From: Albula goreensis
Taxonomy: Eukaryota; Chordata; Actinopteri; Albuliformes; Albulidae
Assembly: GCA_022829145.1 (NCBI GenBank)
Contig: CM040758.1
Coordinates: 14,468,628 to 14,532,627, forward strand
Direction of reading: 5' to 3'
Length of the DNA: 64,000 nucleotides
In this document: piece after piece, positions 1-64,000 of the stretch
How positions within the stretch are numbered: position 1 is the first letter of the stretch
Layout: each line of letters begins with the position of its first letter
Made by a program: the position numbers and the translations under genes
Notes under the pieces: model-generated
The model's database searches: none
What the model was told of the DNA's origin: nothing
Seen by the model: the letters and a program-made list of their open reading frames with translations, nothing else

Positions 1-390
1 GAGTGAGAATGACTGCAAAAATAATTGAACAGAATTCAGGGATAAAGGGGCAAATGTCTTCTGAGTTTATCACACAGAGCACACACATGGTTATCAATTG
101 CCCTCAGGTCAGTAGATATAGAAATGAGAGTATTGTCCCATCCTCTTTAATTAACAGCACAAGGAAAAGTAATAATTCATTTTGAATGAGCAGGGTGCTT
201 TCTCACTACTTGCCTTCCCACCTAGACGCCAACCTATATCTGGAAGGCTAAATAATCCCTTGTAATAATTTAAATATTTTGAGTGACCACAACTGACAAC
301 ATGTGGCATGGGATGCCACACAACAAACACTGTTCAAAAATTGTCTTGCTTTATAGAAAATGAGAAGTTCATTCGTTCATTCATTTAAAT

Positions 391-418
391 GTTTGTTTGT
401 TTGTTTGTTCGTTCGTTC
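391..418. repeat. (GTTT)n/(GTTC)n microsatellite
   Basis: About seven tetranucleotide units, GTTT grading into GTTC. Confidence 0.85.
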
Positions 419-3400
419 TCGTTCATTATCCTTTACCGGGAATTTCTCTAGTGCACAAGTGCCAGAGCTCTTCATTCTAGCTCAAAGCAAACTTGATGTG
501 TCGCTACAGTCCCAGCGCCATCTTCCTTTGGAAGTTACTTTTGACACAAAACATTTTGAAAGGGATGAAGTACAAATAAAATATATATCTCCTTTCAAAT
601 ACTTGATTTTAAACCTTTGTGAAAGGGGGACCTTATGCTTAATAATAGTGTATTATAGAAATCTATTAAATCAGCTATTTAAAATAAATTTTCTTTTGTG
701 TTTCTAACATCCATGGCACAGATATGTCTGAACTGGTGAGCTTAATGCAGAAAGCAGAAAAAAACTTGAAAAGCAAATGTTATTTATGGACTAAAGGGTA
801 CATTTCCCTGCTACCAATAAGCTGTCAGAGTAGCTAAAAAATCTGGTAATTTCCTGTATGCCCCAAAGGCTAACATTTCACCAGTTTCCGTCGTTTTCCA
901 TGCAGTCCTGGTCACAGAAAGATAAACAAACATGACCTTTGCTCCACCCTTCTGTGCCTGTGGTGATCATAATATATATGGAATGCTTCACTTTCTTTTG
1001 TGTAGTGTTTGCTGAATGCAAGTCATTTTTAAGAGGGAAAGTGCCAGCACACCTCTATGATGACACAGCTGGGACAGTTTACCTCCCATGATAGTATTAA
1101 CAGCTGAACCCAAACATCTGATCATTGAATTTGATGGAGAGTGATACCACCCTTTGAAATCTTCTCATAACCTTTCAAAAATAATCATTAATGATCATTT
1201 TGCAATCCAGAATCCAAATGCACTCTGTTCAGTTCCCATTAGTTGCAGTTCAGCATTGCTTCAGACAATCTTCAGACAATTTCAAGTGATGAAAACAAGT
1301 TTTAACATTCGACCAGGCATGAGACCATTGTTGCAAATTGTTTGCAACCAATTGTTGCAAAAAACGTTTGTGTGATTTGTATGTTAACATCTCCTGCAGA
1401 GCAAAAAGTGTTAATGCCAAACCACAACCCCCATAGATACCATTAAAAGTCACATTTGAAAAGCCGTTCCACAGATCAGAGCAGCTGGTGAAGGAGTCGA
1501 GCCGTGCAGACGGAGCAGGTTAACATTGCGGATCACCCCACCTCCCACATCAGCTGGAAGTGATGAAGAGGCTGATAAGGCTTTAAGAATGAAGTCAGTG
1601 TGGGCCTTCGGCTCCATTCTGAGCTGCCCTCAGAGAGCTCTCAGAGGCACATTCACTCCATTACCAGATCAGACTTTCATTAGACAATTTCATCATTTCA
1701 ATTCCCCATGCATTAAATTATCTGTACACGTAAACAATATTATTTCCAAATGCCGTGTGTGATCCACTACAATATAAAATATATATTCACTACGACAATA
1801 AATAATGCAGTACTCTGAGGAATTACTGTCACCTTTGATAAAGAGGAATAAAAAAGATGAACGAAATAAACAACATGGTAAAATATTTCCAAATGTGTAG
1901 AATTATTAATAATAATTTCCCTATGTTACACATAATGTACTGATAATATTACAATACACAGTATATGGAATATGAACAGAGACTATAATCACATTGCAAC
2001 ATGAATTCACACTCTGAGGCCAAGGCCACATGGAATGGTATGTTGCACATCTAAGAAAAAGAAAACAACAGAAAAACACAATCTATTTAGTGTCTCAACT
2101 TTTTTTATAACCATGTATTTTTTATATAGTACAAAATATATGGTATTAATGAAAACATAGTTCACTAAACATAATTTACTATTTTTAATTTTAATTTCAT
2201 ACATATGTATCTAAATATAGTAGTTGTAGATTTATTAAAATGTATACCAGTTAAAAAAAATTGGTTGAGGTAATATTTACCGTATATTAGGTGTATTACT
2301 TTCCCATAAGGGGAGAGTTTGGGGACTGTATTTTTAACACTTAATAAAAACCAACAGAGATTGGGTTGCCAAGCAACTGAGGCATATTTACAAAAATACA
2401 GCAGGAAGGTGCAGTAAATACCCAATGAGTTCTGTCAAACTGTCTGTGGGCACTACTACAACTACCATGATTTATAGGCCTGGCTACTGAAATCTCTTCA
2501 AAACAATCCCCAGCTTCTTGGGAGGACATTCTCGGAAAGTTGTGAAAAAAGCATCTGTTCACTTTGACTGTATGTACAACGAGGGTGTGTCAGGCACACC
2601 ACGACTGTACTGAAAGTCACACACGAGGTTGATGGGGACAGGCATTGCAGGATCAGTGTATTCCCTCACAGGCTCTGTAAAAGGGGGAGTGGGGTGGGGT
2701 GCGGTGAGTCCTGAATGATTGAGAAGCCCCAGGGCTGAGAGGAGCCCTAAGTGTGTTCATCAGCGTTAATTGCTAAGGGGATCCGGTGTCATATCTTTTC
2801 ATGGGGCCCAAGATTCCAGGCAGTGTCCTTGATTTCCCTTTTTATTAAAGGAGCAGCTACGCAGCAGTCATACACATGTGCTAATATTTCCCTCCAGATA
2901 CTATGCCACGGACTTTATTAGCATTAGTGTGTTATTATTGTTTGAATATTGTTCTGTTACAACAAGGTGTGTTAAAATGATTATCTAGACTTCAAGAGCA
3001 TAATATATAGTGAACATGAAAGGTGCTAATGGAAATGGAAAAACTTTGCTCTTGATTGGCTGGCTGCTCTCACCTTAGGTTGAAGGTTACAACTGTTTAT
3101 TTATTGTTGTTTGTTGTTTGTTTAAAATTTTCTATGAAGATATTTCAATATCACAAGATCTAACTGGTTCTAAGTGAGACTAAATACATGCATGGTTGGC
3201 CAGTTGGCTGCAGGGTTATTTTTTCTTCCAGAAACTCAAACAAACACATGCAAAAATGCTTCATTATCAAGGCCTCTCCTTCCATCTGACTCAAGCTGCT
3301 GGTCTCATCTGCAGAGATGTGTTGTTTCTGCCCTTGGCTACATCCAGACTGTCTTTGACTGGGTTTGGCCCTAAAGGGTGAGGCTGCTACCATGAAGGAT

Positions 3401-6192
3401 TGTAGCTCAGCCAAGTGTCCTGAGATGAACTGGGAGGGACCAATGGCCTGGAATAAAGAGCCCCAGGTGTGTCCACCGCAAAGCTGGCAGTATACAGTAC
3501 TGAGAGAATGCAGAGTGCCAGAACCAGCCCTATATGTGTGACCTCCTATTGATAAGCAGCTATGTGACATCAAAGTAAGCAGAAGTACAGGCAGGAGGCT
3601 CTAACTTTGCCCTCTTCTCATCACCTTGCTTGGGCCCTGTGTTGTTTACTTAGCAACTGTGCTCAGTACTGAGACTAACATAAGCAATGAAATAACAGCC
3701 AATAACAGAACCCTTAGTCTGTCTTCTGTTGTTTGATTACATATTTTTTATGACACAATTTTGAAATATCTGAAAGACATTGGGTGTGCTGAGGAAAAAT
3801 AAGTGTTCCAGTCTCAGTGGCCTAGCACCAAGGCTCAGAATTATTGCGGAAAAAAAAATAAATAACTTTTATGAGTTTTAATGACTAATGTAACATTATT
3901 GCAATGGGAGACTCTTGTGTTCTCAGACACGGACATGCATTTTAAGGATGTAATTAATCTGGGAGGCCTTGAGATGGAACTGTGTGCATCCGGTGTTGCT
4001 CTGTGTAAAACTTTTAATCTTGGTAATATTCATCCCATCATGGACTCAATTTAAGCAACTGTGATTAGTAAGTGATTGTAATAAAACTTTGGCAGAAGTT
4101 GGTATAACTTTCACATAGCATTAATTTAACATAGCAAAACTGTGTAATGGCTGTGTTTGCATGTTAGAACAGTTTGCCCACCAGTCCATCACACTGATTT
4201 GATGGCTCTACGCCACAGTCAATTCATTTGAACTGTGAAAAAAATGGAAATACCTGGACCAATAAGAGACGGTGAGGAAGAGTAAAGGCTGTTGCACAAA
4301 ACATTGACTATGTAAATGTAAATGAAGGGGATTCTCAATTCTCAAGGAAAGGGGAATTTATTCATTAATGCTGGCTAGCTAAGTGTACTGTAGATCTCAT
4401 GGGCACAGATGCCCAGCACTGCTTTGGTTTGGCTTCAGGGCTTTAGCATTACACCATCATGGGCGCATTGCCCAGTTTTAACAGCTCATTATCAGCATTG
4501 TAAACATCCTTTGTGTCTCGATTTTTGAAACTGATGTATGAATTGAAATCTTGAAAAGTAAAGCCAATGTTTCATGCTTCTTTGAATATGTGTATGATGA
4601 AGCTTATTCAAAACACCATTTGACCATAATTGGTGTAATGAATTGGGATAATAAATCAGTTTTGTCATTTCTTTATTTTCTTGTGATGGACATTATATAT
4701 ATATATTATAATGCCGATTATAAAGTGTGTCTAGTTTATCTTAAAACTACAAAAAAGAATAAAACTAGAAAGAAAAGACTAGAAGAAAATAAAGAATAAA
4801 ATTAGTGTCACATTGTCCATTGTGGCCATTTCATAGAGCATTGCTGCTGTTGTCAGCCAGACAAATGACTTGAGGCTGGAAGCTTGGACCTGAAAGCAGT
4901 ACATAGGGCTCATAACAGTTTAATAAGCAACATCCTAAAGAAATAATGGCTGCCTCAATATGGGACATGTTGCTGTGAATTCCACCATCCCAGGTCTTGT
5001 GTTATATTGATCTTTATTGTGAAAACAACTGCCAGGGGCCTATCGACCATAACCAACAAACAGCCCAGCGTGTCCTGACTTGACTAAATTGAATGGACAT
5101 CTCTGTGAGCTAGCGCTGGTGCAGAGGCCGCTGTTCAGAGCTGCAACTGGCATTCTGAACATATCAGGCAAGAGACGCACTCAGCTGCATGACTGCCAAG
5201 CAAGAGGAAAAATAACTTCAGGTGTATTGTAACTAACAGAAAAACAGAGCTTAGATAACTCTGGCATGAGAATGGTTGAAAAGCAGTTGCTTTTAAGGCC
5301 CGACCAGTAACATGCTTAGCAAAAACCTGCTACGCGGTGTGAATAAACGAAAATCTCTCTTTTTTTGGCCCTTGATTAGGAGGCCATTGTTAGTGTTTTT
5401 CATTTTTAATAAAGAGTCCCTACTCCTCTTGGCCCTCATACAAATAATCCCCCAAAACAGATAGTAAGTACATTTTATATTAGTATCAATGCCAGGGTCA
5501 TGACATCTTTCGAACCTGTAATTTCTTACATTATATTGACTGTGGAATGTTTGAGTGAATAGGCCAGTTTACTTCAAATTGGTAAAACAAATTCACTTCA
5601 AGGGAAATAAGTCGACATTGCCACATTCCCTTAGTCAAGACTGCAGATTAAGAAACCAATAAAATTAATTAAATTTTACTCTATATTACAGAAATACTAA
5701 CTCCTTTCATTAATATAACAATACTACAAAAAGTGCAAACAGACCATTTGTTAATTAACATTATTATTTGCCATGTTTTTTTTTCCCTAAACCTTTGCAA
5801 CTCTAGTCAGCCTAAGCGTTCTGAGTAGGAAATAATTCTTTCTGTGTCTGCTGTGACATACTTTGTGTTGTGGATGTGATAGGAAGCCCTATGTCTGTGT
5901 TCTACTGATAAAGCAACAGAAACAAAACCATTTTACTTCTGACTACGATGTAGAAAACTGGTCCTTTTTTAATGTTTTCAGCAAATTAAAATTATTTTGG
6001 CTAAGGTAAACTTATCCAAGTGAATAAATTGTTCCAATAATCTAATGTTCTCAGCCTGAATGGAATAAAGGATTGTTGATGCACAGTTGAGCGAATGTTG
6101 GCACATGAGCTGAATATATTCTTTATATCATGTGGACCATGAAAAAAGACTGGGTAAGTTCAAAAAGTTCCCATGCAGACTCTTTTAAATTG

Positions 6193-6243
<51 letters not shown>

Positions 6244-6252
6244 GTTCATTGG

Positions 6253-6333
<81 letters not shown>

Positions 6334-6350
6334 GCCAATGAACTATATGT
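6193..6350. repeat. A35 run followed by an AT-rich hairpin
   Basis: A run of 35 A residues (6193-6227) is followed by alternating TA. A 16-nt arm reading ATAGTTCATTGGCATT (6241-6256) has its exact reverse complement at 6331-6346. The spacer between them is almost pure (AT)n. The whole could fold into a long cruciform or hairpin. It may be a small inverted-repeat element or a microsatellite expanded inside a palindrome. Confidence 0.85.
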
Positions 6351-9300
6351 AATGGACAAAATAAGTGTGTAACTGAGCACTTAATCAAAGGAAGTGTATG
6401 AAAATTAATTAGAGAACATAATTTTATCTTCCCACCTTGCCGTTAGCACTTTTGGAACATCAGTGGGGTTTGTACACTACAAACAGAATACAGATGAGCG
6501 CCCTAACACACTAATGATGTATAATGGAATGAAGATCCCATAACCCAGTTCAAACATCCAACACATAATGAATGAAAACTTTCAACAGACATTTGAGGGA
6601 ATTTTGTTGACATGAGAAGAAGATCACTCTGATGGGAATATTTTCATTAGTGCAAAGAGTAGTATAAAGGCAAGCAAGGGCTGACTAAATTTACAGTTTG
6701 TGAACCATACCACAAAGCACACCACAGGTCAATCTCTTAGGTCCCATAACATTTGTACTGCTAAGGTAATCATACACTATAATGCCAATTGATTTCAGTC
6801 ATCCTTCAATGGTTCTAAGATTATTTTAGGACCAAGAGGGATTTGGTAAAAGGGTCCCAGTTGTAAGACCAGACCACAGACCAGACACATAGATCAGGCA
6901 CCTGTTGAGAGCACAGTCTACGTAGAGCCTGATCCATTATCCTATAATAGTTTACATGTAACAAGGGTCAACCTAAACAGTTAGAATTGTTTGAACAGTT
7001 CCCTCTGGTGCCCTTCTCTGGTGCTGAAGAACTAGATGAGACTGTAGCAGAGTGACTTGGCCTAGATCCCACAGCCATGGATGAATGACAGAGCAGATAA
7101 GCCCACATGATGCTGCAGTGGATAAGTGGTGATGTGTCACTGCTCTGTGAAGACTGGACTGCTACAAAAGATACCCACGCCTGCACCACAGCCATGAGAG
7201 ATCACACATATAGTATCGAAAGTAAAGCATAGGTTATATCAGTTAGCAAATCAGTGTCTGTACTGTCCTATTGTGCCTCCTAGTTAAAATCAGTACTTAA
7301 AACAAGAAAAACTTAGATGAAAAACGTATCATAGAAACACATGCATGGCAACACAAACATGGACATTGCTCTATTAAGGTTTTCTAAATGGTAAGGATTC
7401 CACCTTTTCTCTGTAGACACAATACAAATTACTATCTCATGACACATCACTAATAAAACAACCACTGTGTAAAATAAAGATACATATTGTAATTATAAAA
7501 TAATAAAGTAATTTAATTTACAGTTTACTAATATAATAATACATTAATTTTGTATTTTTATACTGTGATGAGGTTTTTTTTTTTAACTGAGTAATGAAAC
7601 AAACAGCATTGGGAATAACACATAAGTTAAAACCATTAATGCCCAACATAAAAGATAAAATCAATGGGTAAAAATCTTCTATGTATGTTCTTTGACATGC
7701 TAATTAGGTCAATCGGTTTCTGCAATACAAGGATCTAAACTCCAAGGTCACAGGCACCATTTACTCTGTCTTCCATATGATTAGCTGAACACACAACCTT
7801 GTGGTGTTAGGGTGGGCAGACCACAAGGCTGCAGGGCCATGGGCAGCTGGTCCACTGCTAACACACCACAGCCGGTACCTGAGGAAATTCAGCAATGACC
7901 AACATTCATTTGATGACCTTTCATCTTCCAATGCGGTTGCACTGGGCTCTGGGGCTCGTTTTTCCCCTTTTCTCTCTTTCCTGTTGAGATTGTGTTCCAT
8001 GTTCAGCTGCCATCATTTCACTCAAGCATGGCACTCATAAAAGACACCCCCCCCCCCCCACTCTGAACTACCTTCATGACTTTACGGTGTTGAGCACAGG
8101 ATAATTACACATGAACTCTAAGTAAGCTCTTGGTGGATATCAGCTCCAATACCCTGCAGTAATCCCTTCCAATCCAAATCCAAACATACTCCATAGGGCC
8201 CCCAGTGTGCAGGAGGAAGAGGAACGTAATGAGTGGTTCCAGTATTACACACGACCCCTCCCAATGCCTGCATACGGTCCCATGCACAGTATAGCTCTGA
8301 GTGCTGTGGATAATGGGAGCACCTCAGCTGGCTCACATTTAATGGTAACAGTGTGCTAGCACAGTAAGCCAGTGTGAAATAAGATGCAGCATTTTAATCT
8401 TACATTAAAGCCAGGGTCTTTGAGTCACATAGTAAATGTAACTATATGTAAGTATATGTCATGAACACTAAATTGTGGTGACTATATTCTGTTATCGCTA
8501 AATTTCACATGCAAATTTTACCCAGTCTTACATAAAGCACAGAATAATTATTTGAAGAAGTTTTAAGTCATATGAGAAAAAGTACATTCAGAGGCAGTCA
8601 GAGGGAAACTATAAAATCTCAACATCCTCTCTTCGGGGCAGAGAAGCATGTTGCACAGTTAATTAGCTCAGCTTTTCACTGGTGGAATGAGTATAAAACT
8701 TTACAGATTTTATCAAAAGAGACAATCATGATAAAATCTTCTCAAATTAATATATTATGCTAAGGGTTTATTAGACTTTCCCCATATGTCACTGCTTTCT
8801 GGCCCAAGCCTGGTAGCTAAACTGAGAATATAGGATCAGTACCAATTACTCTGACTTCACGTTTTGGTGGTATTACAATTAATGACAGACTCTGTAGCTT
8901 AAAGGGCCTGTGTCTGAAATTTGTGGAAGACTGATGACACCAGTGATAACTCTGTCTAACACCGTCTAAATGGTAATGTCAGCACATTAGCTCTCTCTTT
9001 CTCATTGAGCACAATTTTAGTATTGATAACTATATCATTACAATGTGACACAAATATATGCCAACTCCAGTCAAGATGTGTATACCAGAAATGTCATAAA
9101 TATGTAATCTATTGACCCGGAAAATGTAAATATTGTAAAATACCCCTCACATCCACTTGGTTGCTTCTGATTACAGAACAGCATTTAATGTTACTCTGAC
9201 CCTAAAAGAGAGCTTTAATTCAGGGTGCAATGCCCAAATGTCCAATTTAAATAAAAAAGACATTTTAATTTTGTTTATCATTTATTTAATAGTACTTATA

Positions 9301-12300
9301 TTGCCTGCCGGGAACCCACAGAGGAGCCTGTATGTAATTCTAAAATAATGATTTTTAAAATGTACATTTTACTGCAAAGTATGGCAAGCTATTTATCACC
9401 CATTCCTTTTAACTGAGCAAACATGTCAAATATAATTTTGTATCATTTTGATTGACAGTAAAGCCTTTTTGAACCTGAATAAACAAAATATTTTTTAAAA
9501 GAGGGGAAAAAACTTTTTTTTTTAAATATTGAGAAGGCGCAATGGAAAAACTAGCAGTTTTTGATGTCTAGTCTGGGAAACCCTGTGTTAAATTTTGTTT
9601 TCTTTCTTGGCTTGCTGTCGTCAGTACTGACCTTCCCCAGCAACACCCATCACCATGCTGAGTGCATTTATTTTCAGCTCAGTGATTACCACTCAAGGCA
9701 TTTTTTCTTTCCATGTCTTGTCAATCAATTACTTGAATGACATGTGTATTTGCTAAAGAATTTTGATGACAAGTAGAATAATGTAATATACAATCCACGT
9801 GCCTAAGGTTAGAAAAACAAACCTGCAGTAACTTTTACACCCAGCACATGTAAACACTTGACATGTTTTCAATTTGAAAAGCAGAATACAGTTATTTTTC
9901 AGAGGGAAATCAGCTTTGGAAAATCATGGGAAAATGACAGCAAAATAGTTTAATTTAGCTGAGTAAAGTGGATATGTTTCTGAGTATTTAACCATGACAA
10001 CTGAGCCATACTCAAAATAAAAGTTGAGTTGAACTCCTGAATATAACAACACAACATGCCTCTGAATCGGGTTTTCACATTCAGATGTGCAGGTATGCAA
10101 AGGTCAGCGGTAAGACTTATCTCCTGGTGGTCATTACATTACCTCAACGTCTCATATAATATTTATGATACAAAACCAATTCATGCACCCAGGCCAACAT
10201 TCCTGAGAGCTAATGAGACAGACACTTTAATCCTCAGCAATCAGAGAGGCCCTCAAATACTGAATTACAGTTTGATGAACTTCAACAATTGTCTGGCAGG
10301 GGTGGAATCACACGTTTTATTATCTTTGTACATTGGATTTGCGGAGCATAAATCATGCCTTCTCAGCTAATCCCTTCTCCAGACATGATTGTAGGTGAAA
10401 ACGCATCAGTAATATTCCAATCATGTGGATGAGCTCGAAAATGCAGAATTATGTGGAAGGTATTTGTCAATGAGCTTTTATGAGCCTCAATGTACTTGAA
10501 TGTGAACACTGCAAAATACACTCCCACGATATCAACCGATGCTGTGGAGTAAAATACTTCTTTGCACCATAAGGACAAATGTATCTTATCAAATGTACAC
10601 CAGTGTAGGTTACAGGTGATATTCACAGTGTCACTGTGCTGCATGCAATTCATAAAACGTTTAATAGTTGGCACACTGTTTATTATCAATGAGAACACCA
10701 CCTGCCACTGTACAGAATATGACAGAGTCTTCTGATTCTTTATGTTAGGTTGGTTAGGTTGATTTTCAATGGGAATGAGGGCAATGAAACATTAATTAAC
10801 TTTCTTTCATTGTTCTGCACTAATCAAAGTGATTACATTAACAATATGAGATGATTTTCTGTTCATTCATCATATTATTAAATCTTTGTTATTACTGTCA
10901 CACAAACACATCAGATGAAAACATGTATGAGCAAGGTCATGAATGGCACTTGCAAACATCTCTGTTGACTGTAAGTATGTTTAGCTATTCAGTACTCATT
11001 GTGGTACAATCTACACACCACATGGTGTAACCAGTAGAAAATAAAATCTGGAAAACATTGGCATGCTCATCCTATTGACTTAATCGGCCAAAGTTTTCTC
11101 TCAAGCCAGGGATATACTGCTAAACATCGCAATCACCTTTTTATGGAGTTGGCTGCATAAAAGCTAAGAGAAACCCCTTAAATTTGAAAAGTACTGGGTG
11201 TCCCTTTCAGTGGTGATTATGATCAGCCATCTTAGTCATTTATATGGTTCAGTGTCACTAGAAACACATTTAATTGCAATCTCTCTACAATCTCTTAACT
11301 TGGAAAATACTTAAATATGAGACCACATGCAAGAATTAAAAAGAGCTAGAATTAATATTACTCCTGAAAGATACAAAGTCCGTCTATGGGTGTTGCATGC
11401 ACTTGAGGGGCTTAGGGCAAGGATGCACTGTGAAGGCTACAGTCAATTTCCCATGAGCCATTGCACACTGTGGGTGGCAACAGATGGAGCAATATGTGAT
11501 TAGCAACTCTTCTGTCCAGTGAAATAGGGTTACTCTACAGGAAATTCCCTACGCAACGCAGCTAGATCAAGCAAGACCTTAAGACAACTCTTGACTTACT
11601 GTGTGTCAGCAGCAGTTACTGTCGCGGTCACATTTTAAAATGCCAGTTTTTGGTCAAAGTCTCAGCTTGAAAAAGCAGTACATAACCCCTGAAATGACTT
11701 TCTGGCCTCTGTTGGTGCTGATTATACTGAAATGAATATAACATACCAAATGTGGCCACCTCTGTCTGGAGAGTCTGGAGAAAGCCACGGGGTTTTAGTC
11801 CTCACATTCCAATTAGTGACCAATTTACACCCAAGAAACCAAGTCAATTAGTGAGCTGTGTAATGAACTGTGTTAATTTATGAAACGATGAAACACAGCA
11901 CACTCTGTGGCTCTTTAGGACTGCAGTTGTGGACCATAATAATATTTGTATATTTGTAATTTATAAACTGCAACAAAATTGTCTATCATAAAGTACCCCT
12001 GAAACCAATTTAAACTCAATTAAAATTGGTTCCCTTTGTGTGATGTACCTAATGCAGAAAGCATGATTGTTGCTGTTCCATCCACATATAGATCCAGTTA
12101 TTATTCTTGTTCTACCCTACCTGTAGACCCAGTGCAACCGATGTCGGCCCTAGAAAACAAGTGAGGCAAGTTGCAAACCATGAATTTTTCAAATCACCTG
12201 TATTAATTGATCAATTCTGTATCAATAACAAAGAGAGCTAATACCCACTGTGGCTTTGCAGGACTAGGATTGAGGACCTCTGTACAATGATGCAGCTCAG

Positions 12301-13406
12301 TTTATTTTCCAGCTATAGGTATTATTACAAGGATATTTACCCTCAATCATGTTGTCATAGAAACATTTTCTGGTCAAACTAGATTTACATCTCATTATAA
12401 AATTATGAAGTATTTGTTTTACAGTGTAACTGGTGGAATATTATTCATTTTTACAGAAAATGCAAGTTCCAGACAGGAGCATTTCAGAATGGACTGGGTT
12501 TGTTTGGCATATATTTAATACCAACTTTCTAAAAAAAAAAAAAAATAAAATAAAATACAAGAAAGTGTTCCATCTATTCCATTGTCTGCTGTACATTTTT
12601 ACTGTGTTGGTAACTGTCCAATGATAACTATGTGAGAGATGTAAATCCTACTTATACTTAATGTTCCAGACTAAAGATAAGCCATGCAACAAAAGATTGG
12701 AATCCTGCAGTCTAGACAATAGCACCGGTAATGACCACGATAAACTCATCCAATTAAAAAATTAGTTCAAAAGCTTGATAACAACATCCTCTATACCTTT
12801 AAATGTTCAGTATAATACAAATAAATAGAACGACAATAAGAAAATACAAACCAGTTAAATGTACGTTGTCGGACAGCAGCACTGCTGCATTGGGTCATAG
12901 CCTGACCTCTTGTACTACAGAGAGAGGAAGTGGTTAACTGCCTACCTTCCTCACAAGGGTATTAGTGATGACAATCTTTTAATCTGGGTCAGTTAAACTT
13001 GAACTGCTGTGCATGGTGCTTATTAATTTTCACTGTCAGAAAAGCCACAAATGACAAATCTCTTCACTGGAACTGGACAGTGTGTCCAGAGGCATTAGAT
13101 GCCTTCTAAGAATCCTGCTATTTTCCACTTGCTTATGGTAGATATGCTATCCCTTTGACTGTCTGTTTGGTAGGATCATTTCCGAGATTGTCCATACCAC
13201 TTAAAATAGATGACACAGTTAGTTTTAATATTAAAAAAGAATCCCAACATGTTTACTGCATACAGGTAAATGATTCAACATTGATGCTTGGATTCAGCTG
13301 GCATCAGTCCTTGCCCTTGACTGAGAACGTATACAAGTATTTCTTTATTTTATTTCTTGCTACGTAATGAGCATACTGAATGTGTTCATGCCGTACAGGA
13401 ACACTG

Positions 13407-13648
13407 TAGGGGCAGCTTGCAGTCTAGTGGCTAAGGCACATGACAGGGACCCCTGAGGTTGGTGGCTTGAGCCCCAGCCCAGCCACAGCAACAACACCAT
13501 TGCTGCTGGGCCCTTCAGCAAGGACCCTGACCCCACATTGCTCCCAGGGGTGACTGGCCCTTGGTTAGCCTAATCAACTGTAAGTCACCTTGGATAAAAA
13601 CATCAACTAAATGACTCTAATGTTATGTAATGTAATGTAATGTAACAC
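13407..13648 (+). mobile_element. tRNA-derived SINE (V-SINE-like)
   Basis: The 5' part resembles a tRNA promoter: an A-box-like TAGTGGCTAAGGCAC and a B-box-like GGCTTGAGCCCC. The central part resembles teleost SINE sequence (CCCTTCAGCAAGG). The 3' part carries the widespread teleost LINE-matched tail (AAGTCACCTTGGATAAAAAC), ending in repeated TGTAA units. This is a full-length but mutated copy inside a receptor intron. Confidence 0.8.
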
Positions 13649-14648
13649 CACTGAGTCATAAACAGAACCTGCTTGTACTTTAAAACCTTAAATGGCTTTG
13701 CTGCTAAGTGGTAGACATAATAACATCTTCTGCAGTATCTACTTTGCACTGTGATTAAATTCTATGAATGTTCTCTGTATTATTTGCATATCCAGGATGC
13801 AATTTCCTCAATAGCTTAAGTTTCCTGTAAACAAAAGAGCAAAAGATGATATGCGAGGACAGGTTCAATTTAATTGCAGTACTGATTCTTACCTAGAACC
13901 TAAACTTAGAGCCAGTATATATTTGTACACATTCAACATCACAGAGTGATTAATGGGAAATGCTTCTACAACCATTTTTTGTCTAAATTTGTTTTGCCTC
14001 AAAAGAGCCAAAACTGAAACCGGCCTCAAAGGAGAATTTTCTTCTTGATAACGTTTTGCTTCACTCTTTTTCCTAGTATAAATGCAACTGTATATTCATG
14101 TAATTATTTTCTTGCAAGAGCAGAAGTTGAAAGTAATAGTAACAAAAATACATCTTTCTCTGCAAATGTCTCCTTAGCTCAGTAACGCACAAACCCCCAT
14201 AATTAATTTCCATCTCAACTGCCTTCAATTTCAGTACATGAGCCACAAATGATCATTTTTTTTATTCTTCTTGCTTTAAGAAATGTTAAAAATGTGAAAA
14301 AGTGTTGGCTAAAGCATGTTGTTCTGGTAATTGATCTTAGAGCAATATAGCTGCTGTAAATTAGGCATGAGGCATGCTTTCCCATTGGAACTTGATGAGA
14401 TGAGCCCTGGGATTCATGAATGGCAGGCTCTAAATTAATGTGCTGCTAAATATTAATTTGAAAATTCACATACTCATACACACATTTAATGCTTGTAGGT
14501 TTGTGCAGAACTGACTAATCTTGGTGCTGGAGAGCAGAATTTGTTCTCTGGTTTTAGTTGTAACTCAGCACCAGATCAATTCAAACACTTTTTTAGCACT
14601 ACTCATCTGGGGCTTCAGTTATCACACTTGGTATGAATTTCACTCTGA

Positions 14649-15493
14649 GGGCCAAATTTAACTTGGAATAGTTGCAGCGGAAAAATATTTGCTCATATAG
14701 AGACAGTTCCGCAGTCAAAAACAAAATTAATGACCGATTTACTAAGACCTGGTCTAATTACACCATTAAAAAATTAAACGCCCTCATGTCGCAATTGTGT
14801 GGAAGGAGACACCTATATAAAGGCCAGATATGACATGCTGCTTACACATCCAGATAGCAAGGCAATGCGAAATGGATGTGGAGCAACCAGGCCCAAGTAG
14901 TGAGGGAACCTAAAGAAAAATGAAACTTAAATGTGCTGACCAGGTAACAGATATAATGGACAAAAATCGTTGTATGATGGAACAACGCCTCTGTAAGATC
15001 CGGCATCACCACAGCGGGCAGAGAATTTGATCTTTGGGTGTGTGGCTCAGATTCCTCCAGCTATGCGATTATCCTGTGACTGTGTAACCTGTGTAACGTC
15101 ATGTCAGTATTTGCGATTATGTTGTGTAACAGAGTATAATTCTTGGACGGCGCAAAATTTCCACCTGCTTTCAGAAGCAGTAAAAATTCCCACGCAATGA
15201 TGGTAGTCGCAGTTACTGCAAGGTTTTGTAAATTAGACAGAATAATTAATAGGCCTCATTTGCAATAGCTCCACCCTGTTTTAGCACCTTCACCCCGAGT
15301 ATACATATGCATGAAGAGATTTTACTATGTATCAAGAGGAAAGTCGCAAAGTGACGTAGTCACCGCAAATCCCATTTTAATAGCGATTTTCGCCCATTCT
15401 GACTGTTTAGTAATTTGTGCCTACATACCAACACATTTTAGCGGCTGCTTTTATGCCTGAAAAGCATTCAAAACCCTTTAGTAAATCTGGCCC
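14649..15493. mobile_element. Non-autonomous DNA transposon, PIF-Harbinger-like
   Basis: The left end reads GGGCCAAATTTA (14649-14660) and the right end is TAAATCTGGCCC (15482-15493), an imperfect terminal inverted repeat differing at one position. Both ends are flanked by TGA (14646-14648 and 15494-15496), which fits a 3-bp target-site duplication of the PIF-Harbinger type. No transposase frame is present, so this is a passive 845-bp element. The superfamily is inferred from end and TSD structure only. Confidence 0.55.
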
Positions 15494-16786
15494 TGAGTGA
15501 ATTTCTTAATTCATAATACTGTGTGTGCATAAAGGTTTAACATTGACCAAAGCTGCTTTGATGCTGAGTTTGTTTATGTGTTACATTTATCCTATACATG
15601 TGATTATTTGGATGACTTCTAGTTCCACAATCAATGAGCACACTTTCATTTATATAAAACTATTATTAATTCATGTGCCATTCATCACTGTGTGGAAAAG
15701 GTCTGCTCACAGAACACACACTCATGCCAAATCTGGGTTTGCTGATGTAAGAGACCATAGGCACATCCATGTTTCATATAGAGAAGCAAAAAAAACCTCT
15801 AGTGTGTTTATGTCCAGATAGCAAATGATTGACACTGGATAATGTGTCAATTAAACAACAAGTGGTAATCTGATAATATCAAACATATTTTTATATTATA
15901 AAAGTGGCCATTTTGCTATTCATTCAAAGTGTTCGTCATCTTCTTATACTTTTGGTTTTGGTTGCATTATTGCATTATCCTTATGTACTATAACATTGCA
16001 ATTATTCATGTTTTTTAATTTTATGGGTGTGTTACATTTTTAACATTCTCAGCGTAAAGGTTCATTTGTGAAGTCTTTCATACAAAGATATGTAGATTAC
16101 TGATTGTGTGACATGAAATCTCTTGATTGCTAATTGCCATTTTCCTGCAGCTTTTTGAAACAATCTAGTAACATACTGTCCCTTGATTAACTACCGATCA
16201 CACTCTCAAACCTTTCACCTACATTTTAAAACACATATCCGTACCTTGCAATAGGATTTTTCAATGACTAGCTGTGTGCATATGGTCTATAGTTTGTGCA
16301 GAGCTACAAGGTTTCCCTCATTGCATTAAAAAACTGCTAAATCTCAGAGTTGGCATGGAACCAAATGTACACTCAGTTTACATACAAAACTGAACATGCA
16401 TATGGTTAATTCATTAAGGCTGTAATCTGCTTTATTGAGGTTGCTGATTATAAAGTAAAGATTAGCATACCCTGCACCCCTGAAAGACTGCTGGGCTATT
16501 AAATTACAGTATGTGTGTCTGTGGATTCAAACATGTGTATCCCTAGTGATGTACTCTCAGTGTACCAATCCAGGGCGTCCGTTCAATCTAAGAGCCCCAA
16601 TACAAAATTTTAAACCGAGATCAGCCCACACTTCTCCAGCAAAGCTCTCCTATTTTCCAAGCAAGCTCTCTAATTAGCACGGACTGTGCTGCTTCTGCTG
16701 CCTTTTGGGAAATTTGCATTCTCTGAGCACAGCCTTGTCAAAACCATTCTGGATGGTCAGTGAGTCTGTGCGGAGCCAGCTCCTAC

Positions 16787-19043
16787 CTTCCGCTTGGCTC
16801 TCAGCTGCCCGTGGTAATTGTCTGATGAATCTCCCGGGATCTCCCCTCCCCACAGAGTGATCCCCACCATGGTGTAGGTGATACCCATCACCACTAGGGG
16901 CAGCATGTACACCAGCACGGTCACTATGATGTGGTACCTGTGCAAAGTGCAAGAAGAGACAGTTTACAGTCACAATAACTACATACTATATGTATAATTT
17001 AAACACTTAAAGGTGCAAATCTTGCACTCTGTTATTAAATACTGTCAAGACCTCAATGGAATCAAGATATCAACTTATACTATAACTAAATTGTGCAAAG
17101 AACTACAAAATTTCAATAGAAATCAACATTTGCTTTGCTTTTCGAGACACAGGACAGAAGTGAAAGACCATTGAAAGTTCTAGATGATGCATGGATGTTG
17201 GATGAATTTGAAGAGGGGGGAGAAAGGGATAATTTGCATGGAGAATAGAGGGGCTGGGGCCTCACATGAAGGGATCCTCAGCTGGGCGTGGCCAGGCAAC
17301 ATAGCAGATAGTCCGGCGGGGCATCTTCTTGATGGTTGAGTAGAAGCACAGCGGGAAGGCCAGCACTATAGCCAGGGCCCAGATACAGACGATCACAACT
17401 TTGGTTGCAGTGGCTGATAACCTGGGCTTTAATGGGTGGATGATAGCCATGTATCTTCACAAATGGGAGACAGAAACAAAGCCAAAGGTCAAAGGTAAGA
17501 GATGGATAAATCTGTTGGTTAACAACAGTATGAGCAATAGCACACAAGGAGTATGCTGTCCTACAAAGAACACTCCTATACTCCTATACTATATTCCAAT
17601 TTTACAGGCATTGCTGAAGAGTGATGCTGTGTTAGTAAAAGTGCTTCTGTGGACCATCCTGTTCTATGACTTCTATAACAAAGAATTCTATGTAGACCCT
17701 CAAATTTCATTCATAAACACATTTCTGCCTGGGTTGAGAAGTAAAATAATGCGCAATTTTACACTGGTTAATGTTGTCTCGTGTGAATGCAACATTTCCA
17801 TTTTCTTCTCAGATATTTAAAATACTCAAGTTACCTCTAAAGCTTCAAATCTCTGTATCAAGTTGGATAGATGTAGCAACCAGTCAATGTTTAACTACTG
17901 CACCACAGTACTTCCATCCATTTGAGATTTAACACTAATCTTACTCAAACTACAATCTTCCTCACTGCAAGACTTTCTCTTCTGTTCACCACAATTTACA
18001 ACAAGCACTGTAGTCAAGAAAAATTTGACAGTGGGGAGAAACTGATGATGGATGACGGTCTGTGTTGAGTAAAATGTAAGTAATTATTGAGGCTGGCATT
18101 TTGATTTAAATCCATATGTCTTGTTCCATTTGGAAAAGCCCGGTTTCACACAGTAGAAGTACTACACTGTATTAGTTCCACCCATGCACAAATTAGATCC
18201 CATAGCTGTCCGAAGAGTTGTGTTAATTAAAACCAGCTCGTTTAGTGCATAAGTGGAACAAATACATGGTAGCCATTCCACTGTCTTATGCCAAGCTTTT
18301 CCACCTCTGACATTCTCATTTAATGAGCTATTAAACAATGTCTTAAACACTTGTTTTTGAAGCATTATGTGTGTGATATGTAAATAATTGATTGCTATTA
18401 AGGTCTGAAAACATGTCAGCAAAACCATTAAACATCAAGTTTCATAAAATGATATAAGGACATTTTCAAAATGCATTTGTAACTGGTTCACATTCTAAAT
18501 CATGCTGAAACAGTTCCAGTCTTTATTTCATTTTTTACTGTAGTCAACGAATTAGCTTCAGGTTTATATCTGCGCAAAATTAACAGTACATATGTAATCT
18601 TGCACTCATTAGCTCACATGGAGATGATGAACAGTAACCAGCCCACACTAAGTTGTTTGGACTGAGATGTCTCTGTGTAATGTCAGATCAAATATTTAAA
18701 CTTCCAGCAGCTCTGCAGAGCAAACACAGAAGGGAGGAAGATGAGTGACGCTCTTCAATTTCATTTATTTGATCTTCAAAAATAATCTCAATGGGAGATG
18801 CGCTTCTCAGATGTTGACTGAGAATAAATCGGCATAGTCAGACAAGCAGGAAATTTGCTCTCATTCGTCTTTAAAGAGCACCGTAAAGGGACTGATTGGT
18901 AGATTAGAGTTTCAGGGCATTCACCTCCAGCTGCAGATCTGGTCTGGGCAATTTAAGATGTTAACCTCCTGATGCACATTGGTAGGATATACCTTAGTGG
19001 CTCTGCTTAAAAACATGATTAAAGGGAAATGTACTGTCTTGTG

Positions 19044-19111
<68 letters not shown>

Positions 19112-22100
19112 TGTAATACACACATACCCAGATAAAAACTCCTCTATGCCACCAGACAAATGGAAATAGTAAAATAGTGATTCATATTCATATAGAGTGC
19201 TAAACAGATTTCCTGTTGAAAACAGGCAGGTCTGTGTGAGAGCTTGACGTAGTGCACTTTTGTATATTGCATACTCCGCATTCATACTCCATTGAGACCT
19301 GCCTGGCTTTCACAGGAAGTCTGTTTTGTTTTTATTTGAGTGCTTGGTGCCATTTACCTCACTGATTATTTAAAAAAAACACAAATAGGACAGAGGCAAG
19401 TAGGCATTCAAGCTACTGAATGCATGCTAAAATGCTATTTTGATATTCACCAAGAGAAACAAAAAACAATGAATCAAGCCTCTACACAAACCTCACAGAC
19501 GTTAATGGTTTCCTTCTGTGTTAGTTTGCCCAGTTGTTAGATTTATGTAATGTCTCAGATAGAGCTGCTATAAGGTTTGTAACTGTATGAAGCTTAAAAA
19601 AAACTAAATCTTGGCTCTGGCCTGGTAACAAGAATCCCTGCTGAACATTGCATTTTTATACTATTTGTTGAAAAGTCACTGGTGTGTCAGCAGTTAATGA
19701 ATGTAAGCTCTGTGAACAGTTAATGAATGTAAGGTGTTTATTGGCTTCACAGACTTGCTTTCAATAGACCAGCTACCTTGCCAACACACAGAGAGAAACT
19801 TAATTGGATCTTATTGACCATGTCAGGAAAAATAAGAAATAACCTGAAACTGACCTTATGACATTTCAGTCTAACTTACATACAGAGACATACAGAGATT
19901 TGTCATGTGTTGAGGTATATTTTTTCCAATGCTTTGGCACAAAATACAATCTTTTGGCATGTCTCCTTCTCTGTAACTCAAAACAACGACACCACTGTGC
20001 TGCTTGGCAGTGACATCAGCATGCTGCATGCCCTCATTTGTTTCAATCCCTTTAGCCTCCTTCAATAGCCACTTTGAGCCCAAGAGGACCCACCAAGACC
20101 ACAAAGAGATGGATTATTGATCAAATCCTGAAATGAACCAGTGAATCCTTTTATCATGGACTAACAGGCTCTACAACAGGACAAGTGGCTAGACATGACC
20201 ATTCATTTAAGAGTCTATTCCAGTTGAATGGAGGAAGTATTCTGACCTCTGTGACTCATTTGAGTACTGAGGTATAAATCAGGATTCCTAGCATATTGCT
20301 TTTATTTTATTTGCTTATTAAACACTCTCTCCCATGACACATCATATGCTTCTTGTTTTATATCAATATAATACCTATTTAACCCCATGTATCTACTGAG
20401 TTTACCAAGACATGTCAGGATAAGTACACTGTCATAGGGGATAAAGGTAAATATCTTTTCTGGGACAACATAATATTCAGAATATGCATGTCCATTATGA
20501 CTTTGCACTCCTGAGGATGATAATGTGTAACTGTACATTTCAATGAACTCTCTATGTAGGTGTTCAGTCATCCAAGATGCTCTGTATGCACTCCAATGGT
20601 AATAGGTAAAAAATTCGATTACGGATGAGTATGGCTTCATCAGTTGATGTACTAGTTATTATGTGATAAAGGTAATGGTGATTACTCAATCGATTTGTTT
20701 TTGCATTACGGTCAACCTTTGTAAAATTGGATGCAAGGCAGAAGACTTCAAAAAGAGCCTTTCCATCACTTCTACTGAAGCGCGCAGGTTTCTTCGAACT
20801 CTTTAACTGGAGCTCTTTGAATGGTAAAAGGAGTAATGGTGAGCGAGACATGAAATTTGTAGTGTTCTTTTGATGGGTTGAGATCGATTTGTTTCAAGTC
20901 ATGGTGAGTGACCCGGGGTTCGCTTGATCCAGGTTGGTGTTTTTTTTCTCCTAATGCACGCCTCCTGAAAAGCACCGTGAGACAAATCCATCTTCGGTGG
21001 GTGTTCTCCTATTTCTTTAGTAACCTGTTTGAAAATGGCCAGAGGAGGGAGGGGAAAACGTGATGTTTCCAGCGATAGTAGGTGTGTTATCTTTGGGAAC
21101 GTACAGAGCTCATGCGGAATACTTCTTCACTGTCATGTGGAACACAAGCAAGGCTACGATGTCTCTGTTGCCAGAATACATTCAGGTGTTTTATGCTTTA
21201 TACTGTTAACATTGACTTTGTGAACGTTTAATCAAATGAGTAGAGCAACTTTTTTACTAACTTTTTTGATCTGTCACAATGTATACACTGCCCACACTTA
21301 CACAATATACGATGGAGATGAATGGCAGTGGTTCATTTCTGAGAATTTCCGCAGGTCTGCATTGTATGAGGTGGAGCAAACTGGTGTAACCAGAAAGCAG
21401 TGTTATCAAATGCAACGATGAATCAATCTTTAATTTGCTTGGAAATTTGAAAATAAAATCTTAATTGCTTTTAAACCATGCATCAGAAACATTCTTTGAT
21501 GTTGTACTGTGCTTTCAGATTCCCAAGGCATTTTATAGTAGATTAAACTGCTAATGCTTTGAGAGTATGCAGTTGACAGCCTAACCATGTACTAAAGTAG
21601 CAGCAAATGCATTGTATTAAAATCTTATTACATCCCTTCAATTCACACAATTATTAATGCAAAAAGACCTCCTGTTTTTTTTTTACTTTGGCATTTTTTT
21701 TTAACAAAGGTTTACTATTTATTTCTAGTTTATTTCATTCTGTCTCTCTTTGGAGCACCATTGTGAGCTGTACACGGTATACTGCTGGATTGCATGTCCC
21801 TGCAGTTCATTCTTTAGAAATTAGGCAGAACAAATCATTTACAATAGCAGTAGTCGATTGGCATCGTTGTTTTGAAAATAAGTATAAAATTGCAACACAT
21901 TTATGTTGTTGCGTTGATAGGTGAGAAATATTTGGAATTCTCACTTCATAAAATGCGAATGTATAGCATTAACTATAGACTTGTGCTTATGGATCCGGCA
22001 GCTATATGTCTGTAATTGTGCTGAGAGCACAAATGATGGTGACATTACTCCCTTGAAACAACATTATCCTTTGAAATATTCTTTAATTTCTCGAGCGGCA

Positions 22101-23505
22101 TGAGTCAAGTTAAATTGTCACATGTGTAGGACTGGAAAAAAAAATAGAGATGAACAGCAATAAGCTAGAGGAATCACGAAGTGAAGTCTTCCATGTTTGA
22201 TGGCTGGTGAAGCGTTTCTGTTCTGCTGCTAGTTTAGACATTGAAAAAACAGGTAGTAGCCACCCTTTGTCGGCATTGTGAGAAGTGTTTTTTCTTAGCT
22301 ATTATTGTGGGTAGATGTAGACAGTACGTCACACACATAAGCAGAAACACACAGCGGACAGTTAAATATCTCTCGCTCTTTGAAATTTAATCAACCTGTT
22401 TCTATTTTGCTCACCAGGTTGTATATTATTGTCAACACGCAAACAGTTATTGGTCTGTCAAAGAACATGTTTCCTACACATACACTGTAGCTATGTGGAC
22501 ACTGCATATACATTAAAGCAATTAAGCACCCATCTTTAAGTAATTTTAGGATGAAGGTTGAGCTAGTTTATATCACTTGAATTAATATCGGATTCACGTC
22601 ATTTGTTCGGCATCACTTGAAAATAAGTCTACACATCCTTGGTTTGTGTATTTCAATGCAAAATCGTTCTCGCAGGCTGTAGTATCACATTATTATTCAA
22701 CACAGTTTTTAAGGTCTTGCAAAGAGTATATGGGTGAATCGCGTCTGCTTTCAAATGATCAGAGATTCTGTCTGTAGTGTTTAAACGTTTATAGCTGAAG
22801 TCAAACTGAAACGCTCCAACTGTTTTGCAAACATTTTCATGGAGAGTCTGCTGATCAAATTTTAGTCTGGCATATCGATATTATATGCTAACATCACAGA
22901 AACCAAAAAGTTGATGGCGATGTATGAAAATATTTTTCAATATATAATTAAAAATCAATTAATGTTACAGCTCTACCGGTTCCGGATCTGTCTGCCAGAG
23001 TGGCTCTTAACCTTGTAGTCTGTATTATTGATACAGAAGCATAACACATATAGTGGATTTCTTTGAAGAGAACTGACAGACATTCAATATGTTCCCATAC
23101 AAACTGAAATACTTCTGAGACGCACCTATCTCCTTACCTGTCAACGGCTATGGCAGTCATCGAATATATACTGGCAAACACTGCGGTTACGGGAAAAAAG
23201 TTGTGGAATTTGCAATACGATTCTCCGAAGTACCATTCACCATGAGCGGCGTATATGAAATTAATAAGAGTATTGAAAGCGGCCATTGAGGCATCAGAGA
23301 AAGCCAAATTGAGCAAAAAGTAGTTGGTGACGGTTCGCATTCTCTTGTGGGCCAGTATTATCCATATAACAATCAGGTTCCCAAAGACAGCCACAGCTAG
23401 CACCGAACTGTAGGCGACCGACCACAGCGCAACTCGCCACGGCGGCTGCACGAACTGGTTCGTAAAGTTCCCAGTTATGTTAGATGCGTTGGTTGAAGAT
23501 GCCAT
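16787..23505 (-). CDS. tacr3: Tachykinin (neurokinin) receptor, NK3-type, 5' part (three exons)
   Basis: This is a class A G-protein-coupled receptor for tachykinins such as neurokinin B, acting at the plasma membrane of neurons, mainly through Gq. Exons on the minus strand are 23505-23138, 17454-17266 and 16937-16787, all with GT-AG borders. They give the first 236 residues. The ATG at 23505 is chosen because the frame upstream has no ATG. The N-terminus has three N-glycosylation sequons (N6, N9, N13) and the family signature NQFVQP. Also visible are TM1 (about 27-51), TM2 with LAFSD (D71), the disulfide cysteines C98 and C173, and the DRY motif (122-124), whose arginine codon is split by intron 1. 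TM4, TM5 and the conserved EIPGD and AKRK at the exon 3 end follow. Intron positions match the vertebrate TACR family. Sequence resembles TACR3 more than TACR1. Exons for TM6, TM7 and the C-tail are off the left edge, so the gene is partial here. Confidence 0.9.
17455..23137 (-). other. Intron 1 of tacr3
   Basis: A 5.7-kb intron from donor GTAAGG (23137) to acceptor AG (17456-17455). It contains one long TG microsatellite and no supported gene. Short open frames here are non-coding in character. Confidence 0.8.
19049..19109. repeat. (GT)n microsatellite
   Basis: About 30 uninterrupted GT units. Translated frames across it (Thr-His or Val-Cys runs) are artefacts. Confidence 0.98.
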
Positions 23506-24046
23506 GTCAAAAAAAAAATCTTCCTTATGTCCTTGTGTTAAAATCGAAATATTTGCTTTCAGTGAGCTTTCTCGATGCGCAAAGTGGTCCAAGTTTGGAC
23601 TGCAGGGGACCACAACAACCGCGTAGTAACCATCTAAAGCTCACTTTGATCAAAACTGACACCTAGAAGCTGTCAGCTCCGATAGGTGGTTGTTAGGGTG
23701 AATATCATTAGATCGCAGCATCGTGGCACTGTTCTGAGGGCATTTCATAAGGCTCGGGAGCGGAGCAGTCTATGGTTAATTCAAACGGAACAGATGGTAT
23801 GTAGAAGCGGCAACAAGTGCATCAGTCTCGAGCTGGGTACAAACGCTGTTGCTAATTTAGTTCAGTACACAATTAGCAAGAACGTTTGGTTTTATTCAGA
23901 CATGCCCACAGTGACGCATCCGGCTAAGCGGTTACTCTGGTGCTCAGACGGACATGGATCGATTGTTTCGTGTTGGGTGAAAATCAACAGCGGGGCAAAT
24001 GGGCTGGGTCAGGAGTGGTTACAATGCTAATCAATTTAGACAGAAG

Positions 24047-24050
<4 letters not shown>

Positions 24051-24137
<87 letters not shown>

Positions 24138-24214
24138 TTGGTTGACTTGGTTGAGATGCATTCTTCTTATTATTATTATTATTATTAGTAGTAGTAGTAG
24201 AAGTAGTAGTAGTA
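24051..24214. repeat. Compound microsatellite (GT)n, (TTA)n, (GTA)n
   Basis: An uninterrupted GT run at 24051-24135, a short unique spacer, then TTA units (about 24166-24186) passing into GTA units (about 24187-24214). Confidence 0.97.
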
Positions 24215-24761
24215 ATACAGCCCATACATTCATACCAAAACTTCTTGAATGGTTGATTTTATGACTTTTTTGTAATGCTATCATTGTCTGTTTTCAGTAC
24301 TGTTAAATGTTGTGGCTGGTGGGTGGAAGTGTGGTCACAAGCCAAACCATATGAGAGTTGAGGGTCTAACACTGGTGAATGGCAGAAACTGTGTTTGCAT
24401 TTGTATATGGTACCTGTTACTGTAATCTGTCAGCATCCAGCACACTGCACTCAGTGATATATAGTGTTAATGACTATCACAGTATGAGGTGAACCACAAA
24501 TAAGTGGAACCTCGATATGTCTGAAATACAACAGGGATGACACATCCCACCTTGGACCAGGGCTGTCACCAGGGTTGATAAAAATTCTGAGGTCACAAGA
24601 CTGAGAGAAAACTCTGGCTATGGTGAAACCCACACGGAGTGCTGCCTAACAGCTGCAGTACAGAGGTGTTTGGCAGGTTTTGCTGAAAGCAAAAATCATC
24701 TCCTGATTTCACAAGCAGCCTGTTCCGTTTCTCAGTTCATCATTTTTACAGAATTAAACAT

Positions 24762-24762
<1 letters not shown>

Positions 24763-24836
<74 letters not shown>
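24763..24836. repeat. (CA)n microsatellite
   Basis: About 37 CA units, followed by a broken CA tail. Confidence 0.98.
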
Positions 24837-24837
<1 letters not shown>

Positions 24838-25439
24838 CAATGCACGCACACACACAACACTGAGGACAATAACCAAATTGTGAGGATCAACACACTTACT
24901 AGTCTAGGGTTGCCAATGTTCCGCCCAGATGTAGGAGTGTGTGAAAAATGAAATGGAAATGAATGAAGTTCCAGCTGACAGCACACTGACAAGAGTAAGT
25001 ACCAGCCTGGTAGCTCCAAACTGGAGAGCCCAGGCAGTGAATATGACTGGGTATTCAAGACTGACAGAAAAAAGGAGAAAAGCATCATATGTAATGTTGA
25101 TTATACCTCTAATAATATTATAATTATAGAGTTGTTGCATATTGAACATATGTCAATCTTGATATTGTTGATCCTGTGGATAATTAGCAAATTGCAATAG
25201 TAAATATTCAATTTTTAGTGGTCTGAAGGGACATTAAATCATATTTGATTTTGTAATTGAGGTTGTGTTTGGGAATGTGTCATCCCCAAAGTTTGGAAGT
25301 CCTCTGTGATCATGGACAGCAGAATCACTAAAGCAGGGATTTTCAAGTAATGTTGCTGGTGGGCCACTTTACATTTCTGAGTGAAGTGGCCAGCCTGTTT
25401 AACACAAAGCACATAATAATATTACATTATATTATAGGC

Positions 25440-25502
25440 CTATAATATAATATAATATAATATAATATAATATAATATAATATAATATAATATAATATAA
25501 TA
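25440..25502. repeat. (ATAAT)n pentanucleotide repeat
   Basis: Around twelve pentamer units. The repeat is preceded by a palindrome centred on AGGCCT (TATTATAGGCCTATAATA). Confidence 0.95.
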
Positions 25503-28500
25503 ATCTTTTTCATTTTCATTAGTAGGATTTAAACGGCAGTAGAGTCAATTTTACCTTCACATACCACAGACCACAGGTGGGAAGTTGCCATTGAAACCCA
25601 TGTGTTTGGTGTGGGAGTGCCACTGTATATTTTCAATTACTAGTGATTACATTAATTTTATTTTCACCATCAAAATAAAAGTTTATTCAGTCCATGTGTA
25701 GCATGAGCTGCTCATTATCGCTCTGTTACGGTACTGCTCAGTATCACTGAATTTGCATTGACTAGTTTCACAAAAATTGTAGGAAAAGTGAAACGCACGT
25801 GAAACGCTCTCAGGCTGGATGAAAATTCTCCAGAAAACATGGCACTGAGGAGCTGGGCACAGCTGAGGCTGCTTTGGAACTGGTCCAGCTGTGGTCACCT
25901 CACTGCCTTCATCAGGTGCGTTATGCAGGCTCTCACTTTTGTACTGAATATGTACTGGCCTGCCATGTTTTGTGACAGAAAACAAGTTTTGTTTTCTTTT
26001 CAGTCATTGTTTGATGAAATTGCTTTTTCAGTTCTTATGAGATATTTCACCATACAAAAATGATGTGAAAAAGGTAGCTGGCCACTTTTGCATTCCACCA
26101 GAGTGGGTATTGGTATTTGATTGAAAACAGGCACTGTGCCACAGAGGTCCAAAGCAAATTAATATAGAAAACTGTACTGCAGTCATGATAATATCAGAAT
26201 TCTTTAAAAATGCATTCACTTCTATTCTCTGCTGAGTGCTACCAGCTGAAATTCTGATGCTAATTGAAAGAAAGCTATGAATTAAACCAGAATAGTTACA
26301 TTTAATACATAATTTTGCACTTTAAAATAACTCTGCAAAATGCATCCTTCCTTACAAATTATTTCTTGACTTCCATTACAGCTTTAAAAGTCTTTAAGTA
26401 CCCTTACACAATAAAATCTTGAGGATAATTCTGAAAAGGTAATAATAGACCATATTACATTGTATGCTTGCTGCAGTGTTTATTTAAAATTATGTAATGG
26501 CAATTTCACTCAAGACAAATGCAATACAAGTTGCATTAGAAGCTAATACAGAATTAACTTTTCCCTGACACAGAAATGGTACACACTTTATTCAGCATTA
26601 TCTGATTTTTAATCATTGCACCCCAAATTTGGACTGCCAAAAGACAGCCCGTGGTGTGCATTACCATACTCCCACACTCACTGGTGTACCCCATTCTAAG
26701 ACAGGCAAACAGACAGAAAAAGACAGCGTTTCCCCACTTATATCACTCATGGAGCTCTAAGGACTTCACACTGCCAGCATGCAGCCAATATTCTCAGCAG
26801 TGTTTTTCCCATAATTCATTTCCATCCACAGCACATGAACATTTGCATATCTTTCGCTGACACCTGTCCAAGTGATCAATCAAACTAATAAGTGATCACA
26901 GAGGTGAGAAGCTTCTGTTAAGGGTTTCTTGGGAGATAAGGGTATGTAGAAGATGGAACACACCTGGAAAGACTGATCTACTTCCACCTGGAGCTCAGTG
27001 CAGGCTCAGTGCACACGGTCATGCCCAGTGCTGTCTTCCAAGGTAAAAGCTCCACCTCTTATGATATCATTCCTCACTTCAGCAATTCACATTTTTTTAA
27101 GCACTCATTTGCTAAACATGATTAATTCATATACAATCATGATGTAGTAGTAACAGGAGGAAATATTGTGCTTGCATGTTTTTCAACATTTTTTTACAGA
27201 GTAGTAGTTCAGCTAGCTAAAAGGAGACCTCAACAAGAAACTGACAATTTGAATTATACATTGGCTAGATTCTCTAGTTTACTTGGTAGCTATATCAGTG
27301 CCGTCAGTGTTGACCACTAAACAATGAACCACTGTAAGTAGGCTTCTGCTTTCCATCCACCCACCCCAAGGTTCAGAAATGGCTAGGGCTGGACACTGAC
27401 CCATTTTCAACATTGCGGGTGGCTATTTCAAGTTTATTTTCTCTTTCACATGCACAGAGCAAACCCTGGCAAATGTGCTGGCTAACACAGTTGACCCTCA
27501 CTAGCATCAATGAACAAAGAAAGACATGTTGATATCTTTGCTATTAGATTTGAATAACTCTGACAAGTGTCCAAAGCTAGAGGGGATGTATATCCAACTG
27601 ACAACGTATCCTTTGGCTAAACTCTTGGACAAAGAAGCTATCATCATAATGACCCAAGTGATTTACGGCAGCAAATTCCCCCCAGTCTCAGACCGAGGAG
27701 GGAGAAGCCACAGATGTGACTCATCATCTCTTCTTGCGGTAGGTATCCTTCACTTGTTTTCACGCTGCAGACAAGAAACCAATCAAATATGGCCTATGCC
27801 ATGGCTAGAATGGATAGAATAGAAATAAGGCTGATTAATCTGTTTACCCCACTATTCCCCCCAGCGAAGCTGACCCTATGGTCATAGCTTGGGACAAGGA
27901 CACCAAGGACCTGAACTCCCAAACACAAGGCACACAGCTGCCTTACCAAAATATATTTTTCCCATTTTCCTCAGGGATATTTAAGAGGTGTGATCCCTCA
28001 CTTAAGTTCAGATGGTAAAAACAATAAATACAAACAGACTACAATTGCTAATAACTTGTGTTTAAATGTAGTTTCCTTGTCTGCAAATTGTAGACTGGTT
28101 TGCCACTAAACTCTTGTTGAATACGTGTTGAAGTAACACATGGGGAGCTTTATTTTTATCTTAAAGCCACACGACTGTGTTATCAATTTGGCGCACGAGT
28201 GACACTGTTTTGGAATGCAAATTATTTTGGTTGTTCACTGTACTGTGATTTCTCCTGGGACCGGTCTTGACTATGAACTTTGAGGCTCATTAAAAATGCT
28301 AATATGCTTGATGCACTGTGTATTTTCTTCCAGATCACTACAAGGGCTATTATTACGGCAAGCTTATTTACCGTTGTTGAGGTTTTAATGATGCATCTGG
28401 AGGGTTATTACAGGAAGCAAATGATACTGGTTATTATGAAGCATGCAGAAGTGAACATTATAAGGAACTTTCAATCCTGTTCACTGAGAGTTCCCAATAA

Positions 28501-29491
28501 TTTGTATTCCAATTTAGTGAAACTGTTTGTGAACCCACTTTTTGCTTTTTTCATTGAAAGTGAGTTTTTGTTTTTGTTTTTTATGAGTCAATAAATGGAA
28601 ATATTGCTCTAAGCAGTAGCAGTGGAGGAATCTACTGCTGCACCAGGCCCTGCAGAGGGGCCTGAAGAATGGAGTAGCCATGGAGTAAGGTCAGGTTCAG
28701 TCATACAGGTGAGTCCAATGGATTCTCTGATTATGCTGTTTGCCTTGTCTTTTCTGTGTATAATAGATGTTAATTAATGCCCCTTTAACCTTCAAGCATC
28801 TGTAACTTTCATGTAGTGTTATAAAAGATACTAGGCCAGCAAGGGAACTTGCATTATGCCACCCCTTTGAAAATAGTATAGCAATGGACCCTTACATGTA
28901 CAAGTTATGGAATGAGAGGTTAATTTATTGTTTTTATCACCAATATAAAATATTGATTTTCAAGTAGTCATCTTTTTTAGGTAGTAATAATGACAAAAAT
29001 ATGCAAGATAATTTAAGTTTATCGGTGCCTTCCTGTCCTTTTCAGATGAATTTCTCTATTTTATTATTTAACTGGATTATCAAGATGTTATTGTCATTGT
29101 TCAAATCCTGATTTACAGATTAGCACAACAAGTGGTATGAATCATTATGCTTACTCGTCATATTTTCAGACCAGCGATTTGCTGTTAATTCTGTTAATTG
29201 CATTCACTTTGGCATGAGTGCTAAGATTTATCCATTTGGAGATTTAACCTTTTCTATGATTAATTCAAAGTGAAATTTCTAAATCTTAGGTTCAGCGTTT
29301 GCCTTATTGCATAAGATTTAAAACTCTGAGATTTTATTGGCTCCTTTTTTACATTTTCAATTCTTTCACCAAAACAAAAATATTTTTATTTCTGGTATAT
29401 CATTAAAATGAATATTAAAATGTTGAACTGTTGTAACAGCCTTTAAACATCAATGGAACATGGCTATGCATCAATCTTAACACTTGCCAAA

Positions 29492-29758
29492 GGTGGATCA
29501 ATAGCCCTGCATAAATTACCATTGTGAATTATGCGTGCTAATTATCAAGCTGTCATGGCAGTCTACACTTCATTTCCTCTTGTCACACAAACCCTCATTT
29601 AACTCAAAAAGGAGGAAATAATTATTGTATGCTGTAATATGGGTTTCTGGCTCCTCTGTGGCAAGACTATTCCCAGTTTACAGACTGCTCCGCTCCATCT
29701 GAGTCAGCTGGATCCTTTCACTCCCCCACTAGTTAAAACCCTGGTAGCACAAGGTTTC
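29492..29758. repeat. Direct duplication, copy 1
   Basis: Aligns by eye with 30532-30813 in the same orientation. The best block begins TCAATAGCCCTG, continues through ATAAATTACCATTG and ATTATCAAG, and includes ACCCTCATTTAA. Similarity fades toward the right end, where TAAAACCCTG matches AAAAACCCTG. No open frame is shared, so the duplicated segment appears non-coding. Confidence 0.75.
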
Positions 29759-30531
29759 TGAGGAATAAAATACATGGACTGCCTATATCCTGGACTGCTC
29801 TTGGAAGACACAGAGAGCGTTGCCAAGTGTAATGACTTATTTTCATTGCAGAATTAATCCATGGATTTCCCCACTTGCGTACAGCTCATGAGAAACCAAA
29901 AGCTGCCTCTGGCTGTCTGTATCAGCGCTTTAATTATGCATGCTCAAAATGAATGCACCTGCCATAAGAATGCATTTCTTTCACTCAACTGCTCCCAGCT
30001 ATGTATGTACATGTTAAGATTATGTATTATTGTGCATTTCCAGAGCCTAATGAGAGAGATGCTTTGATATTCAAACGTCATGAGACTTCAGCTACACTTA
30101 AGCTGGAGCATCACAGCTTTTGTTTAACACAGCTCCTATTTATGCTGGGTAACCTGGAGTTTCAGTATAGCTTCTGAGAATTTACAAACAGAACAGACCA
30201 TACTCTCAATAACAGCCATGTAAGACCCTAATATATTGTTATATTATATTATTATATAGTAATATTACTAGCAATAGTGGTAGTGGCAGTCAATAGAGCA
30301 ATGTTTGTGATATAATTGATAGTAGTGGTTGTTTATCGATTATTAAGTACTGATAAGTACCAGCTATTTTTGCGATTCTAGAAAAAAAAACATTTACAAG
30401 TAAAGCTAGTTTTAAATAACGGACTTCCTTGGAGCTGTAACTTTCGAAAGTAGCAAACTAGAATCACCATTCAAATGGTATAATAACCACAGCAAATGAA
30501 GGTCAGCCACACTTGTACCACACTCACTATA

Positions 30532-30813
30532 GGTTCATCAATAGCCCTGAATAAATTACCATTGCCAGTTATGTGTGCTGATTATCAAGTTGTCATCTGA
30601 GTCTACACCTTAATTTCCTCCTGTCGATGGAAACCCTCATTTAAGTTGAAAAAGAGGGAACAATTAGTGTGTGCTGTGATATGGTTTTCTGCCTCCTCGA
30701 TGACAGCACTACACAGACATGCTCTGCTCCATCTGAATCAGCAGGGTTCTCAAAGTGCAGCCTCTCCCCTCCACTGCCAACACATTAAAAACCCTGCTAG
30801 CAGGCAGACATTT
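30532..30813. repeat. Direct duplication, copy 2
   Basis: Partner of 29492-29758, about 1.04 kb to the right. Core words are kept in the same order and similar spacing, with small indels, which suggests an old tandem duplication rather than two transposon insertions. Confidence 0.75.
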
Positions 30814-33682
30814 CAAAGTAAGCAAGAGTCACCTTCAAAGAAGAACCACTGGCTACTAAGGTCAGCCACTCTTTTAACAACAACTCATTGCAGAATGAAG
30901 GTATTCACTCCTCAGTCCCACTGATCCACCACAGTCACTGAAACTCATAATGTTAAGCTGTAGATGATAGCTGTATGTTATATGTTATTTCTGCTCTGAT
31001 ATCTGCATACTACTCTCTTTCCCTTAATGAATAAGTACGTGTGTAGTCAGCGGGCACCATTGTGTAATGTGTTAATCATGTTTGAATTAGCGTAAAAGCT
31101 AATATGCAGAAATAGTGCCCATCTCCAAAGCTCTGTGTTCTTCTCTGTCTCTTTAATTTACTTATCAGAGGTGGTGTGTCAATAAATGTTACCAATCTGG
31201 CGTTATTTATATGATATACAGCTTATTATCTCTTGTACATTCTTTTTAAACATTTACATCATGCACATTTACATGTACATATTCATCTTAAACTGTTTTT
31301 TTTTTCAAAAAGTTTATTTAATAAAGAAATTAACAGACATGCAATCAATAAGGTCAACCCCTTAATGTTTTGCCATATGGGCTGCAGTTTCCAACAGTAT
31401 CGGTTAAAAGCATTTGCATAGATTAGTACTGAGTGACTGTATGTGCATGTATGTGTTTGTGTGTGTCTGTATGTTTGTGCATTAATGTCATTTGTTTTAG
31501 CTCTCCTATACTCAATGAAAACAGGGCTGTGATGCAGCGATTTTGCTATCCAGGGACTATTCAGAGAACAAGTACCTAACAGCTACCTTTGGGGCACCAT
31601 TAGACAATCAATGCCTCTCCCATTAACAATACAAACAGAGCTCAGAGCTTCAAGCAGTCAAAGCCTAAGCACACCTCACGTATGTGCTAACAAGTCCTCT
31701 AAGGGCCATAGATAGTGCTGTAATATGCATCCTGCCCTTGCAGGCTGTCAGTCTGATAGTAGACTGATTAACTCCGCCATGGTCATCTTTACTTTGTAAT
31801 GATCCGACCTTGGAGCTCCTAATGAAGCCTTTGGAAATACTCCATTCAGTGTGAGGTTGCTGGGAGTGGGGCAGCTGCTGATTTACTGCAGGAAGCCAGT
31901 TCTCAACTGCTCAAGAAATATCCCTACATAGAGTACTGGATAAATCTCCAAGGTGAGCTTTGCTTAGCTGGGCATGGCAAAGCGTGCATATTACAGGTAC
32001 TATGAGGTGATGCTGGCAGGCCGGATTGTCAGGCTGTGCTGGAAAATGCCAAATCACACTCCAGCTCCACCATGGCAAATTAGCTGGCATCTTATGTAAG
32101 CACAACAGTAAGTGATGGACTTCAAGACTTGGAGTGGAGAATATAATTTCCCCACCCCCACCACTAGATCCTCCAGGTGCTTTCTCCTGGAGCAGGAGGC
32201 ACCTGTGCACCGTCCTTCCCTCTATGCCTCCCCCCTCCCCCAGACCCCCCAGGGTGAGACTGCATATCACGCGCATGCAAAGAAGCGACTGAGTACTTTC
32301 ACTTCACAGACCAAGGGCTAAATGCAAATGACAGCAGAGCCGTTAAGATTTCATGCTTGTCACTTTTGGTTTGAGGACGGCACAAGGATTTCTCCCTGCC
32401 ATGAGTCTGCACCTGACACAGAGGCAGTGTGGGATTCTGCGTCATGTTTGGTCAAACTTCGCTGAAGCCTCCACGCGATTTTTAAATCAAAACCCAGCTC
32501 CATGATACTTGTGTGATTTATCAGATGCACAGGAAAACTGAGGCCTGAAATTTTCATAAGGAAACTGTGTGACTTTTTAATATCAAAGTACTGTGTGAGG
32601 TGGATTCCTTGAAAATTAAAATCAAACATCATTGGTTCCATTCCCACATCTTCATGTAGTTTTACTAGTGGCAATCCACATTTGGAAATGCATTCCTTTA
32701 TTGTCAATGTCTTTTTATACAATGACACAGTTTTACCTGAAGTCCCTCCTTGGGATTTTTTGCAGGCACAGAGCATTTTGGGAGCAGTAACAGTGCACCA
32801 ATATGTGGCATGCTGTAATGATATGATGTGCACTGGTGTAAACTGAGGATATTTTCTGCCTTTGCAGTAACCTAATCCATGTGCTTCCCTTTATAACCAA
32901 ATTACCAAGGTGACCAAGGTGCCTGAACTGAACCTTTGAGAACACAAAACTTAAAAATACTGCATGGGGGTTGAGGGGGACTTTCCCGCAGGGAAGCTTC
33001 TGCGCCTCCATCCACTGCATGTCATAAGGAGGTGTGAACCCATCCGTTAAAGCAGAAGGGGGATGTGGAATATTTTAACCCACCGATGCACGCAGACAGA
33101 CACAGATGCATGCACATTGATGGACTCATGCTAATGCTAATATGATCATTTCTCACACACTGGAAAAGCACATCGTTGTATGTTATTCACAATCAGTTTA
33201 GGTACCATCTACTTGCTCTCTGAGGTCAATTACCTTGAGGTCCAGAGGTCATATCATGACAACTATAATGTCCATTGAACCTATTTAAAGTTATCATTTA
33301 GAAAAGATGCAATTGGCATGTCTGTTTCGTGTGTACATTATTCTCACAAAGGTCTCCCTCCCTGTTAAATAAGATCTCCATGGTCTGACTATGAGGCATC
33401 CATTTAACCAGCATTTCATTCTCAAATGAACCAACAGAGGACATATTGAAATAGTGACTGAAAGGTCACACATGTCCTTTGTGAGGACAGGATTAGAGAG
33501 CAGGGGATTCTTTATGGGCTGATAAATAATTAGAGCAGCCATCTGTCTCATACCTCAGTCCTTGTTAAGGTTGATGTTTTTCAGGAAGTACACAAGTGTG
33601 CTGTAGACAGCAGTGCTAAGCCCACACAGAGACACACACAATGATGTCTTGGATTATGTTATATATTCCTTAGACTCACTGT

Positions 33683-33715
33683 TCTTATCCAAAGCAATCT
33701 GCACAGAATATATTA
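33683..33715 (-). mobile_element. Short SINE 3'-tail remnant
   Basis: CTTATCCAAAGCAATCTGCA is the reverse complement of the common teleost SINE/LINE 3' segment (TTGGATAAAAG type). Only this short piece is recognisable. Confidence 0.4.
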
Positions 33716-33925
33716 TCCGTACCCACAGGAGGGCAGTGTCCTGATATCACACAGAATACATATTTGAAATGGGGTTCTTTTTATGTGAGTAAACTGCAAA
33801 ACCATTTCAGGGAATCCCTGATCCTTATAAATACAACATGTTCATAAATAATAACATGGCCAGCGACGAAGAAGAGCTCAGGCAGTTATTTAGTGCAGTG
33901 TGCATACTAAATTCATGGTACTCAC

Positions 33926-34095
33926 CAGGGGTGAATTTTAGTGACAGACAAGGTAGGCAACTGCTTAGGGCCCTGAGCATGACGGGGCCCCTGAGAGCAA
34001 TGATCAAGTGTAACATAATGGCACTGAATGTGGGTCAGAGGGGCCCCATGGCTTTCTGCCTAGGGCCCCAACAGTCTTCAGAGCAGCCTCTGCTG
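33926..34095. mobile_element. hAT-like element fragment
   Basis: It begins CAGGGG and ends CTCTGCTG, with internal mirrored words (TAGGCAACTGCTTAGGGCCC on the left, GCCTAGGGCCCC on the right) typical of fish hAT-derived repeats. I see no matching 8-bp target duplication, so ends or family may be wrong. Confidence 0.4.
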
Positions 34096-35274
34096 GTGAC
34101 ACTGCTGAGGCATGAGTTCAGTGAGTACCAGCGCTGCACTGTCACACTACCTCTTTACCCAAACACGGTCACCCATCCACATTCATCACAAGAGCATAAG
34201 AACACACAATGACAAGACCAGGCCATTCAGTCCTGCTAGGCACTGTTACACCTCCTGTCTAGAGAGTATCCAGCATTGTGTCAAGACTGGACTAGCGTGT
34301 AACATGGGTCCTCATCTCTACATCATGGCCTGGCAATCTGTTTCAGTACATGAACCACTCTCAATGTAAAATAATACTTCCTGACTGACATCTGTTTTGA
34401 ATTTCCATTTAATTAACTTCTATATAACTGTTAGTCTGTTGGTAATGGTTAGTAAAATAGGTTATTTTTATTCAGCAATCATTCTGCTATGTTTCTGGAG
34501 AAATTCATGCTGACTTTCATTATTAAATGAATCTGTTAACTATGCAGTGATGAGCCCTGGAGTGGCTTCTCAGGTCCACACTAGCTGCTAATGTAAGGAT
34601 GAGAACTACAGAATTATGGCTGAGTACCATTGCAGTAATAACTTCCACAAGTTGCATTACCTGAGCCTCAAGCAAAGCAATAGAACAAAGTTCCCATGGG
34701 CCACATTTGATGTATTTGACCTCTCAGTTAAAGATTCATTAGTATGGATGTCAGTATTAGTATTATACGATATCGTATCGTTTCGCCTGGATCACCCACT
34801 GTGTGAAAGAAATTGTTTCTCAGTGTATGGGGGTGGGGAGGGGGCAAATTTTGATTACTCCTCTTCTTTGTGAGAGCTCTCAAGGTTCATTCTAAGTTGC
34901 CATAATTATGCCTTGACTTCAACATCAGAATCTTAAAAAGCATTGGAATGGCTATGTAGTAACTCTCTCAACTGTTGAAATTATGCTTGTATGTAAGAAA
35001 CTGAGCACCCTACAACTCTTACTGAATTAATTTCAAGATGGCTTTTGGGGCTTGTAGCTCTGAAGGATGCGAGAAGCATGCAGTAAGCCTGAAGTAGTCA
35101 TTTGTGTTACAATGCTGTTAAATACTGATTTGCCTCCACTTCAGGATGTAGATAGCTGAACGTCTGAAACAATTTTCGAGGCAATAACATAAAACTAATT
35201 CTAGCCCTGTCTTCTTACTTCTTCTTTGCAGCAAACAATCTTCGCAGTCACTGTTGATATGGATATGTGTTTGT

Positions 35275-35304
35275 TTTCACTTTCACTTTCACTTTCACTT
35301 TCAC
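35275..35304. repeat. (TTTCAC)5 hexanucleotide repeat
   Basis: Five perfect hexamer units. Confidence 0.95.
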
Positions 35305-35916
35305 TGTAACCATGCTACCGGTTATTCAAGGTTAATAGCCTGTATTGTTGGCTGTATTAATGAGTGATTATAAACTATTCTGTAAAATGGATATGCTCAA
35401 TATTTAAAATATTTGGATTAAGGATGTATCAGGGTGTTGATACAGTATTCCTTTAAGTTAAGGGACTACATAGATTTTTTCACGATTGAGTTGAGCTGAA
35501 AAAAATAACAGTAATTCTGTATCAGCTGCATTAACTCTCTATTGTTCATCGTCACTCTGCAGACAGGCACCATGAATCCTCATGAGCATCTAGTGACAAT
35601 CATCACATTTCTGTGGAATGAGCTGGTAAACCGTGAGGTTCATTTGAAAAGTACAACAGCACATTGAACTGGCAGCAAGCAGCTGAGCTCACAGGATCAA
35701 ATCAATACTTCATTAGTGGGATTACACTAGCTGTAATAAAGAAACAAATATCCATCTAAACTCAATTCCACAGTCCCATTTAACACTCCAGCTCTGCTGT
35801 CCCTCCTAGATTCTGAGCCGCATATTTAAGACAGGATTAGTTATATATGTTCACTATATTTTTATTGTAAACACAGAATTAGCTGTTCAAGAATTTGAAA
35901 ATATAAAATATATATA

Positions 35917-35950
35917 TGTGTGTGCATGTGTGTGTGTGTGTGTGTGTGTA
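35917..35950. repeat. (GT)n short microsatellite
   Basis: TG units interrupted once by CATG. Confidence 0.9.
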
Positions 35951-38900
35951 CTTGAAATAAAAGCATCAAGAATCATTCATGTCCACCAGCAGAGAGTTAC
36001 CCAAGTATAGCAATAGCATTTACCCATGATGCTGTTCTGTTTTTTCCTTTCTGCACGTGACTGCCCCTGATACCTTCTGTACACATTTTATAACTTGCTT
36101 TTTCCTAATATTCTTATTTTTTTTTCCTTCACTGTTTTCATTCACTTCAATCAGCTCAAATAAGAGTCCAGTTAAACTGGAGAGATACCAGTCCACACCC
36201 TGCAAATATAGATTGTTATAGACCATGTGATTACATGTGGTGAGTTACATTGTTCCCTACAATCAAGACCCTTTATCTTTCGTTGAAGGGTTTGATTGCT
36301 GCAGATTTCAATCATTGGATCTGTAGCCTGGGAGAGCATGCGGTTGGAGATGACAGAGAAAACTGAGAGAAAAATTAGCTTTCTCTCCCATGCTCTTTGT
36401 GCCTCTGTCAACTCTTTAACTGTGAGTCTTTGGCCATCCATTTTTAATGTCCCTCTCTCTCCTCCACTACTGATATCATCGGTAGTGTATTGGCCGTCTG
36501 GACCCTGGTGACGGAGATGCAATCTGTTTTCCACCGTTTGCGCTCCCCATGGTTTTACTCCCTAACACTATGTGCTTATTCATCTAAATCTGGACATTCT
36601 ATCACTTAAGGATCTAGTTTTTGAGAAACAAACAAACAGGAGCAACAGGAAAAGAAAGGTGTGCAGTGCACTGTTATGAAGCTAATGTGTGCAACAGCCA
36701 TGGAATACTGCGAAATAAACAATGTTAATGGTGAAGCTTATCACATTATTCCAGACTCTTAAACAAAAGCACTCCACACCAAAGGGAGATCACAAGAGCA
36801 GAGACAGTGCTCTAAGACTTATTCATGAAGTGATGGGCCTGATTTGAGATGAACATGATCTAATTAATGAGATGCCATTATAAGCTCCATCACCAATGAT
36901 GAGACAATGACAAGGGTGGGTCTTTTCACAAACTCCCTTTTCACAAACAACATGGGAAACTGTTGTTTGTGATCATCCAAGCTTCTCAGGCAGATACAGA
37001 CAGACTTTTTTTGTTTTGGTTGCCTGCACACGTACAAAGGCACACCACTTGCAGCTTCATGCACAGTTGTGGGACAAACAAGAAAGGGGAGGAAGGCAAA
37101 TATTTAAAATATATGTGGATGAGAAGGATGAGGACGGGAAGGGAGGGGTGGGGTAAGGAGGGGGGAGGTATTCTCCATATTCGATGTGCCTTTGAAATCT
37201 TCTATGTTAGCATTTGTGGGAAAAATGGGACCGGTGCCATGCCTCTGCTGTGCAGAGAAATATGCATATAATCATAGTTCAGAGTGAACACTCAGTAAGT
37301 GGTGGAAATGAATCAATTAAATGTGAGGTTTGTGGGTGGGAGGGAAGCCCAGCAGGTATATCAAGCTGAGCTGAGAGGGAAAAAGCCTGCACAGTTGAAG
37401 CACAGAGAGAGCACTATAATCTGCTGTACTTATTCTGTTGGGCTGAGTGCAGAGACTGGGTGGCAGAGGAGCAGGGAGACCTGCCTAGAGGTGAAATTTG
37501 TGAAATGCCAAATGGCCAACCCCTTCAGCAGGACATCCAGTAAAATCAGAGTCTGCAGTGAGCTTTTCAACTTCACTTCAGGTTCAGTCAGTCCTCGTCA
37601 CCTACGACAAGCTGAGGTGGGTTTTATGAGACAAAATTGCATTTGAAAAAATAGCAGGGGAATAGAAAAAACTGAAATACTGTATGTTCAAAGGTGAGTG
37701 AATGAAGGAGAAGAGCAGTGAGCAAGCTTGGTAATGCAGAAAGTGAGTTTATTGATTTTTTTTGAACTCTCCATGCTGCCTGAAGGTCAGAGGTTTTAGT
37801 GTGTTGCATTTGACTGAGTGCAGGTGTATGCCAGTTTATGGTGCTCTGTGTCTACTTAGAGTTTTTCCACACTTTTCAAGTAGTCATAAGCCTTTCAGCC
37901 TGATAAAAAAACAATAAACGTATTGTTTGTATTTCTATAATGTGGCTCCTTGTTTACAAATGTGTGTAGCCAACATTACAGCGGTTTAACTACCCATAAT
38001 CGGTTATCTGTTCTCATTACTGCCATGCTATTTCAGTGCTAAAACAGGTCCAGCAGCCATCCATATTCTCAGGTACTGTATACACATATTTAAACATTTT
38101 CAATAATACACACTGCTTATGAATTCCTGGTTACCCTTTCTGATTGGCTTATTTTGCAACATGCATATAACCATACAATATAAAGCTTATGAAGCAGACT
38201 CCAGGTGCACGGCGCAGCACCATTGCCAGACCCCATGCAGGCTGGGTCTCACTGTAGCTCTCTTGCCAAAATGTCTAAGCAGAGAATGCCTGAGCTCCAT
38301 TGACTCTGATGGCCAGCCTCCCAGGTGACTGTCTGAGGTGGTCCTGGTGGCCAGACAGGGATGCTCTTTAATCTCAGCATGGCAAAGGCAGCCCGAGCCC
38401 CAGTGCAGCTGTGGGGTGATTCTTTGCTGTCATGTGAACGGAGGCACTGACTCTTAGCCCGAACACTGATTGCACTCTGCCGATGCAGTTATCTAATCAT
38501 ACAGCAATTAAAGTAGCTAATGTATTCATTGTTTCCTCAAAACCAATGTGGTAAATGTCATGTGTTCACTCCGGTCACACTCTTTCTACACTCTCAAAAT
38601 GGAATGTAATGTTCTTGGATGAAAGACAAAGTATTTTAAATGCAAGCAAAATGTCATCATCCACCATCCTCAATTAGGAAAATATACACTATCTACCCAG
38701 GAGAATGCAAATAGAACAAAATAACAAAGAATCCTATTATCAAAATACAAAAAAATGATAGTTTTCATATAAACTATTACATGCCTGAGATAAGATGCCT
38801 TCCTGAAGTGTTTGTGATATTTCCTGAAAGAGAAGCATGCTGGGATTGTAAAACGAATAGGGCATTTATTAACCTGAGACAATGACAGCAGTGCGAAGTC

Positions 38901-39464
38901 CGGCACGGTGGAGGGGGACGCTGAGGTCACATGGGCAAGCACAGAGGTGAGCTAAATTAAGATCTGGTTGCCTCTGTCATTTATCCCTAATCAATGTAAA
39001 CGTGTGTATCTCCCTTACAACATAATTTACTACAAATTATTTTCAATCTCTAATAATAAATGACATGATTAGCTTTCACTGAAAGACAGCGACACAATTA
39101 CATTAAAATCATTTAGCTTTTTATCATTGTAATGCAGACAAATCATGGTATAATGGAAACTTAATGACAGGTTACAACGGGTTTAGTTGGAAAATATATT
39201 GAACATAGACTCTGGGAGTACTGGGCTATTAGAACCATAAAGGAGCATACATTTTCACAACTGAATGCTTGTGCTGAATGCAGCATTATTGTTCACATTA
39301 ATATAAACAAAATGTACATAAATGTGTTACACTTAGTCTAATTTACAAAATAGTATATACATTCAAAAAATTCCAATATCTGCACTTAGACATCTACTGC
39401 CCCCATGTGGCTACAGGATGGTACTGAGGACATCTATTTAGTGCTGTAATATGGCATCTAATGA

Positions 39465-39470
39465 TTTATT
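39465..39470 (-). terminator. Candidate polyadenylation signal of cnga1
   Basis: AATAAA on the minus strand, about 310 bases after the cnga1 stop codon. It is the nearest canonical hexamer I noticed. Use is inferred. Confidence 0.4.
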
Positions 39471-39778
39471 TTATGTGGTGAAGAAATCATTTTGATTTGC
39501 TTTCAACAGTCTTTAACGGTGCAGTACCTTCCATGTAGTGTTTAGTATGTTTTCTCTTGCGATGTGCCAGGTTAAAAATGAGTCCTTTAATGTCATAAAT
39601 AGTATCAAAGTGCTTCACAATAAAGGGGCAGGATAAACAGTGGCAGGATAACAAAGCCAGACTGGGAGGGCTTTCCTTGGACATTCATTACCATGCTCTT
39701 TACAGCTGTATATAATCTTGGGCATATAAGACAGCTAATGCTATTGGTAAGTTAGTGTATATTTTCAGCAATGTGCAT

Positions 39779-42700
39779 TTAATCTTTCTTTTCTTCTTCC
39801 TCACCCTCCTTCTTTTCCTCCTCCTTCTCCTCTTCTTTCTTTTCCTCCTCCTCCTCCCCTTCTTTCATTTCCTCCTCCTCTTCCCCTTCTTTCTTTTCCT
39901 CCTCCTCCTCCCCTTCTTTCTTTTCCTCCTCCTCTTCCCCTTCTTTCTTTTCTTCCCCTTCCTTCTTCTCCTCCTCTTCTTTCTTTTCCCCCTCCTCCTG
40001 TCGCCTCTTCTCTTCCTCCTCCTCCTGTCGCCTCCTCTCTTGCTCCTCCTCCTTTCGCTTCCTTTCTTCCTCCATCCTCTTCATCATCATTCTCTCCTCT
40101 AACTTCCATCCTTTCTCTACTTCTCCCTCCTCCACCACCTCCTCCCCGGTGATCTTCTCCATGTACTTGATTCGCAGCCTCATGTTTTTCAGTGATTCCT
40201 CATACTGCATCATCAGACGTGAGAGCTTCATCATCATGAGCTCCATGGTGCTGTACAGCCGGTTCACCTTCTCCTCCAGGTCCTTAGCATCAGGGATCAG
40301 GTTGGCAGGGTCCAGGTCTATCAGGCCATCCTTCATCAGGATCTGTCGGCCCTTCTCCTCCAGCATAGTCTTGGCCTCCGGGTACTCTGTCAACGCCTCC
40401 ATCAGGTCATCCTTGGAGAGGCAGTAGAGGTCGGAATACCCGATGCTGCGGATATTAGCCGTCCGACGGTTGCCAGCCTTGCTGCCTTTGATGTTGAGAA
40501 TGCTGATTTCACCGAAGTAGCTGCCATCGCTAAGAACCACAAACTGCGTCACGCCATCATCTGCTACTACTGCCAGCTTCCCCTCCTTGATGATGTACAT
40601 CTCCCGCCCGATATCACCCTTCTTGCAAATGTAGTCACCAGGGCTGAAGACCTGGGGCTGCAGCTTGAGCACCAACTCAATCAGGAGCCCGGCTTCACAG
40701 TCCTGAAAGATCCGCACCTTCTTGAGTGTGTCCAGGTGGACATTAATGGCAATCTCGGCCTTCAGCTTGTCTGGCAAGTACCTGAGTACCTGCTTCTCAT
40801 CTGCTGTCTTCTGGTTGTTCCACAGGTAGTCGAACCATTTGATGACTCGGTTCTCCAGGTCCTTGCTGACCTTCCGGACATGCATGTACTGCTTGATGCA
40901 GTCCACCTTGGCCTGAAACTCAGCTCTCACAGCACTCATGTTCATGATCATGGAACTCACATTTCCTACAATGGTAGCAAAGATTAGTACACCCACCAAG
41001 AAGTCCACCACCACAAAGAAGAACTCAGAGTCCAGCACAGGAGGAGGTGTTTCACCAATTGTGGTCAGGGAGAGGGTGGACCAATATAGACTGAAAGCAT
41101 ATTTCCTCTCCAGCTCTCCAAATTCAGGGTCGTTGACATCAGGATACACCCAGGTGTCAGAGCCAAAGCCGAGGTACTTGGAGAACGAGTAGTAGAAGCA
41201 AGCGTTCCAGTGGCTGATGATGAGAATGTACATGACCAGATTGCCGATGCGGAAGATGTTGGTGTAGACAGTCCTGGTCTCCGTGCGGCTGAAGAACTCC
41301 AGCATGCGCATGACGCGTAGCAGCTTGTTTAGGCGGATCTCCGGATAAGATAAACCCAGGTAGAAATACAAGACATCGGTGGGAATCATGGAAGCCACAT
41401 CCAGCTTGAACTGGAAGCTGTCCATGTATTTCTGGCGTAACTTCTTTTCATCTTTGACTAATAAGCCTTGCTCCAGATACCCTGTGTGTGAAGAAGGACA
41501 GCGTACGTATAGCAATGTAATTAGGGTATACCATAAAACTATTCAATGAATCTAAACATATCAGTCTTTCCTTTTTTTGTAACACACCCCTTATAGTGGT
41601 TGAATATATTCCAGTCTATTGTAAAGACATACATATATTGAAATATATACCATGTCACTAAGGCACAATACAAAGTACTATTGACAAATAGCATAGTTCA
41701 CCTTAAACTGAAAACACAGAACATGTTCAGCTTAGGATAGCTTTGCATGGATGCCTTATATATGTTTCATATTTCATTCATCATTGCCAATTAACTGACC
41801 TGTTCTGGTCCGGAAAGCCATGTCAGCCAGGTATATAACATCAGATACATAGTCTAGGATGAACCAGGTTTCCAAGTATTTATGTTGAAATTCTTCAAAA
41901 CTGGCCCTGCAAAAATAAATAAATAAAAAATAAATAAATAAATAAATAAATAAATAAAAAACAAAGAAGATTGTACAGATGCTTGGCAAATATCAAATTT
42001 CCCCCTTCTTTGCACCCTTACTTGTTGGCCACCTGTAAGCACCTCCCTTCCTTTGATGTGAGAGGAGGCGGCCCTAGGCCTCTCAATCATGTGATGACTG
42101 GCCCTCTCTTCTGGGACTGGGACTCCAGCATGGCTGGGTCTCACAGTCCCAGTCACTGGGCTCATGCCTGCTTCCCCAAAATGCATCTTACTGCATGATT
42201 GATGGAGGATACTAATTTGTTCTATTAATCAAATCCAGTTTCTTTAAATTCCAGGACATTTGATCATCCATTAAGTATAGGAGCTTTTCTATCATGCATT
42301 TGAAAAAACAACATCAGTTTGTGTTAAATTTCCTAATTCTGATGCAATTCAGTGAGTATAAAAACAGGCAGAAAACAGATACTGATTGTAGTGTACCTGG
42401 CAATGATCATAGTCCAGTTGTACATCACAGGCATGGCAATGATGAAAAGCCAGTAGTAGTATAAAGAATCTGCTGGGTTAATGACAAACACTTCTTTTGG
42501 CCTGAAAAAAAAAACACATTTTAATGATAAATGAAAATTTCCAGACCCTACTGACTTAAAAATATCACATGAATTGAAATACCTACCCATCTTTTTTCTC
42601 TTCCTTTTTCTCTTCCTGAGCTTGAAAGGGCCACTTGGGAAATTTGAATGGCAGTTTCTCTGGCAAGGGGAATGGCAATGGGAACGGTAATGCCCAGCCC

Positions 42701-43987
42701 TTTTTCTCATTCTCATTTTCTTTCCCCTCTTCTGCCTTTTCATCTTCTTTTTTGTTTTCCTCCTTTTCCTTCTCTTTCTTCTCCTTTTTCCTGAAAGAGA
42801 AGGCATTGTTTGACTCTTTTTGATACATTCTGGGGATTCTCACTGTAAAAGATTTTTTTGGTTTCTTACTCCTTTTTCTCTTTCTTCTCCTTCTTTTCTT
42901 TCTTCTCCTTTTTCTTTTTCTTCTTTTCATCTCTGGTAAAGAAAGATAAGAAGCATTTTCTTCATGTCTCATTGCAAACTGAAACAATCCCTTTCAGACT
43001 GAGGTTCTGAGACTTTAAATTACACAGCATTTGCATTTATACATTTATTGCTTATTTTGAGATATATTTATCAGAAAGACACAAATAAAGTCCTTCTGCC
43101 AGTGTTTTTCATTTGTAAAACCAAAACAGATTATTTTAACATCCCAACCCAACTTGCTTTGTAGCCAAAATCTACATAGTCTCAAATGGTTGTAATGCTA
43201 AAGGCTGTGATGGATAAACAGGTAGCACTCACTCCTCATTGTTGTTGCTGTTGTTGACATTGAAGAGACTCCCTGGATCACTTTGCAGCTGGTCTCTGAA
43301 GAGAGGAAACCAGGTTTTGATTTCTTTTCTTAATAGGGACATCAGATACTTGCTATGGTCACACTGTTCCACACCCCCGCCATACAGAGGAGCAAAGAAT
43401 CCTGACTTTAGCAAAATAAGTGTGCCATCTGTTAATTAGTGAGTCACACTTCACATGACAAAGTGCTGTGTGATTAGCACTCCATACAGATCCATAATTA
43501 ACAGTCAATCAACAACCAGCTTTAGCTACTTTAACTCTTGAGTTTAATGTAGCTACTTGTTTTGACCAGTCTGCTCTTCATAAGGGAATAGTTTCCAATG
43601 AAATGTCATTACTCCATCCTGAGTGCAGGCTATTACAGATAGAACAATCCTATTAGCCACTACAAAACCACTGGTTCAGGTCCCATGGAAGTGGAGTTAA
43701 CTTCCTTCTCCATCTTCCAAAGCAAACTGCAGACCCACCTTTACAAATCTTGGCCTCCCTGGCCTCAGTGATAATGATAGTAAGTAATTATTATTTTCTG
43801 CAGCATTTCTGCTCAAGCCGGCCTATTTGAATGCACTTGGTCTCCTTGGTTCTGTAAGCTGCGGGGCCATGACTCACTTTCTTTCCTTGTTGACCCTGCA
43901 TGTGTCCTCGTCCATGTCCTGGAGGACGATCCGTGGCGGTACCAGGTGGACTCGCTGTCTGGACTGCTGTGGGATCACAGTCGCCAT
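39779..43987 (-). CDS. cnga1: Rod cyclic nucleotide-gated channel alpha subunit (CNGA1)
   Basis: A cGMP-gated cation channel subunit of photoreceptor outer segments that carries the light-sensitive current. Coding exons are 43987-43878, 43295-43233, 42932-42870, 42790-42587, 42501-42397, 41906-41800 and 41481-39779. All have GT-AG borders and the phases join, giving 784 residues. ATG 43987 opens a frame with a [10 protein letters not shown] segment like the mammalian N-terminus. Next come [10 protein letters not shown], a Lys/Glu-rich linker (about 58-110, as in mammalian CNGA1), S1 from PVMYNW, and S2-S6. The pore is TTIGETPPP (pore Glu about 361), then the C-linker. The cyclic nucleotide-binding domain has FGEISIL, RRTANI (phosphate Arg about 557) and ILMKD (Asp about 602). 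A CLZ coiled coil at about 617-661 follows. Two oddities are a Pro/Phe-rich insert (111-134) and a Glu/Lys tail of about 120 residues, making it longer than the 690-residue bovine protein. Which teleost duplicate this is cannot be told. Confidence 0.95.
39789..40140. repeat. Polypurine/polypyrimidine tract with 27-bp repeats, inside cnga1 last exon
   Basis: The plus strand is nearly all C and T for about 350 bases. On the coding strand it encodes Glu/Lys/Arg-rich sequence with a nine-residue unit (EEEEEKKEG) repeated several times. The frame stays open to the stop at 39779, so it is a coding minisatellite. Its strand asymmetry could support triplex DNA and makes length polymorphism or assembly error likely. 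Confidence 0.9.
41909..41958. repeat. (TTTA)n tetranucleotide repeat forming a splice acceptor tract
   Basis: On the minus strand this run of TTTA units leads directly into TTTTTGCAG, the acceptor of the cnga1 exon starting at 41906. The usual polypyrimidine tract is thus supplied by a microsatellite. Confidence 0.85.
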
Positions 43988-44039
43988 GGCAGCGGGTCTG
44001 CCTGACGTTGCGGGCGTCAGAGAAGGTCAGTGCCGGAGG

Positions 44040-45319
44040 CTGCATCACAGGCAAAGAAGATCAGAGCTGACGCACACATAACATATCAACAATCACATGA
44101 TCACTGTTCTGGAGGATTCCGATGACGAGTAGGAAAATATTGTCTGGCCAAAAAGAAGCCACATTCTTGCTGAAAATGGACATGGACCAATAGCAGCATC
44201 TGAGGTGACTTACCACACATTTGATATACACATAATTACATTTGATCAGTTTATGTAACTGTATATTTGCCATTTTTAATGGCTATTCTTAAAGACAACA
44301 CATTATACTGCCACCCTAAAGGGATTAATCTGCAGTGAGAATGCGTTTTGTAATCACACGATCATTCAAGCATCCCCCAAACTGAATACCTGTGAACACT
44401 GAACTAGTGAAAATGCACTTCACCTTATTAAGTTTCTAATGTTTTATATGGTCATAAAATTATTCTTCTATTTATTCTCAGTCATGATGTAACAGGACAT
44501 TTTATCTTGTAGTTGAGCTGTATTTATATCGTTCTTGATCTACCTCATCATATCTATTGAATCTTTATTTTTAAACACTCCCTCTGAAATGAACACCACT
44601 GAATGTAGCTAACGATGGAGGGAACGCTGTATCATGGCTAACCTGGCCTGTAGCTGCACACAGATACATAGCTGCAGTGTCTGCCATGGTGACATGGCCT
44701 TTTTTGGCTCTCCTGAATCTAAAGTGGCACTACACAGATAGAAGAATGAACACACTCAAATAAGAGGAAGAGAAATGCATCAAAAAAATGAAAATTAAGG
44801 GTTAATTTGACCCCGAGGCTCAGATAGAGCTGATCTCAGAGTATTACAAATTACAAAAGGCTAAAGGTGTCAGTCAGTCCCTTCAAATGCTCCATCATAT
44901 AGAACATAAAAAAGAAGCTTATATAACAATAGTGGCCAATAAAATATTATATATGTGTGTGTGTGCGACATGCATCATAAGCCGTTTAGCATTTTCAGCT
45001 TTGAACAAACACTGGATCTGTCTTCTCTAGATCAGTAAAGAAATAGGTTTTATAGCTGTGACCACAGTTTTTGCAGTCTTCAAAGACTATGAACATGTCA
45101 CACTTTTGTTATTGGTGTGTTATTATTATTTAATATTACTTAATATGCAACACTGCAAACAATATAATCTTTTCTCTGGTCCAAATGCTTTCAATGATTG
45201 CATAGACAATTTGAATTTACAGTCTCAGGTAAGGTGCAGACAGTTCTTAATGATATAAGGAGTTTCAGATAAATAAATAAAACAAGTTCTGAACATACCC
45301 TTAACATAAGTGCACTCAC
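44040..45319 (-). other. Probable 5' UTR intron of cnga1
   Basis: The region lies between a good acceptor (TGTGATGCAG, with the exon beginning at 44039) and a donor at 45319. No coding signal is seen. Which exons are used in the 5' UTR is inferred from splice signals alone. Confidence 0.4.
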
Positions 45320-45400
45320 CCTGCTAGTCTGTCGCGTTAGCCCGTTCCCCTGTGACTGTGTGGATACTACATGCTGCCAGGAGCTCCCAGAGGGACAGGT
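45320..45400 (-). promoter_or_regulatory. Candidate non-coding first exon and promoter side of cnga1
   Basis: A strong donor (GCAGG followed by GTGAGTGC) ends a GC-richer stretch at 45320. It precedes the coding start by about 1.3 kb in the right orientation. Many CNG alpha genes begin with a non-coding exon. The start site is not defined and no TATA box is obvious. Confidence 0.35.
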
Positions 45401-47211
45401 AATGTAGCATCTGAGGTCATTCCATAATCACAGAACCCAACTTGAGCATATGGTCCGGTCAGAGGGGGTACGGCTGGTGCCCCGCGGGCATGCTGCTCCC
45501 TCAGGCGGGTTTTGGAGAGGCTCAGGCCGGTCTACTGGAGGAGTGCGCTGACCCAGTGGGGATTTGAGGATTGGGAAGGGATGAAAATTATCACCATTAT
45601 CCCCCGAGATGATGGGTGTGGGTGGTGGTGGTGGGGGGGGGATGTTCTTGAATATGTATGAGCTTCATTATTATGCAGAAGAAAATGAGAAAGAGGGATG
45701 TGTTGGATTTTGGAGTCGTAGAAAGGGACAGATGGGAGGCAAATCTGTAAATATGTATAAAGTGAAAGCATTCAACATTGGGCAACACTCTGTATCTAAC
45801 TGGATTACACACCAGCTTGTGTCATACTGGGCACACCCGTATGCAAACCATGTCCAGCAGACTGGGCAATTTCTCTTCATTACTCATGGGATCCCCAGGC
45901 CAACGGGTGACATCACAATTCATTTGCATGTCTCTTATCAGCAGACTGGCCAATGTGAAGTGGACATAAGATCGAAAAAGCTGCCAAAAATATTTCCAGA
46001 ACTGACACTTGAATTAAAAATTAGAAACCACACACATTTAACATTTTATATCTGCAATGTCTGTGGTAAATCAGTCCCCGTCAGAGAGGAAAATAGCTGT
46101 ATTATATGGATTTATTTATTTACTTATTTATTTATTCTATGGATCCTATTATTTTGGGACATTTGTAATATTTATCTGGTCTAAGCATGTTTAGCGATTA
46201 ATGTATGAGGCCTGACATGCCAATGTTTTAGCTAATAAAAATGGACTCATTTAGTCCATGCGCAGACAACTACATGGAGGTTGACCCGGACATGTGGCCA
46301 TATAAGAAGTTCAGTAATTCCTTGAGAATTGGTCCCCACTCTTCCTCTATGGTCTCCTGTCTGCTTCAGATAATCCCCTGGTGCATTGTGGGACTTTGGG
46401 CTCACCTGTGGGAAGGTTCACCTTGAGAGGTAGGGATTACCCCCTTCCCCCCCAATACACCAGCTTTCTTCTGTTCTGCCCTCTCAGCAATTCCCTTGGC
46501 CAGATCGCTCAATCCTATTAAATCAAGCTCACTACCTTAGCCCTTCCCACTTAAGGACAGCCCCTCCTCTCTGTGACTGACACTGAAAATTTTCTGCTCA
46601 AACTGAGGTGTGGACAAAGCAAATTACAGCCCCTGTACAGAAGTAACATTTTCTTGTATTATTATCAACTGCTGTAAGAGATTGTTCTGAGGAAACATTT
46701 AGAAAGCATCAAGGGCTACTTCAATAACACTTCCATTGAAAATCTTTATTTTTCTAAGCATTGTATCTCAGCATTCTCTGAACTAATTTTAATGAAACGT
46801 TTGGCCAGGCCAAGTTAAACAGTCTACTAGAGCCACCAGCTGGGATTTTCATTGTTAGCAAGAGGAGAATTAATTTTCCTTTTTTTTTTTAAATTTATAA
46901 CACACGCTGACTAAAAATGCAGGAAAATTGACCAGAATCAATGATCATCAATGACCAGATTACATTAGCTTGACTGGACATGGTGGATGCATTTTTTGTT
47001 AGCTTTTGTTAATTAGCTACCCGTCTAGGGTACATGTTGTTTGAACCTAAGTATGACATATTGCATATATAAATTAGATGCATATATGTGTGTGTATTTA
47101 ATTTATATGTTTATGATTCTTAATAACATGAAAAATAATTAAGATTAGATGGCAAATTGACAATTGCTTCAAAGTTGCATCAGATTTTTTGCAGTGTGTG
47201 TAAAACAAATG
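45401..47211. other. Intergenic region between cnga1 and SCPP-A
   Basis: It starts with a GC-rich patch (about 45430-45640, ending in a G-rich run) and continues AT-rich, with a TTTA/TTTATT repeat at 46111-46136. An open frame of 191 codons on the plus strand (45609-46184) starts in the G-run and shows no known domain or splice context. I treat it as non-coding. Confidence 0.5.
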
Positions 47212-47217
47212 TTTATT
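47212..47217 (-). terminator. Candidate polyadenylation signal of SCPP-A
   Basis: AATAAA on the minus strand, about 315 bases past the stop codon at 47531. Confidence 0.55.
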
Positions 47218-47530
47218 TCAAGAAAAAAAAACAGGACAAATGGGTATCATTTTCATACACCAAAGGGGAGCTGTCTGTATGGACACAGTTTTCCACAGAA
47301 TCAGGGCAGTAAAACAGACTGACATAAAAAAAAACATGGATCGCAAGGACAACTGTCCATGTTTCATCATATCAATTTGGACACACTTTTGGATTTTTGT
47401 TCACGTATAAAATCAAACCATGATATCACACTATACTCTGCCCACCCCTTGGGCGGGGGCTTCTCCTTGTGAGTAGGGGTTAAGGGTCTTCATGGTGCAG
47501 GTAGGAGGGCACCCTGGTAGCTGCAGCTGC

Positions 47531-49688
47531 TCACTGGATTGGCTGTGGGGGAGCAGCTTCTGCATCAGTGAGGGGAGTGACAGCCATGTTGTCCTTGACA
47601 GACAAGTCAGGACTGTCCACACTCAGAGAGAGGTCTGCAGGGGCAGGATCTGCAGGAAGCTCAGCAACAGCTACCACGGCAACAGCAATGACCTCAGCAG
47701 CATCGGGGGAAGGGTTGACTGCAGTGTCCATGACGACAGTGTCCACGGTGGCAGCCGGTGGAGCTACATCAGTGGGGATGCCCATGGCTACTGTCTCTGG
47801 GCCCTGTGTTCCAGGCAGGGCTGGCTCTGCCTCAGCCACCCCAGCCTCCGGACCCCCTGCCTCGGCTCCCTCCGCCTCGGCTCCCTCCGCCTCGGCTGCT
47901 TCCGCCTCCTCAGAGTTGGGTGATTGGGCAGGCATGGTCCCCACGCCGTCCTGGGGCTGAAATATACAGGAGACAAGTACACCTGAGATTTAAGAGCAAA
48001 CTCACTTAAAATCCTTGCTGTCAGCACTGGTTATCCCAGTTAAAAGTGAGAAAAATGCTGTTCAGTGTGTATGATATAGAATCATTACCACGACTTCTTC
48101 TTCTGACTCCTCACCCTTAAGCATCTGATTGAGAAAAATGACAGAGATTGAAAATCACCACTATATAAGATAACTGAGTAAGTGATTCTGTGATGGTTCA
48201 TTATTTTTTCACTTTTCCATGGACACTGCAACTCACCCCGGCCATTCCAGGAAAGAAGATGCCCTGTTTTCAAAAGAACGCAGCATTGTGTTACATACAG
48301 ATACATTTGCACATGACTGCTTTGTACATAACAAAAACACTCTAGTTTCATATGTGTTATATGCAATATATATCAATTTGTGACTGCATGTGTGTGTGTG
48401 CATGTGCTGAAGGTGTATCTGTATGTGGGCTTGTGTGTGTAAGTCAGACCTGATTACAGCTGTTTGTGTTCCAGTACCAACCTGTGCTGGAAGCTGTGGC
48501 TGTGCGGCTGCTTGGTTCACCTGTGTAAGAACAGTAACTGACTAAACCAGTAAAACTATCCAATTCAAAATGCAATTAAATATCAGGACATTCAGGTCCT
48601 ACAGAGATGAAACTGTTCCAGCACATCATTAATTGGATTGTGCAAATGTTCTCCTTTCATTATATTCATTTTCTAACAGAGCTAAAACATTTCAACAAGA
48701 GACTTAACCGCTCTGGTTCTGAGGGTACACACTCTGCACACTGCACACTGTCTGAATGTTTGAAATGATGTCTACGTAGATAGAGCTTAATGGTTCATAT
48801 TGATCCATGATGTAATAACACAACTTCAGCATGAATTCCCACATTTGTGTGTTAAGTAACCAGTGCATTGCAGCCTGTGGTGGATATTGGCTAAATAAGA
48901 AAGGGCAACCAGACACAGGGTGCACAGTACAGAGGGCGTTTAGTGTGTGGGGTGTGCTTTACCCCAGGGGCGGCTGGCTGTGCCTCTGCTGGGTTGGACT
49001 GCTGGGATTAAAACAGATGAAGTATTGATCAGTTCAGTGGTCATACAAATATCAAGTATGTCTCAACATGAGGACAGAGTTCATAGTCATACGAGTGGTT
49101 TTCACAGACCTGGTGCTGAAGAGTGCTGTACAACCGATACATCTGCATGAGTTCCTGTGGAGGACACATTCTTTATTCACTTATTCTGCACGACAGAATC
49201 ATCACTCTTGTGCAAATATTCAAGCCCCTGCTTATATGATCATCATCTTACCTCATTACTTTCACTATCTCCCACCTGTAAAATATGAACATGGAGCTGT
49301 CATGTCCCTGAATTCAGCAGTGAGTAAAGAAAAGTAACAGTGATAAAGCCAGTGATGGACTGCCATCATTTCCTGGCCAGCATTCATAAAACCCTAATAT
49401 TTCACATTATTAGTAACCTCACTCACATCTTGCTTAAATTACTCATGCAAGACTCCATTGTAACTGTTCCTTTCAGCTTTCCAATTCATATAGTGGAGAT
49501 GCTGAAATATATTCCCAGGGAAACTGAATGAACACAATGTAATACTGTATAAAATGAATATCTAAGTAAAAAAATAAGTGTCTCTCTTACTAATAATATT
49601 TTGCAGGGGTGCATAAAATTATGAGGGCACTTACCGGGAAAGCAAGTGATACACACAGCAGACTACTGAAAAGCAGCACTGTCTTCAT
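47531..49688 (-). CDS. SCPP-A: secretory calcium-binding phosphoprotein, Ala/Glu/Pro-rich
   Basis: A predicted secreted matrix protein of mineralising tissue. Eight coding exons on the minus strand: 49688-49635, 49275-49252, 49154-49110, 49001-48963, 48520-48482, 48263-48237, 48124-48089 and 47956-47531. All introns are phase 0 and total length is 229 residues. Exon 1 is a signal peptide (MKTVLLFSSLLCVSLAFP). The next exon, VGDSESNE, has a Ser-X-Glu site for the kinase FAM20C, as expected for the second coding exon of SCPP genes. Then come ELMQMYRLYSTLQHQ, two short P/Q/A-rich exons, GIFFPGMAG, and MLKGEESEEEVV with another Ser-X-Glu. The 141-residue last exon has an acidic AE/EG repeat and ends PPQPIQ. 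It is GC-rich, unlike its surroundings. Family assignment rests on gene architecture and composition. I cannot name the orthologue (SCPP5, ambn, amtn and others are possible). One donor (GTCTGT at 49109) is weak. Confidence 0.8.
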
Positions 49689-49963
49689 CTTGGATTTTGG
49701 TTATGAGAGGGAAATTTCACAGTACAGTCAGTTTAAGGATGGCAAAGTATTTCCAATAAAATAAACATTAACTTATGAATAATTATTTTTTTAATTTACT
49801 TTCCTTCTCTAAACTTTTTTAAGACTAATGGAGGTGTTTTAGGCAATTGTCTTCAACAATGATTACAATTTTAGAAAGCGCAAATGAAAACACCATATTA
49901 AACATGTGCATATGCATGTGAGCTACAAGAATACACAATCTCACAAAGTAAATTGATACTTAC

Positions 49964-50076
49964 CTTGTCGGGTAATGTTCTAGAGATCTCAATAGCAAGA
50001 CGAACTGCAGTGTTCAGAATTAAAAGTCTTGGTGCTTCTCAATCATTCTCACAGCTAGGATGAACAGAATATAAAT
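49964..50076 (-). promoter_or_regulatory. Promoter and non-coding exon 1 of SCPP-A
   Basis: A TATA-like TTTATATT lies at about 50069-50076, roughly 30 bases ahead of a stretch that ends in a strong donor (CGACAAG followed by GTAAGT at 49963). The signal-peptide exon follows about 275 bases on. An untranslated exon 1 is the rule for SCPP genes. Confidence 0.55.
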
Positions 50077-52391
50077 GTTTTTTTCTCTCAAAGACAGCCA
50101 ATCACACTTGAGCACATTATATATTTCTCCGCATTTAATTTAATTGTTACCTAAAATCCCCCTTCAAACTTCAAGCTGGGATTATCTGTTAATTACTCCA
50201 TTACATTTAATTACATGGTGGGGGACTCTTCGTTTGCAATTCTTGGAAACCCACCGATACCTAAAACTTAAAAGACTGAAGTTCATAAGGTGTTAATCCA
50301 CTCCTTTTAATTAAGTGAAACCTATATGTGTATATTTGATTAACTTGAAAGCGCCTTTAATCCACATTTGTGAGACTGAGAGCCAAGCTGCCTGCATAAA
50401 ACGAAGTACATAATTAACGTTTCAGTTAAATCATATCTTCTTCTGAGGACATTAACTATGTGGGGGAGGGGAAAGAAGGAATGCTCACAGACTGATAAGT
50501 CTGGAGATACAAGCCATAAATTCCACCTGTAGATTGTTTTTTCAAGCAAAAGTGACATATTTAAAACTTTTTTTTCCTATTTAAAGCTTGGGGAGTTATG
50601 GTTGAATAGGACAATGGATTCAGTCACATGTGCAGGCTTATCTTGATCAGATAAGCCTTAAATTATATGGTAGCGTCCAAAATTGGGTGTTGTGGAAACA
50701 TTCTTATCTCTACAACAGGGAGAAAGTCAGCAGACAGGTAAATATCTTGCCATTCTGAATCTAGCCACCCAGCCTGCAAAGAGGTCATGGAGCTGTGATC
50801 TGCTTTGGAAATGTAAAGTTAGCACAATGACACTGAGCGGTGTTTTAATCTTGAAACTCCATGAGCGTTGCCTTCAGACCTTCTTAAGCCTCTCTGTTTT
50901 GGGTGGAATGTTCAGCACTTTACTGTGAATTGATATCCTCAGGAGTCTGATATTCAGATATTAAGATGGAGCCCAGAAATGAACTTCTTGTTGATATTGC
51001 AATAACATAGGAAATCTAAAGGCGCTATATACATCCACATACTTTCCTCAGCCAAATGTAACATTTGGCTAAAAGTTTATAAATGTGTGTACTATGACTT
51101 CACCTAAATTCAGTTCATTTTAATGACTTTAATCTTTAATTTCCATCATTCTGTTGAAAATACAAGCTGTCTTTAAATTCACTGCATGTACAGTAGGGCC
51201 CAAATGTCTGAGACCACTTCCCCATTCATCGTATTTCAATATGTCAATATGGCAGGAGATAAAATGAACATTGAGAAAGAGGTTTATAATTGAAAACAAA
51301 TCAAAATGCTTCAATAAAAAGCAGATAAAATTCTAAAATGACACGATTCAACCTTATCTTTCCTCGTCTCAGGTCACCAAATCCACCAGCCTTTGATTTC
51401 TTTTCTGTTTGGAGCATATAAATACGAGCAAAGCTTCCCTCAGTCAACAAACTGTCTACAGCGTTATGGTCCGATCACCCTGCTGCTGTGATACTGCAAA
51501 AGGTGGGTCACCATGCAGTCCCTGAATTTCCATCTCCTTCTGCATGACATTAACATTATACAATTCACTGTAACTCTGTTGTACTCTTTATTGTTTTTGC
51601 TCTTTCCTTCTGTATCAGTCCATCTTAGGTATACACATATGAATGGTACTGTCTCTAAAAGGGTCATGTACACTGGTTAGCTGACTCATTTAGTGAGTAT
51701 GTCTTTTATGTGGCCCAGCATAGGATAATTTTCATACAAAAGAAACTTGACAATGGAAATGGAAAGAGAAACATTTACAAAGCAGTCATGTTTTATGTTT
51801 GGTGTATTTATTTTAATAAGGGTTGAGTTATTCTGTAAATATACCTGAATCATTGGATCGGAGTTAATGATATCAGCAAATATAACTAATCAAACTAATG
51901 TAGGAACTACTGTTAGAAAAATTATATATACATATACATAAAATACCTTTTGAACATTTCTATATTCATTTATTCATTGAACATTTATACATTTATATAT
52001 TCACCGAATGCAAATATTTGAATACAAAGAAACATTATTGTAAAACGACTCTCAGGTTTTTGACTCTTTATGCTTGGAGGTTTAATCTCCTGTATTAAGT
52101 CGTCTTTCTTGTTCACAATGGCAGAGTACCAAATGCACTGGGATCATTACAGTTAGGGCACAGCTTGCTGTGGGAGTGTGGAGTCAAAAAGGCTTTTTCT
52201 CTGCTGCTGCTGTGGCCCTCTCAGGCTGAACCTGTAGCCCCTGCTGCAGCAGCAGCAGCAGTGAGAGGAGTAAGTAATACTCTATCATACTCCCACCCCC
52301 TCTGACATTACTGTGAGAGTTACCCAGCAATAATCACAATAATGACTTCGCAATCAACATTATGCAAACACTTAGAAGCTTAAGGCACTCA

Positions 52392-52478
<87 letters not shown>

Positions 52479-52708
52479 CGCGCACTTGCAACACCTTTTT
52501 CATCTTGTTTTGACTGAGCGAGGCAATTAAATTTGGCTGGTGCAAAATGAAAGGATGAGGAGAATGAAAGCTACACAATTGTACTCCCTCTCTTCGTGTG
52601 ATTCTTCCAGCGGAAAATGATTGTTATAGAGAACATTTCTGATGTGGTAGATGCATGAATTCTTATAAACAAATAAGACAAGAAAATGAGAGGATATTTT
52701 GTCAAGCA
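50077..52708. other. Intergenic region between SCPP-A and SCPP-B
   Basis: No complete gene is supported. It contains a plus-strand TATA box (TATAAATA at about 51416-51423) followed by CTCAGTCAACAAAC. An exon-like block at 52211-52255 could encode AEPVAPAAAAAAVRG between an acceptor and GTAAGT. Compound CT/CA repeats lie at 52393-52478. A further SCPP gene or remnant is possible but no signal-peptide exon was found. Confidence 0.45.
52393..52478. repeat. (CT)n(CA)n compound microsatellite
   Basis: CT units from 52393 to about 52457 with one TT break, then CA units to 52478. Confidence 0.97.
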
Positions 52709-52714
52709 TTTATT
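52709..52714 (-). terminator. Candidate polyadenylation signal of SCPP-B
   Basis: AATAAA on the minus strand, about 930 bases past the stop. The 3' UTR appears spliced (donor at 53627, acceptor ending at 53508), so this is only one possible end. Confidence 0.3.
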
Positions 52715-53644
52715 TTTCTCTTTCTGTACAGGAGCCTTACAGGATTAATGAGCATGAATGGCCGTCACATTTAGGAGATTTCATAACTGCTTTTGTGCTG
52801 TTGCTTCAAGTACATTAGTCACATGCAGCAAAAAATACATTGTTTGATATTATTTACATTAAGAGTTATATTATGAGCAACCTTGTGTGCAGTATAGTAT
52901 ATATTTTGGTGTCCGCAATGTGTTTTTTGTCATCATTCAAAATTCTAAATATTAGTAATCATGGTTAATGTAGACCTAGCTTATAATGTTGGAAAGTACA
53001 GTTGGAACACATAACTTGGCACAACATCTTTTGCAGTCAAAATTTTGATTTAACATTGGTTACTTGTCCAGAAAGAGAATTAATGTATTATAAACCAGAA
53101 TGCCAATGATGACACTAAGACTTTGCTTTCAAATCCATATTTCAATACTGTTTCATTCGTAACATACAGCACATATTACACAGATGTAATGGAATTCCCA
53201 TGATCAAGTGAACACATACAATGTTCTTTCGAAGAATTGGGGTATTGTGCACAGAATGACATGTTCTGGATGCCTACAGAGCAACAGCTAATGTTAATGT
53301 AGAGTAGCCTGCATAAATAATGAGTGCTGATCGGAATCAGAGAAATTTTACAGCAATGTCATGAGCACTCTGAGGCTGATGTCTCTAAAGACACTACCTG
53401 CTACCAAGTATTTGCTCAGCATGTATTAAAACAACATAGCTAAAACAAAGTGGTGAAACGCTTTTACCATCCGTGATTCCAGTTTCATTCTCGGACCAAG
53501 GCAGACGCTGGAGAAAGAAAAAAAACAAGACTGACTTTAGAAAAAAATCCAGTGGGATCAGAAGGTAATTACAGAAAAATTTGGGCTAGCACTCATTATG
53601 TTTTGTAATAACACTATATTGACTCACGTTGTTGAAATTCTGCC

Positions 53645-56600
53645 CTAAGGTGCTGCTGGAACCTGTTATAGGAAAGCAGATATTTTAGAGACAAGGCAGA
53701 AATATGAGCTGTGAGAAAGCAGCAGATTGTCTGAATGAGTATTGATGTGGAGGTGACAGAGCTTACGTTGAGGCCTGCCTGGGCAGGCTGGGCTGGCTGC
53801 TGAGGCTGGGCTGGCTCCTGCGGTAGCTGCTGCTGCACTCCAAAGCTGGGGAACATCTATAAAGAACACATGACACTTTTTACACTGTACACTGAGCACA
53901 CAGTATGGCCAATCCCATATTTGAGTGAGTATTTCCCCAAACTGAATGAGAATCAACATTTTTAGATGATGCAGAATGTCCATAGTTGCAGAGCAGATAT
54001 TGAGATTATTAACGAAGGCATTTCTTACATTGTTGTTCTGTTGAGGGCCTGTTGGTGGCAAGAATCCATAGGGGAAGAGCTACAAAACAGGCAAAGATAA
54101 GCATAAATTGTGCCATACAATGAATTTTCGAGGTGTCTAATCTTTAACTGACATTAATGTTTTTTTTTTTAAATAACATTAACAGTAACATAGAATACAG
54201 TCTGTCTCACATTTGGGATCTGATGAGGCAGCTGGGGAACATTTGGGATCGTGGGAATCATCTGCAAAATAACACATCAATTATTAAACGCATGATCTCA
54301 AATCGAAATATATTTAACTATTAAAAATAAAATATGTTTACTGCATTTACCTGCTGCTGCTGAGCCAGATCATATGGGTAGAACTAAAGCAATAAAAATA
54401 AAATTAGATTTCATTCCACAAATATTTATTAGAATGAAAAAAGGCTGTTACCTAAAAGAAGTACAGCATGATAAAGTATAAAAGTTACCAATTCTGTAAA
54501 ACAAGTATGTAATGAATGTAATTTAACACAGCTATCATAAAGCATTACTTGCATTGCTTATAAATTCAGAAAAAAACTAATTGGTATAAAAACAAAAACA
54601 GCATTTTGGGGAAATCAATAGCGCCACAGGCAAATAGGCTATAAAACCCTTCCTGCAATTAAACAGTTAAAACAAAACGAAGAATGAGAAATAAAAATCA
54701 AAGGAAGACTCACAATTTCCATGCTATGTCTTCCAGGAGCCTTTGGGATCTTATATTTGATAAACGCTTGTGACGGAAACCCCTGTCAGATAAAAAATAA
54801 AATTATTGATGCTATTATTCATGCCGATTAACTTTTCACTCAAGATAATCAAGAATACACCTCAACTAAATGAGTCTTTTAATTAAAAGTGTCTTTCAGT
54901 TTTAGTCAAATGTAAGTGGGGCAGAGTTCAAAGTAGCCTTTGGGTCACTTACTTGTCCAGTCTGCTGCCCCCCTGTGGCCTGAGAGGGAAACCTTGGAGG
55001 AAACACCTGTAAAAACAGGTTCGAGTCAATTTCACATAATTAAAAATCATACTTAAGTTCCTGTCCATTATTCAGTTACCAATACAGTTGACCATCCCAC
55101 ATCAGGGGGTTAGGGGCTAGCATAATATTTATTTACATTAATATTACACACATATTTTATGCATTTATGACTTACTAAAATTTTTTAAGTTTCCTTTCCT
55201 ATTCGCCAGCTACGCATGTCTTCTGCGTGCTATGCGATTTTCCCTCACAAGGACGCAAAGCTCCCAAAAAATTTGCATTTAATTGTGTGTTGACGAACCA
55301 CAAACAATGTAATATGTGATGTGAAAAGCCGTAATGCGGGAGGGTCACCTGTATTTTTGCACTTCACTGCATAAATACTTTGAAAGTATTGGCTGACATT
55401 TATCTGACCCAACTCTGCCTAAAAGAGTGCACCCTTCTTTTTTTTTAAAAAAATATTTAAGTATGCAATGAAAATACAATTATTCATTATTCTCTTCATG
55501 AATTATTCATACAACAGAACACATAGGTTAAATATGTGTTAAAAACTTTTAAATACCAGCTTATAGCTGAAACATGAAGGTAGTGTAAGCCAGAGGTCAA
55601 CCAAGGCAACGCTACACTATTTAGCATTCTGTTTGATGTAATGATCAGTGAAAGAAAGTGATGATGACACGTACAATCTCCATGCTGATGGGGGCTGCCA
55701 TTCCTGGCTGCGGCACCACTTGAGCTGGTGCAGCAAAATTGCTGCTTCTCTGAAAAACAAAATGCACAATCTATGAAACAGCACCCACCATCTAACGTTT
55801 AGCTAAAGCACAAAGGCAGGCTCTAGTGGGAATGCCTTCAATAAGATGGGAACAAGGGGGAAATCATTGTAAATATAAGCACCCATGCAGCCATTTTAAT
55901 CTAGAAATGTATTTTTTTTTATTCTGACTGATCCACATGCTCATTATTTTTAATTTTATGCACAGTGAAGAATGTAAATATGACAGCATATCAGCATGTA
56001 TTTTTTACTTTGTCAGAACTCTCTCAGTCCATGGACATGAAAAGTGTTCCTCTTCATGTCAGCTGTGTTTACTCTTTTTGCTCTCAGTCCTCTGCAGACA
56101 TAAGCTAAATCTATCATTGAATCATTTTTCTTCACTGTATGTCCCTTCCCATGTAACTGTTTAGAATATGTTACTTCACAATGGTGTGCTTGTCAGGGTG
56201 AGGTATTCTACTAAACCCATGTCATATATTACTCTGCAGTTTATTGCATTTACCTGTGGAGGCTGGCCTGGTTGCCGTGGAGGCCCAATCTGGGGCAGGT
56301 AGTCATACAGGGAAGTCATCTATAAACAGTTTCTCTGTCAGTCACCTCACACCCAGTTACAGCACAAGCTTACTGTTTTAGTATGTTATGACTGATCTGA
56401 TAATAAGACAAGACTGAATAGAGAGCTAATTCAAATATAATAATTGCATGTTATTGTAACCACTATTAAAATACAGAAGTAACAAAGTTAGTCTGCATAT
56501 ACATAGATGTTTAAAACACTGCCATACCCTGATCTTTGTACAATTATTATAAGTACTATTATATGTACAAACGAGTGTGAATGTGTGTGTCTTCACAACA

Positions 56601-56667
56601 ATTTAAAACTTACTGGTGCAGCACATATTGTACTGGCAAAACACAAGCATGCGATCACAGTCTTCAT
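53645..56667 (-). CDS. SCPP-B: P/Q-rich secretory calcium-binding phosphoprotein, ODAM-like
   Basis: A predicted secreted protein of tooth, scale or epithelial matrix. Ten coding exons on the minus strand: 56667-56614, 56319-56254, 55749-55675, 55006-54953, 54782-54714, 54383-54351, 54261-54211, 54079-54029, 53856-53767 and 53662-53645 (stop). All introns are phase 0, giving 186 residues. The signal peptide MKTVIACLCFASTICAAP is one exon. The mature protein is rich in Pro and Gln (PPRQPGQPPQ, QEPAQPQQPAQPAQ). The fifth and sixth exons join as KIPKAPGRHSMEI plus FYPYDLAQQQQ. This carries a Ser-X-Glu kinase site and recalls a conserved segment of odontogenic ameloblast-associated protein. SCPP-C has the same junction. 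The last coding exon holds only five codons before TAG and the 3' UTR continues through introns, both typical of SCPP genes. ODAM or SCPP9 identity is possible but unproven. Confidence 0.82.
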
Positions 56668-57019
56668 TACTGAAGAAAATTCTGTAAAATGAAAATAAAT
56701 GTTGCATGTAAATATATTGACAACACATGATTTATCTGATTTTATCCAATTTTATCAGAAATGACACATTCATTCTTTTAGGATACAATAACTATATTTA
56801 AAACTCTGTATATGTTATATGATAATTATATCATGAGATTGCTCAATTTTTGTATCTGTAATTGCATTGATACCTGTCTGACAGTCACTGAGCTATGCAG
56901 GAAATAACTTTTACAGCTCAGAAAATTTTGTCCTCTATGTACATTTAAAAGTGGAAAAAGCTTATCAAACCAGCTGGACAAAGAAAGAGAAGTTTGCCTG
57001 AAAATGAAAACCTTTTCAC

Positions 57020-57127
57020 CTTGCTTGACACCGAGAAGCACAGGGTCTTGATGAATGTAGAGCAGGTCTGAGTTGAAGTATCGGAGGGGACACTTTTAAA
57101 CAGTTTGGGTTTGAGAAATCAGCCAAT
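57020..57127 (-). promoter_or_regulatory. Promoter and non-coding exon 1 of SCPP-B
   Basis: On the minus strand an inverted CCAAT box (GATTGGCT, about 57121-57128) is followed by TTTAAAAG (about 57093-57100). An untranslated exon then ends at a donor (AGCAAG followed by GTGAAA, boundary 57020). The signal-peptide exon is about 350 bases further on. Confidence 0.55.
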
Positions 57128-57758
57128 CAGAGCCTGTCTACTTGCTGTGCCATCACCAGACAGGAAAGTGAATTGTTTTGTCCAGAGATTTGGAAAATGA
57201 CCCCATGGTAAGGCATGTAATCTCTTTAACTGTAGGTTACTTCTGATTGCACAGTCTGCAGTTCTGCATATCATACCGTTGTGCAGGTTTCTACAAATCT
57301 AAATGCTTACAAAGTACATTTGAGGCATTTGTCCATGTAATGGACAACTCCACAGATGTGAATATCTCTCTGTGTAATGCTATTGTTTTATTGTCTTTTC
57401 TTTAATCCATCTTTCCTGGGATCTATTGCCATTGGAAAAAATCACACCATTGCTGTCATATTGTGCTTTGTGTGAGTATGTGTGAATACATAAGTAAACA
57501 TACTCACACATGCATGTTTTCATATATCTGTGTGTATGCTTGATGTTGTAATCCAAGACTTATATGTACTGTAGATTTATACCTTTAATTCACAGCTTTA
57601 TTATTTAGTCATTTTTATCTGTGTCAAGAGGGGATAAGCAAGATATGCTTTACTTTTAACTATTTTAGTAATACTGACGTGGAAAAGAAAAACAGATAAT
57701 GACATTGCTTTTCTAAGTAATATTAAATGAACAAAATCAGAGAATGTATTTAAAATGG

Positions 57759-57764
57759 TTTATT
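57759..57764 (-). terminator. Polyadenylation signal of SCPP-C
   Basis: AATAAA on the minus strand, some 220 bases after a strong acceptor (TTTTTCCCTCAG, exon from 57982). That exon is a likely untranslated last exon. Confidence 0.55.
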
Positions 57765-58112
57765 TATAACAGAAGCAGAGTAAATAGCTGTTGTTTGGCT
57801 CCTCAGAACATTCTGCATTCAAATAATAGCACCAATTACTTATACATCTATATAAGCACAAGTTATGCATACAGTATTCTAGAGCAAAGGTAAACACTGC
57901 ATTCCTGTATTTACTAAACTAAAATCAGCATAGCATTCATGTTTTAGTTTCACAATATGATTTCGCCAATGCTGTAGTTTTCCTGAGGGAAAAAGTGAAA
58001 AATCCATATTAGTTATGTTTCATATACTGGAAATGTCCTGTAATTACTAGCTAAGACATATCATGCAGATAAATTCCACCATGTTAAAAATGAATAGATA
58101 CAGGGGCTTACA

Positions 58113-58115
<3 letters not shown>

Positions 58116-58154
<39 letters not shown>
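58116..58154. repeat. (CA)n microsatellite
   Basis: About 19 CA units in the last intron of SCPP-C. Confidence 0.97.
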
Positions 58155-58158
<4 letters not shown>

Positions 58159-58350
58159 AGTTGTTTATAAATAGTTTTTTTTGTTTGTTTTTTATGTGTA
58201 TTGCATAAAATAACATAGTAATTTTCACTTCTTTCATTCTTGTTCTAGAGATACACAGACATAAGTATGTCTAGCACATTCAATGTTGTGGCTGAGCACC
58301 GCTAATGAAAAAGTGCATTCTCACCGGGACCGGAGAGCCGACAGACAGAC

Positions 58351-60907
58351 TCAGTCATCCTCTGTGTCGTCATCGTCTCCATTGGGTGGGGCCGCCTGTG
58401 ATGACACAGATACCGGTGATGAGGGGTTATGAGCCTAACGCACCCGGTAACCCTCTCCCCTTCAGAAATCTCTACAGCAAGAAGCTACATGCAGGCGGAG
58501 ATGCGTCTGGGATGGTAAAATGCATATTCTAGTTTGTACAACTGTTAATTAAAAAACAGGCTACTTTTCCTATTATCAGTAACATACCTGTGATGTCTGA
58601 GGAGATCTTAACATGTTATTGATTAAATTGTTACAGCTGCAGAATTTGTGCAACAGATGATAAATGTTTTTTTTTTTCATAATGCAGTATTACCATATGA
58701 AATGCAACTCATTTTTAAATATTTTTTTCATACCTTTTACAAAAGTATATAGCTTCATTTTTTAGCAGAAACAATGAGAGAAAATGTCTCCTCAGAAGAA
58801 AACACTTGTGTGCTGTTTACACTAAAAATAAATATGTGCATTCCAAGTTAGAAAAGGAAAGGGGTCATACAGCAGCCACTGGGGCCACAGGAGCAGCAGG
58901 GGCCAAGGGGGCTACAGGTTCAAAGCCAAAGGGATACAGCTGCGAAAGGAGAGAATTAAAACTTAATTAGAAATGTTTCTTATTATAGGAGACATACAGT
59001 ACAAATGAATGACTGCTGCACACTATTATTTATAACTAACATTACGACAGAAAACTGCCTTCAGCCATGTAGCTGAAGCTATCCTGCTGTGGCTGGGAAG
59101 CATGTGTGCAGGAATAGCTAAGGTGAAATGCTGTGCTCAGGGGAAGATCACAAGCCTAAAAAGGGTTATAAGAACAGATTCTACATGACTGTACTCGTGA
59201 TCAGATCGCTCCCTGCACAGTGAAAGGCAGCACTCACAATCTCGATGCTCTCTCTGCCGGGAGCCTGGGGGATCTCATGCTTGATGAACCCTCTGGCTGG
59301 AAGCACCTGGGGCGAAAGTGAGGCCATCAATCACATGGATACCAGCAACACCTGACCCCGGAACAGTCCTATCCACCCCACTGCCATATTGTAATTACCG
59401 TTCCCATGGGAAAGGATTTACCCAGAAACGCTGAGTAGGCTGACTATCCATCCGACTAATGAATAATGACTTCATATGAAATATTTACAACTAGGAGAGA
59501 TGGGAAAGCAATGGACCTGTGGCCTTCCAGGGCTAAACCTGCCCAGCCTTGGGCAAAAGCAAGTTCAGACCGTGTGATGCACAATTCCACCGATTCTACA
59601 GCCATTCTCCCTCTGGCTGCACATCCCCAAGCCCAAGGGATGCTATGAATGTAAGCATGATGAGATGCCTATTCCTTTACAGATTTGTAGGAATTTATTT
59701 TAATGCATCTCCATACCTGCGCAGCCAATTGCCATCCATATCTAACATGCGCATCATTTGAATTAGAAATACAGTTTTCAGGAATGTATTTTCATGTGAT
59801 TCAGCCCTCACATAGCAATACATTGTGATGTAGTAACAGGCATATAATTGTTAAAGGCATTTGGGCATCTCACTCAAATAATCAGCTTAGCGACTAATTA
59901 GCAAGAAATGGGTGAATGACTGAATAAAAACATGAGCATAATGCATCAGCTAAGGGAATGCATTCTGTTAAGTTCTGATGTTTTGCACTTGTGCTCTACT
60001 GTCTAATTATTTTGATCTGCCAGAGTTGCAAATGTCTTGTAATTTTTTTAACCTCATTAAAAAGTGTGTAGGTCTGGACCTGTCATAAATATTTGATCTT
60101 AGTTATGTTTGCAATCAAATTCAGTTTTACAATTGAATTATAAACAAAGGACATGTTTGTTTGTTTTATATACTGATGAGTATCTAATGTAATTCTGTTC
60201 ATATGTCTATATTTCATCCCTGAAACAATAACAAAACAGTAAAGAGCTTTAAAAGAGTAAAGCATCTTGTACATCTACTTTAAGACCCTGTATTCATGCA
60301 AATGACACCTGAATCTCCCAGTACTTTATTTTTCAATGTGCTGATTAGAATACATGCTTTATTAATGACTTACCGGGGCAGCTGGTGGCTGAGCTCCAAG
60401 AGCAAGAAGCTGCAGAGTGTGTGAGACAAAATTATGAATGCCAGTCATGCATGGAATCCCAGACATCAAGAGGTCAAAGGTCAATCAGGCTACTCACGAT
60501 CTCCAGCTCAGCAGGCTTCAGGGCTGCTGGCCTGGCAGCAGAGACCGGCTGGGCTTGCTGCAAAGAAAACACACCAGTGAGAGGGCAGTACAGGGTTTCT
60601 GACTGCTGCTGTATGTCACCTTCCCTACGCTGACTTACAACCATCTTTAAAGATTAAGAGGGAGGAATCAATATGTATGCAGACTCACTTGAGGAATAAG
60701 GACTGGTTTTAAGTCCAATTCAACCAGCTGCAGCCTCTGTAAGGATAAGAATTTGCAGTCAGCTCACTCGTTAATGAATTCATCTGTTGTATACACTATG
60801 TACTACATGTATTATGTACTATATTAATACAAACAGAAAAAGGACAGACTTACTGGGGCCCCTAGAGCTGAGCCAATGATGCACACAAGCAGGAGAGTGG
60901 CTTTCAT
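58351..60907 (-). CDS. SCPP-C: short secretory calcium-binding phosphoprotein with acidic tail, paralogue of SCPP-B
   Basis: A predicted secreted matrix protein. Seven coding exons on the minus strand: 60907-60854, 60736-60689, 60557-60498, 60409-60374, 59306-59238, 58939-58871 and 58395-58351 (stop TGA). All introns are phase 0, giving 126 residues. The signal peptide is MKATLLLVCIIGSALGAP. The fifth and sixth exons read FIKHEIPQAPGRESIEI then LYPFGFEP, matching SCPP-B exon for exon and keeping its Ser-X-Glu site. The sixth exon continues as a Pro/Ala/Val run and needs donor GTATGA at 58870. If that donor were not used, translation would stop one codon later. The last exon ends GDDDDTEDD, a strongly acidic, potentially calcium-binding tail. 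A donor at 58324 and an untranslated last exon at 57982 follow. SCPP-C ends about 0.7 kb before SCPP-B begins, fitting tandem duplication. Orthology is not assigned. Confidence 0.8.
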
Positions 60908-61145
60908 TCTCCCCAAATATGCTGTGAACATTTAATCCAGTTATTATTATCAGTTTGCATTGTGTTTGTATTAGTATTATTATAGCAACAACTATAACTA
61001 AAATATTTAAGATGCATTATGGTAATACTTTTTTCCTCAATTACTGTGCAATGCTCAAAAATAAACTCTAAAAAATAACTCTAGATTTGACCTTTCCTCT
61101 TACAATGCACACTCACTGTGAGCCAGATATCAGATGGTCTTTTAC

Positions 61146-61235
61146 CTTCAGCAGTGCGTGTCATATCACAGCAGGATAGTCAGGCTATAGTGCAGTACGG
61201 CGTGCAGACTGAGGAATGGTCCTCATCTTTTTATC
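61146..61235 (-). promoter_or_regulatory. Promoter and non-coding exon 1 of SCPP-C
   Basis: A TATA-like GATAAAAAG (about 61226-61234) precedes an untranslated exon that ends at a donor (GCTGAAG followed by GTAAAAG, boundary 61146). The signal-peptide exon follows about 240 bases later. This arrangement repeats that of SCPP-A and SCPP-B. Confidence 0.55.
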
Positions 61236-64000
61236 CTTTCAGCTATAAAGGATTTCAATGGGCTGAACAACTGGTGGAGAGCCAAGTGGCAAAAAATAAT
61301 TTCAACGTGACAATATGTCTATCTTTGATCCCAAATAAACAAGTTGTGGCTTTGATCGAAATTCCAGCATTTAATATAAAACATTTGATTGGCTAGTTGT
61401 TTATTGTATGAAAAATTCCACACCCTCTGCCTTGGCAACACTATAAAGGTGTACGTTCCACATGTGTTTTTTTTTTTTTTTATAAAAGCCTGACTTGCAG
61501 CTATCTGCACTGCTGATATACATAGTAGTTCTCTGTACATACCTCAATAGTAAAAGCACTACTTCTTTTAGTTTTGATTGTAATAACTTTTGTCTCTGTG
61601 TCGTCTCTGTTTTCTAGACGTACTGGTTGCTTATTGCATTTTGATGTCATTGGATAAGACTATCTGTTAAATATTCAAAGGTTTACTTATGTTGTAAATT
61701 GTAGAACTAGTAGGAAAAATACACTCTCACATTTGTTCAGTGATTTTATGCCACATTTATAATACTGGGTGTTGCAGCATGTGTAAAATAGTTTTGGGAA
61801 GCATAATTTTATAGTTAAACCATTTAGCTTTACATCCAAAATATTCATATGTTTTCTGATTTCAGTGTTCTGACTTCAATCATTGGGCAACCATAAACCT
61901 ACAAGATGTGATATATAGCTGAGAAATGTCAGGATGAAGCAGGTGGGCCTTTAAATGTAATATAAATGGATTATAAACAACACAAATGTTTTACTAACAA
62001 AACATATTGTATGTATAGGAGAACTGAAATCTGAATAGCAAAAGCATAAAGGGGAATCAAAATATGGTATCTCACCCAAAGGACCTCTGTCATCAGTTCT
62101 CTGATTAAGTTAATTATATATTACATGTATATATTTTTGAATACCTTAATTAGTTTGAAAGCCAAGTGTTTTTATTTTATTTTATTTCATTTTTAATCTA
62201 CCCACATCTCCAAGTAACAGCATGATTAAGGAACGCCTTAGAGGAAGGAAGTGGCCAGCAAAGGAAACCTGTGGTGTAAAGTGTAGACTGCGGATACCTA
62301 AGAGGTTATTAAAAGCTGTGAAGTACTCCACCTGCAATTGTAATTTGGTTTATTTGTTTCAAAGAAAGAATCCTTGGAACAACACAGAAACAAAACCAGC
62401 ATTAATGCTGTGTGCAATTCATCACATTTCCTGTTCCCAAGGAATGATATGATTAACAGCTGTGGACAGGGACATATTACATACTTCAGTAGCATACATT
62501 GTTAGTTATATGTTCATAACAATGCATGGTAATTAGCTAAAATATATATCTCAATATATTGTTAGCATTTTGTATATGGCACAATATAGTGATATATTTG
62601 ATAAACTGAAGTATATGTTACTGTGGGAGGACACTGAGGCATGACATTACAGAGACAGATGAATCCTCGGAGAGACGTCCTTTGGTGTGAAAGAGTGAAC
62701 ATCTGGAGGTAATGTCCTCAACACCAGATTTAATATTCACGGTTAGCCTGCTGTTGTTGTTTTGTCTGCTGTCTCTCTGCTGTTACACTATGCAGGTGTT
62801 TGCAATCATCCCATTAGCACATGCTCATTGTGCTTGAGTGCTACAACACTCTGAGTGCTCAAATCTGATTTGGGTCACTAATCAAAGTGAGGACAGCAGG
62901 TTACAAAGTATTTAAAAAACATTATATTCTTCTGAGGTTATCCAGCTCTGCAAGCTGAGACAAATCACAAACACAGGAAGAGCAGACTGAAGGCAATGAA
63001 AATTTACATTCTGCACTCTAAACATGCCTACACACTCACTAACCTGCACAATCCTTGGCTGTAGACACACATCACTAAAAGCTGGCATAGTTTCACCACA
63101 CAGGGGGTTCATTTTGCTTAAAGTATCTTAAAGTAACTGGAAAGTAATTTGAATAATTGCTTTCAGATTTAGGCACTTAGCAGCTCTTATACAGAGCAAC
63201 TTGCATAGTTTTACATTTGTAAACACTATCCATTTCATACAGCTGGGTATTTACTGAAGCTGTATTTGGGTTAAGTGCTATGCTCAATGTGGGTGGTGAT
63301 CACACCCACCTCCGTGGAGTTAAGAGGGTTAGCTCCTTAGGCATCGATGCTTTTAGAAATTGCCGTGCTAAATCAACAAGGTCATCAAGATTTGTTTTAT
63401 TTGGCAGACAGGGCGACCAGAAAATGATGATACCGCTTTCATGAGGACTCACCAGGAAAGGAGACTATAGAGCATATGGCGTTCCAGGGTGAAATGCCTC
63501 CTTTCAGTGGTGCTAGCGAACTGTAATGCTTTCTTTCATGTGGTCTTGAACATTATACCTTCCCTCCTGCCTGACCAGCATCCTTTTCATTATTATTTGG
63601 ACTGATCAAATAATATAACCTACATTATTTGTCTCAAACTGTTGGAATAACTGTTGTCAACCTTATGAGATAAGCATAATTAACTGAAAAAGGCTACATT
63701 TTACCAAAACATGCCAAAACACCACTGAGTGTCTGCTGTTGATTATCATTCATTTCTTACAGACAGCAAAATTTTGGATTAAACTGTAAACATCACAATG
63801 TCTGTATTTTGTTTACAGAACGCATTTTATTTGCATGTTTTTTTTTAAGTAAAGGCTTGCATAATCTTTGTTGCCATTGGAGAGAATTTGTGAGGTTTTA
63901 GAAAGATGATTCATAATTTTGTGTATAAAAGATGAAAATCTTATGCCATAATGTGTTCATTATTTTAACACTTTTGGGACATTTGAAATTAAAATGGCAT
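61236..64000. other. Region upstream of SCPP-C
   Basis: No coding exon is supported. It is AT-rich, with a T17 run near 61466-61482 and an antisense SINE at 63170-63345. Further SCPP genes could begin beyond the right edge. Confidence 0.5.
63170..63345 (-). mobile_element. tRNA-derived SINE fragment, antisense
   Basis: It reads from TTAGCAGCTCTTATACAGAG through CATACAGCTGGGTATTTACTG to a part resembling a tRNA-like head (GTTAAGAGGGTTAGCTCC). This is the reverse complement of a common teleost V-SINE type. The tRNA head is degraded. Confidence 0.65.

Follow-up and report, generated by a model that had tools for sequence, protein, structure and literature searches.

Three neighboring genes with a common exon plan

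The window (the whole stretch of 64,000 nucleotides of Albula goreensis DNA that was analyzed) contains three neighboring genes on the minus strand, here designated A, B, and C, which were rebuilt from the sequence with a total of 25 coding exons. Gene A occupies approximately 61.2 to 57.8 kb and has 7 coding exons encoding 126 amino acids, gene B occupies approximately 57.1 to 52.7 kb and has 10 coding exons (186 amino acids), and gene C occupies approximately 50.0 to 47.2 kb and has 8 coding exons (229 amino acids). An initial annotation of this DNA had proposed three such minus-strand genes with 25 coding exons, and all of them were found. Every coding exon is open with intact splice borders, and all 22 coding introns begin with GT, end with AG, and lie in phase 0. 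The exons had been described as phase-0 units of 18 to 90 nucleotides (nt), which is accurate for the phase throughout and for the size of 24 of the 25; the sole exception is the last coding exon of gene C, which is 426 nt long including the stop codon.

Each gene carries an 18-codon signal-peptide exon that starts with MK and ends with Pro, as previously described. Both strands of the whole window were scanned for such exons, defined by an ATG, a length of 15 to 23 codons, a basic residue at position 2 or 3, and at least 7 of 10 strongly hydrophobic residues, followed by a GT[A/G]AG[T/G] donor. The three minus-strand matches are exactly the exons of A, B, and C, and there were no matches on the plus strand, with settings that were picked after these exons were already known and that apply a hydrophobic-core rule in place of a dedicated predictor.

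In all three genes, the signal-peptide exon is exon 2 and is preceded by an exon 1, which ends at 61146 in gene A, 57020 in gene B, and 49964 in gene C. The initial annotation regarded exon 1 as TATA driven and untranslated. TATA-like words do lie upstream, at 61235 for gene A (GATAAAAA, 61228..61235), 57100 for gene B, and 50074 for gene C; however, the minus strand of the window holds 200 such words (3.1 per kb), so they are weak evidence and were set aside. In the deposited models of all three genes, part of exon 1 is treated as coding. Spliced 3' ends, also proposed for each gene, can be modeled for A and B from splice words but not for C. The putative 3' untranslated region (UTR) exon of gene A, which is supported by splice words and an AATAAA, spans 57764..57982 on the minus strand, with 57764 being the start of the first of several AATAAA/ATTAAA words; that of gene B spans 52714..53507 (minus strand), with an AATAAA starting at 52714. 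In the model of gene C, the stop codon and the AATAAA (start at 47217) share one exon, and the 3' end is unspliced.

The genes had been presented as members of the P/Q-rich class of SCPP (secretory calcium-binding phosphoprotein) genes. The family assignment is firm for A and B and very probable for C on the basis of protein matches and gene order. Only B is strongly P/Q rich (33.9% P plus Q, versus 20.6% in A and 17.9% in C), and placement of A and C in that class would follow from their orthologues. The proposed Ser-X-Glu sites are present, with one in A, two in B, and three in C, counts that do not account for chance frequency. All three proteins are expected to be disordered.

Predicted orthologues of teleost SCPP genes

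From exon 2 to the stop exon, gene B spans 53628..56681 on the minus strand, and its prediction equals the deposited protein AGOR_G00191310 (P0001) over 100% of its length. Its coding exons lie at 56667-56614, 56319-56254, 55749-55675, 55006-54953, 54782-54714, 54383-54351, 54261-54211, 54079-54029, 53856-53767, and 53662-53645. A search with this protein returned 22 proteins at an E value of ≤0.01, all from teleosts as judged by species name; the top five were from Albula, Aldrovandia, Anguilla, Synaphobranchus, and Megalops, and the last four of these are 77 to 82% identical to gene B. Eight of the 22 are named SCPP5 in full, and six more carry a name that is incomplete before the number. 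Some names among the matches in these searches are unrelated, such as gamma-gliadin (a gene B match) and translation initiation factor IF-2, and names alone are therefore weak evidence. Identity to the four elopomorph proteins (P0002-P0005) extends over all 10 coding exons, at 57 to 100% per exon, whereas the proteins from salmon, minnow, and anchovy (P0006, P0008, and P0009) lack some of the residues of gene B, most of them from coding exons 3, 7, and 10. Sequence similarity firmly identifies gene B as the predicted orthologue of teleost scpp5.

Gene A spans 58325..60921 on the minus strand from exon 2 to the stop exon, and the prediction equals AGOR_G00191320 (P0025) over 100% of its length. 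The coding exons lie at 60907-60854, 60736-60689, 60557-60498, 60409-60374, 59306-59238, 58939-58871, and 58395-58351. Among the 25 proteins matched at an E value of ≤1, 14 are named SCPP7 in full; four others have an incomplete name, and the rest, including that of Albula itself, are unnamed, hypothetical, or uncharacterized. In an alignment of 12 of the 25 matches, 20 columns are invariant, among them GFIK and YPFGF. Gene A resembles teleost scpp7 in its signal exon, in the LL, GFIK, and YPFGF blocks, in an Ala/Pro-rich run, and in an Asp-rich tail. Its Ala/Pro run is shorter than in the aligned percomorph sequences, and its deposited model, unlike teleost scpp7, already starts in exon 1, from an ATG that is in frame; the Asp tail is absent from one of the 12 aligned sequences (P0044). 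Gene A is thus firmly assigned as the predicted scpp7 orthologue. In this search no named elopomorph besides Albula was matched, a weak observation given that the search requires shared five-residue words and that tarpon does not appear in the list of fish without scpp7 in PMC13367325.

The coding part of gene C spans 47531..49688 on the minus strand and equals AGOR_G00191300 (P0023) over 100% of the prediction, with exons at 49688-49635, 49275-49252, 49154-49110, 49001-48963, 48520-48482, 48263-48237, 48124-48089, and 47956-47531. Its search at an E value of ≤0.01 returned only two proteins, the deposited model of gene C and a Megalops atlanticus protein (E value, 3.5e-17) that is called Enamelin in UniRef. 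The local match is 57% identical and covers 22% of the query; in the full-length alignment, 52 of 88 residues are identical in the first seven exons and 54 of 141 are identical in the last exon. Both proteins contain the blocks DS.SNE, MQMYR, and FPGM, the residues SEEE, and a tail rich in Ala and Glu, and gene C has a gap of ten residues where the Megalops protein reads GGHGGFYPPY. In Pfam, predicted A and B had no match, and predicted C had a single chance match below the threshold (Neurokinin_B; E value, 1.3); among five deposited proteins that were scanned, including two from bonefish, four had no match and one had two sub-threshold matches. An SCPP or enamelin family was matched by none of the proteins scanned, including gene C and the Megalops Enamelin.

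Gene C is most likely the teleost orthologue of enam, formerly fa93e10, as suggested by its sequence together with its position beside scpp5, which it has in common with teleost enam; the name is not proven. It could instead be another P/Q-rich SCPP gene, such as a diverged neighbor, with the real enam located elsewhere. The single relative outside its own species, the origin of the Enamelin name in a database record, and the lack of a Pfam enamelin match for either protein would fit such an origin, but gene C occupies the place that fa93e10 has beside scpp5 in other fish and shares 52 of the 88 residues of its first seven exons with the Megalops protein called Enamelin, and we regard this alternative as unlikely.

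An exon common to scpp5 and scpp7

The scpp7 exon at 59238..59306 on the minus strand (VLPARGFIKHEIPQAPGRESIEI) is related to the scpp5 exon at 54782-54714, with 13 of 23 residues identical and with 10 of the 20 nucleotide differences between the two at third codon positions. With signal peptides removed, the best ungapped match between proteins A and B has a BLOSUM62 score of 106, which was reached by none of 300 shuffles. Similarities of C to A and to B do not rise above those of shuffled sequence (192 and 87 of 300 shuffles, respectively, reached the observed score), and a common origin of C with A or B is consequently not shown by sequence. The exon common to scpp5 and scpp7 is, on this similarity, the apparent mark of an old tandem duplication, in keeping with the description of SCPP5 and SCPP7 as likely paralogues (PMC4895719).

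Gene order and identity of the cluster

With gene C as probable enam, the order C-B-A within the window corresponds to enam-scpp5-scpp7, three genes in tandem. Two of ten otophysan fishes have been described with a single cluster of fa93e10, SCPP5, SCPP7, SCPP6, ODAM, SCPP9, SPARCL1, and SCPP1 (PMC5713400); the other eight have two separate clusters, of which the longer one also contains fa93e10, SCPP5, and SCPP7. The order taken from that paper is the order of its listing, which is assumed to be chromosomal. According to a medaka paper (PMC10568847), fa93e10 is the teleost enam and scpp6 is the teleost ambn, and the bonefish order agrees with the published teleost order of fa93e10-SCPP5-SCPP7-SCPP6 (PMC5713400, PMC10568847). 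The minus strand between 61.24 and 64 kb, where ambn would be expected next, contained no recognizable fourth SCPP gene among open stretches of at least 35 codons, in a light search that exons shorter than 35 codons would escape, and scanning the window for signal exons yielded no fourth one.

A survey of 63 teleosts, including two elopomorphs (Kawasaki 2026, PMC13367325), lists scpp5 under cluster Ia but not under Ib, and the bonefish cluster was taken as Ia for this reason. The cluster might instead be the second copy (Ib) from the teleost genome duplication, since co-orthologues of enam and scpp7 are reported in both Ia and Ib (PMC13367325); in bonefish, however, scpp5 sits between these two genes, and an Ib identity is very unlikely. 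The window almost certainly holds part of the known SCPP cluster Ia of teleosts, namely its enam-scpp5-scpp7 segment. This cluster and its genes are already described in the literature, as is the relationship between scpp5 and scpp7. Albula, which is also an elopomorph, is not mentioned in that survey of 63 teleosts (PMC13367325) or in the 19 other papers surveyed.

Proposed functions and gene integrity

Each gene would produce a small secreted protein, with the signal peptide encoded by one exon and the remainder by a chain of rapidly evolving phase-0 exons. The Ser-X-Glu sites would be phosphorylated by a Fam20C-like kinase, and these sites, together with acidic segments (the DDDDTEDD tail of Scpp7, for example), may bind calcium and apatite in the matrix. 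By analogy with fish orthologues, Scpp5 would be secreted by the dental epithelium and odontoblasts and the enam product by the dental epithelium (and by skin in zebrafish), with both possibly destined for enameloid, dentin, or scale matrix, and Scpp7 would be secreted mainly by skin and scale cells. For bonefish, we infer expression, phosphorylation, mineral binding, and function from these orthologues. In zebrafish, knockout of scpp5 leads to less tooth mineralization (PMC13312475), and enam has also been reported in skin (PMC13367325). The link between scpp7 and scales comes from its expression and from its loss in scaleless fish (PMC13367325). Scale loss had earlier been claimed to depend on scpp1 and scpp5 (PMC4895719), which has been disputed (PMC13367325).

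Loss or impairment of two of these genes has been reported in other elopomorphs, with scpp7 described as non-functional in both conger and European eel and with enam of the European eel described as missing, non-functional, or truncated (PMC13367325), which raises the question of whether one or more of A, B, and C might be a decaying pseudogene. Given that none of the 25 exons is interrupted or has lost its splice borders and that the conserved GFIK and YPFGF blocks and the Asp-rich tail of Scpp7 are kept in bonefish, decay is even less likely than an Ib identity. Bonefish scpp7 is open and its probable enam is short and open, in contrast to the state of both genes reported for European eel (PMC13367325). 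Elopomorphs may conceivably serve as an independent natural experiment on whether scpp7 loss and scale reduction are linked, a suggestion that is put forward tentatively.

Deposited models and start codons

The A, B, and C predictions are 100% identical over 100% of their length to deposited Albula goreensis models, whose locus tags are consecutive (AGOR_G00191300 for C, AGOR_G00191310 for B, and AGOR_G00191320 for A) and whose records all give a contig of 28,768,000 bases. The tags of the enam-like and scpp5-like proteins of Megalops are also consecutive (MATL_G00222280 and MATL_G00222290). NCBI names all three bonefish models "hypothetical protein," and UniRef names A and C "Uncharacterized protein."

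The deposited models are longer at the N terminus than the predictions, by 11 residues in A, 22 in B, and 25 in C, and because they begin further upstream the predicted start codons are provisional. In gene A, the extra residues are MTRTAEAYLGR, read from an exon 1 ATG (61164-61146, minus strand) at which the deposited model starts and whose frame continues, once the intron is removed, into the signal peptide. In gene B, the residues just before the signal peptide correspond, by eye, to predicted exon 1 spliced to exon 2. The deposited scpp5 models of Aldrovandia (VLLGVKQE) and Synaphobranchus (VLLGVKKE) have similar residues ahead of the signal peptide, and that of Megalops (LLIGVQEE) has less similar ones; the Anguilla model begins at the signal peptide. 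The resemblance to Aldrovandia, Synaphobranchus, and Megalops supports the junction of exons 1 and 2 in gene B. Translation of the upstream residues is nevertheless doubtful, since exon 1 of SCPP genes is normally untranslated.

The initial annotation had suggested that the three genes might be unannotated or lineage-specific, noting that homology-based pipelines usually miss such exons, and a similar point, that SCPP genes often escape similarity searches, is made in the methods of Kawasaki 2026 (PMC13367325). New members of this kind would agree with the uninformative bonefish names and with the one relative of gene C outside Albula goreensis at an E value of ≤0.01, but the presence of all three genes in the deposited annotation, the many teleost relatives of A and B, and the known gene order make this scarcely credible. 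The three genes are ordinary, already annotated members of a known cluster, as orthologues of teleost scpp7, scpp5, and, most likely, enam. The analysis offers these likely names for the bonefish models, which were deposited as hypothetical proteins, and one more elopomorph can be included when SCPP genes are compared with scales and teeth; the general picture of the SCPP cluster is unchanged by the bonefish genes.

Other features of the window

A long CA/TG dinucleotide repeat at 24541-25100 is open in frames on both strands and was rejected as a gene because it is a simple repeat. Part of a tachykinin receptor gene lies at 23134-23640 (minus strand) and is closest to the neuromedin-K (NK3) receptor (E value, 8.5e-60). 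An open stretch of 587 residues at 39779-41542 (minus strand) is most like cyclic nucleotide-gated (CNG) channel alpha-1 (E value, 3.2e-236) and has at its end a long tail rich in Glu and Lys. Another open stretch, rich in Lys and located at approximately 42.6 to 43.0 kb, may belong to the N-terminal part of the same CNG channel gene.
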